Source: Pseudomonadota bacterium (GTDB taxonomy: Bacteria; Pseudomonadota; Gammaproteobacteria; Competibacterales; Competibacteraceae). Taken from it: a stretch of DNA of 64,000 bases. The notes below the pieces were generated by a model. The model was not told the DNA's origin, did not search any database, and saw only the letters and a list, made by a program, of their open reading frames with translations. The stretch's first letter is position 1; every line of letters starts with the position of its first letter. Location of the stretch: contig JAKLIY010000001.1 in the NCBI GenBank assembly GCA_022709365.1, positions 62,001 through 126,000 of the forward strand. The letters are read 5' to 3'. The position numbers and the translations under genes were made by a program. Shown here one piece after another: positions 1-64,000 of the stretch.

Positions 1-2
1 CG

Positions 3-2051
3 CTGGGCCGACGCACCCGCAGCGTGACCAGTGTCGTCACGCCCGGCTACTCGCCGATTGAGCAATATGTCACGGTCGGCGAGGATTATGGCCCCTGGAC
101 GGATATCTACGCCCTCGGTGCTGTCATGTACCGGTGTATCACCGGGGCGCCGCCCATCGAAGCGCCGGGCCGGGTACTCAAGGATCCCGTCCAACCTGCT
201 ATGGAAGTGGGTGCGGGCCTGTATTCGCGTGGACTGTTGCAAGTGGTCGATCAGGCATTAGCGGTTCGTCCCGAGGAGCGCTTTCAAAGCGTGGCTGCCA
301 TGCGGCAGGCGTTGCAGGCTGCTGATCGATCCAACGATCATGCCGATTTTTCCCAAGTCCCCCCAATCCATGATAGCCTGCTGGATCTGCCGTCGGCCAC
401 TCCCTCACTGCGCTTCAAACCGATTCCTCCGCGCTCGGACCCGCAACAACGATCGCCGATTCCCTCCGCCATGCCCACTGAGGTGCCTCGCGGGCGTGAA
501 TTCTCGTCTTCGCCTTCTCAACACAATGTGCCTGGCTGGACGCTGGATCGTATCGAGCCGCGTGTATCGCCGGCGAGTGCGGCTGATCGTGGAGCGCCAT
601 CGCCGCTTCAGATCACCGATGCTGATCTATCCCTGCCGATGCTGGAAAGTATCTGGGAACATTTGGACGAGAGTCCGCCGTCGGTCGATCTGACTTCCGC
701 TGACGGCGTTCCCTCGGTGGATTTGACGGCGCAGACCTCACCGCCGGTAGAATCGGAACCCCTGCTTAAACGGTCACCGCAATCGGTGCTGGAACACCTG
801 AAGAAAGCTTCGTCCAAACGGGCCCTGCTCACGGAATCGCGTTCGTCCCCCCAAACGCTGACCCGTTTCGAAAAAACTGACGCCCCATCGTCCACGCGAA
901 ACAGCTCAGAGGGCGCACTGGAACCGGTTGAACCGGTCACCGGTTCCCAACCAGTCCACTGGACGCGAGTGCTACTGGCGGTTTTCGCCGTTTCAGGACT
1001 GTCAGGCATCGGCCTGCTCTCCTACGAGTACTATCACACCCTCCAGGAGCAGCGCCAGCGTGAAGCTGCCGCTTTGCAGCGCCAGCAGGAGGAAGAAGCG
1101 GCCCAACGCGCTCAGGCAGAAACCCGCGAGCGAGAGGCGGAATTCGCTAAACACCTCGAACAGGCCCGCAAGGCCATAGCCGACCGTGCATGGGATCGGG
1201 CTGGTCTCTATTTGGATCGGGCGGCAGCGATCAATCCCCAGCATCCAGCGCTGATCGCGGCCCGCACCGAACTGTTCGCTGCCCAAAACCCTGGCGCTAT
1301 GGTCAAAACCTACACCAATCCTATCACCGGCCTGGAATTGAATTGGGTTGAAGGCGGGTGTTTTAATATGGGCAGTCCGCTCACCGAACGGGATCGCAGC
1401 AGCGACGAATCTATCCATCAGGCCTGCGTCAAAGGTTTCTGGATCGGCAAAACCGAGGTGACCAACAATCAGTTCGGGCGCTTCAAACCCATGCATAATA
1501 GCGGTTCCTCCCAGGGGCGCTCCCTGAACGGAGACACCCAACCCGCAGTCAACCTGAGCTGGGATGATGCCCAAGCCTTCGTCGAGTGGTTAGCCTGGGA
1601 AACGGGTTCCGGCAAGCGTTTCCGCCTGCCGACAGAAGCCGAATGGGAATACGCCGCCCGCGCCGGCGTTGCGACCCGCTATTACTGGGGCAACGACATC
1701 GATCCCCGCTACGCCAACTTTTCCGACCGCAATGACCCTACCGGTGCATCCGTTGGCAATCTGGACGACGGTCAATCCGTGACTGCGACGGTGGGAACTT
1801 ATCGGCCCAACATGCTGGGCCTGTATGACATGGCGGGGAACGTCTGGGAATGGACCTGTTCGGAATATCAGTCGAACTACGGCGGCGAGGAACAGCGCTG
1901 TTCAGCCAAACGGATTAACGAGGGTCAGCGAGTCACGCGGGGTGGATCCTGGAATAATGGGCCGGGCGAACTGCGTTCGGCGAAACGGCTGCCCCGGAAA
2001 CCCGGCGACCGCGACGCGCTGACCGGGTTTCGGGTGGTCATGGAGGAGTGA
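3..2051 (+). CDS. Membrane Ser/Thr protein kinase with C-terminal FGE-sulfatase-like domain (5' end missing)
   Basis: The gene enters from the left edge; the first in-frame codon is at position 3, so the kinase N-lobe and catalytic loop lie outside. Visible are the activation segment and C-lobe of a Hanks-type kinase (SVTSVVTPGYSPIEQY, then YGPWTDIYALG), nearly identical to the complete kinases at 38129 and 47440. A low-complexity Pro/Ser linker follows (about 320-950), then one transmembrane helix (about 960-1026), a Gln/Glu/Arg-rich coiled coil (about 1035-1160), a short helical repeat, and an FGE-sulfatase/SUMF1-type domain (about 1330-2045) with LPTEAEWEYAARAG, YDMAGNVWEWT and RGGSW. The cysteine pair of true formylglycine-generating enzymes is absent after RGGSW, so the domain is probably a periplasmic sensor or binding module. 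It converges on the hydratase gene, with one base between them. Confidence 0.9.
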   Translation: MGRRTRSVTSVVTPGYSPIEQYVTVGEDYGPWTDIYALGAVMYRCITGAPPIEAPGRVLKDPVQPAMEVGAGLYSRGLLQVVDQALAVRPEERFQSVAAMRQALQAADRSNDHADFSQVPPIHDSLLDLPSATPSLRFKPIPPRSDPQQRSPIPSAMPTEVPRGREFSSSPSQHNVPGWTLDRIEPRVSPASAADRGAPSPLQITDADLSLPMLESIWEHLDESPPSVDLTSADGVPSVDLTAQTSPPVESEPLLKRSPQSVLEHLKKASSKRALLTESRSSPQTLTRFEKTDAPSSTRNSSEGALEPVEPVTGSQPVHWTRVLLAVFAVSGLSGIGLLSYEYYHTLQEQRQREAAALQRQQEEEAAQRAQAETREREAEFAKHLEQARKAIADRAWDRAGLYLDRAAAINPQHPALIAARTELFAAQNPGAMVKTYTNPITGLELNWVEGGCFNMGSPLTERDRSSDESIHQACVKGFWIGKTEVTNNQFGRFKPMHNSGSSQGRSLNGDTQPAVNLSWDDAQAFVEWLAWETGSGKRFRLPTEAEWEYAARAGVATRYYWGNDIDPRYANFSDRNDPTGASVGNLDDGQSVTATVGTYRPNMLGLYDMAGNVWEWTCSEYQSNYGGEEQRCSAKRINEGQRVTRGGSWNNGPGELRSAKRLPRKPGDRDALTGFRVVMEE

Positions 2052-2052
2052 G

Positions 2053-2511
2053 CTAAGCTTTGGCTCGCCGGCTGACCATAAAAATGGCGGTTCCTTCGAC
2101 GACGACCTTGTCGCCCACTGTGCAAATGGTATTCATGATGACCCGCCGACGCTCCGGGATAATCTCCTGGATGGTGCATAGCGCGGTGACGGTGTCGCCG
2201 ATCCGCACCGGTGCCTTAAAGCGCAGTTGCTGATCGACGTAGACACAGCCGGGACCGGGCAGACGGGTGCCGGCGACGCAGGAAATCAGCCCGGCGCAGA
2301 ACATCCCATGCACGATGCGGCTCTTGAATTGCGTCTGCGCCGCGAAGACTTCATTGCAATGCACCGGGTTATTGTCGCCCGTTAATCCGGCAAACATCAC
2401 GACGTCGGTTTCAGTGACGGTCTTGGCGTGCGAGGCGCTCATACCGACCTTCAAGTCTTCCAGATAATAACCATGGATACTGTCGTTATAGCCTTCATGG
2501 TTGGAATACAT
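2053..2511 (-). CDS. phaJ: (R)-specific enoyl-CoA hydratase, MaoC/PhaJ family
   Basis: A 152-residue hot-dog-fold protein with the hydratase-2 signature FAGLTGDNNPVH, where the Asp and His are the expected catalytic pair, followed by SRIVHGMFCAGLIS. PhaJ proteins hydrate trans-2-enoyl-CoA to (R)-3-hydroxyacyl-CoA and so link beta-oxidation to polyhydroxyalkanoate synthesis. I chose the start at 2511 because a GGAG motif lies 7 bases upstream; the longer frame to 2601 adds a non-homologous leader. The gene is divergent from etfB. The family also includes MaoC dehydratases of other pathways, so the substrate range is inferred from the ETF and acyl-CoA dehydrogenase genes next door. No PHA synthase is in the window. 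Confidence 0.85.
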   Translation of the reverse strand: MYSNHEGYNDSIHGYYLEDLKVGMSASHAKTVTETDVVMFAGLTGDNNPVHCNEVFAAQTQFKSRIVHGMFCAGLISCVAGTRLPGPGCVYVDQQLRFKAPVRIGDTVTALCTIQEIIPERRRVIMNTICTVGDKVVVEGTAIFMVSRRAKA

Positions 2512-2699
2512 GTCTGTCTCCACTGGATAAGTGTTCAATAGGGTAAGAAACGCAGCGACGCATACTACACGACCGGGTCGCTTCTTAACCAATAAATGCA
2601 TTGCATCCCCCGGGGGGACTAAATACCATAACTTGGCAAGGTTTTATCCCCTCCTGGGTTCATTCCATCATCACGCGCAACCCTAGACGAAGGTCAACA

Positions 2700-3449
2700 A
2701 TGAAAATTTTAGTCGCCGTAAAACGGGTCGTCGATTACAACGTCAAGGTTCGGGCCAAGGCGGACGGTTCTGGCGTAGAAACCGCTAACGTCAAGATGTC
2801 CATGAATCCCTTTGATGAGATCGCCGTGGAAGAAGCGGTGCGTTTGCAGGAAGCCGGCCAAGCCAAGGAAATCGTGGCGGTTTCGCTGGGCGTCGCCGCC
2901 TGTCAGGACACGATTCGCACCGCGCTGGCTATGGGCGCTGACCGGGGCATTCTGGTGGAAACCGATATCGAACTGCAACCGCTGGCGGTCGCCAAGCTGC
3001 TTAAGGCCGTGGTCGAGAAGGAAAAGCCGGATTTGATCATTCTCGGCAAGCAGGCCATTGATGATGACGCCAATCAAACCGGTCAAATGTTGGCGGCGTT
3101 GCTGGGCTGGGCGCAGGGCGCTTTCGCCTCCAAGGTCGAACTGGGCGACGGGACAGTGACCGTCACCCGTGAAGTCGATGGCGGTTTGGAAACCGTCGCG
3201 CTGCAACTGCCCGCGCTGGTCACCACGGACTTGCGGCTGAATGAGCCGCGCTTCGTCAAGCTGCCCAACATCATGAAGGCCAAGAAGAAGCCGCTGGACG
3301 TGCTGAAACCCGCCGATCTCGGCGTGGATGTAACACCGCGCCTAGTCACCTTGAAGGTGCAGGAACCACCCAAGCGCCAGGCCGGCATCAAGGTCGATAC
3401 CGTTGCCGCCCTGGTCGACAAACTGCACAAAGAAGCCCACGTCATCTAA
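2700..3449 (+). CDS. etfB: Electron transfer flavoprotein, beta subunit
   Basis: A 249-residue protein of the usual EtfB length, starting [17 protein letters not shown], with the EtfB signature region around [21 protein letters not shown]. The ETF heterodimer takes electrons from acyl-CoA dehydrogenases and passes them to ETF:quinone oxidoreductase. The start at 2700 follows an AAGG-type ribosome site; an upstream in-frame start at 2601 would add 33 unrelated residues. A GC palindrome (2607-2616) lies in the upstream intergenic region. Together with etfA and the acyl-CoA dehydrogenase it forms a same-strand cluster, likely an operon. Confidence 0.95.
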
Positions 3450-3467
3450 CGCCTCCGGGGTCCGAAC

Positions 3468-4418
3468 ATGAGCATTTTGGTTATTGCCGAACACGACAAC
3501 GCCGTCCTCAAGGCGGCGACCCTGAACACCATCACCGCTGCGGCGCAACTGGGCGATGACGTCCAGGTGCTGGTCGCTGGCCACAGTTGCGGCGCGGTCG
3601 TCCAAGCCGCAGCTCAAGTGGCTGGCGTTAAAAAAGTGCTGGTTGCCGACGCTCCGCATTACGCTAACCAACTGGCGGAAAACCTGGCCGCGCTGGTGGT
3701 CGGGTTAGCGGGCGGTTACAGTCATATCCTTGCTCCGGCGACCGCCGCGGGCAAAAATACGCTGCCACGGGTTGCCGCGTTGCTGGACGTCGCGCAAGTT
3801 TCCGAAGTCATCAAGATTGAGAGCGCTGACACCTTCGTCCGGCCGATTTACGCCGGCAATGTGTTGGCCACCGTCCAGTCCAAGGATGCGGTTAAGGTGC
3901 TGACCGTGCGCGGCACCGCGTTCCCGGCGGCGGCGGCGACCGGTGGCTCCGCCTCGGTTGAAACCGTCACTCCAGCGGCGGATGCGGGCATATCCCGCTT
4001 TGTCAGCCAGCAGTTAACCAAGTCCGACCGGCCAGAGCTGACTGCAGCCCGCATCATCATTTCCGGCGGGCGCGGCATGGGCAACGGCGATAATTTCAAG
4101 TTGTTGGAAGACGTGGCTGACAAGCTGAACGCCGCGGTCGGCGCATCCCGTGCGGCGGTGGACGCCGGCTTCGTTCCCAACGACTATCAGGTGGGTCAAA
4201 CCGGCAAGGTGGTCGCCCCGGAAATGTACATTGCCGTCGGTATTTCGGGCGCAATCCAGCATTTGGCCGGAATGAAAGACAGCAAGGTAATCGTCGCCAT
4301 CAACAAGGACGAGGAAGCGCCGATCTTCCAGGTCGCTGATTATGGCCTGGTCGCTGATCTGTTCGTCGCTGTCCCCGAACTGTCCAACGAACTGGATAAG
4401 CTGAAAGCGGCTGGCTAA
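3468..4418 (+). CDS. etfA: Electron transfer flavoprotein, alpha subunit
   Basis: A 316-residue protein with the EtfA layout: an N-terminal domain starting [18 protein letters not shown] and a C-terminal FAD-binding domain with [20 protein letters not shown] and the conserved segment [20 protein letters not shown] followed by [11 protein letters not shown]. This C-terminal domain holds the FAD that shuttles electrons between acyl-CoA dehydrogenases and the quinone pool. It starts 18 bases after etfB stops, fitting co-transcription. Confidence 0.95.
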
Positions 4419-4441
4419 CCCCCGCCTTTTCCGTGGCCCTC

Positions 4442-4501
4442 TTCCCGGCTGCCTAACGCCGGGAGCGGGTTTGCCGCGCAAATCCCGAATCCCGAATCCC
4501 G
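4442..4501. repeat. Short hairpin followed by a threefold 7-bp tandem repeat
   Basis: Between etfA and the acyl-CoA dehydrogenase, an 8-bp stem (4442-4449 with 4458-4465, one G-U pair) is followed by three exact copies of AATCCCG at 4481-4501. No T-run follows, so it is not a convincing terminator; it may attenuate or stabilise the transcript. The function is unknown. Confidence 0.5.
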
Positions 4502-4517
4502 AATTAAGGAGGCGTCC

Positions 4518-6311
4518 ATGACTGCCTATTTCGCTCCAACCCGCGACATGCAGTTTGTTATCAATGAATTGGCCGGCTTTGCCGAGGTCGCCGTGCTTCC
4601 GGCCTTCGCCGAGCAGGAAGCCGGACCGGAACTGGTCGAGGCCGTGCTGGAGGAAGCCGCCAAGCTGGCCGCCGAGGCGCTGGCCCCGCTCAACCACTTC
4701 GGCGACATTCTGGGCACCCATGTGCATCCCGAACAGGGCGTCATTCCTGCCGATGGTTTCGCCGAGGCGTATCAGAAGTTCATCGAGGGTGGCTGGAACG
4801 GCATCGGCAGCCCGACTGAACACGGCGGCCAGGGCTTGCCGGAATTAATCAACACTGCGACTCAGGAAATGTGGAATTCCGCCAATATGTCCTTTGCGTT
4901 GTGCCCGCTGCTGACCGCCGGCGCGATTGAAGCCATCCGCCACGTCGGTTCGGACGCGCAAAAGGCGCTGTATCTGCCCAAGATGGTAAGCGGTGAATGG
5001 ACCGGCACCATGAATCTGACCGAATCGCAGGCCGGCTCTGATCTGTCCGCTGTGCGCACCCGCGCGGTCCCGGAGGGCGATCACTATCGTATCTTCGGCC
5101 AGAAGATTTTTATCACCTGGGGCGAACACAACATGACGGCCAACACCATTCATCTGGTGCTGGCGCGCACCCCGGACGCTCCGGAAGGCGTCAAGGGCAT
5201 TTCGCTGTTCATCGTTCCCAAGTTCCTGGTCAACTCGGACGGTTCGCTGGGCGCGCGCAATGACGTGCACGCCGTGTCGGTCGAACACAAGCTGGGCATC
5301 CACGCCAGCCCGACCTGCGTGATGGCCTTCGGCGATCAGGAGGGAGCCATCGGCTATCTGGTGGGCCAGGAAAACAAAGGGCTGGCTTACATGTTCATCA
5401 TGATGAACGAAGCCCGCTTCAAGGTCGGCGTGCAGGGGCTGGCGATTGGCGAACGCGCCTATCAGGCCGCCCGCGAATACGCCAAGGACCGGGTGCAGGG
5501 GCGGCCCGTTGGGGTGAAGAGCGGCGACCGGGTGACGATCATCCATCATCCCGACGTGCGGCGGATGTTGATGACCATGAAGGCGCAGAACGAGGCCATG
5601 CGCGCACTGGCCTATGTCACCGCCAAGCATATGGACCTGGCCCGTCATCATCCCGATCCCGCCGTGCGCAAGACCCAGCAGGCACGGGTGGACTTGCTGA
5701 TCCCGGTCATCAAGGGCTGGTCGACTGAACTGGGCATCGAAGTCGCTTCACTGGGCGTCCAGGTGCACGGCGGCATGGGCTTCATCGAGGAAACCGGCGC
5801 CTGCCAGCATCTGCGCGATTCCCGGATCACCACCATTTACGAAGGCACGACCGGTATTCAGGCCGCCGACTTGGCGGGCCGCAAACTCAGTATGGATCAG
5901 GGCGCAACGATGCAGGCGCTGCTCGCTGAGATGGAGGCAACCATGGCGGATCTCGCTGCAGCGCCGGGCGATGACCTGGCGACTATTCGCGCTGCGCTGG
6001 GCGAGGGCATTCAGGCGCTGGCGGCGGCGACCGACTGGATTCTGGCCTGCCGTGATCCCAATGCCGTGATGGCGGTATCCGTCGACTATATGATGCTCAC
6101 CGGCTACGTTTGCGGCGGCTGGCAGATGGCCCGCGCTGCCCAAGTAGCACAAAGCAAACTGGCGTCCGGCGAGGATCCGGTGTTCCATGAAGCCAAGCTG
6201 ATTACCGCTCGCTTCTACGCCGAACACATTCTGCCCAAGGCCGGCGCGCTGTTGCGTTCGGTGCAGCATGGCGGTGTTTCCATTATGGCGTTGACTGAAG
6301 AGCAGTTTTAA
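4518..6311 (+). CDS. Acyl-CoA dehydrogenase (long, about 600-residue type)
   Basis: A 597-residue flavoprotein of the long acyl-CoA dehydrogenase group that includes DmdC-like enzymes. It has the FAD/substrate motif MNLTESQAGSDL, the central beta domain, and the C-terminal IYEGTTGIQAADLAGRK, whose Glu is the expected catalytic base. The extra roughly 150 C-terminal residues are typical of this group and of 3-methylmercaptopropionyl-CoA dehydrogenases. It oxidises an acyl-CoA to the enoyl-CoA and should pass electrons to the EtfBA encoded just upstream. A strong ribosome site (AAGGAGG) sits 6 bases before the ATG. Chain-length specificity cannot be read from the sequence. DmdC-like activity is an alternative, but no other dmd genes are present. 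Confidence 0.9.
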   Translation: MTAYFAPTRDMQFVINELAGFAEVAVLPAFAEQEAGPELVEAVLEEAAKLAAEALAPLNHFGDILGTHVHPEQGVIPADGFAEAYQKFIEGGWNGIGSPTEHGGQGLPELINTATQEMWNSANMSFALCPLLTAGAIEAIRHVGSDAQKALYLPKMVSGEWTGTMNLTESQAGSDLSAVRTRAVPEGDHYRIFGQKIFITWGEHNMTANTIHLVLARTPDAPEGVKGISLFIVPKFLVNSDGSLGARNDVHAVSVEHKLGIHASPTCVMAFGDQEGAIGYLVGQENKGLAYMFIMMNEARFKVGVQGLAIGERAYQAAREYAKDRVQGRPVGVKSGDRVTIIHHPDVRRMLMTMKAQNEAMRALAYVTAKHMDLARHHPDPAVRKTQQARVDLLIPVIKGWSTELGIEVASLGVQVHGGMGFIEETGACQHLRDSRITTIYEGTTGIQAADLAGRKLSMDQGATMQALLAEMEATMADLAAAPGDDLATIRAALGEGIQALAAATDWILACRDPNAVMAVSVDYMMLTGYVCGGWQMARAAQVAQSKLASGEDPVFHEAKLITARFYAEHILPKAGALLRSVQHGGVSIMALTEEQF

Positions 6312-6333
6312 CCGCCATATTATTGTTGCTTGA

Positions 6334-6355
6334 TTTCCACGCTCCGGCGTGGGAA
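6334..6355. repeat. Palindromic repeat (CCACGC-TCCG-GCGTGG)
   Basis: A stem of six perfect pairs extended by T-G and two T-A pairs around a TCCG loop, just after the acyl-CoA dehydrogenase stop. There is no T-run on either side. Palindromes of this GTGGGAA-type look are often dispersed in proteobacterial intergenic DNA, so this may be a REP-like element that also protects the mRNA 3' end. The assignment rests on form alone. Confidence 0.5.
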
Positions 6356-6572
6356 CCAAGCTGATCATTCGCCAATAGCCATTATTCGCTCAGGTCGGCA
6401 AACAGATGAAACCCCAAGATGAGCCGGATCGGCGAACTGGAAACACAAACCCTGGACTGGGAGAAATCGCGTTGCAGCGATAGCCAGCCAGGTTTAGTGG
6501 ATGGAATCCCATCTTTGTACTAAAAACCCTGAATCCCTTACGGCAGACCCTGAACCTTTAGGCACTTCCGTC

Positions 6573-8033
6573 ATGACTGAACTTATGATCCGCGAGTCTG
6601 AAATCTCCCGTGCCAATCTGCTGGACCGCACCATGCACAACCTCCGCGAGGCGTGGCGCGATATGGCTGACTGGCGGGAAGGGCTGTTTTCCGCGGCCCC
6701 GAGTCCTCACCTTCCCGACAAAGATGCGGAAGCTCTGAAAATCCAGATGCGGGATTGTCTGGAAGCGCGCGGTGGCGAGGTCTCGGCTCGCGCCCGCGCC
6801 GCCAGCCTGGGGCGTATTTACCTGTCGCTGAATGCTCAAGGTCGCCAACGATTTCTGCAAATCCTGGCCAGCGAATTCGACATCGACCGCAAAGCAGTGG
6901 ATCAGGCGGCAGTAGCCTTGCAAAAAGCCGGTGATGATCCCAGGGAACGCGCCAAGGCCGAGCGGGCGTTGCGTCAAGCCCTGCAACCGCCGCGCCTGCG
7001 TCTGCTGACGCAACTGAACGCTCTGCCCGAAGGCTTCCTGTTCCTGGTAGATTTGCGCGAAGAACTCCTGGGCTGGAGCAAGGATGATCCGACGTTAATT
7101 CCGCTGGAGCGGGATTTACTGTCGCTCCTTGCTTCCTGGTTCGATGTCGGTTTTCTGGAACTGCGGCGCATTACCTGGGATTCGCCCGCTTCCCTGCTGG
7201 AAAAAATGATTGCCTATGAAGCCGTACATCCCATTCGCAGTTGGGACGATTTGAAAAATCGGCTCAGTCCCGATCGGCGCTGCTTCGCATTCTTTCACCC
7301 GCGTATGGCCAATGAACCGTTGATCATCGTCCAGGTGGCGCTGGTTCATGGCATCGCCGACAATGTGCAGACCCTGCTGGATGAATCCGCGCCAGTGATC
7401 GATCCCCATGCCGCGGATACCGCGATTTTCTATTCGATTTCCAATGCCCATGACGGCCTGAGCGGTATCAGCTTCGGCAATTTCCTCATCAAACGGGTAG
7501 TCGATGAACTGGCGGGCGAATTCAAGAATCTCAAGACGTTTGCTACCCTGTCGCCGATTCCCGGTTTCCGCCAGTGGCTAGATCGCAAATTGAACGAGTC
7601 CAAGGCTGGGGAAGATGTGGAAGCTGAGTGGCTGACCGCCGCCGAGCGCAAGGCGCTGGCCAGCGCGGCGGGGACGGGCAAGGAGCCAGTTTCGCTGAAA
7701 ACTCTGCTGCAAACTGACTGGACACACAAGCCCGAACTGGCCAAAGCGCTGAAGCAACCGTTGATACGGCTGTGCGCCCGTTATCTGGTCAAGGAAAAAC
7801 ACAATGGCGGCCCGGTGCTGGACCGGGTGGCGCGCTTCCACCTCTCCAATGGCTCACGCATTGAACGACTGAATTGGCTGGCGGATACATCGGCCAACGG
7901 CATCGCCCAGTCGGCGGGCCTGATGGTGAACTACCTCTATAAACTCAGCGATATTGAGGCCAATCACGAGGCCTATCGCGGCGAGGGCAAAGTCACCACG
8001 TCATCGGCCATCCGTGCGCTGTTCAAGCACTGA
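6573..8033 (+). CDS. Malonyl-CoA decarboxylase
   Basis: A protein of about 486 residues with the two-part layout of malonyl-CoA decarboxylase: an all-helical N-terminal domain (about 1-180) and a GNAT-like catalytic domain. The catalytic region shows FYSISNAHDGLSGISFGNF around residue 286 and ARFHLSNG near residue 421, which supply the Ser and His used by the family to decarboxylate malonyl-CoA to acetyl-CoA. The start is uncertain: ATG 6573 begins the recognisable protein but has a weak ribosome site, and an in-frame ATG at 6501 would add 24 residues. In this neighbourhood the enzyme could lower malonyl-CoA and recover acetyl-CoA, favouring oxidation or PHA formation over fatty-acid synthesis; that role is an inference. 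Confidence 0.9.
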   Translation: MTELMIRESEISRANLLDRTMHNLREAWRDMADWREGLFSAAPSPHLPDKDAEALKIQMRDCLEARGGEVSARARAASLGRIYLSLNAQGRQRFLQILASEFDIDRKAVDQAAVALQKAGDDPRERAKAERALRQALQPPRLRLLTQLNALPEGFLFLVDLREELLGWSKDDPTLIPLERDLLSLLASWFDVGFLELRRITWDSPASLLEKMIAYEAVHPIRSWDDLKNRLSPDRRCFAFFHPRMANEPLIIVQVALVHGIADNVQTLLDESAPVIDPHAADTAIFYSISNAHDGLSGISFGNFLIKRVVDELAGEFKNLKTFATLSPIPGFRQWLDRKLNESKAGEDVEAEWLTAAERKALASAAGTGKEPVSLKTLLQTDWTHKPELAKALKQPLIRLCARYLVKEKHNGGPVLDRVARFHLSNGSRIERLNWLADTSANGIAQSAGLMVNYLYKLSDIEANHEAYRGEGKVTTSSAIRALFKH

Positions 8034-8045
8034 GCCGCAACACCC

Positions 8046-9623
8046 TCATTCCTGAGCGAAATAGCGATTCAGGAACTCGTCGAAAGAGAGATCGTCTGTC
8101 GCTTCGAGTTCCCGCTGTTCGCGCCAGGACCGTTTCGCCGCTTCGGTGAAAAATTGTGTCCGTTCTTCGGCCAGTGGCGGCGACTCGAAAAAACGGCGAT
8201 GCTGTTCTGACAACTGCTGAGCGCAGCGGAAGAAGTTTTCACCACTGGCGCGCATTTTCGCCAGCATCCGCGCTGAGGGGGTGCGCTCTGGATCGGCCAG
8301 CGCTGCCCGCTGTTCGGCCAGCGCCGCTGCGTAAAGCCGCCCTTCCGCCCCCATATCCAGCAGTTCGCAAACCGGCTGCAACTGTTCGAGAATCTCCTCC
8401 GCCCAATGACGCAACGGCAAGGCTGGAACACGGCGACGTTGCAGAACCAGCGCCGGATCGCGACCCGTCAACGCCGTCGCCATCTGGTTGTCGTCGATCA
8501 TCCGTCGCTCTTCAGCGTCAAAGGGCGGCGACTCGGCCAGCAAACAGAACAGCAGGAACGCTTCCAGAAAGCGCAGTTGACTGACGGTGACACCCAGCGG
8601 CTCCAGCGGATTAATGTCCACCGAGCGCAGTTCCACATAGGCCACTCCGCGCCGCTGCAACGCTATCGTCGGTTTTTCATTGCCCTGCGGCGGCTGCTTG
8701 GGCCGCATCGACGTGTAGTATTCATTCTCGATTTGCAGAATGTTGGCGTTCAACTGGCGGTATTCACCAGCCACCTTGACGCCGATTTGCTCGTAAGGCG
8801 GCCATGAGGTCCGGGTCGCCTGGGTCAGGCTGGCGATATATTCAGGCAGCGAGTTGTAGCAGACATTGACGCCGCTTTTCTTCTCGGTGCGGTTGGTGTA
8901 GCCGACGTTGCTCATCCGCAGCGAAGTGGCGTAGAGGCCATAGCAGGTGTGGTCATCGAATTCCGGCAGGGTGGTCGCCTTGCCGTCGAGGAACGATTTA
9001 CAAACCGCTGGCGAAGCGCCGAACAGATACAAAATCAGCCAGCCGAAGCGTTGCAGGTTGCGAATCAATCCGAAATAGGATTCGGAACGGAAATCCTGGA
9101 GCGTGCGACGATCACCTTCCATGGTCTGAAACGCCGCCCAAAACTCGTCCGATAACGAAAAATTAAAGTGAATCCCGGCGATGACCTGCATGATCCGTCC
9201 ATAGCGCCAGGCCAGTCCACGCCGGTAGATATGCTTCATCCGGCCCAGGTTGGAGCGGCCATATTCGGCAATGGGAATACTGGCTTCGCCGGCCAGAATG
9301 CAGGGCATACTCGCCGACCACAGCAACTCGTCGCCAATCCGGGGATAAACGAAGCGGTGAATTTCGTCCAGGCATTGCAACAGGGCCTCGGGACCGGGCA
9401 ACGGCGGGGTAACAAACTCCAGCAGCGCCTCGGAATAATCGGTGGTGATCGACGGATGGGTTAGCGCCGAACCCAGCGCAGCGGGATGGGGAATTTGCGA
9501 GATGTAACCGTCCGGTGCGACCCGCAGCGCCTCCCGCTCCAGGCCCAGCAGGCGACCTTTCAGCAAAGAGTGCGGATCGGCATTGAACAGTCGGGTCAGA
9601 CGCTGATGGAGGGTGGAGTGCAT
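8046..9623 (-). CDS. gshA: Glutamate-cysteine ligase
   Basis: A 525-residue protein of the gammaproteobacterial GshA type, which makes gamma-glutamylcysteine, the first step of glutathione synthesis. Recognisable segments are GLEREALRV near the N-terminus, ITTDYSEALLEFVTPP, IAGIHFNFS and the YVELRSVDINPLEPLG region. The length matches the family (about 520). The start has a GAGGCG ribosome site. It converges on the malonyl-CoA decarboxylase gene with 12 bases between them. No gshB is in the window. Confidence 0.95.
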   Translation of the reverse strand: MHSTLHQRLTRLFNADPHSLLKGRLLGLEREALRVAPDGYISQIPHPAALGSALTHPSITTDYSEALLEFVTPPLPGPEALLQCLDEIHRFVYPRIGDELLWSASMPCILAGEASIPIAEYGRSNLGRMKHIYRRGLAWRYGRIMQVIAGIHFNFSLSDEFWAAFQTMEGDRRTLQDFRSESYFGLIRNLQRFGWLILYLFGASPAVCKSFLDGKATTLPEFDDHTCYGLYATSLRMSNVGYTNRTEKKSGVNVCYNSLPEYIASLTQATRTSWPPYEQIGVKVAGEYRQLNANILQIENEYYTSMRPKQPPQGNEKPTIALQRRGVAYVELRSVDINPLEPLGVTVSQLRFLEAFLLFCLLAESPPFDAEERRMIDDNQMATALTGRDPALVLQRRRVPALPLRHWAEEILEQLQPVCELLDMGAEGRLYAAALAEQRAALADPERTPSARMLAKMRASGENFFRCAQQLSEQHRRFFESPPLAEERTQFFTEAAKRSWREQRELEATDDLSFDEFLNRYFAQE

Positions 9624-9701
9624 GTTCGCCTCGTGGGAGGAGGGGCGGCATTGCGGAGCAATCGCCCGTGGACAGAGAGAGACGCGCGCAACGGCGCGAT
9701 G

Positions 9702-12700
9702 CTACGCCGTTGGCGCGGCAAGCGGCGGCAAGGCTCGAATGGTTTTGACCGTCTCCACGCTGATTTGCACGATCTGGCCGAGCAACCGGATGATAAATTG
9801 TGGATCGTCGGGGCGGTTCGGATCATTGACAATGCCGCTGCGCGGGTCATTCTTGACTTGATACTGGTCAATGACCCATTCCAAGGCTGAGCGATTGCCG
9901 AGGCGATATGCAAACGCCTCGGGTGGAATGCCGCTCAACGTCAGCCAGTCATTATAAGTAATGGCCGTCTTCTCCTTATCCAACCGCATCCGGCGTACTT
10001 TCCAGTCATGCGGTTGATCGGGAGCGTAAATGCGGATCAACGGATATTCCGGTTGCTGTTGATAGTTGAGGTGCAAATCAGCGAGTTGCTGGCCGGCCCG
10101 GCTATAGGCCCAAAAGTCGGAGGCGTAGGGAATGCGTGGCAGTTCACGCCTCAGGTTGGCGGCGTATTTCTGGCGGTATTCTTCGCTGTGCAACAATCCG
10201 TAAACATAATAGAAAATATCCCATTTTTTGATGCTGGAATCCCGGTAATACCGATTGAATTGCAGCAAGGCCCAACCGGTGATATTTTCCTGACGGTGCT
10301 GGCCGTCTTCGCTATAAATGTAGAAAGGGAAGCACTGTGTAGAGGAACCTGCGCCGACCAGATGCATATCGACCAGACCCCGACTAATCAGCACCATAAA
10401 GGGTTTTTCTGAACCTTTGTCGGTATGACAAATGACCCGGTTTTCCTGCTCCTGATCGCTGGTGGATGCGATCCATGGGAACTGTCCGCGCCGGTGCGTC
10501 AATAGAGTATCAAAATACAAGTACTGCTGCGTAAAGGGCCGATAAAGACAGGAGCGGATATGATTCTGGTCAAATCGGGTTTTCAAACCATTTTCCACCG
10601 ATTGCTTCAAACTACTCGTCCAACTGATCTTGGCGTCTTCATAATCAACCAGATCATCCACTGCAGATTTAGGTTCATCAGCATCAAGCCATTTGGAAAC
10701 CTGGGCATTATAAAAGGCAATTGTGGTTTTCAAGTTGGCCGTGAGTCGATTAGCGTCAAAATTATAGGTCCAAGCGTCTCTGCCAGTTTGTACGCCAATG
10801 CTGAATTTCTTGAAAATCACATTTTTAGCAAGCTGTTTTCCTGCCTTCTGTTCCTTATCACCTAAAGCTATCTGATTTTGAAAGTCGGCTTGCAAACCTT
10901 CTGTTAGCCAAATATTTTTTCTATTTGGTATGATTTCCTGCCATTGAATGGCTGAATAATTATTACAGCTTTTCAAAAACTCATATTTCTGTTCTCTACG
11001 CCAAAATTGATCAGTACTGGCATAGTAAATTCGACTAGGCCCGGCTGTCTCCAATTTTACCAGAAATGTAATGCAAACCCCTACTTTGATTCCAAAGACA
11101 TTGTGCGTCGTTCCAGAAAGTGTAGGGTTCTTACGCACATTTCCACCCAGATCAAATAAATAAAGACGTGCAAAATTTTCCGCTAGACATTGACGCATTC
11201 CATCAAAAGTAAGCCCATCGAGAAAGCCATTGTTGGTTACAAAGGCAATGATCCCGTGTGGCTGATTCCGCAAACGTTCGGTAGCCCAGGCAAATGCTTT
11301 GACATAGGGATCACTCAGGGCATTTTTATTGGAAGCGGTAGAACGAGCAGCATAGGATTCCGCGACCCATTTTTCCACTTCACCATAGACTCGGTTTTTA
11401 TTGTTGTCGTTTTCATTGGCTTGCCGGGCGTTATAAGGTGGATTGCCAATAATCACGAAGATATCAGAAGCTTTTTGTCGGGTAACGCGAGTAATATTTT
11501 CCGGGATCGAAAATCCGAAACTGTGCTGACGACTTTCAGCCAGTTCAAAGGTATCCACCAGGCAAATACCTTCAAAAGGCTGATATTCGCCCACCATTTC
11601 ATAATAGGTGTGTTCAATATTCATGCTTGCGATATAATAAGGCAATAGCATGATCTCGTTGCAATGCAGTTCTTCTGTATACTTGCGTGTCAGCGCTGTT
11701 GGATCGATCTCCCGCAAAATCCGGGTTATAAAGTTACCCGTACCGACAAAAGGATCGATAATCTGTACACCACTAGCCGATAACGAACAGTTAAATTCCT
11801 GCCGCAACAATTCATTGACCGAATGCACCATGAAATCAACAATCGGTTGTGGGGTATAAACAATGCCATGCGTATCCGCAGCCTTGATGGCAAAACCCTG
11901 GAAAAACTGTTCATAAACGGCATTCAGAAAGCTCTGCTTTTCGGTGTAATCGTCAATAGTTGCCGCAGTGATTTCAATGACGCGGTAAAAATGATCCAGC
12001 TTTTTCAAAAACTCTTCACGGCTGAAAGCGCGGGACGTGAGTGCAGCAATCACCCGTTCGATTTCCCGGGCAATGATATTTTTGTTGATGAAGTCGGGAT
12101 TGTTGAAAACCTTGCGGAAAATTCGCTCGGTCAGTAAATGCTGAATCAGCATTTCTTCGACCGCAGCCAATGCCAGATTAGGATTGATCGATTCCTGACA
12201 GAGCCGGAAAAAGGTTTCAAACGCCGCAGCAAAATGCTTATTACGAGTACGCTCCTGCTGGACGATCGCCAGCAACGCCTGACCCAGTTCCTGAACCTTC
12301 TCCTTGAAGCCGGCGACGGCTTCCTGCCATTGCGGATACGCTGGCGGTTGATAGCCGAAGAACAGTTGCAACCCTTCAATCAATAACTCTGGCGAATGGC
12401 GAATGTCGGCCCGCAAGACTTCCTGCCCGTTTTGCCACAGCACGATCCGCTCGGGCGATTGAAACAGGATGTTGTCCTTGGGATAACCTTCGGCCCATTT
12501 CTTTTGTATCTCTCGGTCCAGATCATCCTGACGATCCTTCGCCTCCCACAACCCCAGACGCAGGGCGAACTGATCCACAATCGCTCCATCAGCGCGCAGT
12601 GGACGGCGCTGATCACGGGCAATGGAATACTGCTCTACCAGCTTCAAATTCGGCAATTGGCCGGCGCAATGCCGCAGCAGCGCGGCAAACGCTGGCGCGA

Positions 12701-12794
12701 CCGCCCCTTCATGCTGCGCATCGGCTTGCGCCATAGCTTCCAACTGCTGGTAATAGGCGCAGATCGCTTTATGATGAGGTTTGAGATTGAGCAT
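9702..12794 (-). CDS. Single-chain restriction-modification protein: PD-(D/E)XK nuclease, adenine N6-methyltransferase, type ISP-like specificity domain
   Basis: A 1030-residue protein. The N-terminus carries a nuclease core with D69/D74 and E84-A85-K86 (LGLWEAKD), matching PD-(D/E)XK enzymes. The methyltransferase domain has motif I DPFVGTGNF near residue 346 for AdoMet binding and motif IV NPPYNA near residue 450, which indicates N6-adenine methylation. The C-terminal third (RIPYASDFWAYSRAG, LADLHLNY) resembles the specificity domain of type ISP enzymes. I see no helicase motor domain between nuclease and methylase, unlike classical type ISP proteins, so a type IIG-like enzyme is likely. 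The central gene (10.5-12 kb) is visibly richer in A and T than its neighbours, suggesting horizontal transfer between gshA and the aminopeptidase gene. Confidence 0.85.
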   Translation of the reverse strand: MLNLKPHHKAICAYYQQLEAMAQADAQHEGAVAPAFAALLRHCAGQLPNLKLVEQYSIARDQRRPLRADGAIVDQFALRLGLWEAKDRQDDLDREIQKKWAEGYPKDNILFQSPERIVLWQNGQEVLRADIRHSPELLIEGLQLFFGYQPPAYPQWQEAVAGFKEKVQELGQALLAIVQQERTRNKHFAAAFETFFRLCQESINPNLALAAVEEMLIQHLLTERIFRKVFNNPDFINKNIIAREIERVIAALTSRAFSREEFLKKLDHFYRVIEITAATIDDYTEKQSFLNAVYEQFFQGFAIKAADTHGIVYTPQPIVDFMVHSVNELLRQEFNCSLSASGVQIIDPFVGTGNFITRILREIDPTALTRKYTEELHCNEIMLLPYYIASMNIEHTYYEMVGEYQPFEGICLVDTFELAESRQHSFGFSIPENITRVTRQKASDIFVIIGNPPYNARQANENDNNKNRVYGEVEKWVAESYAARSTASNKNALSDPYVKAFAWATERLRNQPHGIIAFVTNNGFLDGLTFDGMRQCLAENFARLYLFDLGGNVRKNPTLSGTTHNVFGIKVGVCITFLVKLETAGPSRIYYASTDQFWRREQKYEFLKSCNNYSAIQWQEIIPNRKNIWLTEGLQADFQNQIALGDKEQKAGKQLAKNVIFKKFSIGVQTGRDAWTYNFDANRLTANLKTTIAFYNAQVSKWLDADEPKSAVDDLVDYEDAKISWTSSLKQSVENGLKTRFDQNHIRSCLYRPFTQQYLYFDTLLTHRRGQFPWIASTSDQEQENRVICHTDKGSEKPFMVLISRGLVDMHLVGAGSSTQCFPFYIYSEDGQHRQENITGWALLQFNRYYRDSSIKKWDIFYYVYGLLHSEEYRQKYAANLRRELPRIPYASDFWAYSRAGQQLADLHLNYQQQPEYPLIRIYAPDQPHDWKVRRMRLDKEKTAITYNDWLTLSGIPPEAFAYRLGNRSALEWVIDQYQVKNDPRSGIVNDPNRPDDPQFIIRLLGQIVQISVETVKTIRALPPLAAPTA

Positions 12795-12800
12795 GGCGGC

Positions 12801-12806
12801 TATAAT
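12801..12806 (+). promoter_or_regulatory. Consensus -10 box upstream of the M17 peptidase
   Basis: A perfect TATAAT lies 24 bases before the peptidase ATG at 12831. Only weak -35 candidates exist at suitable spacing (around 12778-12785), so this is a partial promoter match. It lies within the short gap to the divergent restriction-modification gene. Confidence 0.4.
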
Positions 12807-12830
12807 AAATGACCTTTCGCATCGTTACCC

Positions 12831-14225
12831 ATGAGCTTTTCTATCATGCATGACAGTCTACTCCCTGCGCCACTCCCGCACGGTATTCCCCTTGTTCCTG
12901 TAGTCGAAAGCGAGTTTGCAACCTGGCTGGAGCGGCAGGATGAAGCGCTGCGCCGCTGGCTGACGACGACCGGTTTCAAAGCCAAATCGGGCAGTTTCAG
13001 CCTGATTCCCGGCGCAGACGGCCAGTTACAGGCCGTCGTTACCAGCATCAGCCAAGCTGATGATCTATGGGCGTTGAGTCACTTGCCGGCGGCGTTGCCG
13101 GAAGGTGATTACGCGCTCGACGCTGCGGCATTCGATCCCCGGCAAACGGAGCGGCTGACTGTGGGTTGGGCGCTGGGCGCTTACCAGTTCACCCGCTATA
13201 AAGCGCCGAAGCGGGCGATGGCGCGACTGGCGCTGGAGCCGACCTGCGATGCCGGGCGCATCCAGCGAGTGGTTGAAGCCGTCACTCTGGTTCGCGATCT
13301 CATTAACACTCCCGCTGAAGACCTGATGCCGGAGCATCTGGCCGAGACGATGCAGGCGCTCGCGCAGGCATTCGGCGCGACGTTTGCGCAGACCGTTGGC
13401 GAAGACCTGCTGGCGCACAATTTCCCGGTCATCCACACGGTCGGTCGGGCCAGTGTCCATCCTCCCCGGCTGCTCGACCTGCGCTGGGGCGATCCAGCGC
13501 ATCCCAGGGTGACGCTGGTGGGCAAGGGCGTTTGTTTCGACAGCGGCGGGCTGGATTTGAAGCCATCCAGCGCCATGCGATTGATGAAAAAGGACATGGG
13601 CGGCGCCGCGACGGCGCTGGGGCTGGCGCGGCTGATCATGAGCGCCGGCTTGCCGATCCGGTTGCGCGTCCTGGTTGCGGCGGTGGACAACGCCATCGCT
13701 GGCAACGCTTTCCGGCCTGGCGACGTCATCCGGTCGCGGCAGGGACTGACCATTGAGATTCATAACACCGACGCCGAGGGCCGGCTGATTCTCTGCGACG
13801 CCTTGGCCGAAGCGGGAAGCGAGCAACCGGAGGTCATGATCGACTTTGCGACGCTGACCGGCGCGGCGCGGGTGGCGTTGGGGACAGCAGTTCCGGCGCT
13901 GTTCTGCAATGACGAGGCGCTGGCCTCCGGTCTGCTGGCAGCGGCGGAGCGGGAACAGGACCCGTGCTGGCGGCTGCCGCTGCATCAACCCTACCGGGAG
14001 ATGCTGGACAGTAAAATAGCCGACATCGCTAACGCTTCCGATTCGTCGTATGCTGGGGCGATCACCGCAGCCCTGTTTTTAAAGGAATTTGTTCCAGCCA
14101 GCATTCCGTGGGCGCATTTTGATTTGATGGCCTGGAATCTGAAGACTCAGCCGGGACGGCCAGAGGGTGGCGAGGCCATGGCCCTGCGTGCGGTATTCGG
14201 CTGGCTGAAAGAACGGTATGCGTGA
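12831..14225 (+). CDS. Leucyl aminopeptidase family protein (peptidase M17)
   Basis: A 464-residue cytosolic metallopeptidase. The M17 catalytic core is complete: VGKGVCFDSGGLDLKPS, MKKDMGGAAT and the family hallmark NTDAEGRLILCDAL, which together supply the Lys, Asp and Glu ligands for two metal ions. The protein removes N-terminal residues from peptides. It is shorter than E. coli PepA (about 500), with a reduced N-terminal domain, so I leave the symbol blank; it resembles the PepB-like/short M17 group. The ribosome site before the ATG at 12831 is poor. Confidence 0.9.
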   Translation: MSFSIMHDSLLPAPLPHGIPLVPVVESEFATWLERQDEALRRWLTTTGFKAKSGSFSLIPGADGQLQAVVTSISQADDLWALSHLPAALPEGDYALDAAAFDPRQTERLTVGWALGAYQFTRYKAPKRAMARLALEPTCDAGRIQRVVEAVTLVRDLINTPAEDLMPEHLAETMQALAQAFGATFAQTVGEDLLAHNFPVIHTVGRASVHPPRLLDLRWGDPAHPRVTLVGKGVCFDSGGLDLKPSSAMRLMKKDMGGAATALGLARLIMSAGLPIRLRVLVAAVDNAIAGNAFRPGDVIRSRQGLTIEIHNTDAEGRLILCDALAEAGSEQPEVMIDFATLTGAARVALGTAVPALFCNDEALASGLLAAAEREQDPCWRLPLHQPYREMLDSKIADIANASDSSYAGAITAALFLKEFVPASIPWAHFDLMAWNLKTQPGRPEGGEAMALRAVFGWLKERYA

Positions 14226-14287
14226 GGTGGGTTGGGTTGCTAAAAAAACGACAATCCAACCCCCGACGAGAACGTGAGTTTAAATAC

Positions 14288-15184
14288 TCAGGCGACGGGA
14301 TGCCGCAGTTGCGGATTCGCGATGGGCGGCTTGACCGAATAGTCGTAGAAACCCTTGCTCGTCTTGCGGCCCAGATAGCCCAGTTGCACCAGGCGGGTCA
14401 GGGTGTGCGGCGGCGACACATGCGGCTGATGCATATCCTGATAGATGTTCATCGTCATCGCCTCTACCACGTCCAGTCCGATGTAGTCGGCCAGTTCAAA
14501 CGGCCCCATCGGATGCCCGGCGCCCGACTTCATCGCGTGGTCAATATCGGCAATCGTGCCCGTTCCCATCTCCAGCAGACGGATGGCGCTCAGCATGTAG
14601 GGCGTTAACAGACGATTAACGATAAAGCCGGTGGTGTCCTGAACGATCACTGGATCCTTGCCCAGCTTCTTGCAGAACGCATCCAGCGTGCTGATGGTGT
14701 CTTCCGACGTCTCGAAGGCGTGGATGATTTCGACCAGCTTCATCACCGGTGCCGGGTTGAAGAAATGCAGACCAGCTACCCGTTCCCGATGTTTGCAGAC
14801 CGCCATCATCGCCGTCACCGACAGCGTAGAGGTGTTCGTCGTCAGCAGAGTCTGCGGCGACACAATGCCTTCCAGCCGCCGGAACAGGGCGTTCTTGGTG
14901 TCCAAATCCTCGATGATCGATTCAACGATCAGATCGCAATCGGCCACCTCGGCCTCGCTGGTCGTGAAATGCAGCAGGCCCAGGGTCGCGTCCTTTTTCT
15001 CCACCGTCATCTTGCCGCGCTCGACCATTTTGCTCAGCGACTTGTCCAGACCCGCACGAATCTTATCGGTCGAACCTGGCGTCGCCTTGACCGCGACCGT
15101 CGGGATGCCGGCTTGTGCGCAAACCTGCGCGACGCCCAGTCCCATTGCTCCACAGCCCATGACACCGACTTTCTTGATTTCCAT
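14288..15184 (-). CDS. 3-hydroxyacyl-CoA (3-hydroxybutyryl-CoA) dehydrogenase
   Basis: A 298-residue stand-alone dehydrogenase. The N-terminal Rossmann fold shows VMGCGAMGLGVAQ for NAD(P) binding; the catalytic His lies in GLHFFNPAPVMKLVE, and the C-terminal dimerisation domain has GPFELADYIGLDV. It interconverts 3-hydroxyacyl-CoA and 3-oxoacyl-CoA in beta-oxidation or the acetoacetyl-CoA/butyrate pathway. An AAGGA ribosome site precedes the ATG. It sits head-to-tail with the enoyl-CoA hydratase on the same strand, 155 bases apart. Hbd, PaaH and FadB2 types cannot be separated from sequence alone. Confidence 0.92.
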   Translation of the reverse strand: MEIKKVGVMGCGAMGLGVAQVCAQAGIPTVAVKATPGSTDKIRAGLDKSLSKMVERGKMTVEKKDATLGLLHFTTSEAEVADCDLIVESIIEDLDTKNALFRRLEGIVSPQTLLTTNTSTLSVTAMMAVCKHRERVAGLHFFNPAPVMKLVEIIHAFETSEDTISTLDAFCKKLGKDPVIVQDTTGFIVNRLLTPYMLSAIRLLEMGTGTIADIDHAMKSGAGHPMGPFELADYIGLDVVEAMTMNIYQDMHQPHVSPPHTLTRLVQLGYLGRKTSKGFYDYSVKPPIANPQLRHPVA

Positions 15185-15266
15185 TGTGTGTTCCTTATCG
15201 CGTTATTGAGATTGACAACAGGGTTTTCCGGCATTGGCGACGCGCCGGCGGCGAATAATCCTACAC

Positions 15267-15272
15267 ATTATA
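15267..15272 (-). promoter_or_regulatory. Consensus -10 box upstream of the hydroxyacyl-CoA dehydrogenase
   Basis: Read on the minus strand this is TATAAT, about 83 bases before the dehydrogenase start. The -35 position 17 bases upstream (15290-15295) is poor, so promoter function is only possible. It would place the dehydrogenase under its own promoter, separate from the enoyl-CoA hydratase. Confidence 0.35.
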
Positions 15273-15339
15273 GTGAAATTCCGGGCCGTTCGGGTAATCC
15301 GCCACGATCACGCCATCTCTTCCATCCCGAACCCGCGCT

Positions 15340-16116
15340 TCAGCGATGCTTGAACGCTGCGTCGCGCTTGCCGGCAAACGCTTCCATGCCCTCCTTCTGA
15401 TCTTCGGTGGCGAACACCGTATGGAAGGTGCGGCGCTCAAACAGCAGTCCCTCCGCCAGGGTCGTTTCGTAAGAACGGTTAATGCATTCCTTGGTCATCA
15501 TCACCGATGGCAACGAATAGCTGGCAATCGTCTCGGCGGTCTTGATCGCGTCTTCGATGAGTTCAGCGACCGGCACAATCCGACTGACCAGTCCAGCTCG
15601 TTCGGCCTCCACCGCGTCCATCATTCGCCCGGTCAGACACAGTTCCATCGCTTTGGACTTGCCGACCAGTCGGGTCAGACGCTGGGTGCCGCCAGCGCCT
15701 GGCAGGATGCCGAGCTTGATTTCCGGCTGGCCAAATTTGGCGGTATCGGCGGCCAGAATGAAATCACACATCATCGCCAGCTCACAACCGCCGCCCAGAG
15801 CGTAACCGGCGACCGCCGCGATGACCGGCTTGCGGCAACGGCTGACGCGCTCCCAGTTGCGGGTGATGAAGTTACCTTTATAAGCGTCCATGTAGGAATA
15901 ATCCTTCATGCCCTTGATGTCGGCACCGGCGGCAAACACTTTTTCGCCGCCAGTCAGCACAATAGCGCGGATCGCCTCATCAGCCTCGATAGCGTCCAGC
16001 GCCTGGGTCAGCTCATCCATCAGGTCATTGGACAGGGCGTTAAACGCCTTGGGCCGGTTGAGGGTCACCAAGGCCACCGGGCCACGAGTTTCGACTCGGA
16101 TATTTTCATAGTTCAT
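15340..16116 (-). CDS. Enoyl-CoA hydratase (crotonase family)
   Basis: A 258-residue crotonase-fold enzyme with the oxyanion-hole segments FAAGADIKGM and GYALGGGCELAMMCD, and the second catalytic Glu in FGQPEIKLGILPGAGG. Both glutamates of true enoyl-CoA hydratases are present, so hydration of trans-2-enoyl-CoA to (S)-3-hydroxyacyl-CoA is the expected reaction. Its product fits the dehydrogenase encoded immediately downstream, and its stereochemistry complements the (R)-hydratase at 2053. A GAGGA ribosome site lies 8 bases before the ATG. Confidence 0.93.
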   Translation of the reverse strand: MNYENIRVETRGPVALVTLNRPKAFNALSNDLMDELTQALDAIEADEAIRAIVLTGGEKVFAAGADIKGMKDYSYMDAYKGNFITRNWERVSRCRKPVIAAVAGYALGGGCELAMMCDFILAADTAKFGQPEIKLGILPGAGGTQRLTRLVGKSKAMELCLTGRMMDAVEAERAGLVSRIVPVAELIEDAIKTAETIASYSLPSVMMTKECINRSYETTLAEGLLFERRTFHTVFATEDQKEGMEAFAGKRDAAFKHR

Positions 16117-16297
16117 ACTTTAATCCTCATTTTCTAATGAACGCATTGTGAGCAGAGTCGTTGCGATTTTGGCGGAGATCGCCTCGCACAGCTTGCACCG
16201 AAAAGCCGCGCACCACGAATCGCCCGCCCATTTTAACCCATAGTTCAAGCATTTTTTGCGGACGGCGCCAGAGGGTAGCCGCAGGCGCTGGGTAACG

Positions 16298-16909
16298 CTA
16301 TGACGTCACGCCGAGGACGGCGATTCCTGCGGTTTCCAGCATCCGGGTTAACCGCATTAACGGCAGGCCGATCAGGCTGGTGGGATCGTCGCCCTCCAAC
16401 CGCTCGAACAGCGCAATGCCCAGCCCCTCAGATTTGAAACTGCCCGCACACTGATAGGGCTGTTCCCGTTGCAGGTAGGCTTCGATCATCGGCGCGGTCA
16501 GCGAACGAAAGATGACCCGGAATTCCTCGACCGTTACCTGGCATTGCCCGCTGGTGCTGTCCAGCAAACATAATCCCGTATAAAAAATGACGGTGCGCCC
16601 GGACGCTCGCTGCAACTGTGCAACGGCGTGCGGGTGATCGCCGGGTTTGCCGATGATGTCGTCGTCCAAGACCGCGACTTGATCCGAACCGATGATCAGC
16701 GTGGTTGGAGCCGCTCGGGCGACCGCCCGGGCTTTTTGTTCCGCCAGTCGCGCAACCAGCGCTGGCGCTGCTTCGCCCGGCAGGCGGGTTTCATCGACTG
16801 CGGGAGCCTGGACAGTGAAGGGCAGCCCCAGCCGCGCCAACAATTCGCGGCGAAACGGCGAGGTAGACGCCAGGAGCAGACGGCGGCCATCGGACCCGGT
16901 TTCAAACAT
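16298..16909 (-). CDS. maf: Maf-family nucleotide pyrophosphatase (YceF type)
   Basis: A 203-residue Maf protein. It has the N-terminal LLLASTSPFRRELLARLGLPF, the catalytic VDET motif, EQKARAVA, the IIGSDQV motif with its catalytic Asp, and GSFKSEGLG. Maf proteins hydrolyse non-canonical or modified nucleoside triphosphates; the YceF branch prefers m7GTP. The family signature SDQV, rather than a DTxV motif, supports YceF. A GTG at 16918 would add three residues. It is divergent from yceD, the common gammaproteobacterial arrangement. The roughly 180 bases to the enoyl-CoA hydratase hold nothing I can name. Confidence 0.9.
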   Translation of the reverse strand: MFETGSDGRRLLLASTSPFRRELLARLGLPFTVQAPAVDETRLPGEAAPALVARLAEQKARAVARAAPTTLIIGSDQVAVLDDDIIGKPGDHPHAVAQLQRASGRTVIFYTGLCLLDSTSGQCQVTVEEFRVIFRSLTAPMIEAYLQREQPYQCAGSFKSEGLGIALFERLEGDDPTSLIGLPLMRLTRMLETAGIAVLGVTS

Positions 16910-16967
16910 GAGAACCACTCGATGAATGCAGGGAAAGGACGGTCATTGTGCGGAATCCGGGTTTATT

Positions 16968-16996
16968 TTGACAGAATTCCGGCTTGCCGATATGAT
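16968..16996 (+). promoter_or_regulatory. Sigma-70 promoter of the yceD-rpmF-plsX-fab operon
   Basis: A consensus -35 TTGACA (16968-16973), an ideal 17-base spacer and a -10 TATGAT (16991-16996) precede yceD. This is the best promoter match I found in the window. Transcription would begin near 17003, only a few bases before the chosen yceD start at 17007. The ATG at 16992, which gene finders might choose, lies inside the -10 box. Confidence 0.8.
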
Positions 16997-17006
16997 TCCG
17001 CGCCTT

Positions 17007-17543
17007 ATGCAGACCCCGGCGCTTCCCGAAAAAATTAAACCCTGGCGGATCGCCGCCGAAAACGGCTGCCTCAACGGGAAGCTGGCGCTGGCGACGTTGC
17101 CGCGCCTGACCGCTGCGGTGGATCGCGCTGACGGCATAGTCGCCATCGCGCTGACGGCAGGCATTGATGGGCAAGGAATCCGTTTCATCAAAGGCGTCTT
17201 GCGCGCTGAAGTGGCGCTCACCTGCCAGCGCTGCCTGGGTTTGCTATCATGGCCGCTGGAAGTCGCGGTCAGCCTGGGACTGGCGCGTGACGAAGCGAAC
17301 ATTGCCCGGTTGCCGGATGAGTATGAGCCATTGCTGATTGCCGAAGGCGGCAGCCTGGCTGTGGCTGATTTGGTTGAAGATGAATTATTACTCGCCCTCC
17401 CGCAGATTCCCCGGCATGACGATCTGCGGGAATGCGCGGCCTTGGGTGAAGTCCGGTCCGGCGAACCGGCGCTGGATGCGGAACGCCGCCAGCCCCTTGC
17501 CGCGCTGGCGTCCCTGTTACAGGATTCCAAAAGGAGTCATTGA
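17007..17543 (+). CDS. yceD: YceD/DUF177 family protein, large ribosomal RNA accumulation protein
   Basis: A 178-residue DUF177 protein with the paired-cysteine motif LTCQRCL and the later acidic segment VADLVEDELLLALPQIPRHD, both typical of YceD. YceD is known to affect 23S rRNA accumulation and is almost always encoded directly before rpmF, as here (3 bases apart). I chose the ATG at 17007, not 16992, because 16992 overlaps the -10 box, and because the N-terminus MQTPALPEKI resembles other YceD starts. The transcript would then be nearly leaderless. Confidence 0.85.
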   Translation: MQTPALPEKIKPWRIAAENGCLNGKLALATLPRLTAAVDRADGIVAIALTAGIDGQGIRFIKGVLRAEVALTCQRCLGLLSWPLEVAVSLGLARDEANIARLPDEYEPLLIAEGGSLAVADLVEDELLLALPQIPRHDDLRECAALGEVRSGEPALDAERRQPLAALASLLQDSKRSH

Positions 17544-17546
17544 ATC

Positions 17547-17738
17547 ATGGCTGTACAAAAAAGCCGTAAGAGTCCCTCCAAGCGGGGTATGCGCCGTTCT
17601 CACGACGCCTTGACCGGACCCACGCTCTCGACCGACCGCACCTCCGGCGAATTGCATCGCCGCCATCACGTCACCCCGAATGGCTTCTATCGTGGCCGTA
17701 AGGTGGTCAGTGGGCCAGTGGTTACCGAAGAAGAATAA
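17547..17738 (+). CDS. rpmF: 50S ribosomal protein L32
   Basis: A 63-residue basic protein starting [20 protein letters not shown], the hallmark of bacterial L32, and ending in a short acidic tail. It binds 23S rRNA in the large subunit. A GGAGT ribosome site lies inside the end of yceD. There is no CxxC zinc pair, so this is the zinc-independent form. It is co-transcribed with yceD and plsX. Confidence 0.97.
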
Positions 17739-17798
17739 CGGTGACCGGCCATCGTCTCCTTGTGTGCCATCCCGCTGACCGATCGTACCGGCTCCCGC

Positions 17799-18827
17799 GT
17801 GAATAGACCGTTGACCATCGCCCTCGATGGCATGGGCGGCGATATCGGCCCTGATGTGGTTGTGCCCGCCGCTTTGCGGGTGCTGAAAACCTCGGACGAT
17901 GCGCTGCGGTTGATTCTGGTCGGTCAGGAGGATGTGCTCTCGGCCTGTCTGACCCGACTCAAGGCCAAGGGCCATCCGCAGATTGTCATCCGCCATGCTT
18001 CACAGTTGGTGAGCATGGATGAGTCGCCTGCACAAGCGCTGCGGGTTAAAAAGGACTCCTCGATGCGGGTCGCGATCAACCTGGTTAAACAGGGCGATGC
18101 GGATGCCTGTGTCAGCGCCGGCAACACCGGCGCACTGATGGCGACCTCCCGCTTTGTTCTCAAAACCCTGCCGGGCATCGACCGTCCGGCGATTTGCACC
18201 ACCCTGCCGACGGTGCGCGGTCATGTTCGGGTATTGGACCTGGGTGCCAACGTCGACAGCAAGGCTGAACATCTCTTGCAGTTCGCGGTGATGGGTTCGG
18301 TGCTGGCGGCGGTGAACGGCATTGAGCACCCTCGCGTCGGCCTGCTGAATATCGGCGAAGAAGACATCAAGGGTAACGAACAGGTCAAGGAAGCCGCTCG
18401 CCTGCTGGCGGTCAGCGATCTCAATTACATCGGGTTCGTCGAAGGGGACGGCATCTATCTGGATGATGTGGATGTCGTCGTTTGCGATGGTTTCGTCGGC
18501 AATGTCGCGCTCAAGAGCAGCGAAGGCGTCGCTAAGCTGATCCGTTATTACATGACCCAGGAATTCAAGCGAAACCTGCTGACCCGCCTGGCCGGCCTGG
18601 TCGCCCTGCCGGTGTTGCGCGCCTTCAGCCGCAAAATCGATCCCCGCCGCTACAACGGTGCCAGCCTGCTGGGCCTGCCGGGCATCGTCATCAAGAGCCA
18701 TGGCGGCGCGGATGCGCTGGCGTTCGCCAATGCGATCGAGGTTGCCGTGCTGGAAGCCCAACAAGCCGTACCGCAGCGTATCGATGCCCATCTGTCCGCC
18801 CTTCACGCCGCGAGGCAAGCGCTTTGA
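17799..18827 (+). CDS. plsX: Phosphate acyltransferase PlsX
   Basis: A protein of about 342 residues starting at GTG 17799 ([20 protein letters not shown]), the conserved PlsX N-terminus. Further signatures are [22 protein letters not shown] and [16 protein letters not shown]. PlsX converts acyl-ACP and phosphate to acyl-phosphate, feeding PlsY in phospholipid synthesis. A TTG at 17760 would add 13 unrelated residues. It is the standard neighbour of rpmF and fabH, and its stop overlaps the fabH start by 4 bases. Confidence 0.95.
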
Positions 18828-19792
18828 ACTACGCCAGAATCGCTGGAACCGGCAGCTATCTGCCCGAGAAAGTGCTCACCAACGCCGATCTCGAACAGAT
18901 TATCGACACCACGGCGGACTGGATTGTGGAACGCACCGGGGTTGAGGAGCGCCACATTGCCGCGCCGGATGAGACTACCTGCGATCTGGCCGAGCGCGCC
19001 GCCCGCCGGGCGCTGGAGGCTGCCGGCCTGGAGCCGGGCGCTATCGATCTGATTGTGCTGGGCACGACCACCCCCGATCACATTTTCCCCAGCGTCGCCA
19101 CCCAGTTGCAACATCGCCTGGGTTGCCCCGGCGGCCCGGCCTTCGATGTGCAGGCGGTTTGCACCGGCTTCGTTTACGCTATGGACATCGCGCACCGCTT
19201 CATCCGAACCGGCGCGGCGCAGCGGGCGCTGGTGGTCGGGGCGGATACATTCACCCGCATTATCAACTGGGAAGATCGCGGTACCTGTATTCTGTTCGGC
19301 GACGGCGCGGGCGCGGTGGTGCTGGAGGCCGCGGACGAACCGGGCATTATCGACAGCCGATTGGGCGCCGATGGCCGTTACAAGGAACTGCTGTGGGTGC
19401 CCGCCGGCGTTTCCAGCGGCTATGAGCAGACCCGGCAGAACGCGGCTTTCGTGGAAATGCGCGGCAGCGAGGTGTTCAAGGTGGCGGTGACGACCCTCAA
19501 GGATATGGCTGAACAAATTCTGGCGGCGAATCAAATGACGGTCGCCGATGTGGACTGGCTGATCCCGCATCAGGCCAACCGCCGGATTCTCACCGCGACC
19601 GCCAAGCGTCTGGGTTTGCCGGAAGAACGGATGGTGGACTGTGTGCGGACCCACGGCAACACCTCGGCGGCTTCGGTGCCGCTGGCGCTGGATGTCGCGG
19701 TACGCGATGGCCGCATCCAGCGCGGCCAAACACTGTTGCTGGAAGGCTTCGGCGGCGGGTTTACCTGGGGCGCAGTGCTGGTGAAGTATTGA
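18824..19792 (+). CDS. fabH: 3-oxoacyl-ACP synthase III (KASIII)
   Basis: A 322-residue thiolase-fold enzyme. The active-site Cys is in [12 protein letters not shown], the His in [11 protein letters not shown] and the Asn in [15 protein letters not shown], the complete KASIII triad. It condenses acetyl-CoA with malonyl-ACP to start fatty-acid synthesis. The start is a TTG that overlaps the plsX stop (TTGA), indicating translational coupling. The gene after it is fabG; fabD, normally between the two, is absent. Confidence 0.96.
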
Positions 19793-19805
19793 GGTGGAGA
19801 AAGTC

Positions 19806-20555
19806 ATGATGATGACACTGGGCGGTGAAATTGCGCTGGTCACTGGAGCCAGTCGGGGCATCGGTCGGGCGATTGCCCGCGAGCTGGGCCGACGCGGCGC
19901 GACGGTGATCGGCACGGCAACGACTGGAGCGGGGGCGGAGGCGATAACGCAGGATTTGCAGAGCCGGGATATTAAAGGTTGCGGTTTGCGGCTAGAGGTC
20001 ACCGATCCTGCGTCAGTGGAAGCAACGGTCAAAGCCGTGACGCAGGAATTTGGTGCGCCCAGTATTCTGGTCAACAATGCCGGCATCGCTCGCGATAACC
20101 TGCTGTTGCGGATGAAAGAAGAGGAATGGACCGCTATTCTCGACACGAATCTGGGTTCGGTCTATCGGCTGAGCAAGGCGGTGTTGCGCGGCATGATGAA
20201 GGCTCAGCGCGGGCGCATGATCAACATCACTTCGGTGGTAGGCGTCACCGGCAGCGCCGGGCAGGCCAATTACGCTGCCGCCAAGGCCGGCATTATCGGC
20301 TTTACCAAATCGCTGGCGCGGGAAGTCGGTTCGCGCAACATCACAGTCAACGCGGTAGCGCCGGGGTTGATTGAAACCGACATGACCCGCGCATTGCCGG
20401 AGAGCCAGCGCCAGGCGCTGGTTGCATCGATTCCGCTGCAGCGGCCCGGTCAACCCGAGGATGTCGCGCGGGTCGTGGCCTTTCTGGCCTCGGCGGACGC
20501 CGCCTATATCACCGGCGCCACCCTGCACGTCAACGGCGGGATGGCTATGGTATGA
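19806..20555 (+). CDS. fabG: 3-oxoacyl-ACP reductase
   Basis: A 249-residue short-chain dehydrogenase. The NADPH-binding motif is TGASRGIGRAIA, NNAG follows, and the catalytic Ser-Tyr-Lys triad lies in NITSVVGVTG and NYAAAKAGIIGFTKSLA. It reduces 3-oxoacyl-ACP to (R)-3-hydroxyacyl-ACP. I chose the ATG at 19806 behind a GGTGGAG ribosome site. It starts 13 bases after fabH stops. About 200 bases separate it from acpP; that gap contains GC-rich inverted sequence (ggcgcgcc) but no promoter I would defend. Confidence 0.95.
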   Translation: MMMTLGGEIALVTGASRGIGRAIARELGRRGATVIGTATTGAGAEAITQDLQSRDIKGCGLRLEVTDPASVEATVKAVTQEFGAPSILVNNAGIARDNLLLRMKEEEWTAILDTNLGSVYRLSKAVLRGMMKAQRGRMINITSVVGVTGSAGQANYAAAKAGIIGFTKSLAREVGSRNITVNAVAPGLIETDMTRALPESQRQALVASIPLQRPGQPEDVARVVAFLASADAAYITGATLHVNGGMAMV

Positions 20556-20758
20556 GGCCGGTCAACGGCTAGAATTGGGGGAATCCGCGCTGGCGCGCCG
20601 GCGGTCAGCGCAGGATCGGAAAATCGCCGAATTTTGGAAATTATCGCTGGATATTTTCTGCAATTCGCGCAAGTTGTGATACCGTTGCGCCGGATTTCAC
20701 CCGCCCTTCAGGGAGGGTGTGGATTGAAGCAAACAGACACCTGAGGAAGCAAACCGTC

Positions 20759-21004
20759 ATGACTGACATCAGCAACATCGAAGCCCGCGTCAAGAAAATC
20801 ATCATCGAGCAGCTCGGGGTGAAGGAAGAGCAAGTCACCAATGAAGCCTCTTTTGTCGAGGATCTCGGTGCCGACTCGCTGGATACCGTCGAACTGGTGA
20901 TGGCTTTGGAGGAAGAGTTTGAACTCGAAATTCCTGATGAGGATGCCGAGAAAATCACCACCGTGCAGCAGGCCATTGACTATATCACGGCGCATCTGGG
21001 TTGA
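20759..21004 (+). CDS. acpP: Acyl carrier protein
   Basis: An 81-residue acidic protein with the phosphopantetheine attachment motif [19 protein letters not shown]; the modified Ser is in DSL. It carries the growing acyl chain. The ATG at 20759 follows a GAGGAAG ribosome site; an upstream GTG at 20717 would add 14 unrelated residues. The order fabG-acpP-fabF is standard. Confidence 0.97.
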
Positions 21005-21100
21005 GGGCGTTAGTCCAGCATCGTTCGAGTTCATCCGCCGCGACCGCCGCCGGGGGGCGCGGCCAGGTTTTCTCAGCGCAGCACAGCAGAGGGTAGTCCT

Positions 21101-22342
21101 GTGGCCAAGCGGCGAGTGGTAGTGACCGGGATGGGGATCGTGTCGCCCGTCGGCAGCACGGTGGAAACAGCCTGGAGCAATGTTCTGGCCGGCCACAGTG
21201 GTATCGGGCTTGTCACTGCTTTTGATGTCAGCCATTTTCCGGTGCGCATCGGCGGGGCGGTGAAAGATTTTCAAATCGAACAGTATCTGCCGGTCAAGGA
21301 AGCCCGGAAGATGGACGCCTTTATTCATTATGGCATCGGCGCTGCAGTGCAGGCGATCCGCGATTCCGGGCTGGAGGTCACGGAAGCCAATGCCGAACGC
21401 ATCGGGACCTATATCGGCTCCGGCATCGGCGGTTTGCCGGGCATTGAGGAAGGCCACTCCGCTTTTCTCAAGGGTGGGCCGCGCCGACTGACCCCGTTCT
21501 TTGTACCGCGTAGCATTATCAACATGGTGTCGGGCAATCTGTCGATCCTGTACGGGATCAAGGGGCCGAACCTGGCGGTCGTGACGGCTTGTACGACGGG
21601 TACGCATAGCATCGGTCTAGCCGGCCGACTCATTGCCTATGGCGACGCGGATGTGATGATTGCCGGCGGCGCAGAAATGGCGACTACACCCACCGGGCTG
21701 TGTGGTTTCGCGGCAGCACGAGCGCTGTCGGTGCGCAACGATGAACCGGAGAAAGCCAGTCGCCCTTGGGATAAAGATCGTGATGGCTTTGTATTGAGCG
21801 ATGGTGCCGGGGTGGTGGTGCTGGAGGAATATGAACACGCCCGGCAGCGCGGCGCACGCATTTACGCAGAACTTATCGGCTTTGGCATGAGTGGCGATGC
21901 TTACCACATGACCCTGCCGCCGCCTGATGGCGATGGCGCCCGGCGGGCGATGATCAATGCCTTACGCGATGCAGAAATTACTTCCGAGGCGGTGGATTAC
22001 ATCAATGCCCACGGCACGTCCACGCCGGCAGGGGACAAGATTGAGAGCGACGCTGCCAAGGCGGTGTTCGGTGATTACGCTTACCAGTTGGCGATGAGTT
22101 CCACCAAGTCGATGACCGGTCATCTGCTGGGCGCGGCAGGCGGGGTTGAAGCCATCTTCGCGGTGCTGGCGATCCGCGATCAGGTCGCGCCGCCAACCAT
22201 TAATCTGGACCATCCGGAAGCAGGCTGCGATTTGAACTATGTGCCGCACACCGCCCAGGAACGGCGGATTCAGGTGGCGCTGTCCAATTCCTTCGGCTTT
22301 GGCGGCACTAACGGCACCGTGGTGTTCCGCGCGCTGGATTGA
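21101..22342 (+). CDS. fabF: 3-oxoacyl-ACP synthase II
   Basis: A 413-residue condensing enzyme with the Cys-His-His active site: [24 protein letters not shown] and [18 protein letters not shown]. It elongates acyl-ACP with malonyl-ACP and makes cis-vaccenate precursors. The start is GTG at 21101 behind GAGGG. The stop overlaps the TTG start of mltG (TTGA). No pabC lies between fabF and mltG, unlike in E. coli. Confidence 0.96.
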
Positions 22343-23373
22343 GGGCGTCAATCCCGTTGATTTTCAAACGGCTTTGGCGATGGGGGTTGGCGCTGGCGTT
22401 CGGGCTGGCGTTATCCTTGTCCCTGATTTACATCGATTACCGGCAATTTCTGGAAACCCCGCTCAGTGTTCCTGCTCAGGGGCTGACTTTGGAAATCAAG
22501 CCGGGCACCGGCATCGGCCAGCTTGCCCGGCAATTGCAACAGCAACCGGGTTTATCGCGCCCGACTTTCTACCTGGAAGCCTACGCCCGATCGACCGGCT
22601 TGGCGTCCCGCCTGAAAGCCGGTGAATATGCCCTGACCCCTGGTCTGACGCCCCGCCTGTTGCTCGACCGCATCGTCGCGGGTCGGGTGATCCAGTATTC
22701 GCTGACTATCGTAGAAGGCTGGACCTTTCGCCAGTTACGGCAGACTTTAGCTTCCCATCCCAAACTCGTTCAGACGCTGTCGGGTTTGAGTGATGCTGAG
22801 GTCATGGCGCGCCTGGGGCATCCCGGCGAGCATCCCGAAGGGTGGTTCCTGCCCGATACCTATCATTTTCCCGCCGGCTTTACCGATGAGGCGTTCCTGC
22901 GACGGGCGCGGGCGGCTATGGATCAACGGTTGAGGGAAATCTGGGATCGGCGTGCGCCTGGTGCGCCAGTGAACGATCCCTACCAGGCGCTGATTCTGGC
23001 GTCGATCATCGAAAAGGAAACCGGAGTCGCGGCAGAACGAGTGGAAATTGCCGGCGTCTTTGCCCGGCGTCTGCGCCAGGGGATGCGCCTGCAAACCGAT
23101 CCTGCCGTGATTTACGGGCTGGGCGAGGTGTTTGACGGCAATTTGCGCCGTCGGGATTTGGAAACTGATACGCCGTATAACACCTATACTCGCCCGGGCT
23201 TGCCGCCGACGCCCATTGCCTTGCCAGGAATAGCGGCGCTGGAGGCCGCCGTCAATCCCGCATCTGGCGATACGCTGTACTTCGTAGCGGACGGCGAAGG
23301 CGGCCATGTTTTTTCCCGGACGCTCGAAGAACACAACCGGGCGGTTCGGCGGTATCAGTTGCAGGGGAGATAG
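22339..23373 (+). CDS. mltG: Endolytic murein transglycosylase MltG
   Basis: A 344-residue YceG-family protein. A basic N-terminus and one transmembrane helix (about residues 12-32) anchor it in the inner membrane; a LysM-like region follows ([17 protein letters not shown]). The catalytic domain contains the conserved Glu in [12 protein letters not shown], plus [12 protein letters not shown] and [14 protein letters not shown]. It cuts nascent glycan strands and sets their length. It starts at TTG overlapping fabF and is followed within 1 base by tmk. Confidence 0.94.
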
Positions 23374-23374
23374 G

Positions 23375-24025
23375 ATGTCTGGTCGATTCATCACGCTCGA
23401 AGGCGGTGAAGGTGCGGGAAAAACGACGCAACTGACCTTCATGCGCGACTATTTAGAGCAGACCGGCTGCCGGGTCGTGGTGACCCGTGAACCGGGGGGC
23501 ACCGTACTCGGCGAGGAAATTCGCGGTCTACTGCTGAGCCATCGCCATGACGGGATGAGCCTGGCGGCGGAAACCCTGCTGATGTTCGCCGCCCGCGCCG
23601 AACATCTGGAACGAGTGATTCGTCCAGCGCTTGCTGAAGGTCGCTGGGTGCTGTGCGACCGCTTCACCGACGCCACTTATGCCTACCAGGGCGGTGGGCG
23701 CGGTCTGGCGCAGGGGCGGATTGCCGTGCTGGAGGACTGGGTGCAGGGCGCGTTGCGGCCTGATTTAACCCTGCTGTTTGATCTACCCGTAATGGTCGGG
23801 CTGGCGCGGGCCGGGAAACGCAGCGCGGCGGATCGCTTTGAGCAGGAAGATGCGGCATTTTTTGCACGGGTACGGGCGATGTATCTGGCACGGGCGGCCC
23901 AGCATCCTGACCGTTACCGGGTCGTCAACGCCGATCAACCGATCGCGGCGGTGCGGGCGGAGGTGAAAAGCCGTCTCGTTGAATTCCTGCACTGTTCCCC
24001 GGATCACAGGAGTATACTGCAATGA
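23375..24025 (+). CDS. tmk: Thymidylate kinase
   Basis: A 216-residue P-loop kinase: [15 protein letters not shown] is the Walker A region, VTREPGG carries the DR(Y/H)/TREPGG signature that binds dTMP, and [16 protein letters not shown] is the family DRF motif. It phosphorylates dTMP to dTDP. The ATG at 23375 follows GGAGATAGG. The usual neighbour holB is displaced by vapBC. Confidence 0.95.
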
Positions 24026-24034
24026 TATATACTC
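24010..24034. promoter_or_regulatory. Inverted repeat with -10-like boxes upstream of vapB, probable VapB operator
   Basis: GAGTATA (24010-24016) and TATACTC (24028-24034) form a perfect 7-bp inverted repeat with an 11-base centre. Each arm holds a TATACT -10-like hexamer. It begins inside the end of tmk and ends 18 bases before vapB. AbrB-type antitoxins repress their own operon by binding such palindromes, so an autoregulatory operator is the natural reading. No good -35 was found. Confidence 0.6.
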
Positions 24035-24052
24035 ACTGATGGGGAAAAGACC

Positions 24053-24307
24053 ATGCCTAAAACCGCCAAAGTTTTTATGAATGGACGCAGTCAAGCCGTG
24101 CGCTTACCCGCCGAGTTTCGTTTCGATTGCCAGGAGGTTTTTATCGAAAAGCAGGGTGATCAAGTGATTCTGCGACCCAAACCACAAGATTTGGGTAAAA
24201 GCTTGATGGAGTTCTTTGCTAAAACAGAACCATTCCCCGATGATTTCCTGGTGGATCGCCAGGATCTGCCTCTGCAAGATCGGGAGTGGTTCCGTGAAAA
24301 CGCTTGA
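24053..24307 (+). CDS. vapB: VapB-type antitoxin (AbrB/MazE-like DNA-binding domain)
   Basis: An 84-residue protein with the N-terminal swapped-hairpin domain typical of VapB: KTAKVFMNGRSQAVRLPAEF followed by VFIEKQGDQVILRP. The C-terminal half is the flexible segment that blocks the toxin active site. VapB neutralises VapC and binds the operator upstream. It overlaps vapC by 14 bases, the usual coupled order antitoxin-toxin. The location between tmk and holB suggests insertion into an essential operon. Confidence 0.9.
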   Translation: MPKTAKVFMNGRSQAVRLPAEFRFDCQEVFIEKQGDQVILRPKPQDLGKSLMEFFAKTEPFPDDFLVDRQDLPLQDREWFRENA

Positions 24308-24695
24308 TACCAACATCTGCAGCTACCTCTTGCGGCGGCGGCATCCGCAGATCGTTACGCATTTTGAAGGATTGGCGTCCGACGATTTGTTCCTGTCAGC
24401 AGTGGTTGTAGCGGAACTCCGCTTTGGCGCGGCGAAACTGAGTTCAGAGCGATTCGCTGGCTATCTGGAGAATTGGCTGGGGCTTTTTGATCTACGCCCA
24501 TGGCCGGTGTCGGCCTCCCGATTTTATGCCCATCTGCGGCGTGATCTCGAGCGCCAGGGAACGCCTATCGGTAGTATGGACCTGATGATTGCGGCTCATG
24601 CGCTGGCGGAAAATGCGGTGCTGGTGACCCACAATCTGCGGGAGTTTAGGCGGGTGCCCCATTTGCAATTGGAAAACTGGGTGGAAGCCGGTTGA
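24294..24695 (+). CDS. vapC: VapC toxin, PIN-domain ribonuclease
   Basis: A 133-residue PIN domain. The acidic metal-binding residues appear in order: LDTNICSYL, SAVVVAELRFGA and IGSMDLMIAAHAL, with the terminal VTHNLREFRRV motif of VapC proteins. VapC proteins are Mg-dependent RNases that cut tRNA or rRNA. The GTG at 24294 inside vapB is chosen because it begins the PIN core (MKTLDTN). Its TGA shares bases with the holB ATG (TGATG), so toxin and DNA polymerase III delta' may be translationally coupled. All key residues look intact. Confidence 0.9.
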   Translation: MKTLDTNICSYLLRRRHPQIVTHFEGLASDDLFLSAVVVAELRFGAAKLSSERFAGYLENWLGLFDLRPWPVSASRFYAHLRRDLERQGTPIGSMDLMIAAHALAENAVLVTHNLREFRRVPHLQLENWVEAG

Positions 24696-25678
24696 TGGAC
24701 GATACACAACTCCCCTGGCATGACGCGCTGTGGCGGCAACTCCAGCAGCGACGGGCTGCTAATCGCTTGCCTCATGCGTTGTTGCTGGCCGGTCCAGCGG
24801 GACTAGGCAAGTTGACCTTCGCCCGCCGATTAGCTCGGGCGCTGTTGTGCGCGTCGCCGGATGTAGGGGGCGACGCCTGCGGTCAATGTCGGAGTTGCCG
24901 ATTGTTCCAGGCAGGCACTCATCCCGATTACAGCCCGGTGCAACCTGCCGAGGACGGCAAGGTCATCAAAATTGACCAGATCCGCGATCTGTGCGCCTTT
25001 CTCGGCTATACCCCGCAATACGGCGGCTACAAAATCGCCCTGCTGGAACCGGCGGACCGACTCAATGTCAACGCCGCCAACAGCTTGTTGAAAACACTGG
25101 AAGAACCACCGGGCAATTGCCTGTTGCTCCTCGTGACTGCCCAACCGGCGCGACTGCCCGCCACCGTGCGCAGCCGCTGTCAGGTCATCCTCTTTAGTCC
25201 GCCGACGGCGGACATCACCATGCCCTGGCTCAAGGCGCGGGTCGCCGGTGGTCTGGACGCTGTCGCCTTGCTGGAAACCGCTGGCGGCGCGCCGTTGGCG
25301 GCTTTGACCTATGCGGATGGGGAACGTTGGCGGCGTCGCCGGGAATTGGCCGATGGCTACGAACAGGTCATGACAGGTCGGCTGGATCCGATCCGGGCGG
25401 TGGAAAGCTGGACGCAAGGCGATTTGGCCGAGAATTTGCGCTGGCTGGTCAGTTGGCAGATCGATGTGATTCGGCTTAAGATGAGTTCCCATCCCCCGCG
25501 TCTGAGCAATCCTGATTTGCGTTCCCTGTTGCGGGGCTGGGCCGAGCGGCAAGCACCGCGCCTCCTGTTCGACCGATTAGACGCGGCCCTGCGCCTGCAT
25601 ACCTTGTGTGTAACGACCCAGGTCAGGGCTGACCTGCTCCTGGAGGCGTTTCTCGGCGACGTGGCAGGCGAACAATAA
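24695..25678 (+). CDS. holB: DNA polymerase III delta' subunit
   Basis: A 327-residue AAA+ clamp-loader subunit. It has ALLLAGPAGLGKLTFARRLA (P-loop region), the zinc-binding cysteines in CGQCRSC, VNAANSLLKTLEEPP and the SRC motif in TVRSRCQ. It acts in the clamp loader that places the sliding clamp on DNA. The ATG at 24695 overlaps the vapC stop. Its normal position is directly after tmk. pilZ follows 41 bases later. Confidence 0.93.
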   Translation: MDDTQLPWHDALWRQLQQRRAANRLPHALLLAGPAGLGKLTFARRLARALLCASPDVGGDACGQCRSCRLFQAGTHPDYSPVQPAEDGKVIKIDQIRDLCAFLGYTPQYGGYKIALLEPADRLNVNAANSLLKTLEEPPGNCLLLLVTAQPARLPATVRSRCQVILFSPPTADITMPWLKARVAGGLDAVALLETAGGAPLAALTYADGERWRRRRELADGYEQVMTGRLDPIRAVESWTQGDLAENLRWLVSWQIDVIRLKMSSHPPRLSNPDLRSLLRGWAERQAPRLLFDRLDAALRLHTLCVTTQVRADLLLEAFLGDVAGEQ

Positions 25679-25719
25679 ATCCGGTTTTCGCGAACAAATA
25701 TTGACGGAAGGTTGCATCC

Positions 25720-26067
25720 ATGGCGGCTCCACCCAGACAAGGCGTCATCTCCCTCGCGGTCAAGGACAAGGCGATGCTGCACGCCAATTACATGCCGTTT
25801 ATCAAAGGCGGCGGCGTCTTCATTCCGACCGAGAAAACCTTTGAACTGGGCGATGAGGTTTTTCTTCTGCTAACCCTGCTCGAAGATCCCGAGCGATTCG
25901 CCATTACCGGCAAGGTGGTCTGGATCAATCAACGCACCTCGCCCGGCGGTCGACAGATGGGGGTTGGCATCCAGTTCGGCGGCACGGATGGCGTCCGGTT
26001 GCAGAAAAAGATTGAAGCACTGCTGGGCGGCTATACCCGGTCCGACCAGCCGACTAACACCATGTAG
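25720..26067 (+). CDS. pilZ: Type IV pilus PilZ-domain protein
   Basis: A 115-residue protein of the original PilZ family, with NYMPFIKGGGVFIPTEKTFELG, LLTLLEDPERFAITGKVVWI and GVGIQFG. True PilZ is needed for type IV pilus biogenesis and usually does not bind cyclic di-GMP; the RxxxR motif of binding members is not seen at the N-terminus here. Position after holB and before tatD is conserved. No other pilus genes are in the window. Confidence 0.9.
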   Translation: MAAPPRQGVISLAVKDKAMLHANYMPFIKGGGVFIPTEKTFELGDEVFLLLTLLEDPERFAITGKVVWINQRTSPGGRQMGVGIQFGGTDGVRLQKKIEALLGGYTRSDQPTNTM

Positions 26068-26081
26068 GCCACGAATCGATC

Positions 26082-26870
26082 ATGCTGACGGATTCCCATT
26101 GCCATCTGGATCGGCTTGATCTCGCCCAGTTCGGCGGCAACCTCGCCGGGGTGCTGGACGCAGCGACGGCCAATGGCGTCACCCGCCTGTTGAGCGTCGC
26201 CACGGATCTGGCAAGCTGGCCGGCGCTGGCCCGGTTGACCGAGCCGTATCCCTTCATCGCCCTGTCGGTCGGGGTGCATCCCAGCGAAGAGGAGAGCCGC
26301 GCGCCGACTGTGGCAGAACTGACCGCGCTGGGCCGGGAATCGCGGGTCGTCGCTATCGGCGAGACCGGCCTTGATTACTATTACGGCCGCGAGAGCGCCG
26401 CTCGCCAGCAGAACTGGTTCCGGACTCATATCGCCGCTGCCCGCGAACTGGGCAAGCCGCTGATCGTCCATACCCGCGAGGCGCGGGAAGATACGTTGCG
26501 CATTCTGGCCGAAGAAGGCGCGGCGGAGGTCGGCGGGGTGCTGCACTGCTTCACCGAGGACTGGGAGATGGCGGCGCGGGCGCTGGAATTGGATTTTTAT
26601 ATCTCGTTTTCCGGCATTGTGACCTTCAAAAACGCCCGGCCAATCCAGGACGCCGCGCAACGTCTGCCGGCTGACCGGCTGCTGATTGAGACTGATGCGC
26701 CCTATCTGGCGCCGATTCCGCACCGGGGCAAACCCAATCATCCAGCCTGGGTGCGGCATGTCGCGGCATTCGTCGCCCAACTGCGCGGCGAGTCGCTGGA
26801 GCAGATAGCGGCCACAACGACCGCCAATTATCTCCGGTTGTTTGGCGCGGTGAGCAGGGAGGCAGCGTGA
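26082..26870 (+). CDS. TatD-family metal-dependent hydrolase
   Basis: A 262-residue TIM-barrel deoxyribonuclease/hydrolase (YcfH/TatD type). Metal ligands appear in TDSHCHLD, IGETGLDYYY, PLIVHTREA, GVLHCFTED and LIETDAPYLAP. Members show 3'-5' exonuclease or D-aminoacyl-related activities; the exact substrate is open. It lies in the tmk-holB-pilZ-tatD order known from Pseudomonas and overlaps the nudix gene by 4 bases. Confidence 0.93.
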   Translation: MLTDSHCHLDRLDLAQFGGNLAGVLDAATANGVTRLLSVATDLASWPALARLTEPYPFIALSVGVHPSEEESRAPTVAELTALGRESRVVAIGETGLDYYYGRESAARQQNWFRTHIAAARELGKPLIVHTREAREDTLRILAEEGAAEVGGVLHCFTEDWEMAARALELDFYISFSGIVTFKNARPIQDAAQRLPADRLLIETDAPYLAPIPHRGKPNHPAWVRHVAAFVAQLRGESLEQIAATTTANYLRLFGAVSREAA

Positions 26871-27490
26871 ATCACGCGGCAATGCGCGACCGGGTGCGGC
26901 GCTGTCTGCATTCCACCCATTACATCGAAACCGTGACTGGCGATCATGCGGTGGCCGGGATGGAACGTGAAGAGCGGATGCTGACCCCGGCGGCGGTTCT
27001 CGTGCCACTGGTGGAGCGCCCCGACGGCTATACGGTGTTGCTGACTCAGCGCACCGCGCATCTGGAACATCACGCCGGACAGATCAGCTTTCCCGGTGGG
27101 CGGGCTGAGGAAGAGGACGCCGGTCCGGTGGAGACGGCGTTGCGCGAGGCTGAAGAGGAAATTGGCCTGCACCGTCGGCATGTCGTCGAAATCGCCGGTT
27201 TTCTGGACCTGTATCAGACGGTGACCGGGTTTCTGATCACGCCAGCGGTGGGTTTTGTAACACCGCCGTTTGATCTGCGGCTGGATGATTTCGAGGTAGC
27301 CGAGGCGTTTGAAGTCCCACTGGATTTCATTCTCGATCCGCGCCACCACGAGCGCCACAGTATGCTCTACCAGGGGCGGCAGCGGCAGTATTACGTCATT
27401 CCCTACGAAAACCGCTTCATCTGGGGCGCGACTGCCGCCATGCTGGTGAATTTCGCCCGGCGGCTAACGGGAAACCCGCTGCTGCCCTGA
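26867..27490 (+). CDS. Nudix hydrolase, probable coenzyme A pyrophosphatase
   Basis: A 207-residue Nudix protein. The CoA-pyrophosphatase signature LLTQRTAHLEHHAGQISFPG precedes a Nudix box ending ALREAEEEIGL; the first box acid is Asp rather than Glu, as is usual in the NudL/YeaB branch. It is expected to split CoA into 3',5'-ADP and phosphopantetheine. GTG start overlapping tatD. Its 3' end overlaps the convergent small gene by 27 bases. Confidence 0.88.
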   Translation: MNHAAMRDRVRRCLHSTHYIETVTGDHAVAGMEREERMLTPAAVLVPLVERPDGYTVLLTQRTAHLEHHAGQISFPGGRAEEEDAGPVETALREAEEEIGLHRRHVVEIAGFLDLYQTVTGFLITPAVGFVTPPFDLRLDDFEVAEAFEVPLDFILDPRHHERHSMLYQGRQRQYYVIPYENRFIWGATAAMLVNFARRLTGNPLLP

Positions 27491-27679
27491 ATCCGGCGCA
27501 TCGCTGGCCGCGCCCCGATGGTGAACGAACTGCCGTAGCAGGAATTCTTCATCGCCTGGGGTCAGGTCAAACCGCAGACTGGCGCTTTCAACGGTGTTGA
27601 CGGTGCAATGTCCCTGTTCGGCGAGCCACTGGAACGCCCGGCGCAGCGCCTCGCCTTCGGGAACGACGGCTCTCAACAT
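27464..27679 (-). CDS. Small conserved-looking protein, function unknown
   Basis: A 71-residue acidic protein beginning MLRAVVPEGEALRRAFQWLA. I do not recognise a family. A near-perfect ribosome site GGGAGG lies 5 bases before the ATG, and the composition looks like a real protein, which is why it is listed. The C-terminal few codons overlap the nudix gene on the other strand. It lies between ppc and nudix on the ppc side and could be read through toward nudix. No membrane segment or cysteine-rich motif is seen. Confidence 0.55.
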   Translation of the reverse strand: MLRAVVPEGEALRRAFQWLAEQGHCTVNTVESASLRFDLTPGDEEFLLRQFVHHRGAASDAPDSGQQRVSR

Positions 27680-27709
27680 GATGACCTCCCAGTACGCGCA
27701 AACTCCGCC

Positions 27710-30532
27710 TTATCCGGTATTCCGCATCCCGGCCGCCAGGGCGTTGATCGAGCGTAGTAAGGGTCGCAACCAGATTTCCACTTCGGGTGAGTCCGCGCCA
27801 TGTTCCCGCAGCGCTTGCCGGTAGCGCGGCAACAGTGTGACCTGGATGTGATTCAGCGGGTCCAGGTAAGGATTACGTCGCTCCAGTGATTTGGCCAGCG
27901 TCGGATTTTCTTCCAGCAGCGTCGGCACTTGCGCCACGGTCAGAATTTCCCGGCAGGTCTGTTCATATTCCGTGCGGAACCGCTCGTAAATGTCGATTTC
28001 CGTGGCGGCGTCCCCGCACAGCCGGGCATATTCGCGGGCAATACCCGGATCGACCTTGCTCAAGGACATTTGGCTGTTATTCAACAGGGCGTGAAAAAAC
28101 GGCCATTCCTGATAAAGCCGCTGCAATCGGGCCAGCCGGTCGGGATCATCGCCGCGCCAGGCCGCCAGGGCGCTGCCGATGCCATACCAGCCGGGCAGCG
28201 TGTGCCGCGACTGCCCCCAACCAAACATCCATGGAATCGCTCGCACCGAGTATTTGGAGCGGTCACCTTTCGCCCGGTGCGAGGGCCGTGAACCGAGGTT
28301 GAGCTGGCCAATTTCGCTAACCGGGGTGGCTTCGTAGAAATAATCCATAAACCCCGGCGTCTGCTCCGTCAGTTCCCGGTAGGCCGTTTCACCCTGCTGG
28401 GCCAGTTCCGCCATGATCGTGGCCGCTTCCGGTGGGTCAGCGGGAACGTCTTGAATCAAATGCCGGCTGGCTTTCATCAGGCCGGTGATGCCCAGGGTCA
28501 GTTCATAGACCGCAGTTTCCAGATTTTGATACTTGAACGACAGCACCTCGCCTTGTTCGGTGATCTTGATGTGGCCGCGCACTGTGCCCGGGGGCTGGGC
28601 CAGAATGGCGTCGTGAACCGGGCCACCGCCGCGCCCCACCGTCCCGCCGCGTCCGTGGAACAGCCGACAACCGAAACCGTGTGCCGCCGTCAGCGCCGCC
28701 GCCTGTTGCTGCGCCTGGTACAACCCCCAGTTGGAGGCCAGGATGCCGCCGTCCTTGCAGGAATCGGAGTAGCCAACCATCACGTCCTGCACCCCGCCCG
28801 CAGCGGTCAGCAGTTCCCGATAGGTGGGTTGATCCAGCAACCGGGTCAGCAGAATTTCGACCCGGTTTAAGTCGGCGATGGTTTCAAACAGCGGGGCGAC
28901 GCGCAGAGCGCAATGCCAGCTGCCATCGGCGCGGCGACCCGTCAGACCCGCGAAACTGGCCAGGAACAACACCTCCAGGACATGACTGGCTTCGTGAGTC
29001 ATGGAGATGACGTAATTATCAAAGACGCGCGGGCTGATTTCTTCCCGCAACCGCGCCATGATCCGGAAAACCTCCAGCGTTTCATAGGTTGTCGGGCTGA
29101 ACGAATCACAGTACAGCAGTGGCGTGCCTGGTTTAGCCAACAACTCGCTGAGGATGGTCAGCCGTTCTGTCTCGGTCAGCGCCGCGTAATCGGGCAGGTT
29201 GGGCGCCATGGCGAAGATTTCCGTCACCGCCGCCGTATGCCGGGCCGATTCCTGCCGCACATCCAGCGCTGCCAGATAAAAGCCGAAAGTTTCCGCCAGC
29301 CGGATCAGATCCTTCAGTTCGCCATCCGCCGCTGCGCCGTCGCCATGGGCAATCAGCGAATCACGGATAAGATACAGGTCTTCGAGAAATTCCGGTTCAG
29401 CACTGTAGCCCCAGAACGGATGGGGCAGCGCCTCGGCATGGCCTTCGATACGCGCCCGGACCGACTCCAGGTTATGCCGCAGGCGATGGTAGATCAGGAA
29501 GCATTTGCGCCGATACGGTTCCTGGGCGTATTGCAGCGGCGCATCGGCGAACAGCGCGGCCATGCGCCGGGTATCCGCCTCCAGTCCAGCGGTGAACGGT
29601 GGCGAAGGCGTGACCAGTGAACTGGAATAGGTCAACTGCCGGTTCAGTGCCTCAACCCGCCACAAATACTCACGCAGGATCGTCTGGGATTGCAGCCGGG
29701 CAGCCATCGCCGTGGTTTCGGGGGTGACGAAGGGATTGCCGTCGCGGTCGCCGCCAATCCAGGAGCCGAAGCGCAACAGACAGGGGATGCGCACCGCCGT
29801 TTTGCCGCCCTCATCGCCGTAGACCGCATGGAGCGCCCGCTCCAGGTTGCGGTAGAGCGTCGGCAGCGCCTGGAAGATGGATTCCCGGAAGTAGTACAAA
29901 CCGTTCTTCACCTCGTCGCGCACCTGCGGCTTGTAGGCGCGCACCTCATCAGTTTTCCAGAGAATCTGGATCTGGCTGCGCAGTTCCTCGACGATCTCGG
30001 CCCGCTGGTAGGGGTTGAGCGCCGGATTATCGAGCTTGCCATTCGTGACGAAGATGCGCCGTTGCGCGCCCAGCAGCACCCGGCGCTTGGCCTCGGTGGG
30101 GTGGGCGGTGAACACCGGGATAAAGCAGAGTTGATTCAGCAGAGTTTGCAGTTGGGCGGCATGGACCCCGGCAGCGTGCAGAGTACGCAATGTTTCATCG
30201 AAGGAACCGCGCCACAGCGGCTTGCTGCGCCGCACCTGATCGCGGCGTTGCTGGTGCTGAAAGTCTTCTTCGGCGATGTTGGCCAGATTGAAGTAGGCGC
30301 TGAACGCCCGAACGACATGATTGAGCATCTCCGGATTGAGTGCGGCGATGAACCGCATCAGCCGCTCACGCATCTCCGGTGAGGGTTGGCGGCGCATCTC
30401 GGTAAACCCCTTGCGCAGGGCTTCCACCGCGTCCAGGGCATGACGGCCTTCCTGATCGCACAGGGTATCGCCCAGCAAGCGGCCTAGCAGTTTAACCCGG
30501 TCGCGCAGCGGTTTGTCAGATGAGATCGACAT
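27710..30532 (-). CDS. ppc: Phosphoenolpyruvate carboxylase
   Basis: A 940-residue enzyme of normal length. Catalytic signatures are FTAHPTEAKRR with the essential His, GYSDSCKDGG, FHGRGGTVGRGGGP and the C-terminal end NALAAGMRNTG. It carboxylates PEP to oxaloacetate to refill the TCA cycle. With pgi and the malic enzyme it makes this region rich in central-carbon enzymes. The ribosome site is weak. The gene is divergent from pgi. Confidence 0.97.
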   Translation of the reverse strand: MSISSDKPLRDRVKLLGRLLGDTLCDQEGRHALDAVEALRKGFTEMRRQPSPEMRERLMRFIAALNPEMLNHVVRAFSAYFNLANIAEEDFQHQQRRDQVRRSKPLWRGSFDETLRTLHAAGVHAAQLQTLLNQLCFIPVFTAHPTEAKRRVLLGAQRRIFVTNGKLDNPALNPYQRAEIVEELRSQIQILWKTDEVRAYKPQVRDEVKNGLYYFRESIFQALPTLYRNLERALHAVYGDEGGKTAVRIPCLLRFGSWIGGDRDGNPFVTPETTAMAARLQSQTILREYLWRVEALNRQLTYSSSLVTPSPPFTAGLEADTRRMAALFADAPLQYAQEPYRRKCFLIYHRLRHNLESVRARIEGHAEALPHPFWGYSAEPEFLEDLYLIRDSLIAHGDGAAADGELKDLIRLAETFGFYLAALDVRQESARHTAAVTEIFAMAPNLPDYAALTETERLTILSELLAKPGTPLLYCDSFSPTTYETLEVFRIMARLREEISPRVFDNYVISMTHEASHVLEVLFLASFAGLTGRRADGSWHCALRVAPLFETIADLNRVEILLTRLLDQPTYRELLTAAGGVQDVMVGYSDSCKDGGILASNWGLYQAQQQAAALTAAHGFGCRLFHGRGGTVGRGGGPVHDAILAQPPGTVRGHIKITEQGEVLSFKYQNLETAVYELTLGITGLMKASRHLIQDVPADPPEAATIMAELAQQGETAYRELTEQTPGFMDYFYEATPVSEIGQLNLGSRPSHRAKGDRSKYSVRAIPWMFGWGQSRHTLPGWYGIGSALAAWRGDDPDRLARLQRLYQEWPFFHALLNNSQMSLSKVDPGIAREYARLCGDAATEIDIYERFRTEYEQTCREILTVAQVPTLLEENPTLAKSLERRNPYLDPLNHIQVTLLPRYRQALREHGADSPEVEIWLRPLLRSINALAAGMRNTG

Positions 30533-30701
30533 GAGTGAATTCCATCAGGTTTGGAGGGACACACTCTCCTGAAAAATAGGGAGATCTATGAGCATTGATG
30601 GAAAATGAATCACGTAGTTCAGTCGATGGTCCAGTAGATCATCGGCTACAATCACCAGGGTTTACCGTATCTGTTGCTGATTTCCGATCAGTCAGTGTAA
30701 T

Positions 30702-30730
30702 TCGACAGTCATCCTTGTGGAAACTATAGT
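30702..30730 (+). promoter_or_regulatory. Probable sigma-70 promoter of pgi
   Basis: TCGACA (30702-30707), a 17-base spacer and TATAGT (30725-30730) lie about 94 bases before the pgi start, in the 291-base gap between divergent ppc and pgi. Each hexamer differs from consensus at one position. I saw no comparably good ppc promoter on the other strand and nothing else recognisable in the gap. Confidence 0.55.
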
Positions 30731-30823
30731 AATCAGGAACCCCACGCCCGCGTTCGGCGCCAGGGTTTGGCTTCATCCGGTTTCGCCAGCCTTTCCACAC
30801 ACTGAAATTAAAGGAAGCTGTCC

Positions 30824-32464
30824 ATGTCCGTTCCCAGCAACCTGCCGGTCTGGCAAGCATTGCAAGCTCATCATGCCGCCATCGCTGACCTGCATCTGCG
30901 TGACTTGTTCGCCGCCGATCCCGGGCGTTTTAACAAGTTCTCCCGGCGCTTCGGCGACCTGCTGGTAGATTTTTCCAAGCACCGCATCACCGAAGAAACC
31001 TTGAATCTGCTGATCGAACTGGCCCGCCAGGCGCAACTGCCCGCCTGCACCGAGCGGATGTTCAGCGGCGAAATTATCAACCACACCGAACAGCGCGCGG
31101 TGTTGCACGTCGCGTTGCGAAACCGGAGCGACCGGCCGATCTTCGTCAAGGGTCAGGACGTGATGCCGGAAGTGAACAATGTGCTGGAGCATATGCGCAA
31201 GTTCGCTGATCAGATTCGCCGGGGCAAGTGGCGCGGCCACACCGGCAAGCGGATTCGCGATGTCGTCAATATCGGCATCGGCGGTTCCGATCTGGGGCCG
31301 AAAATGGTTTGCCAGTCGCTGGAACCTTACGGCGATCCCACCTTGCGGATGCATTTCGTCTCCAACGTCGACGGCGCGCATATCAGCCACGTCCTGGCCG
31401 AGTGCGATCCGGAAAGCACCTTGTTCATCGTGGCCTCCAAGACGTTCACCACCCAGGAGACCATGACCAATGCCCATACTGCCCGCGCCTGGCTGATCAA
31501 GGAACTCGGTGACGAAGCGGCAGTGGCCAAGCATTTCGTCGCGGTGTCCACCAACACGAAGGGAGTGAGCGCTTTCGGCATCGATACCGCCAACATGTTC
31601 GAGTTCTGGGACTGGGTCGGTGGGCGCTATTCACTGTGGTCAGCGATTGGTCTGCCGATCATGGTTTATCTGGGTATGGAGAATTTCATGGAGTTGCAGG
31701 AAGGCGCTCACGAAATGGACGAGCACTTTCGCACTGCGCCATTGGAGGAAAATTTGCCGGTCATTCTGGCGCTGCTCGGCGTCTGGTATATCGACTTTTT
31801 CGGCGCGGACAGCCAGGTCACACTGGTTTATGACGATTACCTGCGCTCGTTGCCGGATTACCTGCAACAACTGGACATGGAGAGTAACGGCAAGTCTATC
31901 GACCGCGACGGTCAACCGGTGACGGTCAAGACCGGGCCGATTCTGTGGGGCGGTTTGGGAAATAACGGTCAACACGCTTTTTACCAATTGCTGCATCAAG
32001 GCACACATCTGGTTCCAGCCGATTTCCTGGCCCCGGCGCACAGTCCGAATCCCATCGGCGATCATCATGCGATTCTGCTGGCCAACTGTCTGGCCCAAGC
32101 CGAGGCGCTGATGGTGGGCAAGACCGAGGCCCAGGCGCATGCTGAACTGGAGAAGCAGGGGCTGAGCGGCGAGGCGTTGGAGAAGTTGTTGCCGTACAAA
32201 GTTTTCCCCGGCAACCGGCCCAGCACCAGCCTGTTCTACCGCCGGCTGACCCCGAAAGTGCTGGGTGCGCTGCTGGCACTGTATGAACACAAGGTGTTCA
32301 CGCAGGGCGTGATCTGGAATATCAATTCCTTCGATCAGTGGGGCGTGGAACTGGGCAAGCAGTTAGCGAACGCCATCCTGCCCGAGTTGAAGGGCGAACG
32401 GCCAGTAGCGGGGCATGACGCGTCCACCGTCGGGCTGATCGAGTTCTGCCGCGCTGCGGATTAA
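30824..32464 (+). CDS. pgi: Glucose-6-phosphate isomerase
   Basis: A 546-residue PGI. Family signatures are [24 protein letters not shown] and [13 protein letters not shown], and the catalytic Glu, His and Lys regions are intact. It interconverts glucose-6-phosphate and fructose-6-phosphate in glycolysis, gluconeogenesis and glycogen turnover. AGGAAG ribosome site 6 bases before the ATG. Confidence 0.97.
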
Positions 32465-32483
32465 CCCTGGCGGCTTGATGAAT

Positions 32484-32511
32484 GGTCCGTTTGCACTAAC
32501 GCAAGCGGGCC
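32484..32511. terminator. Hairpin between convergent pgi and ydcF-like gene
   Basis: An 11-bp stem (32484-32494 with 32501-32511, two G-U pairs) with a 6-base loop lies 20 bases after pgi and 17 before the end of the opposing gene. It is followed only by AATTTCT, so the U-tract is weak. It probably ends pgi transcription. Confidence 0.5.
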
Positions 32512-32527
32512 AATTTCTGGTAGCTTT

Positions 32528-33283
32528 TCAATACCGCACGGCATACCACAACCGCCCCAGCCACTCATAACCGTTGTAGTGAATTTCTGCAATCGCCGCG
32601 ACCGAAGGTAACCAGGACTGGGGATCGAGCGGTTCCAGTTGCTCATTGAAGAACAGGGTAGGCGCTGGAATTACGTTCAACCCCTGCGCTTGGAAAGCGG
32701 CGACGGCTCGCGGTAAATGCACGGCGTTACTGACCAGCAGGACAGTCTGAATGTGGCGTTCGCGTAGTAATGCGGCGCTGTTGACGGCGTTTTCCCAGGT
32801 ATTCCGGCTCATCGTTTCGGCGCTGACCGCACTCAGGCGAAACTCCTGCTCCAAAATGGCCTTCATTAAGTCCGCTTCGGCAGGATTTTCAGCGTTGGCC
32901 CGACTGCCGCGTCCACCGCTGGTCAGAACGGGTAGCCCGGTTTGCCGCGCCAGCCGGGCGGCGTAGCGCACCCGACCCAGGGTACGAGGATGCACAGTCG
33001 GACTATTGCCGTATTCCGGCGCGTCCTCGTGCAATCCCCCGCCCAACACGACAATCGCCTCCGGCCGCAGCGATGACAGAACCTGCTCGGTCAGTGGCGG
33101 ATAGATCTGCAAGGAACGGTTCAACAGGCTGGCGGTCAAGGGGATGCTGCATAAGTAGCCCAGTACTGTTCCGGTCAGCAGCAGCGCCAGAGCTGGACGC
33201 GGATGCCAGCGCCAAAGCAGCGCGCCCAACAGACTCATCAGTAACGGTCCGCCGGGGGGTAACAACAGACTCTTGATCAACAT
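32528..33283 (-). CDS. YdcF/SanA-family (DUF218) membrane protein
   Basis: A 251-residue protein with two N-terminal transmembrane helices (about residues 10-50) followed by a DUF218 domain: AIVVLGGGLHEDAPEY, LTSGGRGS, ETMSRNTWENAVNSA and LVSNAVHLPRAVAAF. Relatives such as ElyC and SanA affect envelope integrity, but the chemistry is unknown. The start at 33283 avoids nine non-conserved residues of a longer frame. It stands alone between pgi and a ydcH-like gene. Confidence 0.85.
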   Translation of the reverse strand: MLIKSLLLPPGGPLLMSLLGALLWRWHPRPALALLLTGTVLGYLCSIPLTASLLNRSLQIYPPLTEQVLSSLRPEAIVVLGGGLHEDAPEYGNSPTVHPRTLGRVRYAARLARQTGLPVLTSGGRGSRANAENPAEADLMKAILEQEFRLSAVSAETMSRNTWENAVNSAALLRERHIQTVLLVSNAVHLPRAVAAFQAQGLNVIPAPTLFFNEQLEPLDPQSWLPSVAAIAEIHYNGYEWLGRLWYAVRY

Positions 33284-33411
33284 CGGCGCGAGACGCTGCG
33301 GACGAGGCAAGGGCGCTGATTGATACCGCCATGACGACGACGCACGATGCTTCTATAATCAATCATTCACAACATATCCATCAGTCCGTTATAAAACTGG
33401 AGGACGCCCCC

Positions 33412-33672
33412 ATGTTTGGAGAGAGTCACGATTTATTCCACGAGTTTCCCGAGTATAAGAACCGGATTGCTGAACTGAAGGCCGCCAATGCTCAGTTCGC
33501 AGTGCTGTATGACGAATATCATACGGTCAACGCCGAAGTGGAACGGATCGAATTACAGATTGAGACTCCGTCGGACTTTTATACCGAGACCCTGAAAAAG
33601 CAGCGGCTACACCTCAAGGATGAAATTTACGCCATCCTGCGGACCCACTCACGCACCGAGGCGCTGATCTGA
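33412..33672 (+). CDS. YdcH-family (DUF465) small coiled-coil protein
   Basis: An 86-residue helical protein: FHEFPEYKNRIAELKAANAQ, then a coiled-coil stretch and QRLHLKDEIYAIL, matching YdcH/DUF465. The family is common in proteobacteria with no firm function. A GGAGGA ribosome site lies 7 bases before the ATG at 33412; upstream in-frame codons look non-coding. Confidence 0.85.
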   Translation: MFGESHDLFHEFPEYKNRIAELKAANAQFAVLYDEYHTVNAEVERIELQIETPSDFYTETLKKQRLHLKDEIYAILRTHSRTEALI

Positions 33673-33690
33673 CAGCCGTTGAGAGGGTGC

Positions 33691-33996
33691 TCAATTCCCC
33701 TCTCCTCTTGAGGACGAGGGGGTGAGCGGCGCGCCGGACTCCCTGGAAAGGGTAGGAGTCCGCCGCCGCCGGATGGACGGTCGGTCGACTGCTGGCGCAG
33801 TTCTGACCCGCGCCTGGCGCAACCAGCCGAGGACGCGACGCTCGACCGCATCCTGACTAGCCGGCGATAAATCCCGGAAAATCAATGCCCCGACACCGAG
33901 CAGCAGGGTCAATCCGCCTAGAAAGGTGACCAGCGGTTGCATGAACGCAATGGATAGAACCGCCAGGAGCGCGAGCAGAATATGTCGGATTTTCAA
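33691..33996 (-). CDS. Small membrane protein coupled to the PP2C phosphatase
   Basis: About 101 residues from a TTG start at 33996, preceded by GGGAGG at 6 bases. The protein begins KIRHILLALLAVLSIAFM and has two hydrophobic helices (about residues 4-20 and 22-41), then a basic tail that runs into a repeat-like palindrome, so the true C-terminus may be recently extended. The TTG overlaps the phosphatase TGA (TTGA), showing tight coupling. I do not recognise the family. It could anchor or modulate the phosphatase, which is inferred from coupling only. Confidence 0.55.
   Translation of the reverse strand: MKIRHILLALLAVLSIAFMQPLVTFLGGLTLLLGVGALIFRDLSPASQDAVERRVLGWLRQARVRTAPAVDRPSIRRRRTPTLSRESGAPLTPSSSRGEGN
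33697..33721. repeat. Imperfect palindrome CCCCTC-n-CCTC...GAGG-nn-GAGGGG
   Basis: Two stem segments (33697-33702 with 33716-33721, and 33704-33707 with 33710-33713) with an asymmetric bulge lie between the ydcH-like gene and the convergent small membrane protein. Such CCCTCTCC/GGAGAGGG palindromes are often dispersed repeats. It may act as a bidirectional terminator, though no U-tract follows. The last codons of the minus-strand gene read through it. Confidence 0.45.
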
Positions 33997-34991
33997 GAAG
34001 CGCCTCCCGCAGAGTCCTTGGGCCGGGTGAGTTTGCGCACAAGAATGACCGTACAATTATCATCCGGTTGGCATTGTTGCTGGCGGATGATGATCGCCAG
34101 TTCGGCCAGCAAGTCATCAAGGAGTTCCTGGAGCGTCCGATGCGGTTGCGCCAACAGCATTGGCCATCGCCGGATAAACTCTTGCGGATAATGCAGATGC
34201 CAAAGGCCATCACTGGCCAGCAGGTAGACCGAATCGGGTTCCAGCGTCAGGGAGCGACGGTCGTTCAACCCGCGCAAAAACAGGGGCAGATTGCCATCAT
34301 GCAGTTCATAAAGCTCCTCATCAATGGTATCCGCATAGAGATTCGGCGTGCCCAGGGTGCTGCCCAAAATGAAGGCCTGACTAATTTGGGAACTGGTCTG
34401 GGCATGGACTTGCTGCAACCATTGGGCGCTGTCCAGCAGGCCTAGCAGGGCGAGGTGAGTAGCGGGTACGTGGTCTATCGTCAGGCACTGCACATGGTGG
34501 GCGTCAATGGCGTAGACGCGCGAATCGCCCACATGGAACAACAGCCCAGGGGAACGAGGCGGGATTTCGAGTAGAATGAGCGTACAACCGGTTTCCAACC
34601 CCGCCTGTTGAAATTCTTGATAAAGCCGCCGATGCAGGAGATTCAACTCATTGGACAGTTGAGGGAGTTCGGCAATAGCCGGCAGTTCGAGCAGCCCCTC
34701 GACCGCTTTTTCGGAGGCTTCCCGTCCGTGGCTGTGACCACCCATACCATCAAGCACCGCCAGTCGCCGGTGTCCATGCGGCCAGCCTGTGAGTTGCAAC
34801 CGGGTTTCCTGTTCACGCCAGAGGAACTGGGCGCAACCTCGGCCGTCAATCAGTAAAAAATTATCCTGGTTTTCCTTGCGCCCGTGGCCGGTCGGTGAAA
34901 GCAGCGAGCGCACAGCGATCTCCAGTTGGGGACCGCGACAGGACGATGCGCGATGATGCGCCGCGTTTGAGATAGAAGAGTGAGTATGCAT
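33993..34991 (-). CDS. PP2C-family Ser/Thr protein phosphatase
   Basis: A 332-residue PPM/PP2C phosphatase. Metal-binding motifs are in order: RKENQDNF, LDGMGGHSHG, FHVGDSRVYAID, LASDGLWHL and the last DDNCTVILV. It should remove phosphate from Ser/Thr of proteins. It is divergent from the pseudokinase gene at 35187 and only about 3 kb from an active kinase, so it is a candidate antagonist. A longish N-terminal tail of about 25 residues precedes the domain. Confidence 0.92.
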   Translation of the reverse strand: MHTHSSISNAAHHRASSCRGPQLEIAVRSLLSPTGHGRKENQDNFLLIDGRGCAQFLWREQETRLQLTGWPHGHRRLAVLDGMGGHSHGREASEKAVEGLLELPAIAELPQLSNELNLLHRRLYQEFQQAGLETGCTLILLEIPPRSPGLLFHVGDSRVYAIDAHHVQCLTIDHVPATHLALLGLLDSAQWLQQVHAQTSSQISQAFILGSTLGTPNLYADTIDEELYELHDGNLPLFLRGLNDRRSLTLEPDSVYLLASDGLWHLHYPQEFIRRWPMLLAQPHRTLQELLDDLLAELAIIIRQQQCQPDDNCTVILVRKLTRPKDSAGGAS

Positions 34992-35186
34992 CTAAAGTCG
35001 GGTCATCGTCGTGAACAACAGACATAATCAGTCCACCGGGCGGACGAGGCTCGATCCGTGGCGCTGGCGCTTCCTCGTGATCAGGCGCCCAGTCGTTTCA
35101 TCCTTCTGCTAGACTAACTCAATAATGCGCCTTACGGCTGTTAATTCAAATAAATCTTTTGGAACTCTTCGATCAAACGATGGCTT

Positions 35187-37883
35187 ATGGATATCGAAAC
35201 GCGTCTTGAGGAACTTGCGCAGGCTTATGCCGCTGGCCGTCTGAATGAAGCCGAGCTGGCGCGTCTTCAAGAAGAAGCTCTGCGCGTGGTGGCAGGCGAT
35301 GATGACCATGCACGGTTGTCAGAAAGCGACTTATCCAAGGGAGAAGGCGATTCAGGAGGATCGCCAGCGGCTCCGGGAACGTTGACGGCTGGGCGGGTGA
35401 TTGGCCCTCCCGAACGGCAGATGCGATTGGTGCATGATCTCAGTGGTCGAGGACGCATCTGGTTAGCGCACCCCGCTTTGTCTTCGCGGGACGGCGGCGA
35501 AACTGCTGACGAATTCCGGGCCATCAAAATTTTTCTGCCCGCCGGTTACGAATCAGGTTCAGCGGATCCAGCGCGCGACGAACGAACGTCGCGGGCGGAT
35601 TTGATCGGCTTGCGTTCCTATCTGGCCAAGGTCAGGGCGCGGGTCGAGTTGGCTATGAAACTCGATCATCCCGTGATCGCCCGTATCCATGGCTGGCGAC
35701 AAGGTTCTGATGGGTGGCCATTTGCCGAAATGGAATACCTCAACCCTCATCACGGTCGCAGCCTGGCGCAACTGCTTAAAGAGCAGGGAGGGGATGGGCT
35801 ATCCTGGGAGACGGTCGGAAAATGGTTGCGTCCAGTCGCGGCCGCTCTGGATTACGCGCGCCGTGAACATCGACTGGCCCACCAACATCTCGATGTGGAC
35901 ACCATCTTCGTTACTGATCAGGGAACAGTTCGATTATTAGGCTTTGGTTTAGCGGCTGAAATCCGGGAACCACGCAGTGTTCTGTTTAGCACCGGCAGTT
36001 CAGGGCGCGAGGCCGCCGGGGAAGGGGCGATCGAGTCGGTCGCCGCTGAAACGACCTTTCGCCGCGATGTCTTCGCCCTAGCGCTGTTGGCGTATCGGTT
36101 GCTGGCCGGGCGCAGTGCCCAGGAAGCCCAGGGCCAACCGCCAGGGGCGGTGCCGCGTCCTCCGGGGTTGACGGACGACGCCTGGCAGGTTTTGCGGCGC
36201 GGGTTGGCGTACCCGAGTGAACTGTGCCCGACCGATGCCGGCCAGTTCATTCAGGCACTGGACGCCGCGCAACGGCCAGCGATAGCGTCGTCAGGCCGCG
36301 GTTCCCTGCCAAAGTGGACTTGGGGTCCGGCGGTCGGCCTGGCCCTGGCGGTTGGTTTGGGCGTCTATTGGTTCAGCACACCCATCAACCAGGGAACCGA
36401 GCAGATCAACCCCGAGGGCGTTGCTGGACCGCCCTCATCTGGCGAGCCGGAGCGAGGGACGACCACGCCGGCGGATGCACCGATCGACGAAGGCGTTGCG
36501 TTACGGGAAGCCGAACGTGAAAGCGATCAACGGGCTTTCGAGGCTGCCCGCCGGGTCGATACGGCCGCGGCTTACCAGATGTATTTGCAACGCTGCCCGC
36601 AGTGCGGCTATGGCAAGGATGCGCGAGTCGCGATCAAGAGCCTGGAAACCCGAAAAAAAGTTGAAGCACTTAAGGCGGATTTTGCAGCGCTGGCCGCAGC
36701 GCTGGAGGAAGGACGCGAGGAGCGCGGCAACGAGGCGCTGTCTCGTTTGGATGCGCTGGCGGCGCTGACGCCGGATGATCCGTTGATCGCTGCGGGTCGG
36801 CAACAATTAGCGCACAGTTGGGTGAAAATGGCGTTGACCAGCCTGAACAAACCCGACCCGGACGGGGCGCGCAAATGGTTGAAAAAGGCGGAAGCCATCC
36901 AACCGGAATTACCGGAACTGGTCGCACTCAATCAAGCGCTCAAACAGGCCGAAGCGGCTGAACAGGTCAAGCAAACCGATACTGAAGCGTTCGCCGCTGC
37001 CCGGCGCACTGACACTCGCCGGGCCTACTGGGCCTATCTCGACCGCTGTGCGACGGGTTGCCACCATCGCCCCGAGGCCGAAGCGGCCCTCGCCCGAATG
37101 GCGCCCGCCTATCCCGTGTTGCGCGACCGGCTGAACGATGGTTCACAGGGGCCGGAAATGGTGGTGATTCCAGTCGGTGAATTCCAGATGGGATCGCCAC
37201 CCTCCGAAATCGGTCGTTACAGCGATGAACCCACACGAGTGGTGCACATCGCAAAATCATTCGCGATCGGCAAGTATGAAGTGATGTTTCACGAATACGA
37301 CCGGTTTGCGACAGCGACGGGAAAGCCTTTGCCGGCCGATCATGATTGGGGGCGCGGTCGACGGCCAGTGATTAATGTGGACTGGAAAAACGCTGCAGCG
37401 TATGCCGAGTGGCTGTCTCAGCAGACCGGCCAGCGCTATCGTCTGCCGACCGAAGCGGAGTGGGAGTACGCAGCGCGGGCCGGAACGACGACCAGTCGCT
37501 ATTGGGGCGACGATCCGAATGAAGGTTGCGCCTACGCCAACGCTACTGATCTGGACGGCAAAAAAGTGTTTGTGGGCTGGACGGTCATGCAATGCCACGA
37601 TGGCCAGGTCTATACAGCGCCGGTAGGCAACTATCGGAACAATGAGTTCGGTCTGTATGACATGGCAGGCAATGTGCTTGAATGGACTTGCTCCATTTAC
37701 GACAAGGAATCGAAGACGCCGGCGCAGCGTTGCCAGGAGCCAGGTGGCGACCAGGAAATGGTGGTGCGCGGCGGCTCCTGGAGCGACGAGCCACGCAACG
37801 TGCGTTCCGCTGACCGGCATCGCAGCCGTCCAGAATTCCGGGATTACTTTTTGGGATTCCGGCTGGTTCGGGAAGGACCCTGA
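35187..37883 (+). CDS. Transmembrane pseudokinase with FGE-sulfatase-like domain
   Basis: An 898-residue protein. Residues about 65-360 have the order of a Ser/Thr kinase domain, with the ATP-binding Lys in FRAIKIF. The catalytic loop reads HQHLDVDTI where HRDLKPxN is expected, and the metal-binding DFG reads GFG, so the catalytic Asp, the loop Lys and Asn, and the DFG Asp are all missing. One transmembrane helix (about 374-392) follows, then two copies of an ARRxDTxxAYxxYLxRC motif (about 450 and 600) flanking a helical region, then an FGE-like domain (about 650-898) with LPTEAEWEYAARAG and RGGSW but no catalytic Cys pair. It may be a ligand-binding scaffold or regulator for the active kinase downstream. 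Confidence 0.85.
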   Translation: MDIETRLEELAQAYAAGRLNEAELARLQEEALRVVAGDDDHARLSESDLSKGEGDSGGSPAAPGTLTAGRVIGPPERQMRLVHDLSGRGRIWLAHPALSSRDGGETADEFRAIKIFLPAGYESGSADPARDERTSRADLIGLRSYLAKVRARVELAMKLDHPVIARIHGWRQGSDGWPFAEMEYLNPHHGRSLAQLLKEQGGDGLSWETVGKWLRPVAAALDYARREHRLAHQHLDVDTIFVTDQGTVRLLGFGLAAEIREPRSVLFSTGSSGREAAGEGAIESVAAETTFRRDVFALALLAYRLLAGRSAQEAQGQPPGAVPRPPGLTDDAWQVLRRGLAYPSELCPTDAGQFIQALDAAQRPAIASSGRGSLPKWTWGPAVGLALAVGLGVYWFSTPINQGTEQINPEGVAGPPSSGEPERGTTTPADAPIDEGVALREAERESDQRAFEAARRVDTAAAYQMYLQRCPQCGYGKDARVAIKSLETRKKVEALKADFAALAAALEEGREERGNEALSRLDALAALTPDDPLIAAGRQQLAHSWVKMALTSLNKPDPDGARKWLKKAEAIQPELPELVALNQALKQAEAAEQVKQTDTEAFAAARRTDTRRAYWAYLDRCATGCHHRPEAEAALARMAPAYPVLRDRLNDGSQGPEMVVIPVGEFQMGSPPSEIGRYSDEPTRVVHIAKSFAIGKYEVMFHEYDRFATATGKPLPADHDWGRGRRPVINVDWKNAAAYAEWLSQQTGQRYRLPTEAEWEYAARAGTTTSRYWGDDPNEGCAYANATDLDGKKVFVGWTVMQCHDGQVYTAPVGNYRNNEFGLYDMAGNVLEWTCSIYDKESKTPAQRCQEPGGDQEMVVRGGSWSDEPRNVRSADRHRSRPEFRDYFLGFRLVREGP

Positions 37884-37933
37884 GCGTTTCGGGTAAAATA
37901 CCCCGTGATCGGTGTTTTTCCGGGTCGGCATGT

Positions 37934-37954
37934 CAGGTTCAGGAATTGAACCTG
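37934..37954. repeat. Perfect 8-bp inverted repeat CAGGTTCA-GGAAT-TGAACCTG
   Basis: It lies 50 bases after the pseudokinase stop. Read on the minus strand, the inner part resembles a tRNA T-arm, but no cloverleaf surrounds it. There is no U-tract. It may end or protect the upstream transcript, or be an operator for the kinase at 38129. Confidence 0.5.
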
Positions 37955-38013
37955 CGTATAGGCATTATGAGATGTGGCCGCTGGGTCTTTGCAGCAGGGA
38001 CCGCTAAAATCAT

Positions 38014-38127
38014 TTGAAAAAGAGGGGTGATCCGAATGAGGTCGCCCGTTATCTGGGAGTGTCGAAGCGATCGCCAGATCCGGACCGAAAGGCCCGACAG
38101 CGCTCGCCGATGCCACGATTAGGACGC
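38014..38127 (+). pseudogene. Possible remnant of an excisionase/MerR-type HTH gene
   Basis: The frame just upstream of the kinase reads NEVARYLGVSKRS and later PMPRLGRHD. This looks like the start and end of a small helix-turn-helix domain of the DNA-binding excisionase type, with the middle lost. An in-frame TAA lies just upstream (38005-38007) and the frame runs into the kinase gene. It is too short to be functional as seen. The match is by eye and weak. Confidence 0.3.
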
Positions 38128-38128
38128 C

Positions 38129-40111
38129 ATGATCAAAAAATCCAATACGCTGCCGGTTGGTTATCGTCTGCATCAGTACCGTATTGAATCGGTGCTGGGT
38201 GCGGGCGGTTTCGGGATTACTTACATGGCGGTGCATGAAGCGCTGCGGACCCGGGCGGCCATTAAGGAATATTTTCCGGTGGAGTGGTCTTATCGAGACC
38301 GCGATGAGGTCAATGTTCTGGCCAATACCCAGGGCGGCTTGCCGACCTCGGAGGCCGGCGAAGATGCTTGCTATACTTGGGGGCTGGAGCGCTTTCTCAC
38401 GGAAGCCCAGACCCTGGCCCAAGTCAATCACCCCGGTGTGGTACGAGTACGGGACTTCTTTGAGGCTAACGGCACCGCCTATATCGTCATGGACTATGAA
38501 GATGGGGAACCGCTAAGCCAACTCCTGCAACGGGAGAAGACCTTACCGGAGATGCCGGTTCGCCGGTTGATCGAGGATGTGTTGCCCGCTTTGGACGCTG
38601 TACATGCCCTGGGCTATCTGCACCGCGATATTAAACCCGCCAATTTGTACCGCCGCTCGGACGGTCGGACCATTTTGATCGATTTTGGCGCAGCCCGCCA
38701 AGCGCTGGGACGGCGTAGTAAAAGCGTGACCAGTGTGTTTTCACCAGGCTATTCGCCGATTGAGCAGTATCTGGTCGATGGCAAGGGCTATGGTCCTTGG
38801 ACGGATATCTATGCCCTGGGTACGGTGTTGTACCATTGCGTGACCGGGGTGGCGCCGATCGAGGCGCCAGCGCGCGTCCTCGACGACCCTCTGCAACCGA
38901 CCGAAGAACTGGCCGCCGGGCGCTACAGCCCGGTATTGTTGCGGCTGATCGACCGGGCCATGGCGGTTCGTCCCGAAAAGCGGTTTCAGACCATCGCTCA
39001 GATGCGGGCGGCGTTTGAAGAACCTTTGGCGAACGACGATGAGCGTACTGTCAAGCTGGAATTGCCGTTGCGTCCGGATTTGCACCGCAGCGGCGAAAAA
39101 CCGCGACTGGCGGCGGTGGGCGAACTGATTCAGGAGCCACACAAACTACCCCCTCCTTCGCTGTTTCAGCGACTGGGGCAATATTGGCGGATGGTGGGCG
39201 GACTGGCGCTGGCCGTTCTGGTCGCTGGGGGAATAGTAGTCTGGATAATGCAGACACCGGTCGATCAACCGACGGAGACTCCACAAACGACTCCGCCCGT
39301 TCAGCCAACGGTGAGTAGACCACCTGCCAATCCTCAACCAGGGCAGATTTACACCGACCCGACGACAGGAATGGAACTCGTCTGGATTGCGCCGGGTTGC
39401 TTCAACATGGGCAGTCCGGAAACCGAACGGGACCGCAGCGCTAATGAGACACCTCATCAGGTTTGCCTCAAGGGGTTCTGGATGGGCAAGACTGAAGTGA
39501 CTAACGCCCATTACCGGCAATTTGAGGGCGGCCATGATAGTGGCGCCTATGAATCCTACAGTCTGAACGCGCCCAACCAGCCGGTCGTCCGGGTCAGTTG
39601 GCAGGAGGCGGTTGCTTACGCCGAATGGCTGTCGGGCAAGACTGGCCTGCGTTATCGTCTGCCAACCGAAGCAGAATGGGAATACGCCGCGCGCGCCGGT
39701 CAGACCGGTTCCCGGTACTGGGGCGATGATCCGAATCAGGCTTGCCGTTACGCCAACATCTACGACGAAACCGCCCGCCGGGCGAAGCCGCTCAACTGGG
39801 CCAATTATCCCTGTCAAGATGGTCAGGTCGCCGCCGCGCCAGTCGGACAGTACGCGGCCAATGCCTTCGGCTTATATGATCTACTAGGCAATGTTGCGGA
39901 ATGGACCTGTTCCGAATACGACAGCGCTTATGCGGGTGGTGAAACCCGCTGCGCCGACCCGAAGGCGACCGCCAGTGGTCGGCGAGTGCTGCGTGGCGGG
40001 TCCTGGTCCGATTATCCGGGACTGGTGCGATTCGCCTACCGGTTTCCCACCGTGCCGGAGTACGGCAAGTGGCGGTCCGATATCGGATTTCGCCTGGTGC
40101 TGGAACCCTGA
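38129..40111 (+). CDS. Transmembrane Ser/Thr protein kinase with FGE-sulfatase-like sensor
   Basis: A 660-residue protein with a complete Hanks-type kinase at the N-terminus: glycine loop GAGGFGITYMA, AAIKEYFP, catalytic loop LHRDIKPANLY and IDFGAAR, so it should be active. A short linker leads to one transmembrane helix (about residues 355-375, GGLALAVLVAGGIVVWIM) and a periplasmic FGE-like domain (about 415-660) with LPTEAEWEYAARAG, GLYDLLGNVAEWT and RGGSWSDYPG. The Cys pair of real formylglycine enzymes is absent. The pseudokinase lies upstream and a secreted PEGA protein starts 26 bases downstream, so ligand sensing at the cell surface with cytoplasmic phosphorylation is likely. Confidence 0.93.
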   Translation: MIKKSNTLPVGYRLHQYRIESVLGAGGFGITYMAVHEALRTRAAIKEYFPVEWSYRDRDEVNVLANTQGGLPTSEAGEDACYTWGLERFLTEAQTLAQVNHPGVVRVRDFFEANGTAYIVMDYEDGEPLSQLLQREKTLPEMPVRRLIEDVLPALDAVHALGYLHRDIKPANLYRRSDGRTILIDFGAARQALGRRSKSVTSVFSPGYSPIEQYLVDGKGYGPWTDIYALGTVLYHCVTGVAPIEAPARVLDDPLQPTEELAAGRYSPVLLRLIDRAMAVRPEKRFQTIAQMRAAFEEPLANDDERTVKLELPLRPDLHRSGEKPRLAAVGELIQEPHKLPPPSLFQRLGQYWRMVGGLALAVLVAGGIVVWIMQTPVDQPTETPQTTPPVQPTVSRPPANPQPGQIYTDPTTGMELVWIAPGCFNMGSPETERDRSANETPHQVCLKGFWMGKTEVTNAHYRQFEGGHDSGAYESYSLNAPNQPVVRVSWQEAVAYAEWLSGKTGLRYRLPTEAEWEYAARAGQTGSRYWGDDPNQACRYANIYDETARRAKPLNWANYPCQDGQVAAAPVGQYAANAFGLYDLLGNVAEWTCSEYDSAYAGGETRCADPKATASGRRVLRGGSWSDYPGLVRFAYRFPTVPEYGKWRSDIGFRLVLEP

Positions 40112-40137
40112 ATAGGCCGGCTGATGGAGAGAACGCC

Positions 40138-42297
40138 ATGAGCAAGACCGTAGTAAAAGGTTGGGGATTGGCGCTGGCGTGGATGCTGGCGCTGGTGTGG
40201 CCGGCCGCTTTTGCGCACGCTGCTGCGCCCGAAGCGCGGATGAATGTGGCGGTCGTCGAATTCAGCGTCATGGGCGATATGCATGAGCAAGCAGGCGCCA
40301 TTATGGCTGATTTGATGATGTCGGCCATCGCCAATAGCGGGCGCTTTGTCCTCAAGGACCGGTTATCGTTGTCCGCCGTATCCAAGATCGCCAAGGCCCA
40401 GGACCAGGAACTGGGCTATACCGGACTGCTTGACCCCAGGACCGCTGCCGATCTGGGCCAGCGATATGGTTTGGACGCTGTGGTGATCGGGGCGGTCAGT
40501 AAGCCGGGCGACCTGATTACCGTTACGGCGCGATTGATAGATACCAAAACCGCCTCCTTGCTGCGCAGTGGCCAGATTCAGGGCAAGGATATCGATACCA
40601 TCCAAGTGAAGGTCAATGAACTGGCGGCGATGATTACGGCACCGCCCGAACCGCCCCGAGCCCACGGATTGACAGTGCGTACCGAACCGTCGAACGCCAG
40701 TGTCCGGTTGCTGAACAGTCCAATGCCGTACCAGCCGGGCGTCCGCCTGCCTCCTGGCAACTACGAGATTGAAGTCGGTCAATCCGGTTATGCCCCCCGC
40801 CGGGAATCGGTAAAAATCGTCGACCGTGATGTCACTGTCACCGTGACGCTGGACAAAGCTAAATATGGTTTGACGGTGCGCGCTGAACCGGCGGACGCGC
40901 AGATCCGCTTGCTGGACGCTTCGCTCACCTATCGACCCGGCGTGGAACTGACGCCCGGCGATTATCAGATCGAAGTGGTGAAGGAGGGCTATGTCTCCCG
41001 CAAGTTTCCAGTGCGGATTATCGACAGCACATTGACGGTTCCCGTGACACTGGAGAAACAACCGCCGCCGCCGCCCCAGTATCGTTTAACCGTGCAGACC
41101 GATCCTCCCCAAGCGACGGTTCGATTACCGAACGTCAAAACTCCCTATCAACCGGGAGTAGTGCTGGCACCGGGTAACTATACGGTCGAGGTGAGCCAGC
41201 CCGACTATGACACGCAGCGCGTGTCAATCAATATCGTGAATAGTGATGTGACCGTACCCGTGAAACTGGTCAAATCGCCTGAACCGGTCAAGCCGTCCCA
41301 GTATCGATTGACGGTTCGCCCCGATCCGTCGACCGCCAAGATACGACTGCTGGGGGTGAAAACCGCGTACAAACCGGGAGTAACACTGACTCCAGGCAGT
41401 TATACGGTCGAGGTGAGTCAAGCCGGTTATGAATCAAAACGGGTGTCGGTGCGCATTGCGGATAGCGATGTGACCGTGCCGGTGACGCTGGTCAAGGCGC
41501 CTGAACCTCAGCAATACCGGTTGACAGTGCGGGCCGATCCAGCGGATGCCCAAGTGCGTTTATTAGGAACCCGCACAGCGTATCGAGCGGGTGTAGCGCT
41601 GGCACCGGGCAGCTATACAGTGGAAGTTTCCCGGTCGGGTTACGACGCGCAGCGATTGACGGTACGGATCGCAGACAGTGACGTGACCGTGCCGGTGGCG
41701 CTGGCGAAGCAGCCCGAGCCGGTGAAGCCCACTGAGTATCGGTTGACGGTGCGCACCACACCATCGAGCGCCCGGGTGCGGTTGGTCAATTCCCCTTTCA
41801 CCTACCGTCCCGGTGTATCCCTGCCGCCCGGCAACTACACGGTCGAGGTGAGTGGGCGCGGTTATGAGACCCAGCAGAAGTCGGTGCGGATAACTGACGG
41901 TGATGTGACGGAATCCATCGCTTTGGAACGGGAACGGGTTACTACGGTAACCACCCCCACGCCGCCCCCCCAGCCTCCGGCGCGGCCCGGTGCCTGGCGG
42001 ATCGGTTCGGTGCAGGTGGACGGCTCGATCAGTGGCGCGGATCGCTCCGAAGTGCAGCGGGTGCTCAACCGCTATATCGGGCAGACCGCAACCCGCGATA
42101 GCCTGCTGGACAGTGCGATGCAGGTCTATCGATCCACCGGAATCACCCTGAATTTCGCGGTGCGGAATTCAGCGTCAGGATCGGCGGAATTGTCCGCACG
42201 GGTTAGCCAGCGGCAGCGGCGCACATACGAAAGTTCGGTACCGCTGGTAACTCGTGGTCAACTGGAAAGCTCGGGGTTCGGGGTGTCGGTTGACTAA
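40138..42297 (+). CDS. Secreted protein: CsgG/FlgO-like domain, six PEGA repeats, POTRA-like C-terminus
   Basis: A 719-residue protein with a signal peptide (GWGLALAWMLALVWPAAFAHA). Residues about 33-165 resemble the CsgG/FlgO/LpoB-like fold (NVAVVEFSVMGDMHEQAG ... YGLDAVVIGAVSKPGDLI). Six PEGA-like repeats of about 67-74 residues follow; each has LTVRxxP, a YxPGVxLxPGxYxxEV core and a DVTVPVxL end. The last 100 residues (WRIGSVQVDGSISGADRSEV) resemble a POTRA-like domain. The start at 40138 follows GGAGA. It is very likely co-transcribed with the kinase and may interact with its FGE-like domain in the periplasm; that partnership is inferred from adjacency. No lipobox or outer-membrane barrel is present. 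Confidence 0.85.
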   Translation: MSKTVVKGWGLALAWMLALVWPAAFAHAAAPEARMNVAVVEFSVMGDMHEQAGAIMADLMMSAIANSGRFVLKDRLSLSAVSKIAKAQDQELGYTGLLDPRTAADLGQRYGLDAVVIGAVSKPGDLITVTARLIDTKTASLLRSGQIQGKDIDTIQVKVNELAAMITAPPEPPRAHGLTVRTEPSNASVRLLNSPMPYQPGVRLPPGNYEIEVGQSGYAPRRESVKIVDRDVTVTVTLDKAKYGLTVRAEPADAQIRLLDASLTYRPGVELTPGDYQIEVVKEGYVSRKFPVRIIDSTLTVPVTLEKQPPPPPQYRLTVQTDPPQATVRLPNVKTPYQPGVVLAPGNYTVEVSQPDYDTQRVSINIVNSDVTVPVKLVKSPEPVKPSQYRLTVRPDPSTAKIRLLGVKTAYKPGVTLTPGSYTVEVSQAGYESKRVSVRIADSDVTVPVTLVKAPEPQQYRLTVRADPADAQVRLLGTRTAYRAGVALAPGSYTVEVSRSGYDAQRLTVRIADSDVTVPVALAKQPEPVKPTEYRLTVRTTPSSARVRLVNSPFTYRPGVSLPPGNYTVEVSGRGYETQQKSVRITDGDVTESIALERERVTTVTTPTPPPQPPARPGAWRIGSVQVDGSISGADRSEVQRVLNRYIGQTATRDSLLDSAMQVYRSTGITLNFAVRNSASGSAELSARVSQRQRRTYESSVPLVTRGQLESSGFGVSVD
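40669..41935 (+). repeat. Six tandem PEGA-coding repeats
   Basis: Repeat units begin at about 40669, 40870, 41086, 41308, 41521 and 41743, so spacing is 201-222 bases. Units 3-6 are most alike, pointing to stepwise duplication from that end. All units stay in frame. Confidence 0.85.
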
Positions 42298-42306
42298 ATC
42301 TGTTCG

Positions 42307-44094
42307 CTACTGCCGATCGACCCATTCCTGCTTCGGATAGCCCGGATGATCGATCATCGCCGTGTGGTCGCCGCGCACGATGGGTAGATAACGCGGCTTC
42401 CAGAACCGGGTGCGCAGATAGGTATCGAGATCGCGCCCGGTCAGATCGGTTTTGCTCGCCACCCCTTCCCGCAGCGCTTGTTCAATCACGCGCGCCCCGA
42501 CCCGAACGCTGACCTCGCGCAGTTCGCGCACCGGCGGATAAATGCGTCCGGCTTGCAAATGAGCGACCGTTGTGTATTCGGCCAGTGCATAGGCGGCTTC
42601 CAGCACCATACTATCGGTGATTTCCCGGCATTCGGCCAACACTACGCCGAAGCCCAGACCGGGGAAGATAAAAGCGTTGTTGCCCTGACCAACATGATGC
42701 GTCTGACCCTCACGGACGACGTCGGGGAAAGGGCTGCCGGTCGCGACGATCGCCCGGCCCTCGCTCCAGTCCAGAATATCTTCCGGTAACGCTTCGCAGG
42801 CCGAGGTGGGATTGGACAGCGGGAAGATGATCGGGCGTGTGGCGTTACGCGCCATCGCCTGCATGATGGGATGGTTGAAAGCGCCGGCCTGGCCGCTCAA
42901 CCCCAGCAAGGCCGTCGCCTTGGTGTGTTCAATGGTTTCCAGCAGGGTGGGAATGTCATTGCTGATCTGCCAGCCGGCTGTTTTCTCGCGAGGTTGCACG
43001 TAGTCGCGCTTGTAGGCTTCCACATTGCGCCCTTCCACCAGCAATCCGTGCGAGTCGAGGACACAGACCCGGTCGCGGGCTTCTTCGCGGCTGAGGCCTT
43101 CACGCATTAGTCCTTGTGTGATGGCCCAGGCCACGCCCACGCCGCCCGCGCCCGCACCGTGAATGACGATGCGCTGATCGCGCAGCGATTCGCCCTTCAG
43201 CCGGCTGGCGGAGATCAGGCCCGCCAGCGCTACCGCGCCTGTACCCTGGATGTCGTCGTTGAAGGAGGGAATCTGCTTACGGTAACGCTCCAGAACGGTA
43301 AACGCGACATCCTTGGACAGGTCTTCCCACTGGATCACCGCCCGTGGCCAGCGATCGTGAATGGCCTTGACGAATTTGTCCAGAAAGGCTAAATACCGCT
43401 CCCCACGCAACCGCCGCTGCCGGACGCCCAGATAAAACTCATCATTCAGCAGTTCCAGCCGGTCGGTGCCGACATCCAGCTTGACTGGCATGGCGTGGAA
43501 AGGATTGACGCCACCGCCGATGGTGTAGAGCGCCAGCTTGCCGATGGCGATGGCTAGGCCGCCGTAACCCTGGTCGCCAATGCCGAGAATGGCGGAGGAA
43601 TCGGTAGCAACAATCATCCGCACATCGTTCCACGGGAAGTTGCGCACCACTCCAGCGGCGCGATCAATGTTCAGCGGCGAAAAAGACAATCCACGCGGAT
43701 TCTGGTAAAGGTGGCTGAATTGTTGCACCGCCTGTCCCACGGTCGGCGTGTAGATGATCGGCATCATTTCTTCGAGGTGCTGCTCCAGCAGCGCGTAGAA
43801 CAGTGTTTCGGCGCGCTCCTGCAAGGCCCGCAGATACTGATACTTGGCGATGGGATCGGGTTCGCGCAGGAAGCCGCGATAGACCCGTTCAACCTGTTGT
43901 TCCAGCGTATTGACCTGTGGCGGCAGCAGGCCGTCCAGCCCCAGGGCGACTCGCTCGTCTTCGGTGAAGGCCGTGCCCTTATTGCTGAGCACCAACCGCA
44001 ACAGGGCGATGCCTTCCAGGTAAACCTCCATGTACTCGCGGCCTTCGGCGTCCTTTTTGATATCGAAATAAGGGCTGATTGGTTCTCGTTTCAT
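42307..44094 (-). CDS. NAD-type malic enzyme
   Basis: A protein of about 595 residues of the large malic enzyme class (MaeA/SfcA-like, not the MaeB fusion). Key segments are MPIIYTPTVGQA, FNDDIQGTGAVALAGL for metal and substrate, the dinucleotide fold VIHGAGAGGVGVAWAI and PLSNPTSACEALPEDIL. It oxidatively decarboxylates malate to pyruvate. I chose ATG 44094 because the 35 upstream in-frame residues are hydrophobic and unrelated; the ribosome site is weak either way. Cofactor choice between NAD and NADP is not certain from sequence. Confidence 0.92.
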   Translation of the reverse strand: MKREPISPYFDIKKDAEGREYMEVYLEGIALLRLVLSNKGTAFTEDERVALGLDGLLPPQVNTLEQQVERVYRGFLREPDPIAKYQYLRALQERAETLFYALLEQHLEEMMPIIYTPTVGQAVQQFSHLYQNPRGLSFSPLNIDRAAGVVRNFPWNDVRMIVATDSSAILGIGDQGYGGLAIAIGKLALYTIGGGVNPFHAMPVKLDVGTDRLELLNDEFYLGVRQRRLRGERYLAFLDKFVKAIHDRWPRAVIQWEDLSKDVAFTVLERYRKQIPSFNDDIQGTGAVALAGLISASRLKGESLRDQRIVIHGAGAGGVGVAWAITQGLMREGLSREEARDRVCVLDSHGLLVEGRNVEAYKRDYVQPREKTAGWQISNDIPTLLETIEHTKATALLGLSGQAGAFNHPIMQAMARNATRPIIFPLSNPTSACEALPEDILDWSEGRAIVATGSPFPDVVREGQTHHVGQGNNAFIFPGLGFGVVLAECREITDSMVLEAAYALAEYTTVAHLQAGRIYPPVRELREVSVRVGARVIEQALREGVASKTDLTGRDLDTYLRTRFWKPRYLPIVRGDHTAMIDHPGYPKQEWVDRQ

Positions 44095-44534
44095 CGTGCG
44101 ACTTTGTGTGGGTGCGGTTGAAGCCAGGGTTTGAGTGGCAGGAGCAATGCCCGGAATTGCTAAACATAATAACATGGCATTTAAGAATGGCAGGGTCAAA
44201 TCGCTGCGAATAGATTTCCAACAGGAGTATCAACTTTGGCATCGGTCCAGATTGGGCTGAACCAGCAGTCGGCTCTCCATTGTTGTTGACTCCGGCAATC
44301 GGTCCAGATTGAACCGACTTGGCTTCATCTCTGTCACGGACTGATTAATAATGTCAATTATTAATCACCTTAACAGTCCTCCTGAAAACTGGCCTGATGT
44401 CAACAGAGGAAAAAATCATTATCTTAATCATCGACATGATAATAATATACAACAGGTTAGTAGTTAGGCATGATAGTTGCTTTACGAGTATACACAGCGA
44501 GTCACTTTTAGGTTAAGCAGCTGGAGCCTTTTTT
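44095..44534. other. AT-rich 440-base intergenic region with repeats and palindromes
   Basis: The region separates divergent malic enzyme and the unknown gene at 44535. It holds a 14-base direct repeat (ATCGGTCCAGATTG at 44241-44254 and 44298-44311), a perfect 11-bp palindrome at 44342-44367, a looser ATTATC/GATAAT pair (44418-44443) and a possible -10 box TATACA (44489-44494) with a poor -35. No coding frame or RNA gene is evident. Confidence 0.6.
44342..44367. promoter_or_regulatory. Perfect 11-bp palindrome TGATTAATAAT-GTCA-ATTATTAATCA
   Basis: The arms are fully AT-rich and match perfectly across a 4-base centre. Such a form suits a dimeric regulator operator better than a terminator. 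It lies in the gap between malic enzyme and the gene at 44535 and could control either. The regulator is not identified. Confidence 0.5.
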
Positions 44535-44915
44535 ATGAATATGCACCTTCATCGCAAGCAAATCGTTATTTTAGTGCTGGCTATTGCGCTGGCTGCCGCT
44601 TCCTATTGGATTCCCTTGCCACGCCAGACCGACACTCAGTCATCGCGGTTGTCTGGCCCAATCGATCAGGCGACGCCGGCAGAAGCCATCACTTATGTCC
44701 GGGAACCCGCAGCGGTTTGGCGGTTTCCCGTGACCGTGCAGGTACCACAGACCCCCGTTCAAACTGCTGTCCAGCAGTCGGCGGAAGAAGTACATCCAGT
44801 TCCATCATTGTCAGGAGGGCGATGGATCAGTCCACAAGATTTCACTGATGGCGCTCGTTCAACGACCTATCCTCCGCTAGCGCCGGTCAAGGGACTCGAT
44901 TTCTCCGGGCGCTAA
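44535..44915 (+). CDS. Unknown protein with N-terminal membrane anchor
   Basis: A 126-residue protein: short basic start (MHLHRKQ), one hydrophobic helix (IVILVLAIALAAASYWIPL) and a Pro/Thr-rich soluble tail ending PVKGLDFSGR. I do not recognise a family. A GGAG motif precedes the ATG at about 10 bases. The helix may be a signal peptide or an anchor. It stands alone between the malic enzyme gap and the HhH protein, separated from the latter by 277 bases with no clear element. Confidence 0.6.
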   Translation: MNMHLHRKQIVILVLAIALAAASYWIPLPRQTDTQSSRLSGPIDQATPAEAITYVREPAAVWRFPVTVQVPQTPVQTAVQQSAEEVHPVPSLSGGRWISPQDFTDGARSTTYPPLAPVKGLDFSGR

Positions 44916-45192
44916 CTCAAACGGTTCGCGAATCATGACCGGCTTTCAGTGATCCAGTTTTCGAAAATCCTGTTCAACGACAGGTTTCCCATCGCGCGAC
45001 CGAGCGCAGAATCCTCCGCCACGCTATTGCTGCTCTCATTCCGGGTGTATTCATTTCGGCTGTAACACGGTTTCACGTTCATATCCCTATTACCGCAGAC
45101 TGGCAGGCATACTCTTGTCATAAACCTTGCGAAGGGAGACACTGAGAAAAATATGAACGAAAATATCCGAAATGCCGTGGAGGAGCACAACC

Positions 45193-46014
45193 GTGAAACC
45201 GTGGATCAATGAAGATGTTTTCAAGAGCTGGACTGACGCCCAGAAGCGCCTGTGGGAAAGCCTGTGTTCAGCGGTGCCGTTCCAACCGCCTGCTGGCGTC
45301 GAGGCGTGGCGCGAAACCTATCTCAAGAACCTGAATACCTGGGAGTCGGCGGTCAAAAAAACCCTCGATCAGGAAGTCACCTGGGTCGAACAGTGGGTGC
45401 ATCGAGTTGCGCAGGAGCGAGGAACACCGGAGATGATGGCCGCCTGGGTGCGGCAGATGGAAGAAGTGCTGCAACGCTGGATCCAGACCCAGAATCAGTG
45501 GTGGGAAGAGTACTTCGCGGTTTTGCGCCGGGGTGGATTCGCCTATCCAGATTGGGCCAATCCACCAGCATCGTCCCTCGTCATCGAACCCGTGGCAACG
45601 GCGGACCCTGTGGTCGTCGCTGCTGAATCCACAGTGACCGAGCCAGAACTCCCAGCCGCTCCAACCGCTCCTGAGCCCCTGGTGGCTACACCGGTCGCAA
45701 CGGCTTCCCAACCCCCGATAGCTGCGCCGTTAGCAGCCCTTCACGAAACCCCACCGCCTGTCGAACCTGCTCCGGCTACTCCGCCTGTGACCGAATCGCC
45801 GGATGATCTCAAACTCATCGCGGGTATCGGTCCAGCGCTGGAAAAGAAGTTGTACGCCTGTGGCATTACGACTTATCGGCAATTGGCCACGTTGAACGAC
45901 GCCGACATCGAACGAATCGAAGCGATCATCAAATCCTTCGGGCGTATTCGCCGCGATGACTGGATCGGTCAGGCGCGGGCGCGGCATTTCGAAAAATATC
46001 AGGAAACGCTCTAA
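45193..46014 (+). CDS. Trp-rich helical protein with C-terminal helix-hairpin-helix domain
   Basis: A 273-residue protein from GTG 45193 behind GGAG. Residues 1-125 are helical and unusually rich in Trp (WINEDVFKSWTDAQKRLWES, then WVEQWVHRVAQ and WIQTQNQWWEEYFAV), with a phasin/PhaE-like feel. A Pro/Ala/Glu linker (about 130-210) follows. The C-terminus LKLIAGIGPALEKKLYACGI is a helix-hairpin-helix of the type found in L21-fused and DUF4332-like proteins. Link to PHA granules is only a suggestion from the N-terminal composition; no phaC is nearby. It is followed by asnS after 3 bases. Confidence 0.7.
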   Translation: MKPWINEDVFKSWTDAQKRLWESLCSAVPFQPPAGVEAWRETYLKNLNTWESAVKKTLDQEVTWVEQWVHRVAQERGTPEMMAAWVRQMEEVLQRWIQTQNQWWEEYFAVLRRGGFAYPDWANPPASSLVIEPVATADPVVVAAESTVTEPELPAAPTAPEPLVATPVATASQPPIAAPLAALHETPPPVEPAPATPPVTESPDDLKLIAGIGPALEKKLYACGITTYRQLATLNDADIERIEAIIKSFGRIRRDDWIGQARARHFEKYQETL

Positions 46015-46017
46015 TCC

Positions 46018-47418
46018 ATGCCCGTTCACGCTATCGCCGCTCTCCAACAGGGGCAGGTTCCGCTGGGCAGCCGGATTACCGTGCAGGGCTGGGTGCGCAC
46101 CCGCCGCGATTCCAAAGCCGGTCTGTCCTTCGTGACGCTGCATGACGGCTCCTGCTTTGATCCGTTGCAGGTTATCGCGCCCGTCGACTTGCCTAACTAC
46201 GCCAGCGAAGTCGTTCATCTCACCGCCGGTTGTGCGGTGCGCGTCAGCGGCGAACTGGTTGCCTCGACCGGCAAGGGCCAGACGATGGAGTTGCGGGTCG
46301 ATCGGCTCGACGTGATCGGTTGGGTCGAAGATCCGGAAACCTATCCCATTGCTCCCAAGGCACACAGCTTCGAATATTTGCGGACCGTCGCACACCTGCG
46401 GCCGCGCACCAATAGCATCGGCGCGGTGACGCGAGTCCGGCATAGCCTGGCACAGGCGATCCAGTGCTTCTTCCACGAGCAGGGCTATTGCTGGGTGCAC
46501 ACGCCGATTATTACCGCCAGCGATTGCGAAGGCGCCGGCGCGCTGTTCCGGGTCAGCACGTTGGACATGGTCAATCCGCCCCGGACGGCTGAAGGCGGCG
46601 TCGATTTCGATCAGGACTTTTTTGGCCGCGAGACGTTTTTGACCGTCTCCGGGCAACTCAACGTCGAGGCTTATTGCCTGGCGCTGTCCAAGGTCTATAC
46701 CTTTGGCCCCACCTTCCGCGCCGAGAACTCCAACACCAGCCGCCATCTGGCGGAATTCTGGATGGTGGAACCGGAAACCGCCTTCGCCGACCTGCACGCC
46801 AATGCCGACCTGGCCGAGGCGTTGCTGAAGTTCATCTTCCGCGCCGTGCTGGAAGAGCGCGCCGACGATCTGGCCTTTTTTGCCCAGCGGATTGATAAGA
46901 CCTGTATTCAGCGGCTGGAACAGGTGGTTCACTCGCCGTTCGAACGCATGGACTACAGCGAAGCGATACGCATTCTGGAACAGGCCGGACGGTCCTTCGA
47001 GTTTCCCATTCAATGGGGGATGGACCTCCAGTCCGAACACGAGCGCTATTTAGCCGAAGACTTTGTCGGTCGGCCCCTCGTATTGATGAACTATCCCAAA
47101 ATGATCAAGAGCTTCTACATGCGCGTGAACGACGATGGCCGCACAGTCGCGGCCATGGACGTACTGGCGCCGGGCATCGGCGAGATCATCGGTGGGAGCC
47201 AGCGCGAGGAACGGTTGGACGTGTTGGATACGCGACTGGATGAATTGGGAATGAATAAAACCGCCTATAATTGGTATCGGGATTTACGCCGTTACGGCAG
47301 CGTGCCTCATGCCGGTTTCGGATTGGGCTTCGAGCGCACCGTCAGCTACGTAACCGGCATGAGCAATGTGCGCGACGTAATCCCGTTCCCGCGCACACCG
47401 CGCAGCGCGGATTTCTAA
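46018..47418 (+). CDS. asnS: Asparaginyl-tRNA synthetase
   Basis: A 466-residue class IIb synthetase. An N-terminal OB-fold ([20 protein letters not shown]) recognises the anticodon. Class II motifs 1-3 are visible, including [39 protein letters not shown] and [21 protein letters not shown]. The length and GQLNVE favour AsnS over AspS. It lies directly after the HhH protein and before a kinase. Confidence 0.97.
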
Positions 47419-47439
47419 GGCTTTCGATGGATTGACCGA

Positions 47440-49368
47440 ATGATTATGGCTCAACCAACCACGCCTTCCAAGAGCGGCGCCCGCCGCGCCAACGCGCTGC
47501 CGTCTGCCTGCCTTTTGGATGAGTACCGCATCGACTCTATTCTGGGTGCGGGTGGTTTCGGTGTGACTTATAAGGCGCTGGATACTCACCTGGAGACTTG
47601 GGTCGCTATCAAGGAATATTTCCCGGTTGAATGGTCGTTCCGCGATGCGGATGGCGTCACGGTTCACCCCAACACTCAAGGCGAGACCAGCGGCCCCGAA
47701 GGACAATTATCGGACTATCTCTGGGGGTTGGAACGCTTTCTCGATGAAGCGCGGGTGCTGGCACGAGTCCAGCATCCCTATGTAGTTCGGGTAAAGCGCT
47801 ATTTCCGGGCGCACGGCACCGCCTACATCGTGATGGAATACGAGGAGGGCGAACCGTTAAGCGCAGTCCTGCGCGATGGGGAAACACTCGGTGAGGACGA
47901 GGTTCGCGGCCTGCTCGAAGATGTACTCCCGGCGCTGCAAGCTGTTCACGAACAAGGCTATTTGCACCGCGATATCAAGCCCTCCAACCTGTATGTCCGC
48001 TCCAGCGATCATCGGGTGATTCTGATCGACTTTGGCGCGGCGCGGGAGGCGGTGGGTCGGCACAGCAAAAGTGTGACCAGCCTGGTGACGCCGGGCTATT
48101 CACCGCCCGAACAGTACACGACCCGTAATGACCGCTACGGAACCTGGACCGACATTTACGCCCTCGGCGCAGTGCTGTACCGATGCATCACCGGCCGCAC
48201 CCCAACCGAAGCGGCTGAGCGGCTACTGGATGACACTCTGGAACCGGCAACCAAAGTGGGCGCTGGTCGCTACAGTACTAATCTTTTAGAGGTGATTGAC
48301 CGGGCGTTGGCGGTGCGTCCGGAACAACGGTTTCTTACCGTGGCCGATATGCAAGCAGCGCTGGCCGGTCCGCAGGACGAGAACAGCAGCCAGACGGTGA
48401 TCATGATGCCATTGGCCAAGCCGGTTAAACTGGCGCAGCCGCTGGGAGCATCACCAATCACCCGATATCCAGAAACGGCGACGGAAGAATCGGATGAGGA
48501 CCATCAGCATAACGGGTTGAATATGACGCAGGCACCAACCACCGCCAATTCTCGGTTGGCTGGGCAACCACAAAACTTCCTGCACGCATCGCCGCAAGGC
48601 GGAACAGCCGTCCGATGGCGGTTGCCGGTCATATTGGCCGGTGGTGTGGCGTTGATGGCGGCGGCGGCGGCGATTGTGTGGCTCGGATCATCCGAACCGG
48701 TCCCGGAGCGTGCGCCGGTTTCGGAACAGAAACCGCCGCCCCGCTACAGCCTGAATCCGGCGGGGGGAACCCCCACGCCAACTGGTGAGGCCCCGGCTGC
48801 CGGGACTGCGCCGCCGACGGGCGCGACGCCAGAGGCCACGACGCCTGCTCCTCGTGAGGCGGTCGTTGAATCCCCGACTCCGATGGAAAAGAACGTAACC
48901 AGTCCACCGACTCCGGTGGAAGCACCGGTTGCCGAGGGTGGATCGGAACCGTCCGGTTCAGGAAGCCCTTCTCCAGAGACGAAGGGTCTGGAAAAGCCGC
49001 CGGTTGCCGGACCGGGTCAGAAACCGATGGATACGGGAGAAATGCCGGAAGCAGCCCATTCGGAAAGTGCGCCGTCCGGTGCGACCAGCGTACCAGTGCC
49101 TGGCTTGGCTCCTGCCGTGACCACTAAGCCACCGGCTGATGCGTCAGCCGGACAGACAGCCAAGACATTTGCGGGCCAGAAGCCCCAGGCGAGCGACGCC
49201 AAACCACCGCCGAAACGACCCACACGGCAAAAAACCGTCCAGAAGCGCAAAGAACAACCGATCGTTGTTGCGCCTGCCCAGCCAGTTCAGGCGCGGCCAA
49301 CACCGGCTGCGCCGAAGCGCAGCAATCTCTGGGATGCGCCCACTGACTCGGGGTTCAATCAAAAATGA
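47440..49368 (+). CDS. Transmembrane Ser/Thr protein kinase with Pro/Thr-rich C-terminus
   Basis: A 642-residue protein. The kinase domain (about 25-290) is complete: GAGGFGVTYKA, VAIKEYFP, LHRDIKPSNLY, IDFGAARE and TPGYSPPEQY. A transmembrane helix follows at about residues 389-409. The rest (about 410-642) is low-complexity Pro/Thr/Ala/Glu-rich sequence with no FGE domain, unlike the kinases at 3 and 38129. The basic end (KRPTRQKTVQKRKEQ) could contact cell wall or polyanions. It heads an operon with two FHA proteins and a PP2C; the FHA gene overlaps its stop (ATGA). Confidence 0.92.
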   Translation: MIMAQPTTPSKSGARRANALPSACLLDEYRIDSILGAGGFGVTYKALDTHLETWVAIKEYFPVEWSFRDADGVTVHPNTQGETSGPEGQLSDYLWGLERFLDEARVLARVQHPYVVRVKRYFRAHGTAYIVMEYEEGEPLSAVLRDGETLGEDEVRGLLEDVLPALQAVHEQGYLHRDIKPSNLYVRSSDHRVILIDFGAAREAVGRHSKSVTSLVTPGYSPPEQYTTRNDRYGTWTDIYALGAVLYRCITGRTPTEAAERLLDDTLEPATKVGAGRYSTNLLEVIDRALAVRPEQRFLTVADMQAALAGPQDENSSQTVIMMPLAKPVKLAQPLGASPITRYPETATEESDEDHQHNGLNMTQAPTTANSRLAGQPQNFLHASPQGGTAVRWRLPVILAGGVALMAAAAAIVWLGSSEPVPERAPVSEQKPPPRYSLNPAGGTPTPTGEAPAAGTAPPTGATPEATTPAPREAVVESPTPMEKNVTSPPTPVEAPVAEGGSEPSGSGSPSPETKGLEKPPVAGPGQKPMDTGEMPEAAHSESAPSGATSVPVPGLAPAVTTKPPADASAGQTAKTFAGQKPQASDAKPPPKRPTRQKTVQKRKEQPIVVAPAQPVQARPTPAAPKRSNLWDAPTDSGFNQK

Positions 49369-49718
49369 AATTCAATCTATGGCCTTTTTCACGCCAACGG
49401 CGTGAATCGATGGAAACGGTGCCGGCTCGGGCGCGGTTTATCCGTACTGACTCGGTAGGCAAAGGTGAGTTGCGTCTGCGTTCAGCCTTATGCCGACTGG
49501 GTCGGGCGCCGGAAAACGATATTAGCTTTGATAATGATTCGGTTTCCGGACGTCACGCTGAAATTTACTACCTGCCCGACGGATCGTTCCAGATTTGTGA
49601 TGTTGGATCTACCAATGGCACTTGGGTGAATGGACAAAGGATCCAAAGCCAGCTTCTTAAAAATGGTGATGTGGTGGAATTAGGCGAAGTACGCCTGCAC
49701 TTCCGGGTCGGCGATTAG
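49365..49718 (+). CDS. FHA-domain phosphothreonine-binding protein
   Basis: A 117-residue protein made almost entirely of one FHA domain. The binding residues are canonical: LGRAPENDISFDN (Gly-Arg), SGRHAEIYY (Ser-x-x-His) and STNGTWVNG (Asn). It should read phosphothreonine marks, probably made by the kinase encoded immediately upstream, whose stop it overlaps (ATGA). Its small size suggests an adaptor rather than an enzyme. Confidence 0.92.
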   Translation: MKFNLWPFSRQRRESMETVPARARFIRTDSVGKGELRLRSALCRLGRAPENDISFDNDSVSGRHAEIYYLPDGSFQICDVGSTNGTWVNGQRIQSQLLKNGDVVELGEVRLHFRVGD

Positions 49719-49733
49719 GTCAAGAGAGGGTTC

Positions 49734-50246
49734 ATGCCGCTTTATCGTGGTTTTAAAAAAGGGAGTTCATCCCCGAGTCCGCCCGTTGAACCCACCCGGC
49801 GTATCGCCCGTTCCGAATCGGCGAATCGATCCCGTACCGATGGACTACCGGCTACCGAACCATCGGTGGCGGTTCCAGCCGCAACAATCCAGGATACGCT
49901 CTCCAAACTGGTGGTCGGCTGGCTGGTAGTGATTGCGGGTCCGGGACGAGGCCAAACGTTGCCATTGGGTTATGGGGTCAACGACATTGGGCGCGGCACC
50001 AGTGCGCGCATCCGGCTGGACTTTGGCGACGCCACGATTGCCGCCGAGAATCAAGCCGCCATTATTTACACCATGCGTTCCCGGCATTTCTATTTGCAAT
50101 CAGTCGCTGCGGAAACCTGGCTCAATGGGCGTCCGGTTCGGGAATCGGTCGAATTGAAAGGCGGCGAGACTTTACAGGTCGGGCAAACCCGTTTGCGGTT
50201 TGCGCCGCTGTGCGGCCCGGATTTCGACTGGTGCGCTGCTCACTGA
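49734..50246 (+). CDS. Degenerate FHA-like domain protein
   Basis: A 170-residue protein with a disordered N-terminal half and an FHA-like fold from about residue 62. The fold is recognisable by IGRGTSARIRLDFGDATI and WLNGRPV, but the SxxH motif is replaced by AENQA and the second Asn motif is altered. Phosphothreonine binding is therefore doubtful. It may pair with the canonical FHA protein, act as a structural partner, or bind another ligand. Ribosome site AGAGAGGG 3 bases upstream. Confidence 0.75.
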   Translation: MPLYRGFKKGSSSPSPPVEPTRRIARSESANRSRTDGLPATEPSVAVPAATIQDTLSKLVVGWLVVIAGPGRGQTLPLGYGVNDIGRGTSARIRLDFGDATIAAENQAAIIYTMRSRHFYLQSVAAETWLNGRPVRESVELKGGETLQVGQTRLRFAPLCGPDFDWCAAH

Positions 50247-50261
50247 CGCGGAGAGGGCGAT

Positions 50262-51077
50262 ATGGCGGTGTGGATTCATGATGAAGGCATGGCGCAAGGC
50301 AGCCGTTCCCGCCAGGAAGATGATTATGGAGTCTTTGAACTGCCACCGGAGCTGGGCGCAGGTGACCTGCTGCTGGTGCTGGCCGATGGCATGGGCGGCG
50401 AGCAGGGCGGCGCACGGGCCAGTGCCTTGGCAGTACAAAGCTTTATCGGAACTTACGACACGGTATCCGCGGCAACGATTCCCGAACGTCTTGGACGCAC
50501 CCTGACCCAGGTGAACGCGCAAATGGCGCTGGAAGCGGCCACCGATCCGGAAGAGTTGAACGGCATGGGTTGTACCTTGCTCGCGGTGGTGTTGGCTGAG
50601 GAAGGCCTGTACTGGATCAGTGTCGGTGATTCGCCGCTGTGGCTCTGGCGGCGGGGGCGGTTGCACCGTCTGAATCAGGATCACGCTTATCGCAGCATCT
50701 TGGCGCGCCAGGTCTCCATCGGCGAGATCAGCGCGGAGGCTGCTGCCCGGCATCCCGATCGTAATGCGCTGATGAGCGCGGTCACAGGCGACGATCTGGA
50801 TCTGGTGGATTTGCCGCATCAGGCCTACACGCTCCGACGAAGCGATCAGATTCTATTGGCGAGCGATGGCGTACTGACCCTGGATGAACAGGAGATTGCG
50901 GCGGTATTGGCAGATCGGCGGGTGGATGGAACACCCTGTCAGTCATTGCTGGCGGCGGTGGCGGCCCATGGGCGTCCGCAGCAGGACAATATCACCGTGC
51001 TATGGGCGCGTTCGGCAGCCTGTTCACCGAACGGTTCGTGGTGGCGTCGTTGGTGGGAGTTGTTGAGCGAAGGCTGA
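50262..51077 (+). CDS. PP2C-family Ser/Thr protein phosphatase
   Basis: A 271-residue PP2C phosphatase. The metal-binding sites are in SRQEDDYGVF, LADGMGGEQGGA, ISVGDSPLWLW, LASDGVLTL and QQDNITVLWA. It starts 15 bases after the FHA-like gene behind GGAGAGGG and closes a kinase-FHA-FHA-phosphatase operon, so it likely reverses phosphorylation by the upstream kinase. Its 3' end overlaps the convergent HAD phosphatase gene by 54 bases. Confidence 0.92.
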   Translation: MAVWIHDEGMAQGSRSRQEDDYGVFELPPELGAGDLLLVLADGMGGEQGGARASALAVQSFIGTYDTVSAATIPERLGRTLTQVNAQMALEAATDPEELNGMGCTLLAVVLAEEGLYWISVGDSPLWLWRRGRLHRLNQDHAYRSILARQVSIGEISAEAAARHPDRNALMSAVTGDDLDLVDLPHQAYTLRRSDQILLASDGVLTLDEQEIAAVLADRRVDGTPCQSLLAAVAAHGRPQQDNITVLWARSAACSPNGSWWRRWWELLSEG

Positions 51078-51752
51078 ACCCACTCCCAGCCAGCCCAATA
51101 AATCGACAGGCTGTTCCAGAAAGCCATCCGCTCCCCATTCCTTGGGCCGATCCTCAACGCCCAGATAGCCGAAACCCGCCACCAGGGTGATCATGCCGGC
51201 CCGTTTGCCGGCCTGCACATCGCGCTCGGCATCGCCCACGTAGAGTGAGCGGATGGGCGCAACCCCGATCTGTTCGCAGGCATGCCACAGCGGTTCCGGG
51301 TCCGGTTTACGCTTATCCAGGGTATCGCCGCTGACCACGCAAGCGGCCCGCGTCCACAGTCCCAGCGCTTTCATCAGCGGTTCAGTCAGCCAACCCGGCT
51401 TATTGGTGACCACTCCCCAGTCAATCGCCCGGTCTTCCAGATACGCCAGCACCTCAGCCATGCCGGGAAACAGCGTGGTCTCGACGGCGATAGCTTCCCG
51501 GTACAGTTCCAGAAAGCGCTGGTTGCATTCAGTGTACAGTGGGTCGTCGATCTCCAGTCCCAGACCCGCTTTGAGCATCCCTGGCGAACCGTGCGAAACT
51601 GTTGGGCGGATCGCCGTGAGTGCGGGTTCGGGTAAACCGCGCTCACGGCAGAGCCGGTGCAGCGCCCTCACCATATCCGGTGCGGTATCCAGCAGAGTGC
51701 CGTCCAGATCGAACAGCACACAGTCCGGCGGCGCGTGACCAGCGGCGATCAT
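51024..51752 (-). CDS. mupP: HAD phosphatase, probable MupP (N-acetylmuramate 6-phosphate phosphatase)
   Basis: A 242-residue HAD-superfamily enzyme: nucleophile motif [30 protein letters not shown] and [12 protein letters not shown]. By superfamily alone it would be called phosphoglycolate phosphatase. Two features favour MupP, the MurNAc-6-P phosphatase of cell-wall recycling: the segment [20 protein letters not shown] with WGADGF near the end resembles Pseudomonas MupP, and it is coupled to ubiG (ATGA overlap), as mupP is there. I recall the Pseudomonas order, I did not search. The start at 51752 fits the overlap. Confidence 0.75.
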
Positions 51753-52468
51753 GACGCGGCGTCTGGCCGGCAATGGACCATGTAGTTCACCGATACGCCC
51801 GGCCCTAGCCAGTAGCGGCCCGTCAGCGGGTTGTGATGCAGGCCGATCAGTTCCCGAACGGTCAGACCAGCAGCTCGCGTCCAGCCATCCAGTTCGGAAG
51901 GACGGATAAACTTGCGGTAGTCGTGGGTGCCTTTGGGCAACATGTGCAGCACGTATTCCACGCCAATGATGACGAACAGATAGGACTTGGGATTGCGGTT
52001 GATGGTGGAGAAGATCAAATGCCCCTCCGGTTTCGCCAACCGGGCGCAGGCGCGGATCGTCGATGCAGGGTCGGGAACGTGCTCCAACATCTCCATGCAG
52101 GCCACTACGTCGAAGCTCGCCGGTTCGCGTTCCGCCAACTCCTCTGCGGCAAGGCGTTGATAGTCAAGCACCGCGCCGGATTCCAGTTGGTGTAATCGCG
52201 CCACTGCCAGCGGCGCTTCGCCCAAGTCAATGCCCAGCACCTGTGCGCCGCGCAGCGCCATGCTCTCGGCGAGAATGCCGCCGCCGCAGCCAACATCGAG
52301 GATGCGCTTGCTCGCCAGACCGCCAACCCGTTCGTCAATATAGTTCAGACGCAGCGGATTGATGTCGTGCAAGGGTTTGAATTCGCTGTCCGGGTCCCAC
52401 CAACGGCTGGCGAGTTCCTCGAATTTGGCAATTTCTTGATAATCCACGTTCGGTTGCGCAGTTGTCAT
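51749..52468 (-). CDS. ubiG: Ubiquinone biosynthesis O-methyltransferase
   Basis: A 239-residue SAM-dependent methyltransferase with the UbiG hallmark [21 protein letters not shown], motif [17 protein letters not shown] and the later [12 protein letters not shown] and [10 protein letters not shown]. It performs both O-methylations in ubiquinone synthesis. It sits between mtaD and the mupP-like gene on the same strand. This supports a respiratory, ubiquinone-using proteobacterium. Confidence 0.95.
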
Positions 52469-52521
52469 GTTCGGTTCCAGTTGAGAAGAAGTCTGGCGGT
52501 TTGACCGATAGCCGCGGTATT

Positions 52522-53850
52522 TTACGCCCGGTCAGCTTCGGCGATTCGATCCCGCCAACGGCGCGCCCGCTGAAGGGTTTCCACAATATCCAGCGTGGTC
52601 AATTGCCGGTTGGCCAGCAATCGCCGGCCAGCAATCCAGACATCGGTCACCTGATGACGGCCAGCGGCGTAGACCAACGTCGAGAGCGGATGGTAAACCG
52701 GCTCGGTTTCCGGCGCGCCGAGATCAACGGCGATGACATCGGCGGACTTGCCCAACTCCAGTGAGCCGGTTTCCGCCGCCAGACCCAAGGCCCGCGCCCC
52801 GTTGATTGTCGCCATGCGCAATACCCGCGCCGCGGGCAGTGCGGCGGCGTCACCGGCGATGCTTTTGCCCAGCAGGGCAGCCAGGCGCATTTCACCGAAC
52901 AGGTCGAGATCATTGTTGCTGGCCGCGCCGTCCGTGCCGAGTGCGACATTGACTCCGGCGGCGCCCAATCGAGCTACCGGACAGAAGCCGCTGGCCAGTT
53001 TGAGGTTGGACTCCGGGCAGTGGACTACATGCACACCGGCCTGCGCCAGCCGCTCGATTTCGGTGGATTCCAGTTGGGTCATGTGGACCGCTAGTAGATG
53101 CGGCGATAGCAAGCCGAGTTGTTCGAGCCGTTGCAGCGGGCGGCAACCGTGTTCGGCGGTGAATTGCGTCACTTCGGCGGCGGTTTCGTGGACGTGGATA
53201 TGAACTGGGATGTCTAAATCCGTCGCCAACCGACCGATTCGCTCCAGGGCCAGCGCGGATACCGTGTAAGTCGCGTGAGGAGCAAAGGCGGTGTGGAGCA
53301 AGGGTTCCGGTTTCAGCGCCCCGTGCAGCGCGAGTCCTTTGTCCAAATACTCGTCCAAATGGCGAGCGTAGGCGGTGGGAAAGTCCACGGCGATCAACCC
53401 GATGCAGGCGCGCATTCCGGCTTCGCGGGCGACGGCGGCGGCAGCTTCCGGGAAAAAGTACATATCGTTGAAGCAGGTCACGCCGCCGCGCAGCATTTCC
53501 GCTATCGCCAGTCGGGTTCCATCATGGACGAATTCAGGATTCACCCAGCGTGCTTCGGCAGGCCAGATATGGTCCTGTAACCAGGTCATCAGTGGCAGAT
53601 CGTCAGCCAGCCCGCGCAGCAGGGTCATGCTGGCGTGGGTGTGGGTGTTGATCAGACCCGGCATCAGCGCATGCCGGTCGAGGTTTAGGCAGGTTTCGGC
53701 AACATAGCGCGTCGCTGCTTCCGCCTGGGGCAGGAGATCGAGAATGCGGCCGTCTTGGATAATCAGGGCATGATGGTCGAGGACCTGGCCTTCCGGTTCG
53801 ACGGGAACGATCCAGCGGGCGTTGAGCAGGGTAGCGACGGCTTTCGGCAT
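52522..53850 (-). CDS. mtaD: 5-methylthioadenosine/S-adenosylhomocysteine deaminase (TRZ/ATZ family)
   Basis: A 442-residue amidohydrolase. The metal site is complete: [14 protein letters not shown] (HxH), [26 protein letters not shown] and [18 protein letters not shown]. It deaminates MTA to methylthioinosine (and may act on SAH). The mtnA gene 1.1 kb away works further down the same salvage route. I chose the ATG at 53850; a TTG at 53856 adds two residues. Confidence 0.9.
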
Positions 53851-53905
53851 ACGCAATTCTCCGGGCAGGAACGCCGGATTCTATAGCGCCGAGTCGCAAA
53901 GGCGC

Positions 53906-53932
53906 AAAAAAACGCCCCGGCGAACCGGGGCG
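53906..53932 (-). terminator. Rho-independent terminator of ompA
   Basis: On the minus strand CGCCCCGG, loop TTCG, CCGGGGCG is followed by seven T residues (53906-53912). The 8-bp GC stem, stable UUCG tetraloop and U-tract are a textbook terminator, 26 bases after the ompA stop and before mtaD. It insulates mtaD from ompA transcription. Confidence 0.92.
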
Positions 53933-53958
53933 TGGACTAGACCATAAACAGCCGATAC

Positions 53959-54585
53959 TTACTGGCTGATCACTTTTTCCTTAGCCGTCACGGTGATGAC
54001 GACGCGGCGGTTTAACGCACGGCCTTCCGGATTATCCTTGCCATTCGGCAGGGTGTTGGGAGCGACCGGGTCGAGTTCGCCGCGACTCTGAGTCGTCATC
54101 AGCGAGGCTGGTACGCCTTTGCCAGCCAGGTAGCCAGCTACGGCATCGGCGCGGCGATGGCCCAAGCGATAGTTATAGTCTTCAGTGCCCTTGCTATCGG
54201 TATGGCCGACGATCAGGATCGAGGACACCGAGGACACCCGGCGCAGGTCAGCAGCCAGACGATTCAGGCGTGCGCTGGCGCTGGGCTTGATGTTGTACTT
54301 GTCGAAGTCAAACAAGGCGTCGGTGCCCAAGGTCAGGGTCTCGACGACCGGCGCGGCGGGAGGCGGTTCGACCGCTGCAACGCCGCCACACTCTGGAATG
54401 TTCTTTTCAGCACTCCAGAACGGGGTGCGGATGCAATTGCCAAAGGGATCCTTGACGATCCTGTCGTAAGGGTCCACTACGTAAATGCAACCATACTTGT
54501 TGATCGCCGCTTGTGCCGGCAAAGCGGCGAACAGCATCATCGAGGCAGCCAGACCCAGGCTGAGCTTATGCAGGTTTACTTTCAT
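53959..54585 (-). CDS. OmpA-family peptidoglycan-associated outer membrane protein
   Basis: A 208-residue protein. A signal peptide (MKVNLHKLSLGLAASMML ... AQA) is followed by a short Cys-containing region (two Cys near the middle, ECGG) and a C-terminal OmpA/MotB domain: LFDFDKYNIKPSASARL, IVGHTDSKGTEDYN, RRADAV and RALNRRVVI, which binds diaminopimelate in peptidoglycan. There is no 8-stranded barrel, so it is a short OmpA-like protein. The ATG at 54585 follows GGGAGAG; it has its own promoter and terminator. Confidence 0.92.
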   Translation of the reverse strand: MKVNLHKLSLGLAASMMLFAALPAQAAINKYGCIYVVDPYDRIVKDPFGNCIRTPFWSAEKNIPECGGVAAVEPPPAAPVVETLTLGTDALFDFDKYNIKPSASARLNRLAADLRRVSSVSSILIVGHTDSKGTEDYNYRLGHRRADAVAGYLAGKGVPASLMTTQSRGELDPVAPNTLPNGKDNPEGRALNRRVVITVTAKEKVISQ

Positions 54586-54933
54586 CGGTATACTCTCCCA
54601 ATAGGCACTGAAAATTCGGTGCATGACACATCAAAGATTTCGGGTCGCGAGGACCGTGCGGGCTGAACCGCGATCCATCTACTCAGTCAGTATACCCGAC
54701 TGGCCACCTTCATGTACGGTGAACCCGCCGGTTCTATTGTGTAATCATACAACATTGTGTCAGAATTGCAAAAAATGTTGTGCTAGCAATAAATATCCGC
54801 ATTTTGCGCGCTATCCTGGTATTTTGGCAAGCAATTTTTGCTGGCTTTGCCCTTGAATCCTCCTTGTTATTCAGTTGAAACCACTCGTTTAATCGCCGCT
54901 CCTTGAAATTTTCTTAATCATTGTCGAGTTCCC
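54586..54933. other. Intergenic region between divergent ompA and mtnA (348 bases)
   Basis: It holds the ompA promoter (54744-54771) inside an 8-bp inverted repeat and an AT-rich stretch (54740-54870). A leader of about 150 bases on the ompA mRNA follows. No convincing mtnA promoter or coding frame was found. Confidence 0.6.
54744..54771 (-). promoter_or_regulatory. Probable ompA promoter nested in an inverted repeat
   Basis: On the minus strand -35 TTGCAA (54766-54771), spacer 16, -10 TATGAT (54744-54749). ACAACATT (54749-54756) and AATGTTGT (54774-54781) flank the spacer and -35 region as a perfect 8-bp inverted repeat, so a repressor or activator could act here. Transcription from about 54737 gives a 5' leader of roughly 150 bases. 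Confidence 0.55.
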
Positions 54934-55995
54934 ATGATGTCGCATGACGAGGATCAGGTGCGCGCCGTGATCTGGCGCGACGATGCCCTGGAATTGCTGG
55001 ACCAGCGCCTGCTGCCGATGGAAATACGCTACCAGCGGCTGACGACTGGGGTCGAGGTGGCAGAGGCAATCCGCAATATGGTAGTGCGCGGCGCTCCCGC
55101 TATCGGCATTACCGCTGCTTATGGCGTCGTGCTGGCGGCTCGCGCTCACTGGGCCGAAAACCCTGATCACTGGCGGAAATCCCTTCACGAAGACTGGCAA
55201 CGACTGGCGTCGTCCCGGCCTACAGCGGTCAACCTGCTCTGGGCGCTGCGGCGGATGGAGCCAATTATTGCAGAATGTTCCAGCAATCCAGTCGAGCGGC
55301 TGCTGGCCGAAGCCCGGGCGATTCACGAGGATGATATCGCGGCCAACCGGCGTATGGGTCAGTTAGGTGCGGCGGTGCTGGGCGAACGGGGGGCGGTGCT
55401 GACACATTGCAATGCCGGCGCGCTTGCCACCGGCGGCTATGGCACAGCGCTGGGAGTCATCCGCACCGGCCATGCAGCGGGATTGATTGAGCGGGTCTAC
55501 GCCGATGAGACGCGCCCCTGGTTGCAGGGAGCCAGATTAACCGCCTGGGAGCTGGTTCAGGACAGTATTCCGGTGACGCTGCTGGCCGATGGTGCGGCGG
55601 CGGCGTTGATGCAGCAAGGCCGAGTGCGTTGGGTGATCGTCGGAGCGGACCGAATCGCCGCCAATGGCGATGTCGCTAACAAGATCGGCACCTATGGCCT
55701 GGCCATAGCCGCCCGGCATCACGGCGTCCGCTTCATGGTGGTCGCGCCGACGTCGACCGTCGATCTGTCCATTCCCGACGGGACGGCAATTCCCATTGAA
55801 CAACGCGCCGCCGAAGAATTGCTGACCTTGGGCGGACAGCCGGTAGCCGCTGCCGGGACCGAGGTCTGGAATCCGTCATTCGATGTGACGCCCGCGGAAT
55901 TGGTGGATGCGCTAGTGACCGAACGGGGAGTGGTTTGGTGGCCGGACACAGCGAAAATGACAGGGATAATGGGCGAGATGAGTGACGCTATATGA
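54934..55995 (+). CDS. mtnA: Methylthioribose-1-phosphate isomerase
   Basis: A 353-residue eIF2B-related isomerase. It has [16 protein letters not shown], the active-site Cys in [19 protein letters not shown] and the Asp in [20 protein letters not shown], separating it from true eIF2B subunits. It turns methylthioribose-1-phosphate into methylthioribulose-1-phosphate in methionine salvage. Two ATG codons at 54934 and 54937 are equally plausible starts. The last codons are part of a 17-bp tandem duplication. Confidence 0.94.
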
Positions 55996-56010
55996 TGAGT
56001 GACGCCATAT
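55977..56010 (+). repeat. 17-bp tandem duplication across the mtnA stop codon
   Basis: GATGAGTGACGCTATAT (55977-55993) is followed at once by GATGAGTGACGCCATAT (55994-56010), one mismatch. The first copy encodes the last residues of MtnA and part of its stop; the second would encode the same residues followed by TAA. The second copy ends in a TATAAT at 56008-56013. Confidence 0.85.
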
Positions 56011-56078
56011 AATGGGAAACCGCCGCAATTTAGGCTAGCATTCCCCGCGCTTAAAATCCTACTTTGAGGGTTTCCCCA

Positions 56079-57206
56079 GTGGAAAAAGTTGATACATTCG
56101 CACGGGTTGAAATGGCCCGCGCAACCCCCGGCGTGCGAATGGCCGGACTGTCTGCGCTCGTGCTGATTGCACTGCTCACCGCTTGCAAGCCGGTTGAAGA
56201 GCCGGAACCTGAGCCGATTCGCCCCGTTCGAGTGACAACGATTGAGACGCGCGAAGGCGGCGAATCCGTGACGCTGACTGGACAAGTTGAGGCACGGAAT
56301 GAGGCCAGTCTGTCCTTTCGAGTCGGTGGCCGGATGATCGAGCGTTCCGTCAATATCGGTGATCGAGTCCGGGCCGGCCAAGTGGTCGCCCGGCTGGAAT
56401 CGGAAACCGCCCGTAACACCCTGCGCTCGGCGCGGGCGGACCTCACCGCAGCGCGGGCGCGACTGGTCGAGGCGCAAAATCACTTTGAACGTCACCGGTC
56501 GCTGCTGGATCGGGGCTTTATCACCCGCGCCATGTTCGATCAGGCGGAACAAGCCTTTCGCAGCGCCCGCGCCGCTGTCGATGCCGCGCAAGCCCAGGCC
56601 AGCACCGCCGAGATTCAGTTGGGTTATACCGAACTCTTTGCCGATTCCGCCGGTTCCGTGACCGCACGCGGTGCCGAACCCGGTGAAGTCGTCGCCGCTG
56701 GTCAAACCATCATCCAACTGGCGCGGGAAGGTGGTCGGGACGCCGTGTTTGATGTGCCAGCGCGAGTGATTCAGAGTGCGTCCGCTGACGCCGAAGTTGT
56801 GGTGGCGCTGAGCAGCGATGCAAAAGTGCAAACCACCGGGCGGGTGCGGGAAGTGGCTCCGCAGGCCGATCCAGTGACGCGAACCTTCAAGGTCCGGGTG
56901 GGCCTGAACAATCCGCCAGCGGCGATGCGCCTGGGTTCCACTGTGACCGGCAGTACGCGACTCGGTGCCGGACCGGGCATTGAAATACCGGCTTCGGCGT
57001 TAACAGCGGCCAATCAACGCCCGGCAGTCTGGATTCTCGATCCCGCCAGCAACACCGTCTCGCTGCGCAATATCGAAGTGCTGCGCTATGACCTGGCCCG
57101 GGTGGCCGTAGCTGAAGGTCTGCAACCGGGTGATGTTGTCGTGACGGCCGGGGTGCAAACGTTACGGCCGGGTCAGCAAGTCCGGCTGCTGGGCGCCGCG
57201 CCATGA
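56079..57206 (+). CDS. RND efflux periplasmic adaptor lipoprotein (membrane fusion protein)
   Basis: About 375 residues from GTG 56079, which has GAGGG at 8 bases. A lipoprotein signal ends at LTAC, so the mature N-terminal Cys is lipidated in the inner membrane. The HlyD-type layout follows: lipoyl half (LSFRVGGRMIERSVNIGDRV), an alpha-helical hairpin (about 95-165), second lipoyl half, beta-barrel and membrane-proximal domains. An ATG at 56112 is an alternative start. It overlaps the transporter gene by 4 bases (ATGA), a two-gene efflux operon. No outer-membrane TolC gene is nearby. Confidence 0.92.
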   Translation: MEKVDTFARVEMARATPGVRMAGLSALVLIALLTACKPVEEPEPEPIRPVRVTTIETREGGESVTLTGQVEARNEASLSFRVGGRMIERSVNIGDRVRAGQVVARLESETARNTLRSARADLTAARARLVEAQNHFERHRSLLDRGFITRAMFDQAEQAFRSARAAVDAAQAQASTAEIQLGYTELFADSAGSVTARGAEPGEVVAAGQTIIQLAREGGRDAVFDVPARVIQSASADAEVVVALSSDAKVQTTGRVREVAPQADPVTRTFKVRVGLNNPPAAMRLGSTVTGSTRLGAGPGIEIPASALTAANQRPAVWILDPASNTVSLRNIEVLRYDLARVAVAEGLQPGDVVVTAGVQTLRPGQQVRLLGAAP

Positions 57207-60200
57207 GTGAGTTCAACCTCTCCGGGTGGGCGATTCGCAACCGCTCAATCACCCTGTTCATTATGGTCGTGGCGCTGGTCGCCGGGTCTTTATCGTTCTT
57301 CAAGCTGGGCCGCGCCGAGGACCCGCCCTTTACCTTCCGCACCATGGTCGTGCGGGCGATCTGGCCGGGTGCTACGCTGGATGAAACCCTGCGACAAGTC
57401 ACCGAGCGCCTCGAACGCACTTTGCAGGAGGTCCAGAATCTGGACAACCTGCGCAGCTTCACCCGCGCCGGCGACACCACCATCTTTGTCGATCTGGTGG
57501 GGAGTGCGCAGGGTCGGGAGGTTTCCGATGCCTGGTATGACGTGCGCAAGAAAGTGTCCGATATGCGCCATACCCTGCCGCAAGGTATCGTCGGTCCGTT
57601 CTTCAACGACGAGTTCGGCGACACGTTCGGCATTATCTACGCCTTCACCGCTGACGGTTTTACCCATCGTGAGCTGCGCGACACGGTGGAAAATGTTCGC
57701 TCGAAACTCCTGCTGGTTCCCGACGTTTCCAAAATCGACATCCTGGGCGCTCAGGATGAAGTGATCTATATCGATTTCTCGGTGGAGCGTCTCGCTGGAC
57801 TGGGGTTCGCCCCGGCGACGCTGATTGCTGCCTTGCAAGCGCAGAACATCGTCATTCCGGCAGGCGTATTACGCACCGGCGAGGAATCCATCGCCTTGCA
57901 GGTTTCCGGGGCGTTCGGCTCCGAGCAGGATTTGGCCGATGTCACCTTTGTGGTCGGCGGGCGGATGTTGCGGTTGAGCGATATTGCCGAAGTGCGGCGC
58001 GGCTTCACCGATCCGCCACAACCCCGCTTCCGCATCAATGGCGAACCGGCCATCGGTTTGGCCATCGCGATGCGCGACGGCGGCGACACGCTGGCGCTGG
58101 GGCGGAACGTCGCCCAGGCCATCCGCAAGATCAGCGCCGACCTCCCGGTGGGTATTCAGCCGCGATTAGTCGCCGATCAGCCGCTGACCGTTGACCAGGC
58201 GATTAACGAATTTACCGTCTCGCTTTGGCAAGCCATTGCTATCGTACTCGTTGTGAGCTTCATCGCGTTGGGGGTGCGCGCCGGCACCGTGGTCGCTGTA
58301 GCCATCCCACTGACGCTCGCTGTGGTCTTTCCGATGATGGACATTGCCGATATCGACCTGCAACGGGTCTCGCTCGGTGCGTTGATTATTGCGCTGGCCC
58401 TGATGGTCGATGACGCCATGACCACTATCGACGCCATGAGTCGGCGACTCGCCGCCGGCGATGACCCGACTCACGCGGCAACCTATGCCTACAAGCATCT
58501 GGCCTTCGCCATGTTGACCGGAACATTGGTCACTATCGCCGGATTTGTTCCCATCGGTTTTGCCCAAAGTTCCGCTGGCGAGTACACCTTCTCGATCTTC
58601 GCGGTGGTCGGCATTGCGCTGATTGCTTCCTGGCTGGTAGCGATGGTATTTGCACCGTTGATCGGCATGGTGTTGTTGCGCCCGCCCAAGGCCGGGTTGG
58701 AGGAAAAACCCAACCGCACGGTCGAGATTTACAAGAAGTTTCTGACTTTGGCGATGCGGGCGCGCTGGGTGACGATTGCGCTGACGCTGGCAATCTTTGT
58801 CGCCTCCATCGCAGCACTGAGCCATGTGCCGCGCCAGTTCTTCCCCTCTTCGGACCGTCCTGAACTGCTGGTCGATCTGCGCTTGCCGCAAAATGCCTCG
58901 ATCCATGCCACGGAACGTCTGGTCAACGAATTTGAGACTGTACTCCGCGAAGACCCGGAGTTTTCCGCTGAGATCGAACGCTGGAGTACCTACATCGGCC
59001 AAGGAGCTATCCGTTTCTATCTGCCGCTGGATGTGCAGTTGGCTAACCCGTTTTTCGCCCAAGCGGTGATTGTTTCCAAGGACATTGAGGCGCGGGAACG
59101 CCTGCAACCGCGCTTGCAAAAGCTGTTGGCGGAGAAGTTTCCCGAAGTAGTCGGGCGCGTTTCGCCGCTCGAACTGGGACCTCCAGTCGGTTGGCCGGTG
59201 CAATATCGCGTTCTTGGTCCAGAACCGACTGAACTGCGCGACATCGCCTGGCGGTTGGGCAAAATCATTGCCGATCATCCCGGAACGCAGCGCGTCAATT
59301 TCGACTGGATGGAGCCGGAGCGGGTGCTGCATATCCGCATCGACCAGGAACAGGTGCGGTTGCTGGGGTTGAGTTCCCAAGCGGTGTCAGCGGCGCTCAA
59401 CGCCAATATTTCCGGGACGACCATAACCCAAGTCCGCGATGATATTTATTTAATCAATGTGATGGTGCGTGAACTGGGGGGACAGCGTTTGTCGATTGAG
59501 ACGCTGCGTACTCTGCCGGTGTCGATGCCGGACGGGCGGACTATTCCGCTCGCACAGTTCGCTACCTTTGAATACGCGCAGGATTATCCGCTGGTGTGGC
59601 GGCGCGACCGGTTGCCAACCCTGACCGTTCAAGCCGATGTGGCTCCGGGAGCGTTGCCCGAAGCCGTGGTCTCCGACTTGACCGACGCCATTGCCAAGTT
59701 GAACGCGCAGTTACCGACAGGCTATCGGATTGAGGTGGGCGGATCGGTCGAGGAAAGCGCCCAGTCCAGTGCCTCGGTATTCGCAGTCATCCCGTTGATG
59801 CTGTTGATTATGCTGAGCTTGCTGATCTTCCAGCTCAAGAGTTTCCAGCGGTTGTTCATGGTGCTGAGTCTGGTGCCGCTGGGGATGATCGGTGTGGTGG
59901 CGGCGTTGCTGTTGTCGGGCAAACCGCTGGGATTCGTCGCCATTCTCGGCGTTCTGGCCTTGATCGGCATGATTGCCAAAAACGCGGTCATTCTCATCGA
60001 CCAGATCGAGGCGGAACGGAATGCCGGACAATCCATTTGGGATGCGGTGGTTGAGGCAAGCAGTTCGCGCTTTCGGCCCATCATGCTGACCGCCCTGTCA
60101 ACGGTGCTGGGCATGATCCCGATTGCCCCGACGGTATTCTGGGGTTCGATGGCCTACGCCATCATGGGCGGCCTGTTGGTGGCGTCGCTGCTGACGCTGG

Positions 60201-60322
60201 TGTTCCTGCCGACGCTGTATGTGACCTGGTTCCGGGCGGCTCCTCCTGCGGTATCCGTAGATACGGTGGACGCTCCGAAAGACGCTCCAGCTTTGGAGGT
60301 TGAACCGCGTGACCTCGTCTGA
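57203..60322 (+). CDS. RND-family efflux transporter, inner membrane pump
   Basis: A 1039-residue protein with 12 predicted transmembrane helices and two large periplasmic loops. The proton-relay residues of RND pumps are present: adjacent Asp pair in ALMVDDAMTTID (near residue 402) and Lys in GMIAKNAVILID (near 925). It belongs to the HAE-type branch close to VexF/MexK-like pumps, but the substrate cannot be read. It works as a trimer with the upstream adaptor. The 3' end overlaps the CDF gene by 14 bases. Confidence 0.95.
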   Translation: MSEFNLSGWAIRNRSITLFIMVVALVAGSLSFFKLGRAEDPPFTFRTMVVRAIWPGATLDETLRQVTERLERTLQEVQNLDNLRSFTRAGDTTIFVDLVGSAQGREVSDAWYDVRKKVSDMRHTLPQGIVGPFFNDEFGDTFGIIYAFTADGFTHRELRDTVENVRSKLLLVPDVSKIDILGAQDEVIYIDFSVERLAGLGFAPATLIAALQAQNIVIPAGVLRTGEESIALQVSGAFGSEQDLADVTFVVGGRMLRLSDIAEVRRGFTDPPQPRFRINGEPAIGLAIAMRDGGDTLALGRNVAQAIRKISADLPVGIQPRLVADQPLTVDQAINEFTVSLWQAIAIVLVVSFIALGVRAGTVVAVAIPLTLAVVFPMMDIADIDLQRVSLGALIIALALMVDDAMTTIDAMSRRLAAGDDPTHAATYAYKHLAFAMLTGTLVTIAGFVPIGFAQSSAGEYTFSIFAVVGIALIASWLVAMVFAPLIGMVLLRPPKAGLEEKPNRTVEIYKKFLTLAMRARWVTIALTLAIFVASIAALSHVPRQFFPSSDRPELLVDLRLPQNASIHATERLVNEFETVLREDPEFSAEIERWSTYIGQGAIRFYLPLDVQLANPFFAQAVIVSKDIEARERLQPRLQKLLAEKFPEVVGRVSPLELGPPVGWPVQYRVLGPEPTELRDIAWRLGKIIADHPGTQRVNFDWMEPERVLHIRIDQEQVRLLGLSSQAVSAALNANISGTTITQVRDDIYLINVMVRELGGQRLSIETLRTLPVSMPDGRTIPLAQFATFEYAQDYPLVWRRDRLPTLTVQADVAPGALPEAVVSDLTDAIAKLNAQLPTGYRIEVGGSVEESAQSSASVFAVIPLMLLIMLSLLIFQLKSFQRLFMVLSLVPLGMIGVVAALLLSGKPLGFVAILGVLALIGMIAKNAVILIDQIEAERNAGQSIWDAVVEASSSRFRPIMLTALSTVLGMIPIAPTVFWGSMAYAIMGGLLVASLLTLVFLPTLYVTWFRAAPPAVSVDTVDAPKDAPALEVEPRDLV

Positions 60323-61214
60323 GGCTGAACAGAAGGTTCTCAAGCGGTCGATTGGCATCACGGTAGCCTTCGCCAGTTCCGGGGTGCTGCTCGGCCTGTT
60401 GTCAGGATCACAGTCGATTGTGTTTGATGGCTTATTCTCGGTCATCGACACTTTGGTACTGATGCTGGCGCTGGCAGCGGCGCGGTTGGTGCAGCGTGAA
60501 GGCGACCGCCGCTTTCAGTACGGCTACTGGCATATCGAACCGATGGTGCTGGCGTTTAACGGCAGCGTGCTGATGTTCCTGTGTTTGTATGCGTTCATCA
60601 ACGCGGTTGACAGTTTTCTGGAAGGCGGGCGCGAGCTGGAACTGGACTGGGCGCTGGGCTATGCGGTGGTCGCGTGTGTTGTCACCTTCAGCATGTATTT
60701 CTACGAACGCCGGGAGAACCGGCGGGTCCGGTCGGAACTGCTGCGCCTCGACACGCAAAGTTGGTTCATGTCCGCCCTGATTGCTACGGCCTTGCTGGTG
60801 GCCTTTGCACTGGCCTGGGCGATCAAGGGAACGCGCTTTGCCCCGCTGGCTCCCTATGTGGACCCGACGGTGCTGGCGTTATTGACCCTGTATCTAATCA
60901 CCGTGCCGATCAAGACGGTGCGCCGCGCCCTGAATGAAGTCTTGCTCATCACGCCGCCCAAGCTAGATCAAGTGGTGCGCACGGTGATGGATGAGGTAGT
61001 CCAGCGCCACGGTTTTCGCCGATACACGAGCTATATTGCCAAGGTCGGACGCGCCTGTTTTGTCGAAATCTATGTGGTCACTCCGGCGGATTTTCAGGTA
61101 GGCAGCATCGCCAGGCTGGACGCTATCCGTCAGGAGATCAGTACGGCCATTGGCGATCAAGGATCGTATCAATGGCTGATTGTCGCTTTCACTGCCGATG
61201 AACGCTGGATTTGA
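60309..61214 (+). CDS. Cation diffusion facilitator-type transporter with altered metal site
   Basis: A 301-residue protein from GTG 60309 (GGAGG at 9 bases) with about six transmembrane helices and a cytosolic C-terminal domain (YTSYIAKVGRACFVEIYVV), the CDF layout. The transmembrane metal site differs from usual: in helix 2, FDGLFSVID keeps the Asp residues but not the His, and in helix 5, LDTQSWFMSA lacks the expected His/Asp-x3-Asp pair. A COG3965-like predicted Co/Zn/Cd transporter is the best family guess. Its overlap with the RND gene suggests joint expression. Confidence 0.85.
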   Translation: MTSSEAEQKVLKRSIGITVAFASSGVLLGLLSGSQSIVFDGLFSVIDTLVLMLALAAARLVQREGDRRFQYGYWHIEPMVLAFNGSVLMFLCLYAFINAVDSFLEGGRELELDWALGYAVVACVVTFSMYFYERRENRRVRSELLRLDTQSWFMSALIATALLVAFALAWAIKGTRFAPLAPYVDPTVLALLTLYLITVPIKTVRRALNEVLLITPPKLDQVVRTVMDEVVQRHGFRRYTSYIAKVGRACFVEIYVVTPADFQVGSIARLDAIRQEISTAIGDQGSYQWLIVAFTADERWI

Positions 61215-61288
61215 AAACGACACACAGCAACCCCAGGGCACGGGCATGCTTTCTCAATGTCAACGCCCACTCGTCTCGGAGGCCCCGG

Positions 61289-62320
61289 ATGAAAATCGAT
61301 TGGACTGTTTGTTGTGCCGCCCTGCTGGTCCTCACGTTCCTGATCCCGCCAGCGGCCGAGGCCGGCGAGGTTCTCGATGGCGTCAAGTCACGCGGGCAAC
61401 TGCGCTGCGGGGTAAGCGAGGGCATTCCGGGGTTTTCCGAGCGTGATGCCAACGGACACTGGCGCGGACTTGACGTGGATTTCTGCCGTGCGGTGGCGGC
61501 GGCGGTCTTGAGCGACGCGGACAAGGTCGAGTTCGTGCCGCTGCGCGCCTCCGCACGTTTTCCCGCACTACAGTCGCGCAAGGTTGATCTGTTGCTGAAC
61601 AATACCACCTGGACGCTGACCCGCGAGGCCGTGTTGAAAGTCCAGTTTCCCGGAATCCTCTTTTACGACGGCCAGGGTTTTATGGTCCCGGCCGCGGCGG
61701 GCATTGCAACGCTCGCGGACCTCGACGGTGCGACGATCTGCGTGGAGAAAGGAACGACGCACCGGCGCAACCTGGAGGTACTCTTCCGCGCCAACGGCTG
61801 GTCGGTCGAGCCACTGGTGATCGACTCGGCCACTGAGGCGGCACAGGCTTTCTTTGCCGGCCGCTGTCGCGCCTACACGTCGGACGCTGCGCAACTCGCC
61901 GGTATGCGTTTGCGTGCGCCGAAAGATCCACAGGACTTCGTGATTCTCCCCGAGCGGATCTCCAAGGAGCCGCTCAGCCCCGTCGTCTGGCGTGGCGATC
62001 CGGAGTGGACCAACCTGGTGCGCTGGGTTCTGAACACCCTGATCCTTGCGGAGGAATACGGCGTCACCCGCGATAACCTCAATGCGGTTATCGCTGAGGG
62101 TGCCAACCCCCTGGTGCGGCGGACCGCCGACGAGCGGGACTTGCTCGCGCGCTCGTTGGGTGTCCCGCCCCGTTGGGGGATACGGGTACTAAGGGCGGTC
62201 GGCAATTATGGCGAGATGTACGAGCGCAACGTCGGGCGCGACAGTCCGCTCAAGATCGAGCGCGGTCTCAACCAGCTCTGGAACCAGGGCGGACTCCACT
62301 ATGCGCCACCGATTGATTGA
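61289..62320 (+). CDS. Amino-acid ABC transporter substrate-binding protein, AapJ-like
   Basis: A 343-residue periplasmic protein with a signal peptide (MKIDWTVCCAALLVLTFLIP ... AEA) and the family-3 solute-binding fold: RGQLRCGVSEGIPGFSERD, GLDVDFCRAVAAAVL and ATICVEKGTTHRRNLE. The length and the end (LKIERGLNQLWNQGGLHYAP) match the general L-amino-acid binding protein AapJ. CGGAGG precedes the ATG at 61289. Permease and ATPase genes (aapQMP) do not follow; the next gene is an unrelated secondary transporter, so it looks orphaned. Confidence 0.9.
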   Translation: MKIDWTVCCAALLVLTFLIPPAAEAGEVLDGVKSRGQLRCGVSEGIPGFSERDANGHWRGLDVDFCRAVAAAVLSDADKVEFVPLRASARFPALQSRKVDLLLNNTTWTLTREAVLKVQFPGILFYDGQGFMVPAAAGIATLADLDGATICVEKGTTHRRNLEVLFRANGWSVEPLVIDSATEAAQAFFAGRCRAYTSDAAQLAGMRLRAPKDPQDFVILPERISKEPLSPVVWRGDPEWTNLVRWVLNTLILAEEYGVTRDNLNAVIAEGANPLVRRTADERDLLARSLGVPPRWGIRVLRAVGNYGEMYERNVGRDSPLKIERGLNQLWNQGGLHYAPPID

Positions 62321-62331
62321 GTGATGCCACA

Positions 62332-63669
62332 ATGACCAATTTTCAGATTTATCTCACCATCGGCGTCTTCGCCGCCGTGATTCTCTTGATCGCGTTCGAT
62401 CTGATCGATATGACGGTCGCCGCCCTGCTCGGGGTCAGCATCTTGATCGCGTTCGGGATCCTCGACGGCAGCGATCTGATGCCGATCGTACACACCGCCG
62501 GCGGTCCGCTCGCCCTGCTGTTCGGCGGCATGGTGGTGGCGCGGATACTCGATAAGACGGGGATCTTCGCATGGCTGGGCGAGTACATGCTCCACGCCAC
62601 CGGCGGCAGCGGCAAACGACTGCTGCTGCTCATCGTCGCATTGTTGTTGCCGCTCAACGCCTTTCTGCCAAACGCCACTGTCGTCATCCTGGTCGCGCCG
62701 ATCATCATCCGCGTCTGTCAGGTGATCGAGGTGGATTTCGTCGGACCACTGATCATCACGGCGATTGTGAGCAACGCGGCCGGGATGCTGACCTTGGTGA
62801 GCGACCCCGCGACTTTTCTGGTCGGACGGGCGATCGGGGTGTCGTTTATCGATTATCTGCGGATGGTAAGCCTGGGCGGTCTGCTGGCCGCGCTGGTCGT
62901 CGTGCCCTTTTTGCCACGCCTTTTACCACAGGTCTGGAGCGTGCGAGCGACCCTGCCGCCCAGCGTGCGCGTCGCCATCAAACATCCCGCCTTCCTGGTG
63001 CTGTCGCTGCTTGTGGTCTTGCTCATGGTGGCCCTGTTCATCATCGGAGAGTCCTTGCCGACCCGCATCGTCCCGCCCCAGGTCGCGATCATCGGGGCTT
63101 CGCTGGCGCTGCTGGTGGTCTACGGTGTGCGCATCGAGCCGGTCGGCGAGGTGATCCGCGACGTGGACTGGAAGACGCTCGTGTTTCTCGGCGCCATCTT
63201 CACTTTGGTCCAGGCCTTCGTCAAAACCGAGTTACTGCAAGGCCTGTCGATCCAGTTCTACGACTGGTTCGGGACTCGGTTTACGTTGGTGGCGCTCGTG
63301 ACTCTGGCCAGCATCGGCACGATTGGGTTCGTGGTCGCCAATATCCCGTTGGTCGCCGCCGCGCTGGTGATGATCACGGGCTACCTGGTCGCCGCCGAGG
63401 CGGTGCCCGAAACCGCGCTCGCCATCGGTTTTACCGACTGGCCCAACGCAACGCTGCCGGTGTTCGTCGCGATGATGTTCGGCGGCACCCTCGGCGGCAA
63501 CGCCACGCTGATCGGCGCCTCGGCCAATATTGTGGCCGTGGGTATCTGTGCTTCGCACGGCCGGCGCGTGAGCTTTATGCAATTCCTGCGTATCGGGCTA
63601 CCGATTACCGTGGTGCAGTTGTTGGTCGGGGCGCTCTATGTCTGGGTCCTGGCCTCGATTCTGGACTAG
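62332..63669 (+). CDS. Ion-transporter superfamily permease (ArsB/NhaD/SLC13-like)
   Basis: A 445-residue membrane protein with about 11-12 hydrophobic helices. Features are the conserved NATVVILVAPIII and NAAGMLTLVSDPATFLVGRA in the first half and GGTLGGNATLIGASANIVAVG in the second, typical hairpin regions of the IT superfamily. Substrates in this group range from arsenite and Na+ to citrate and sulfate, so the cargo is unknown. No ars genes are nearby. Start ATG 62332 has a weak ribosome site; a TTG at 62317 would overlap the previous stop. Confidence 0.88.
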   Translation: MTNFQIYLTIGVFAAVILLIAFDLIDMTVAALLGVSILIAFGILDGSDLMPIVHTAGGPLALLFGGMVVARILDKTGIFAWLGEYMLHATGGSGKRLLLLIVALLLPLNAFLPNATVVILVAPIIIRVCQVIEVDFVGPLIITAIVSNAAGMLTLVSDPATFLVGRAIGVSFIDYLRMVSLGGLLAALVVVPFLPRLLPQVWSVRATLPPSVRVAIKHPAFLVLSLLVVLLMVALFIIGESLPTRIVPPQVAIIGASLALLVVYGVRIEPVGEVIRDVDWKTLVFLGAIFTLVQAFVKTELLQGLSIQFYDWFGTRFTLVALVTLASIGTIGFVVANIPLVAAALVMITGYLVAAEAVPETALAIGFTDWPNATLPVFVAMMFGGTLGGNATLIGASANIVAVGICASHGRRVSFMQFLRIGLPITVVQLLVGALYVWVLASILD

Positions 63670-63678
63670 TCCCTTCGC

Positions 63679-63703
63679 CCGGATGCTGCGTAGCGGCATC
63701 CGG
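63679..63703. repeat. REP-like hairpin
   Basis: CCGGATGC (63679-63686) and GCATCCGG (63696-63703) form a perfect 8-bp stem with a 9-base loop, 10 bases after the permease stop. The shape and sequence resemble enterobacterial REP units (GCCGGATGCGGCG...). No U-tract follows. It may stabilise the upstream mRNA or be a dispersed repeat. Confidence 0.55.
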
Positions 63704-63820
63704 ACTGGATTTCGGGTTAAGCTAGGAGGAAGTAACAGGAAGTAACACCACGGATGACCAGCTTACCACCGGTTGCAGCTTGCGGCTGCACTCCATTGAA
63801 CAATTCACAAGGGGCAAACA

Positions 63821-64000
63821 ATGAATAGACGAAACTTCGTTACCGCGGGCCTCTCGCTGGCGGCTCTTGCGCTCTTCACGACGGGCTGCACCACCACCAG
63901 CGGAAATCCCGGCGATCCCGCAATGCAGCGCAAGGCCATCGATTCCGCGGTCGACAGTGCCCTGTCGCGTCTGTACCAGGAAGCACCCGGATCGGAGGAA
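63821..64000 (+). CDS. Lipoprotein, SYLF/Ysc84-type N-terminus (3' end missing)
   Basis: The first 60 codons of a gene cut by the window edge. It starts MNRRNFVTAGLSLAALALFT with Cys at residue 23 (TTGC lipobox); the RRNFV pair also fits a Tat signal. The mature start, TTTSGNPGDPAMQRKAID then ALSRLYQ, resembles SYLF-domain (lipid-binding, YSC84-like) lipoproteins. GGGG lies 6 bases before the ATG. The domain itself is not in the window, so the family is tentative. Confidence 0.65.
   Translation, partial: MNRRNFVTAGLSLAALALFTTGCTTTSGNPGDPAMQRKAIDSAVDSALSRLYQEAPGSEE

What the first reader, a model, noticed from the sequence alone, without database searches (positions are those of the whole stretch)
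16968..17010. Consensus promoter whose -10 box contains a false start codon; yceD mRNA nearly leaderless
TTGACA, 17 bases, TATGAT precede yceD. The ATG at 16992 sits inside the -10 box, so transcription would begin after it, leaving ATG 17007 only about four bases from the predicted 5' end. A nearly leaderless message at the head of the rpmF-plsX-fab operon would be notable.
Basis: partly seen in the sequence, partly recalled or inferred. Interest (0 to 1): 0.5.

Follow-up and report, generated by a model that had tools for sequence, protein, structure and literature searches.

The report
Class-wide near-leaderless yceD promoter
The start signal for copying the yceD gene sits so close to the gene that the message very probably begins at, or within a few bases of, its first codon; the same layout, already noted in passing for E. 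coli, turns out to be conserved across much of the Gammaproteobacteria.

Summary
In detail: TTGACA (16968-16973), 17 bases, TATGAT (16991-16996), then 10 bases to ATG 17007. In 36 of 36 testable members of the same family and 102 of 125 sampled class members, E. coli K-12 included, the best sigma70-like promoter ends 7-12 bases before the yceD ATG. In 26 other Pseudomonadota no promoter of that strength does. The ATG inside the -10 box is a false start: it is in frame in only 8 of 137 promoters, and 40 of 137 (all outside the family) have an in-frame stop in or after the -10 box. yceD here has no Shine-Dalgarno site; rpmF beside it has a strong one. The good purine starts are G17002 (5-base leader) and A17007 (none), so the mRNA is probably leaderless or nearly so. 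The G+C-rich discriminator resembles ppGpp-controlled promoters. A 2014 paper already says E. coli yceD lacks a 5' leader and is translated less efficiently (PMC4378010). The basic fact is thus known for E. coli; the class-wide fixed geometry is what I add. No transcript start was measured here.

The parts
16968..16973 (+). -35 hexamer TTGACA
   Evidence: the block ATTTTGACA (16965-16973) averages 1.96 bits per column in 29 aligned family loci
16974..16990 (+). 17-nt spacer
   Evidence: less conserved (1.21 bits)
16991..16996 (+). -10 hexamer TATGAT; TATTAT (12) or TATCAT (11) in most of 35 family loci
16992..16994 (+). ATG inside the -10 box, in frame with 17007: false start codon
   Evidence: an in-box ATG in 15 of 137 promoters, in frame in 8
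16997..17006 (+). G+C-rich discriminator TCCGCGCCTT; no Shine-Dalgarno
17002..17002 (+). candidate transcription start G (6th base after the -10 box, 5-nt leader)
   Evidence: inference; purine at this position in 109 of 137 promoters
17007..17007 (+). candidate transcription start A = A of the start codon (leaderless)
   Evidence: inference; T at -1 in 124 of 137 and only pyrimidines from the 7th base to the ATG in 106 of 137
17007..17543 (+). yceD (PF02620), 178 aa
   Evidence: E 3.7e-15; start supported
17531..17536 (+). Shine-Dalgarno AAGGAG of rpmF
   Evidence: duplex energy -8.2 against +0.3 kcal/mol for yceD
17547..17738 (+). rpmF, ribosomal protein L32 (PF01783)
   Evidence: E 1.1e-21
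17760..18827 (+). plsX (PF02504); ORF bounds as listed, true start possibly further in
16298..16909 (-). divergent maf-like gene (PF02545), ATG at 16909

Best explanation
16968-17006 is the main sigma70 promoter of yceD-rpmF, and it is fused to the yceD start codon. RNA polymerase starts at G17002 or at A17007, so the mRNA carries 5 or 0 nt before AUG 17007 (inferred). With no Shine-Dalgarno, YceD is initiated by the leaderless (5'-terminal AUG, 70S-type) route, while rpmF, 3 nt beyond the yceD stop codon, has a strong Shine-Dalgarno (sequence shown, route inferred). One transcript therefore yields little YceD, a 23S rRNA accumulation factor, and much L32 (reported for E. coli by others, inferred here). 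The G+C-rich discriminator suggests ppGpp/DksA control like ribosomal RNA promoters (inferred). The layout is widespread and probably ancestral in the Gammaproteobacteria (distribution shown, ancestry inferred; no tree was built).
For: Geometry (score 9 or more, -10 ending 7-12 nt before the ATG) in 35 of 35 family, 102 of 125 class and 0 of 26 outside loci, and in a 36th family locus. In the first 99 class loci 86 score 10 or more at that distance, against a mean of 0.1 and a maximum of 1 in 20 rounds of shuffling. In 56 class genomes a strict pattern occurs 64 times (32 for the reversed control), and 25 of the 64 lie at yceD (my matching of coordinates). The -35 block, -10 and discriminator average 1.96, 1.75 and 1.71 bits per column, against 1.21 for the spacer and yceD codons 2-15 and 0.73-1.21 for DNA upstream (29 family loci). 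Shine-Dalgarno at -4.5 kcal/mol or below: yceD 0 of 35 family and 11 of 125 class; rpmF 35 of 35 family and 91 of the 92 class loci, out of 99, where rpmF was found. In-frame stops in or after the -10 box in 40 of 137, between -35 and ATG in 66 of 137. Discriminator (+2 to +6) 91% G+C against 57% in the loci, and 85% against 43% in the 35 loci below 50% G+C. E. coli: TTGACT-17-TAATAT-GCGCGCCCT-ATG. PMC4378010 (section 6): E. coli yceD lacks a 5' leader and is translated less efficiently. PMC7822876 (passages) links G+C-rich discriminators to DksA/ppGpp.
Against: No 5' end, protein N terminus or translation was measured in this organism. The frame is open upstream to 16926 in the window itself, and no family member has a stop in or after the -10 box (0 of 35; 5 of 35 between -35 and ATG). 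23 of 125 class loci do not fit, and in 2 more no start could be chosen. E. coli is reported to have two yceD promoters (PMC13060810, figure legend), so longer transcripts may coexist. Low YceD/high L32 output and ppGpp control are extrapolated from E. coli and from sequence. Which of G17002 or A17007 is used cannot be decided.
Confidence: 0.82

Rival explanations
1. The short distance is an inherited accident: the promoter is conserved because it is strong, and the missing leader has no function of its own.
For: Compact divergent maf-yceD spacing in this window; growth of the E. coli yceD deletion is comparable to wild type (PMC5049393, passages), so poor translation could simply be tolerated.
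Against: The spacing is 9 or 10 nt in 126 of 160 family and class loci although DNA upstream of the promoter varies; Shine-Dalgarno sites are present at 15 of 26 yceD starts outside the class, so a leader is possible for this gene.
Confidence: 0.3
2. The main mRNA starts at a promoter further upstream; the TTGACA/TATGAT lies in its leader and yceD starts at 17007 without a Shine-Dalgarno.
For: E. coli has two reported yceD promoters (PMC13060810, figure legend).
Against: The best alternative in the window, 13-150 nt upstream, scores 3.7 against 14.3; the -35, the -10 and their 17-nt spacing are themselves conserved, as a working promoter requires. In E. coli the upstream RNA sraB is annotated to end at the -35, with 36 nt between it and yceD.
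Confidence: 0.08
3. YceD is translated from an upstream start (ATG 16992, TTG 16968 or ATG 16926) and is longer at its N terminus.
For: The frame is open back to 16926 in the window.
Against: Relatives have in-frame stops (40 of 137 in or after the -10 box, 66 of 137 between -35 and ATG; one more family member, L199, has a stop upstream of the -35); 16992 is not conserved; a frame-shifting one-base deletion lies in the -10 region of L023, L025 and L026; Shine-Dalgarno energies at the upstream starts are weak (-1.7, -3.8 and -2.7 kcal/mol).
Confidence: 0.03

Closest known systems
E. coli yceD-rpmF promoter
   Same: Same gene pair, a -35/-10 pair ending 9 nt before the ATG, G+C-rich discriminator, no Shine-Dalgarno; described as lacking a 5' leader (PMC4378010)
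   Different: -35 TTGACT and -10 TAATAT; 9 instead of 10 nt; sraB RNA annotated up to the -35; no TATGAT in-box ATG in frame
Leaderless mRNAs of enterobacteria (16 fully leaderless plus 17 with 1-6 nt leaders in Salmonella, PMC3293720, passages)
   Same: Predicted 0-5 nt leader and no Shine-Dalgarno would meet that paper's definition
   Different: 5' end not measured here; this one heads an operon and its geometry is conserved across much of the class
rrnB P1-type stringent promoters (PMC7822876, passages)
   Same: G+C-rich discriminator; that paper's scrunched start (nine bases after the -10) and relaxed start (-3) parallel the two candidate starts here
   Different: Near-perfect -35; ppGpp/DksA response not tested; start not mapped; UP element not examined

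Membership tests
sigma70 housekeeping promoter | -35 and -10 hexamers near consensus with 16-18 nt spacing | tested here: met
   11 of 12 letters, spacer 17; conserved in relatives
sigma70 housekeeping promoter | drives transcription in vivo | not testable with these tools
   needs RNA from this organism
leaderless / near-leaderless mRNA | primary 5' end at, or within about 6 nt of, the start codon | tested here: inconclusive
   predicted from promoter geometry only; E. coli yceD reported without leader
leaderless / near-leaderless mRNA | no Shine-Dalgarno upstream of the start | tested here: met
   duplex energy +0.3 kcal/mol at 17007; 0 of 35 family members at -4.5 or below
leaderless / near-leaderless mRNA | AUG start codon | tested here: met
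   ATG 17007; an ATG at the homologous place in 36 of 36 family loci
stringent (ppGpp/DksA) promoter | G+C-rich discriminator | tested here: met
   91% G+C at +2 to +6 over 137 promoters against 57% locus mean
stringent (ppGpp/DksA) promoter | repressed by ppGpp/DksA | not testable with these tools
   needs in vitro transcription or starvation RNA-seq
yceD-rpmF-plsX-fab cluster | gene order and families | tested here: met
   PF02620, PF01783, PF02504, KAS III, short-chain reductase, acyl carrier protein in this order
yceD-rpmF-plsX-fab cluster | one transcript through all genes | not tested
   co-transcription was not examined; [quoted passage not shown]

The most novel reading that the evidence does not exclude
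Leaderless initiation of yceD is itself an ancient, selected control device of Gammaproteobacteria: a 50S/23S rRNA accumulation factor is made by the 5'-AUG route from an rRNA-like stringent promoter, so its output follows the state of the ribosome pool, while its operon partner L32 is made by the canonical route from the same RNA.
Probability: 0.3. Interest if true: 0.72.

Novelty: new member of a known kind. Interest (0 to 1): 0.5.

Why it matters
Leaderless mRNAs are few in enterobacteria (16 fully leaderless in Salmonella, 18 in E. coli, 10 in Klebsiella; passages of PMC3293720 and PMC3415461). A near-leaderless start kept at a nearly fixed promoter-to-AUG distance across much of a class suggests that the missing leader is selected rather than incidental, in a gene tied to large ribosomal subunit formation and lying next to rpmF (L32). 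It offers a natural, testable two-gene system for asking what leaderless starts are for, and it warns that gene annotation may pick false in-frame starts lying in the promoter.

Tried and rejected
Upstream starts (16992, 16968, 16926) were considered and rejected. A possible operator was considered: the inverted repeat GCGGAATC 16950-16957 / GATTCCGC 16994-17001. The upstream arm is partly conserved, but the two arms do not covary in the family (for example L004, L011), so I did not pursue it. RNA structure at the 5' end is unremarkable (z -0.17). In the window's own genome a looser pattern (TTGACA, 15-19, TANNNT, 3-12, ATG) gives 5 hits against 10 for the reversed control, so such spacing alone means little; conservation carries the argument. 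I could not decide between G17002 and A17007: the conserved purine follows the -10 box in most loci but the ATG in L023, L025 and L026. Paper searches for yceD, rpmF or DUF177 with 'leaderless' gave one paper that bears on the point, PMC4378010; some searches were wider. I saw no statement that the layout is conserved beyond E. coli in those listings and in the passages I opened, but most subscription journals and all supplementary tables were out of reach, among them the 1989 mapping paper (seen only as a citation).

Biases and dropped rows: the promoter weights and anti-Shine-Dalgarno string were typed from recall. Start codons were chosen without the promoter score, by distance to the Pfam match or by tblastn anchoring, and ATG was preferred; but four (L041, L045, L052, L054) were picked by eye after the sequences had been printed. 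Starts outside the class (23 ATG, 3 GTG) are less certain. The cut-off of 9 for 'fits' was set after the first listing; without it 107 of 125 class and 2 of 26 outside loci have their best site at 7-12 nt. L001, L032, L033 and L034 were dropped as duplicates. Of 37 family genomes, G001 lacks the 5' end of yceD; G010 was left out at first and added, where it fits, so it is not in the counts. The 116 non-family genomes among the 118 with a match were all fetched; two (L177, L182) had no start in the expected range. The other 11 of the 125 class loci are 3, 7 and E. coli K-12. Of 44 genomes outside the class with a match, I took 26. The shuffle control and the rpmF comparison used only the first 99 class loci.

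Full report
What is there. The window carries TTGACA at 16968-16973, a 17-nt spacer, TATGAT at 16991-16996, TCCGCGCCTT, and ATG 17007. An ATG at 16992 is part of the -10 box and in frame. Against shuffles (0 of 2000) and against all 1821 ATGs of the window (only 17007 reaches 12) the promoter and its position are far beyond chance. In the whole genome a looser pattern is not enriched (5 hits, 10 in the reversed control).

Same family. YceD was found in 55 of 59 genomes (own included). Of 37 family genomes, 36 have the 5' end of yceD on a contig. In all 36 the best promoter ends 9 nt (3 loci) or 10 nt (33 loci) before the ATG. In 29 aligned loci the -35 block, -10 and discriminator average 1.96, 1.75 and 1.71 bits per column, against 1.21 for the spacer, 1.21 for yceD codons 2-15, and 0.73-1.21 for DNA further upstream. 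TATGAT is found in 7 of 35; the rest mostly have TATTAT (12) or TATCAT (11).

Across the class. PF02620 was searched in 149 class genomes (118 with a match) and 60 phylum genomes (58 with a match). Of 125 class loci outside the family, including E. coli K-12, 102 have a best promoter scoring 9 or more that ends 7-12 nt before the ATG, 91 at exactly 9 or 10 nt; 23 do not fit. Of 26 loci outside the class (of 44 with a match), none fits; two have their best but very weak site (0.3 and 2.4) at that distance. For the first 99 class loci, 86 scored 10 or more at 7-12 nt, against a mean of 0.1 and a maximum of 1 over 20 rounds of shuffling. A strict pattern searched in 56 class genomes gave 64 matches, against 32 for the reversed control; 25 of the 64 lie at yceD, so the excess over the control is mostly this one gene (my matching of coordinates).

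Which ATG. In 40 of 137 fitting promoters an in-frame stop lies in or after the -10 box (in the family 0 of 35, in the class 40 of 102), and in 66 of 137 between the -35 and the ATG (5 of 35, 61 of 102). Only 8 of 137 have an in-frame ATG in the box. ATG 16992 is therefore most simply a by-product of the -10 sequence. In the window alone the longer frame cannot be excluded.

How it likely works. From the 7th base after the -10 box to the ATG, 106 of 137 loci have only pyrimidines; 109 of 137 have a purine at the 6th base, and 124 of 137 have T just before the ATG. This leaves two good starts here: G17002 (5-nt leader) and A17007 (no leader). In rrnB P1 the start lies nine bases after the -10, with an alternative at -3 (PMC7822876, passages), a fair parallel. 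A Shine-Dalgarno (-4.5 kcal/mol or below) is present at 0 of 35 family and 11 of 125 class yceD starts, and at 15 of 26 outside the class. In five of the 11 (L061, L096, L103, L121, L149) the promoter fits at 8-9 nt, so the match lies in the -10 region and would not be in the mRNA (inference). rpmF has a Shine-Dalgarno in 35 of 35 family loci and in 91 of the 92 class loci, of 99 examined, where its start was found. So the transcript is most likely leaderless for yceD and canonical for rpmF.

What is known. PMC4378010 (section 6 read) describes the E. coli yceD-rpmF operon as one in which yceD lacks a 5'-noncoding leader and is translated less efficiently. PMC5049393 (passages) reports less 23S rRNA in an E. 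[quoted passage not shown] PMC13060810 (figure legend) lists two promoters, yceDp1 and yceDp2. PMC7967276 (passages) deals with sraB, annotated in E. coli up to the -35 of the yceD promoter. The discriminator (+2 to +6) is 91% G+C against a 57% locus mean, and 85% against 43% in the 35 loci below 50% G+C, which fits ppGpp/DksA control but does not prove it.

Verdict. Observation and interpretation stand; the basic fact is not new for E. coli. The added result is that the promoter-to-AUG geometry is constant in the family and widespread in Gammaproteobacteria, not seen in the other Pseudomonadota sampled, and that yceD accounts for most of the excess of such patterns. Shown: sequence geometry, conservation, absence of a Shine-Dalgarno, exclusion of upstream starts in many relatives. 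Inferred: the 5' end, 70S-type initiation, low YceD/high L32 output in this organism, ppGpp control, ancestry of the layout.

Noticed in passing
window 9702-12794 (-): A 1030-aa protein with Type ISP restriction-modification domains (PF18135, PF22240, N6_Mtase) lies a few kb upstream of the fab cluster.
   Followed up: no
window 16950-16957 and 16994-17001: Perfect 8-nt inverted repeat GCGGAATC / GATTCCGC flanking the -35 and overlapping the -10; the upstream arm is partly conserved in the family but does not covary with the other arm.
   Followed up: partly
window 16946-16963: A block like AATTGTGCGGAATC-GG-TTT upstream of the -35 is conserved in many family members; it may belong to the divergent maf promoter.
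   Followed up: no
L097 (unnamed class genome G170): Exception: TTGACA, 17 bases, TATGAT, but the only ATGs near the expected place lie in or next to the -10 box; a non-ATG start further down (an in-frame ATT) would restore the usual spacing (sequence).
   Followed up: no
L060 790-995 (E. coli K-12): The annotated sraB RNA (790-958) ends at the -35 (957-962) of the near-leaderless yceD promoter, 36 nt before the yceD ATG.
   Followed up: partly

Follow-up and report, generated by a model that had tools for sequence, protein, structure and literature searches.

A conserved membrane pseudokinase with an FGE-like domain in Competibacteraceae, probably a non-enzymatic partner of the adjacent intact kinase

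Chlamydiae are known to have Ser/Thr kinases whose C-terminal domain is of the FGE/NirV (DUF323) type (PMC1262709), and a 42-family bacterial classification now includes GLW and other pseudokinase families, a pseudokinase being defined there by the loss of at least one of the β3 Lys, the HRD Asp and the DFG Asp (PMC12599244). Experimentally, bacterial pseudokinases are largely unexplored (PMC12599244). Here we describe a gene at 35187–37883 (+ strand) of a 64,000-nucleotide stretch of contig JAKLIY010000001.1 (the window) from a wastewater bacterium of the Competibacteraceae. Its product has the domain order of the chlamydial proteins, a kinase domain and then an FGE-like C-terminal domain, as does that of the neighboring gene at 38129, which belongs to the chlamydial type; unlike these, the 35187–37883 protein has a kinase domain devoid of HRD, DFG and Gly-loop motifs. 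Our literature search found no description of an FGE-fused pseudokinase, which may still exist.

The gene is an open, full-length frame of 898 aa encoding, in order, an N-terminal extension, a kinase fold, a transmembrane (TM) helix, a linker and an FGE-like domain. The kinase-fold domain (approximately aa 60–375; 35364–36311, + strand), predicted to be cytoplasmic, was examined with AlphaFold2, Foldseek and an orthologue HMM. AlphaFold2 returned a bilobal kinase fold (pTM 0.74, mean pLDDT 75, with model residues 202–225, after the GFG motif, below 50), for which the top Foldseek matches were the bacterial (mycobacterial) Ser/Thr kinases PknA and PknI (E ∼1e-11, TMt ≤0.76), and the orthologue HMM matched solved PknB-type kinases (best E 6.9e-18). 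Structure prediction, which the first-pass annotation had proposed as a check, thus recovered a kinase fold, and on these models the domain is a protein kinase fold despite its motif losses. The single sequence scored 29.6 bits against Pfam PF00069, slightly below the 31.7 cut-off, and slightly above the cut-off of PF07714; because the PF00069 score falls just short, routine annotation may label the product merely an FGE-like protein.

C-terminal to the kinase fold lies a single hydrophobic, probably transmembrane, helix (aa 382–400; 36330–36386, + strand; Kyte–Doolittle peak 1.59), followed by a linker (36531–37094, + strand) that contains two similar segments (AFEAARRVDTAAAYQMYLQRC and AFAAARRTDTRRAYWAYLDRC) and is less conserved than the flanking domains. 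The FGE-like domain (aa 655–895; 37149–37871, + strand), predicted to be periplasmic, matches PF03781 at 1.6e-52; the hydropathy peak and this match agree with the initial reading that helix and FGE-like domain are both kept. Its segment RGGSWSDEPRNVRSA has no Cys, and the active-site Cys pair of a true formylglycine-generating enzyme, which that enzyme requires, is thus missing.

Catalytic motifs were called by aligning the protein with intact kinases from the same genome, and were then followed through 28 Competibacteraceae copies (the window copy counted) plus one remote relative, L073. The family copies share ∼52–74% full-length identity with the window protein. The alignment bore out the motif substitutions first noticed in the raw sequence: HQHLDVDT replaces HRDxKxxN (aa 232–239; 35880–35903, + strand), with Q233 and D236 in all 28 copies and H234 in 27, the exception having Asn, and GFG replaces DFG (aa 252–254; 35940–35948, + strand), position 252 being Gly in 25 copies, Ser in three and never Asp. 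It also placed Lys114 (RAIKIF; 35526–35528, + strand) at the β3 position, in agreement with the proposed retention of the ATP-anchoring Lys (28/28 copies). Two further losses came to light, that of the Gly-rich loop (DLSGRGRIWLA for GxGxFG) and that of the αC Glu, replaced by Arg152 in every copy with four different codons in use (35640–35642, + strand). F253 and the αF Asp (Asp294, in helix F) are likewise invariant. The initial statement that all catalytic residues are lost therefore holds for the HRD and DFG Asp and is slightly overstated as a whole, since the β3 Lys and Asp294 remain. With the HRD Asp changed to His (Asn once) and the DFG Asp to Gly or Ser throughout the 28 copies, the family falls within the published definition of a pseudokinase (PMC12599244). 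Among 22 kinase-like matches in the genome, only this one has both Asp residues replaced; three atypical sequences (L158, L159, and L161) have Asp at both positions. The fold should be incapable of canonical Mg-ATP phosphotransfer, having lost its catalytic base, its Gly loop, its Lys–Glu bridge and both metal ligands. The GFG motif is also present in human CASK, which keeps its HRD Asp.

What the pocket retains bears on a different reading, in which Lys114 and Arg152 would hold ATP or some other anionic ligand in the absence of Mg, and the domain would signal this to a partner with no catalysis. The invariance of both residues speaks for such a switch, and metal-independent ATP binding via positive pocket residues has been described for human ULK4, a possible analogy, and proposed for the DLHK family (PMC12599244). 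Against it stand the missing Gly-rich loop and the loss of both metal ligands, and we regard it as the foremost alternative, though an improbable one.

Compared with the pseudokinase families as they are described in PMC12599244, the protein by its motifs and layout fits none of GLW, DLHK, CP1, or ActPs2. It resembles GLW in being proteobacterial and in having a TM helix that follows a degenerate kinase domain, but GLW proteins have GLW for HRD and Leu or Trp for the β3 Lys, where 35187–37883 has HQH and Lys114. DLHK proteins keep the HRD Asp and the Asn and have no TM helix, whereas both residues are lost and a TM helix is present here. CP1 also has no TM helix and is linked to a COG3899 ATPase domain, in contrast to the TM helix and C-terminal FGE-like domain of 35187–37883, in which Pfam found no ATPase domain. 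In ActPs2 the β3 Lys has become Arg and the HRD Asp has become Asn, whereas here the Lys is kept and the Asp is replaced by His in all but one copy; ActPs3 differs in having members with VALT for VAIK (Table 1 of PMC12599244). YukC/EssB of type VII secretion is likewise anchored in the membrane and has a kinase fold whose motifs and Gly loop are degraded (PMC12599244), but the present gene row has no secretion genes, and the protein has an FGE-like outer domain and retains its β3 Lys.

The degenerate pocket is conserved. Several conserved residues are encoded by two to four codons, so conservation at the protein level exceeds that of the DNA, while the former HRD-loop Asn (position 239) varies among Thr, Met, Lys, Ser, Ala, and Val, indicating that just some of the former catalytic positions are fixed. 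In nine pairwise NG86 comparisons, the dN/dS analysis suggested in the first-pass annotation, ω of the pseudokinase domain was ∼0.10–0.16, against 0.03–0.05 for the kinase domain of the 38129 type, values that are rough for pairs in which dS is near or above 1. The gene is under purifying selection, weaker than that on the neighboring kinase, and its kinase domain evolves ∼3 times faster.

That the gene is a kinase on its way to being lost is hardly credible. The faster evolution of the domain and a changed frame toward the 3′ end in two copies (L052 and L058), within the FGE part, would favor decay; both copies come from draft assemblies, so the frame changes may be errors. On the other side, the kinase-domain frames are long and open in 28/28 copies, the substituted residues are conserved and ω is low, so decay is already contradicted by the sequences. 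Intact-motif homologues together with a sequencing error in this genome would have undone the initial reading; an intact HRD or DFG was found in 0/28 Competibacteraceae copies, and the same substitutions recur across assemblies. The same degenerate pattern in 28 copies from separate assemblies, together with ω, rules out chance, sequencing error and single-genome or recent decay. The first-pass proposal of selection for a non-catalytic role is in this respect well supported by the sequence comparisons, and the roles it named, allosteric partner and decoy, may both be considered. As a separate observation, the L066 (7692–10430) and L068 (6898–10026) copies differ by a dS of 0.01 in the FGE part and of 0.20–0.27 over the remaining gene, which suggests recent recombination of the 3′ end.

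The high conservation of the substituted positions can be read in another way, as a new transferase site formed by His234, Asp236, Asp238 and Lys114 on a kinase fold, comparable to SidJ and SelO, kinase folds with acquired other activities (PMC12599244). However, SidJ repurposes ATP- and metal-binding residues, and 35187–37883 has lost the DFG Asp and the HRD-loop Asn; the conserved residues could equally be structural, and we consider a re-invented enzyme very unlikely.

The remote relative L073 is 41% identical over its full length and has HRHLKLEN, DFS, and a Lys at the αC position: the HRD Asp is lost while the Asn and the DFG Asp remain, an intermediate state that suggests stepwise loss, with the catalytic base going first and the DFG Asp and Asn later. 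This is one sequence, found away from the syntenic locus, and L073 could instead be a sister paralogue. A search of 274 genomes of the class with the remote relative gave, outside the family, just generic kinase matches (≤72.6 bits), and neither this nor a gene-order search found further L073-like forms; a plasmid search gave mainly FGE-domain matches, none over 80% of the protein. In a tree of kinase domains, the pseudokinases and L073 make up a separate clade at the end of a long branch, and the 38129 kinase clusters with other kinases of the same genome; with branches this long, exactly where the clade attaches is uncertain, but its separate placement rules out a recent duplicate of 38129. 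The FGE domains of the two proteins are 47% identical, so the similar layout may stem from domain sharing. The term paralogue, applied in the first-pass annotation, is therefore apt for the common layout and FGE domain and not for the kinase domain as a recent duplicate.

Downstream on the same strand, the gene at 38129–40111 (+ strand) encodes a 660-aa kinase-TM-FGE-like protein, the proposed partner, with GAGGFG, AAIKE, FLTEA, HRDIKPAN and DFG all present, so that its description as intact stands. Divergent from the pseudokinase gene is a PP2C-type phosphatase gene (33993–34991, − strand) with the metal motifs DGMGG, SDGL and DDN, and the conserved row ends with a gene at 40069–42297 (+ strand; start probably the ATG at 40138) for a protein with a CsgG/FlgO-like N-terminal part, PEGA repeats and a possible signal peptide, usually found 3′ of the kinase gene in relatives. 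In 26/26 loci where the contig reaches that far, an intact kinase-TM-FGE gene with conserved HRD, DFG and Gly loop lies downstream of the pseudokinase gene on the same strand, at a distance of 1–3771 bp, and the divergent PP2C gene is present in 24 of these. L052 and L060 have the pseudokinase and kinase and lack the divergent PP2C, with no close PP2C found in their genomes. Across 39 family genomes, 30 hold both kinase-like genes and seven hold neither; of the other two, G011 has the remote relative only and G002 (58% complete) a kinase fragment only. A PP2C relative (∼53%) occurs in two genomes that have neither kinase-like gene (G015 and G022), and two others (G013 and G032) have the pair and no close PP2C, so the association of the phosphatase with the kinase pair is not strict.

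Because relatives keep near-identical replacements and stay beside an intact kinase gene, we think it probable that the product of 35187–37883 is a dedicated partner without enzymatic function, as opposed to the remnant of a broken gene. The link to 38129 put forward at first pass is borne out as synteny and co-occurrence, and from this gene linkage we infer the interaction itself. The shared kinase-TM-FGE layout favors the partnership. Several points weigh against it: the two genes, 246 bp apart in the window, may be transcribed separately, the pseudokinase domain evolves faster than its partner's, the evidence comes from one bacterial family, in which shared ancestry alone keeps neighbors together, and in 11 of the 26 loci ∼3.6 kb of MlaE/ABC/MlaD genes separate the pair.

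In those 11 loci (L050, L053, L054, L055, L057, L058, L060, L061, L066, L068 and L069) the gap is ∼3.6–3.8 kb, and the examined gaps hold an MlaE permease, an ABC ATPase, MlaD and a TPR protein, domains checked in L050 and L055 and assigned elsewhere from gap length or similar ORFs. Their position directly downstream of the pseudokinase gene raises the alternative of a scaffold independent of 38129 that recruits another machine, such as the MlaE/ABC/MlaD system or the CsgG-PEGA protein, in the manner of YukC/EssB, a pseudokinase of the membrane whose role is structural (PMC12599244). The Mla-type genes are missing at this place in the other loci, the window included, while the kinase is always present, and no close MlaE relative was found in the window's genome; such a scaffold seems to us slightly less likely than the nucleotide-binding switch.

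On balance we lean slightly toward a family-specific membrane pseudokinase selected as the non-catalytic partner of the 38129 kinase, acting as follows. The two periplasmic FGE-like domains would sense or bind the same environment, and the two cytoplasmic kinase folds would associate at the membrane, where the pseudokinase, as regulator or scaffold, would switch or dock the active kinase; the divergently encoded PP2C phosphatase would then reset the substrates. The topology, physical pairing, allosteric control, signal and substrates assumed here are putative. A more ambitious version, which we offer as a tentative and somewhat doubtful extension, is that of an undescribed pseudokinase family with a pocket rebuilt stepwise, whose members serve an active kinase of matching domain layout as its allosteric subunit, obligate and membrane-bound; the kinase/pseudokinase receptor pairs of eukaryotes would then have a bacterial equivalent. 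With a clear same-layout candidate partner, a phosphatase in the conserved row and an intermediate relative, the locus can serve to test directly whether such receptor pairs are used by bacteria and in what sequence catalytic residues were lost.

Two other contexts were considered and set aside. PADLOC matches to defense systems (PD-T4-6, MkoA, and mad6) resemble unspecific hits to kinase domains and are weaker for 35187–37883 than for 38129; no defense partner was seen. FGE-subtype C-lectin domains occur in targets of diversity-generating retroelements (PMC10907252, PMC7159879), which the protein resembles in its FGE-like fold, here lacking the active Cys pair, and from which it differs in not being diversified. 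Its C-terminal segment is conserved among orthologues, and its similarity to the template repeat of this genome extends over only 58 bp, with differences at 6/11 adenines and 7/47 other bases, which rules it out as a retroelement target. The genome does carry such a retroelement (L111, G000:C141, 54–1625; L112, G000:C130, 42–1151), with an avd-like gene, a reverse transcriptase and the template repeat on one contig and an FGE-only target on another, the target differing from the template at 20/28 adenines and 12/94 other bases.

Further kinase genes lie elsewhere in the window. A second Ser/Thr signaling cluster at 47440–51077 comprises an intact kinase, an FHA protein and a PP2C phosphatase, the kinase domain being 60% identical to that of 38129. 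At the left edge, a kinase-FGE protein (24–2051; an 891-aa frame that extends left to about G000:C1:61430 and is cut at the window edge) has intact HRDLKPSN and DFG motifs.
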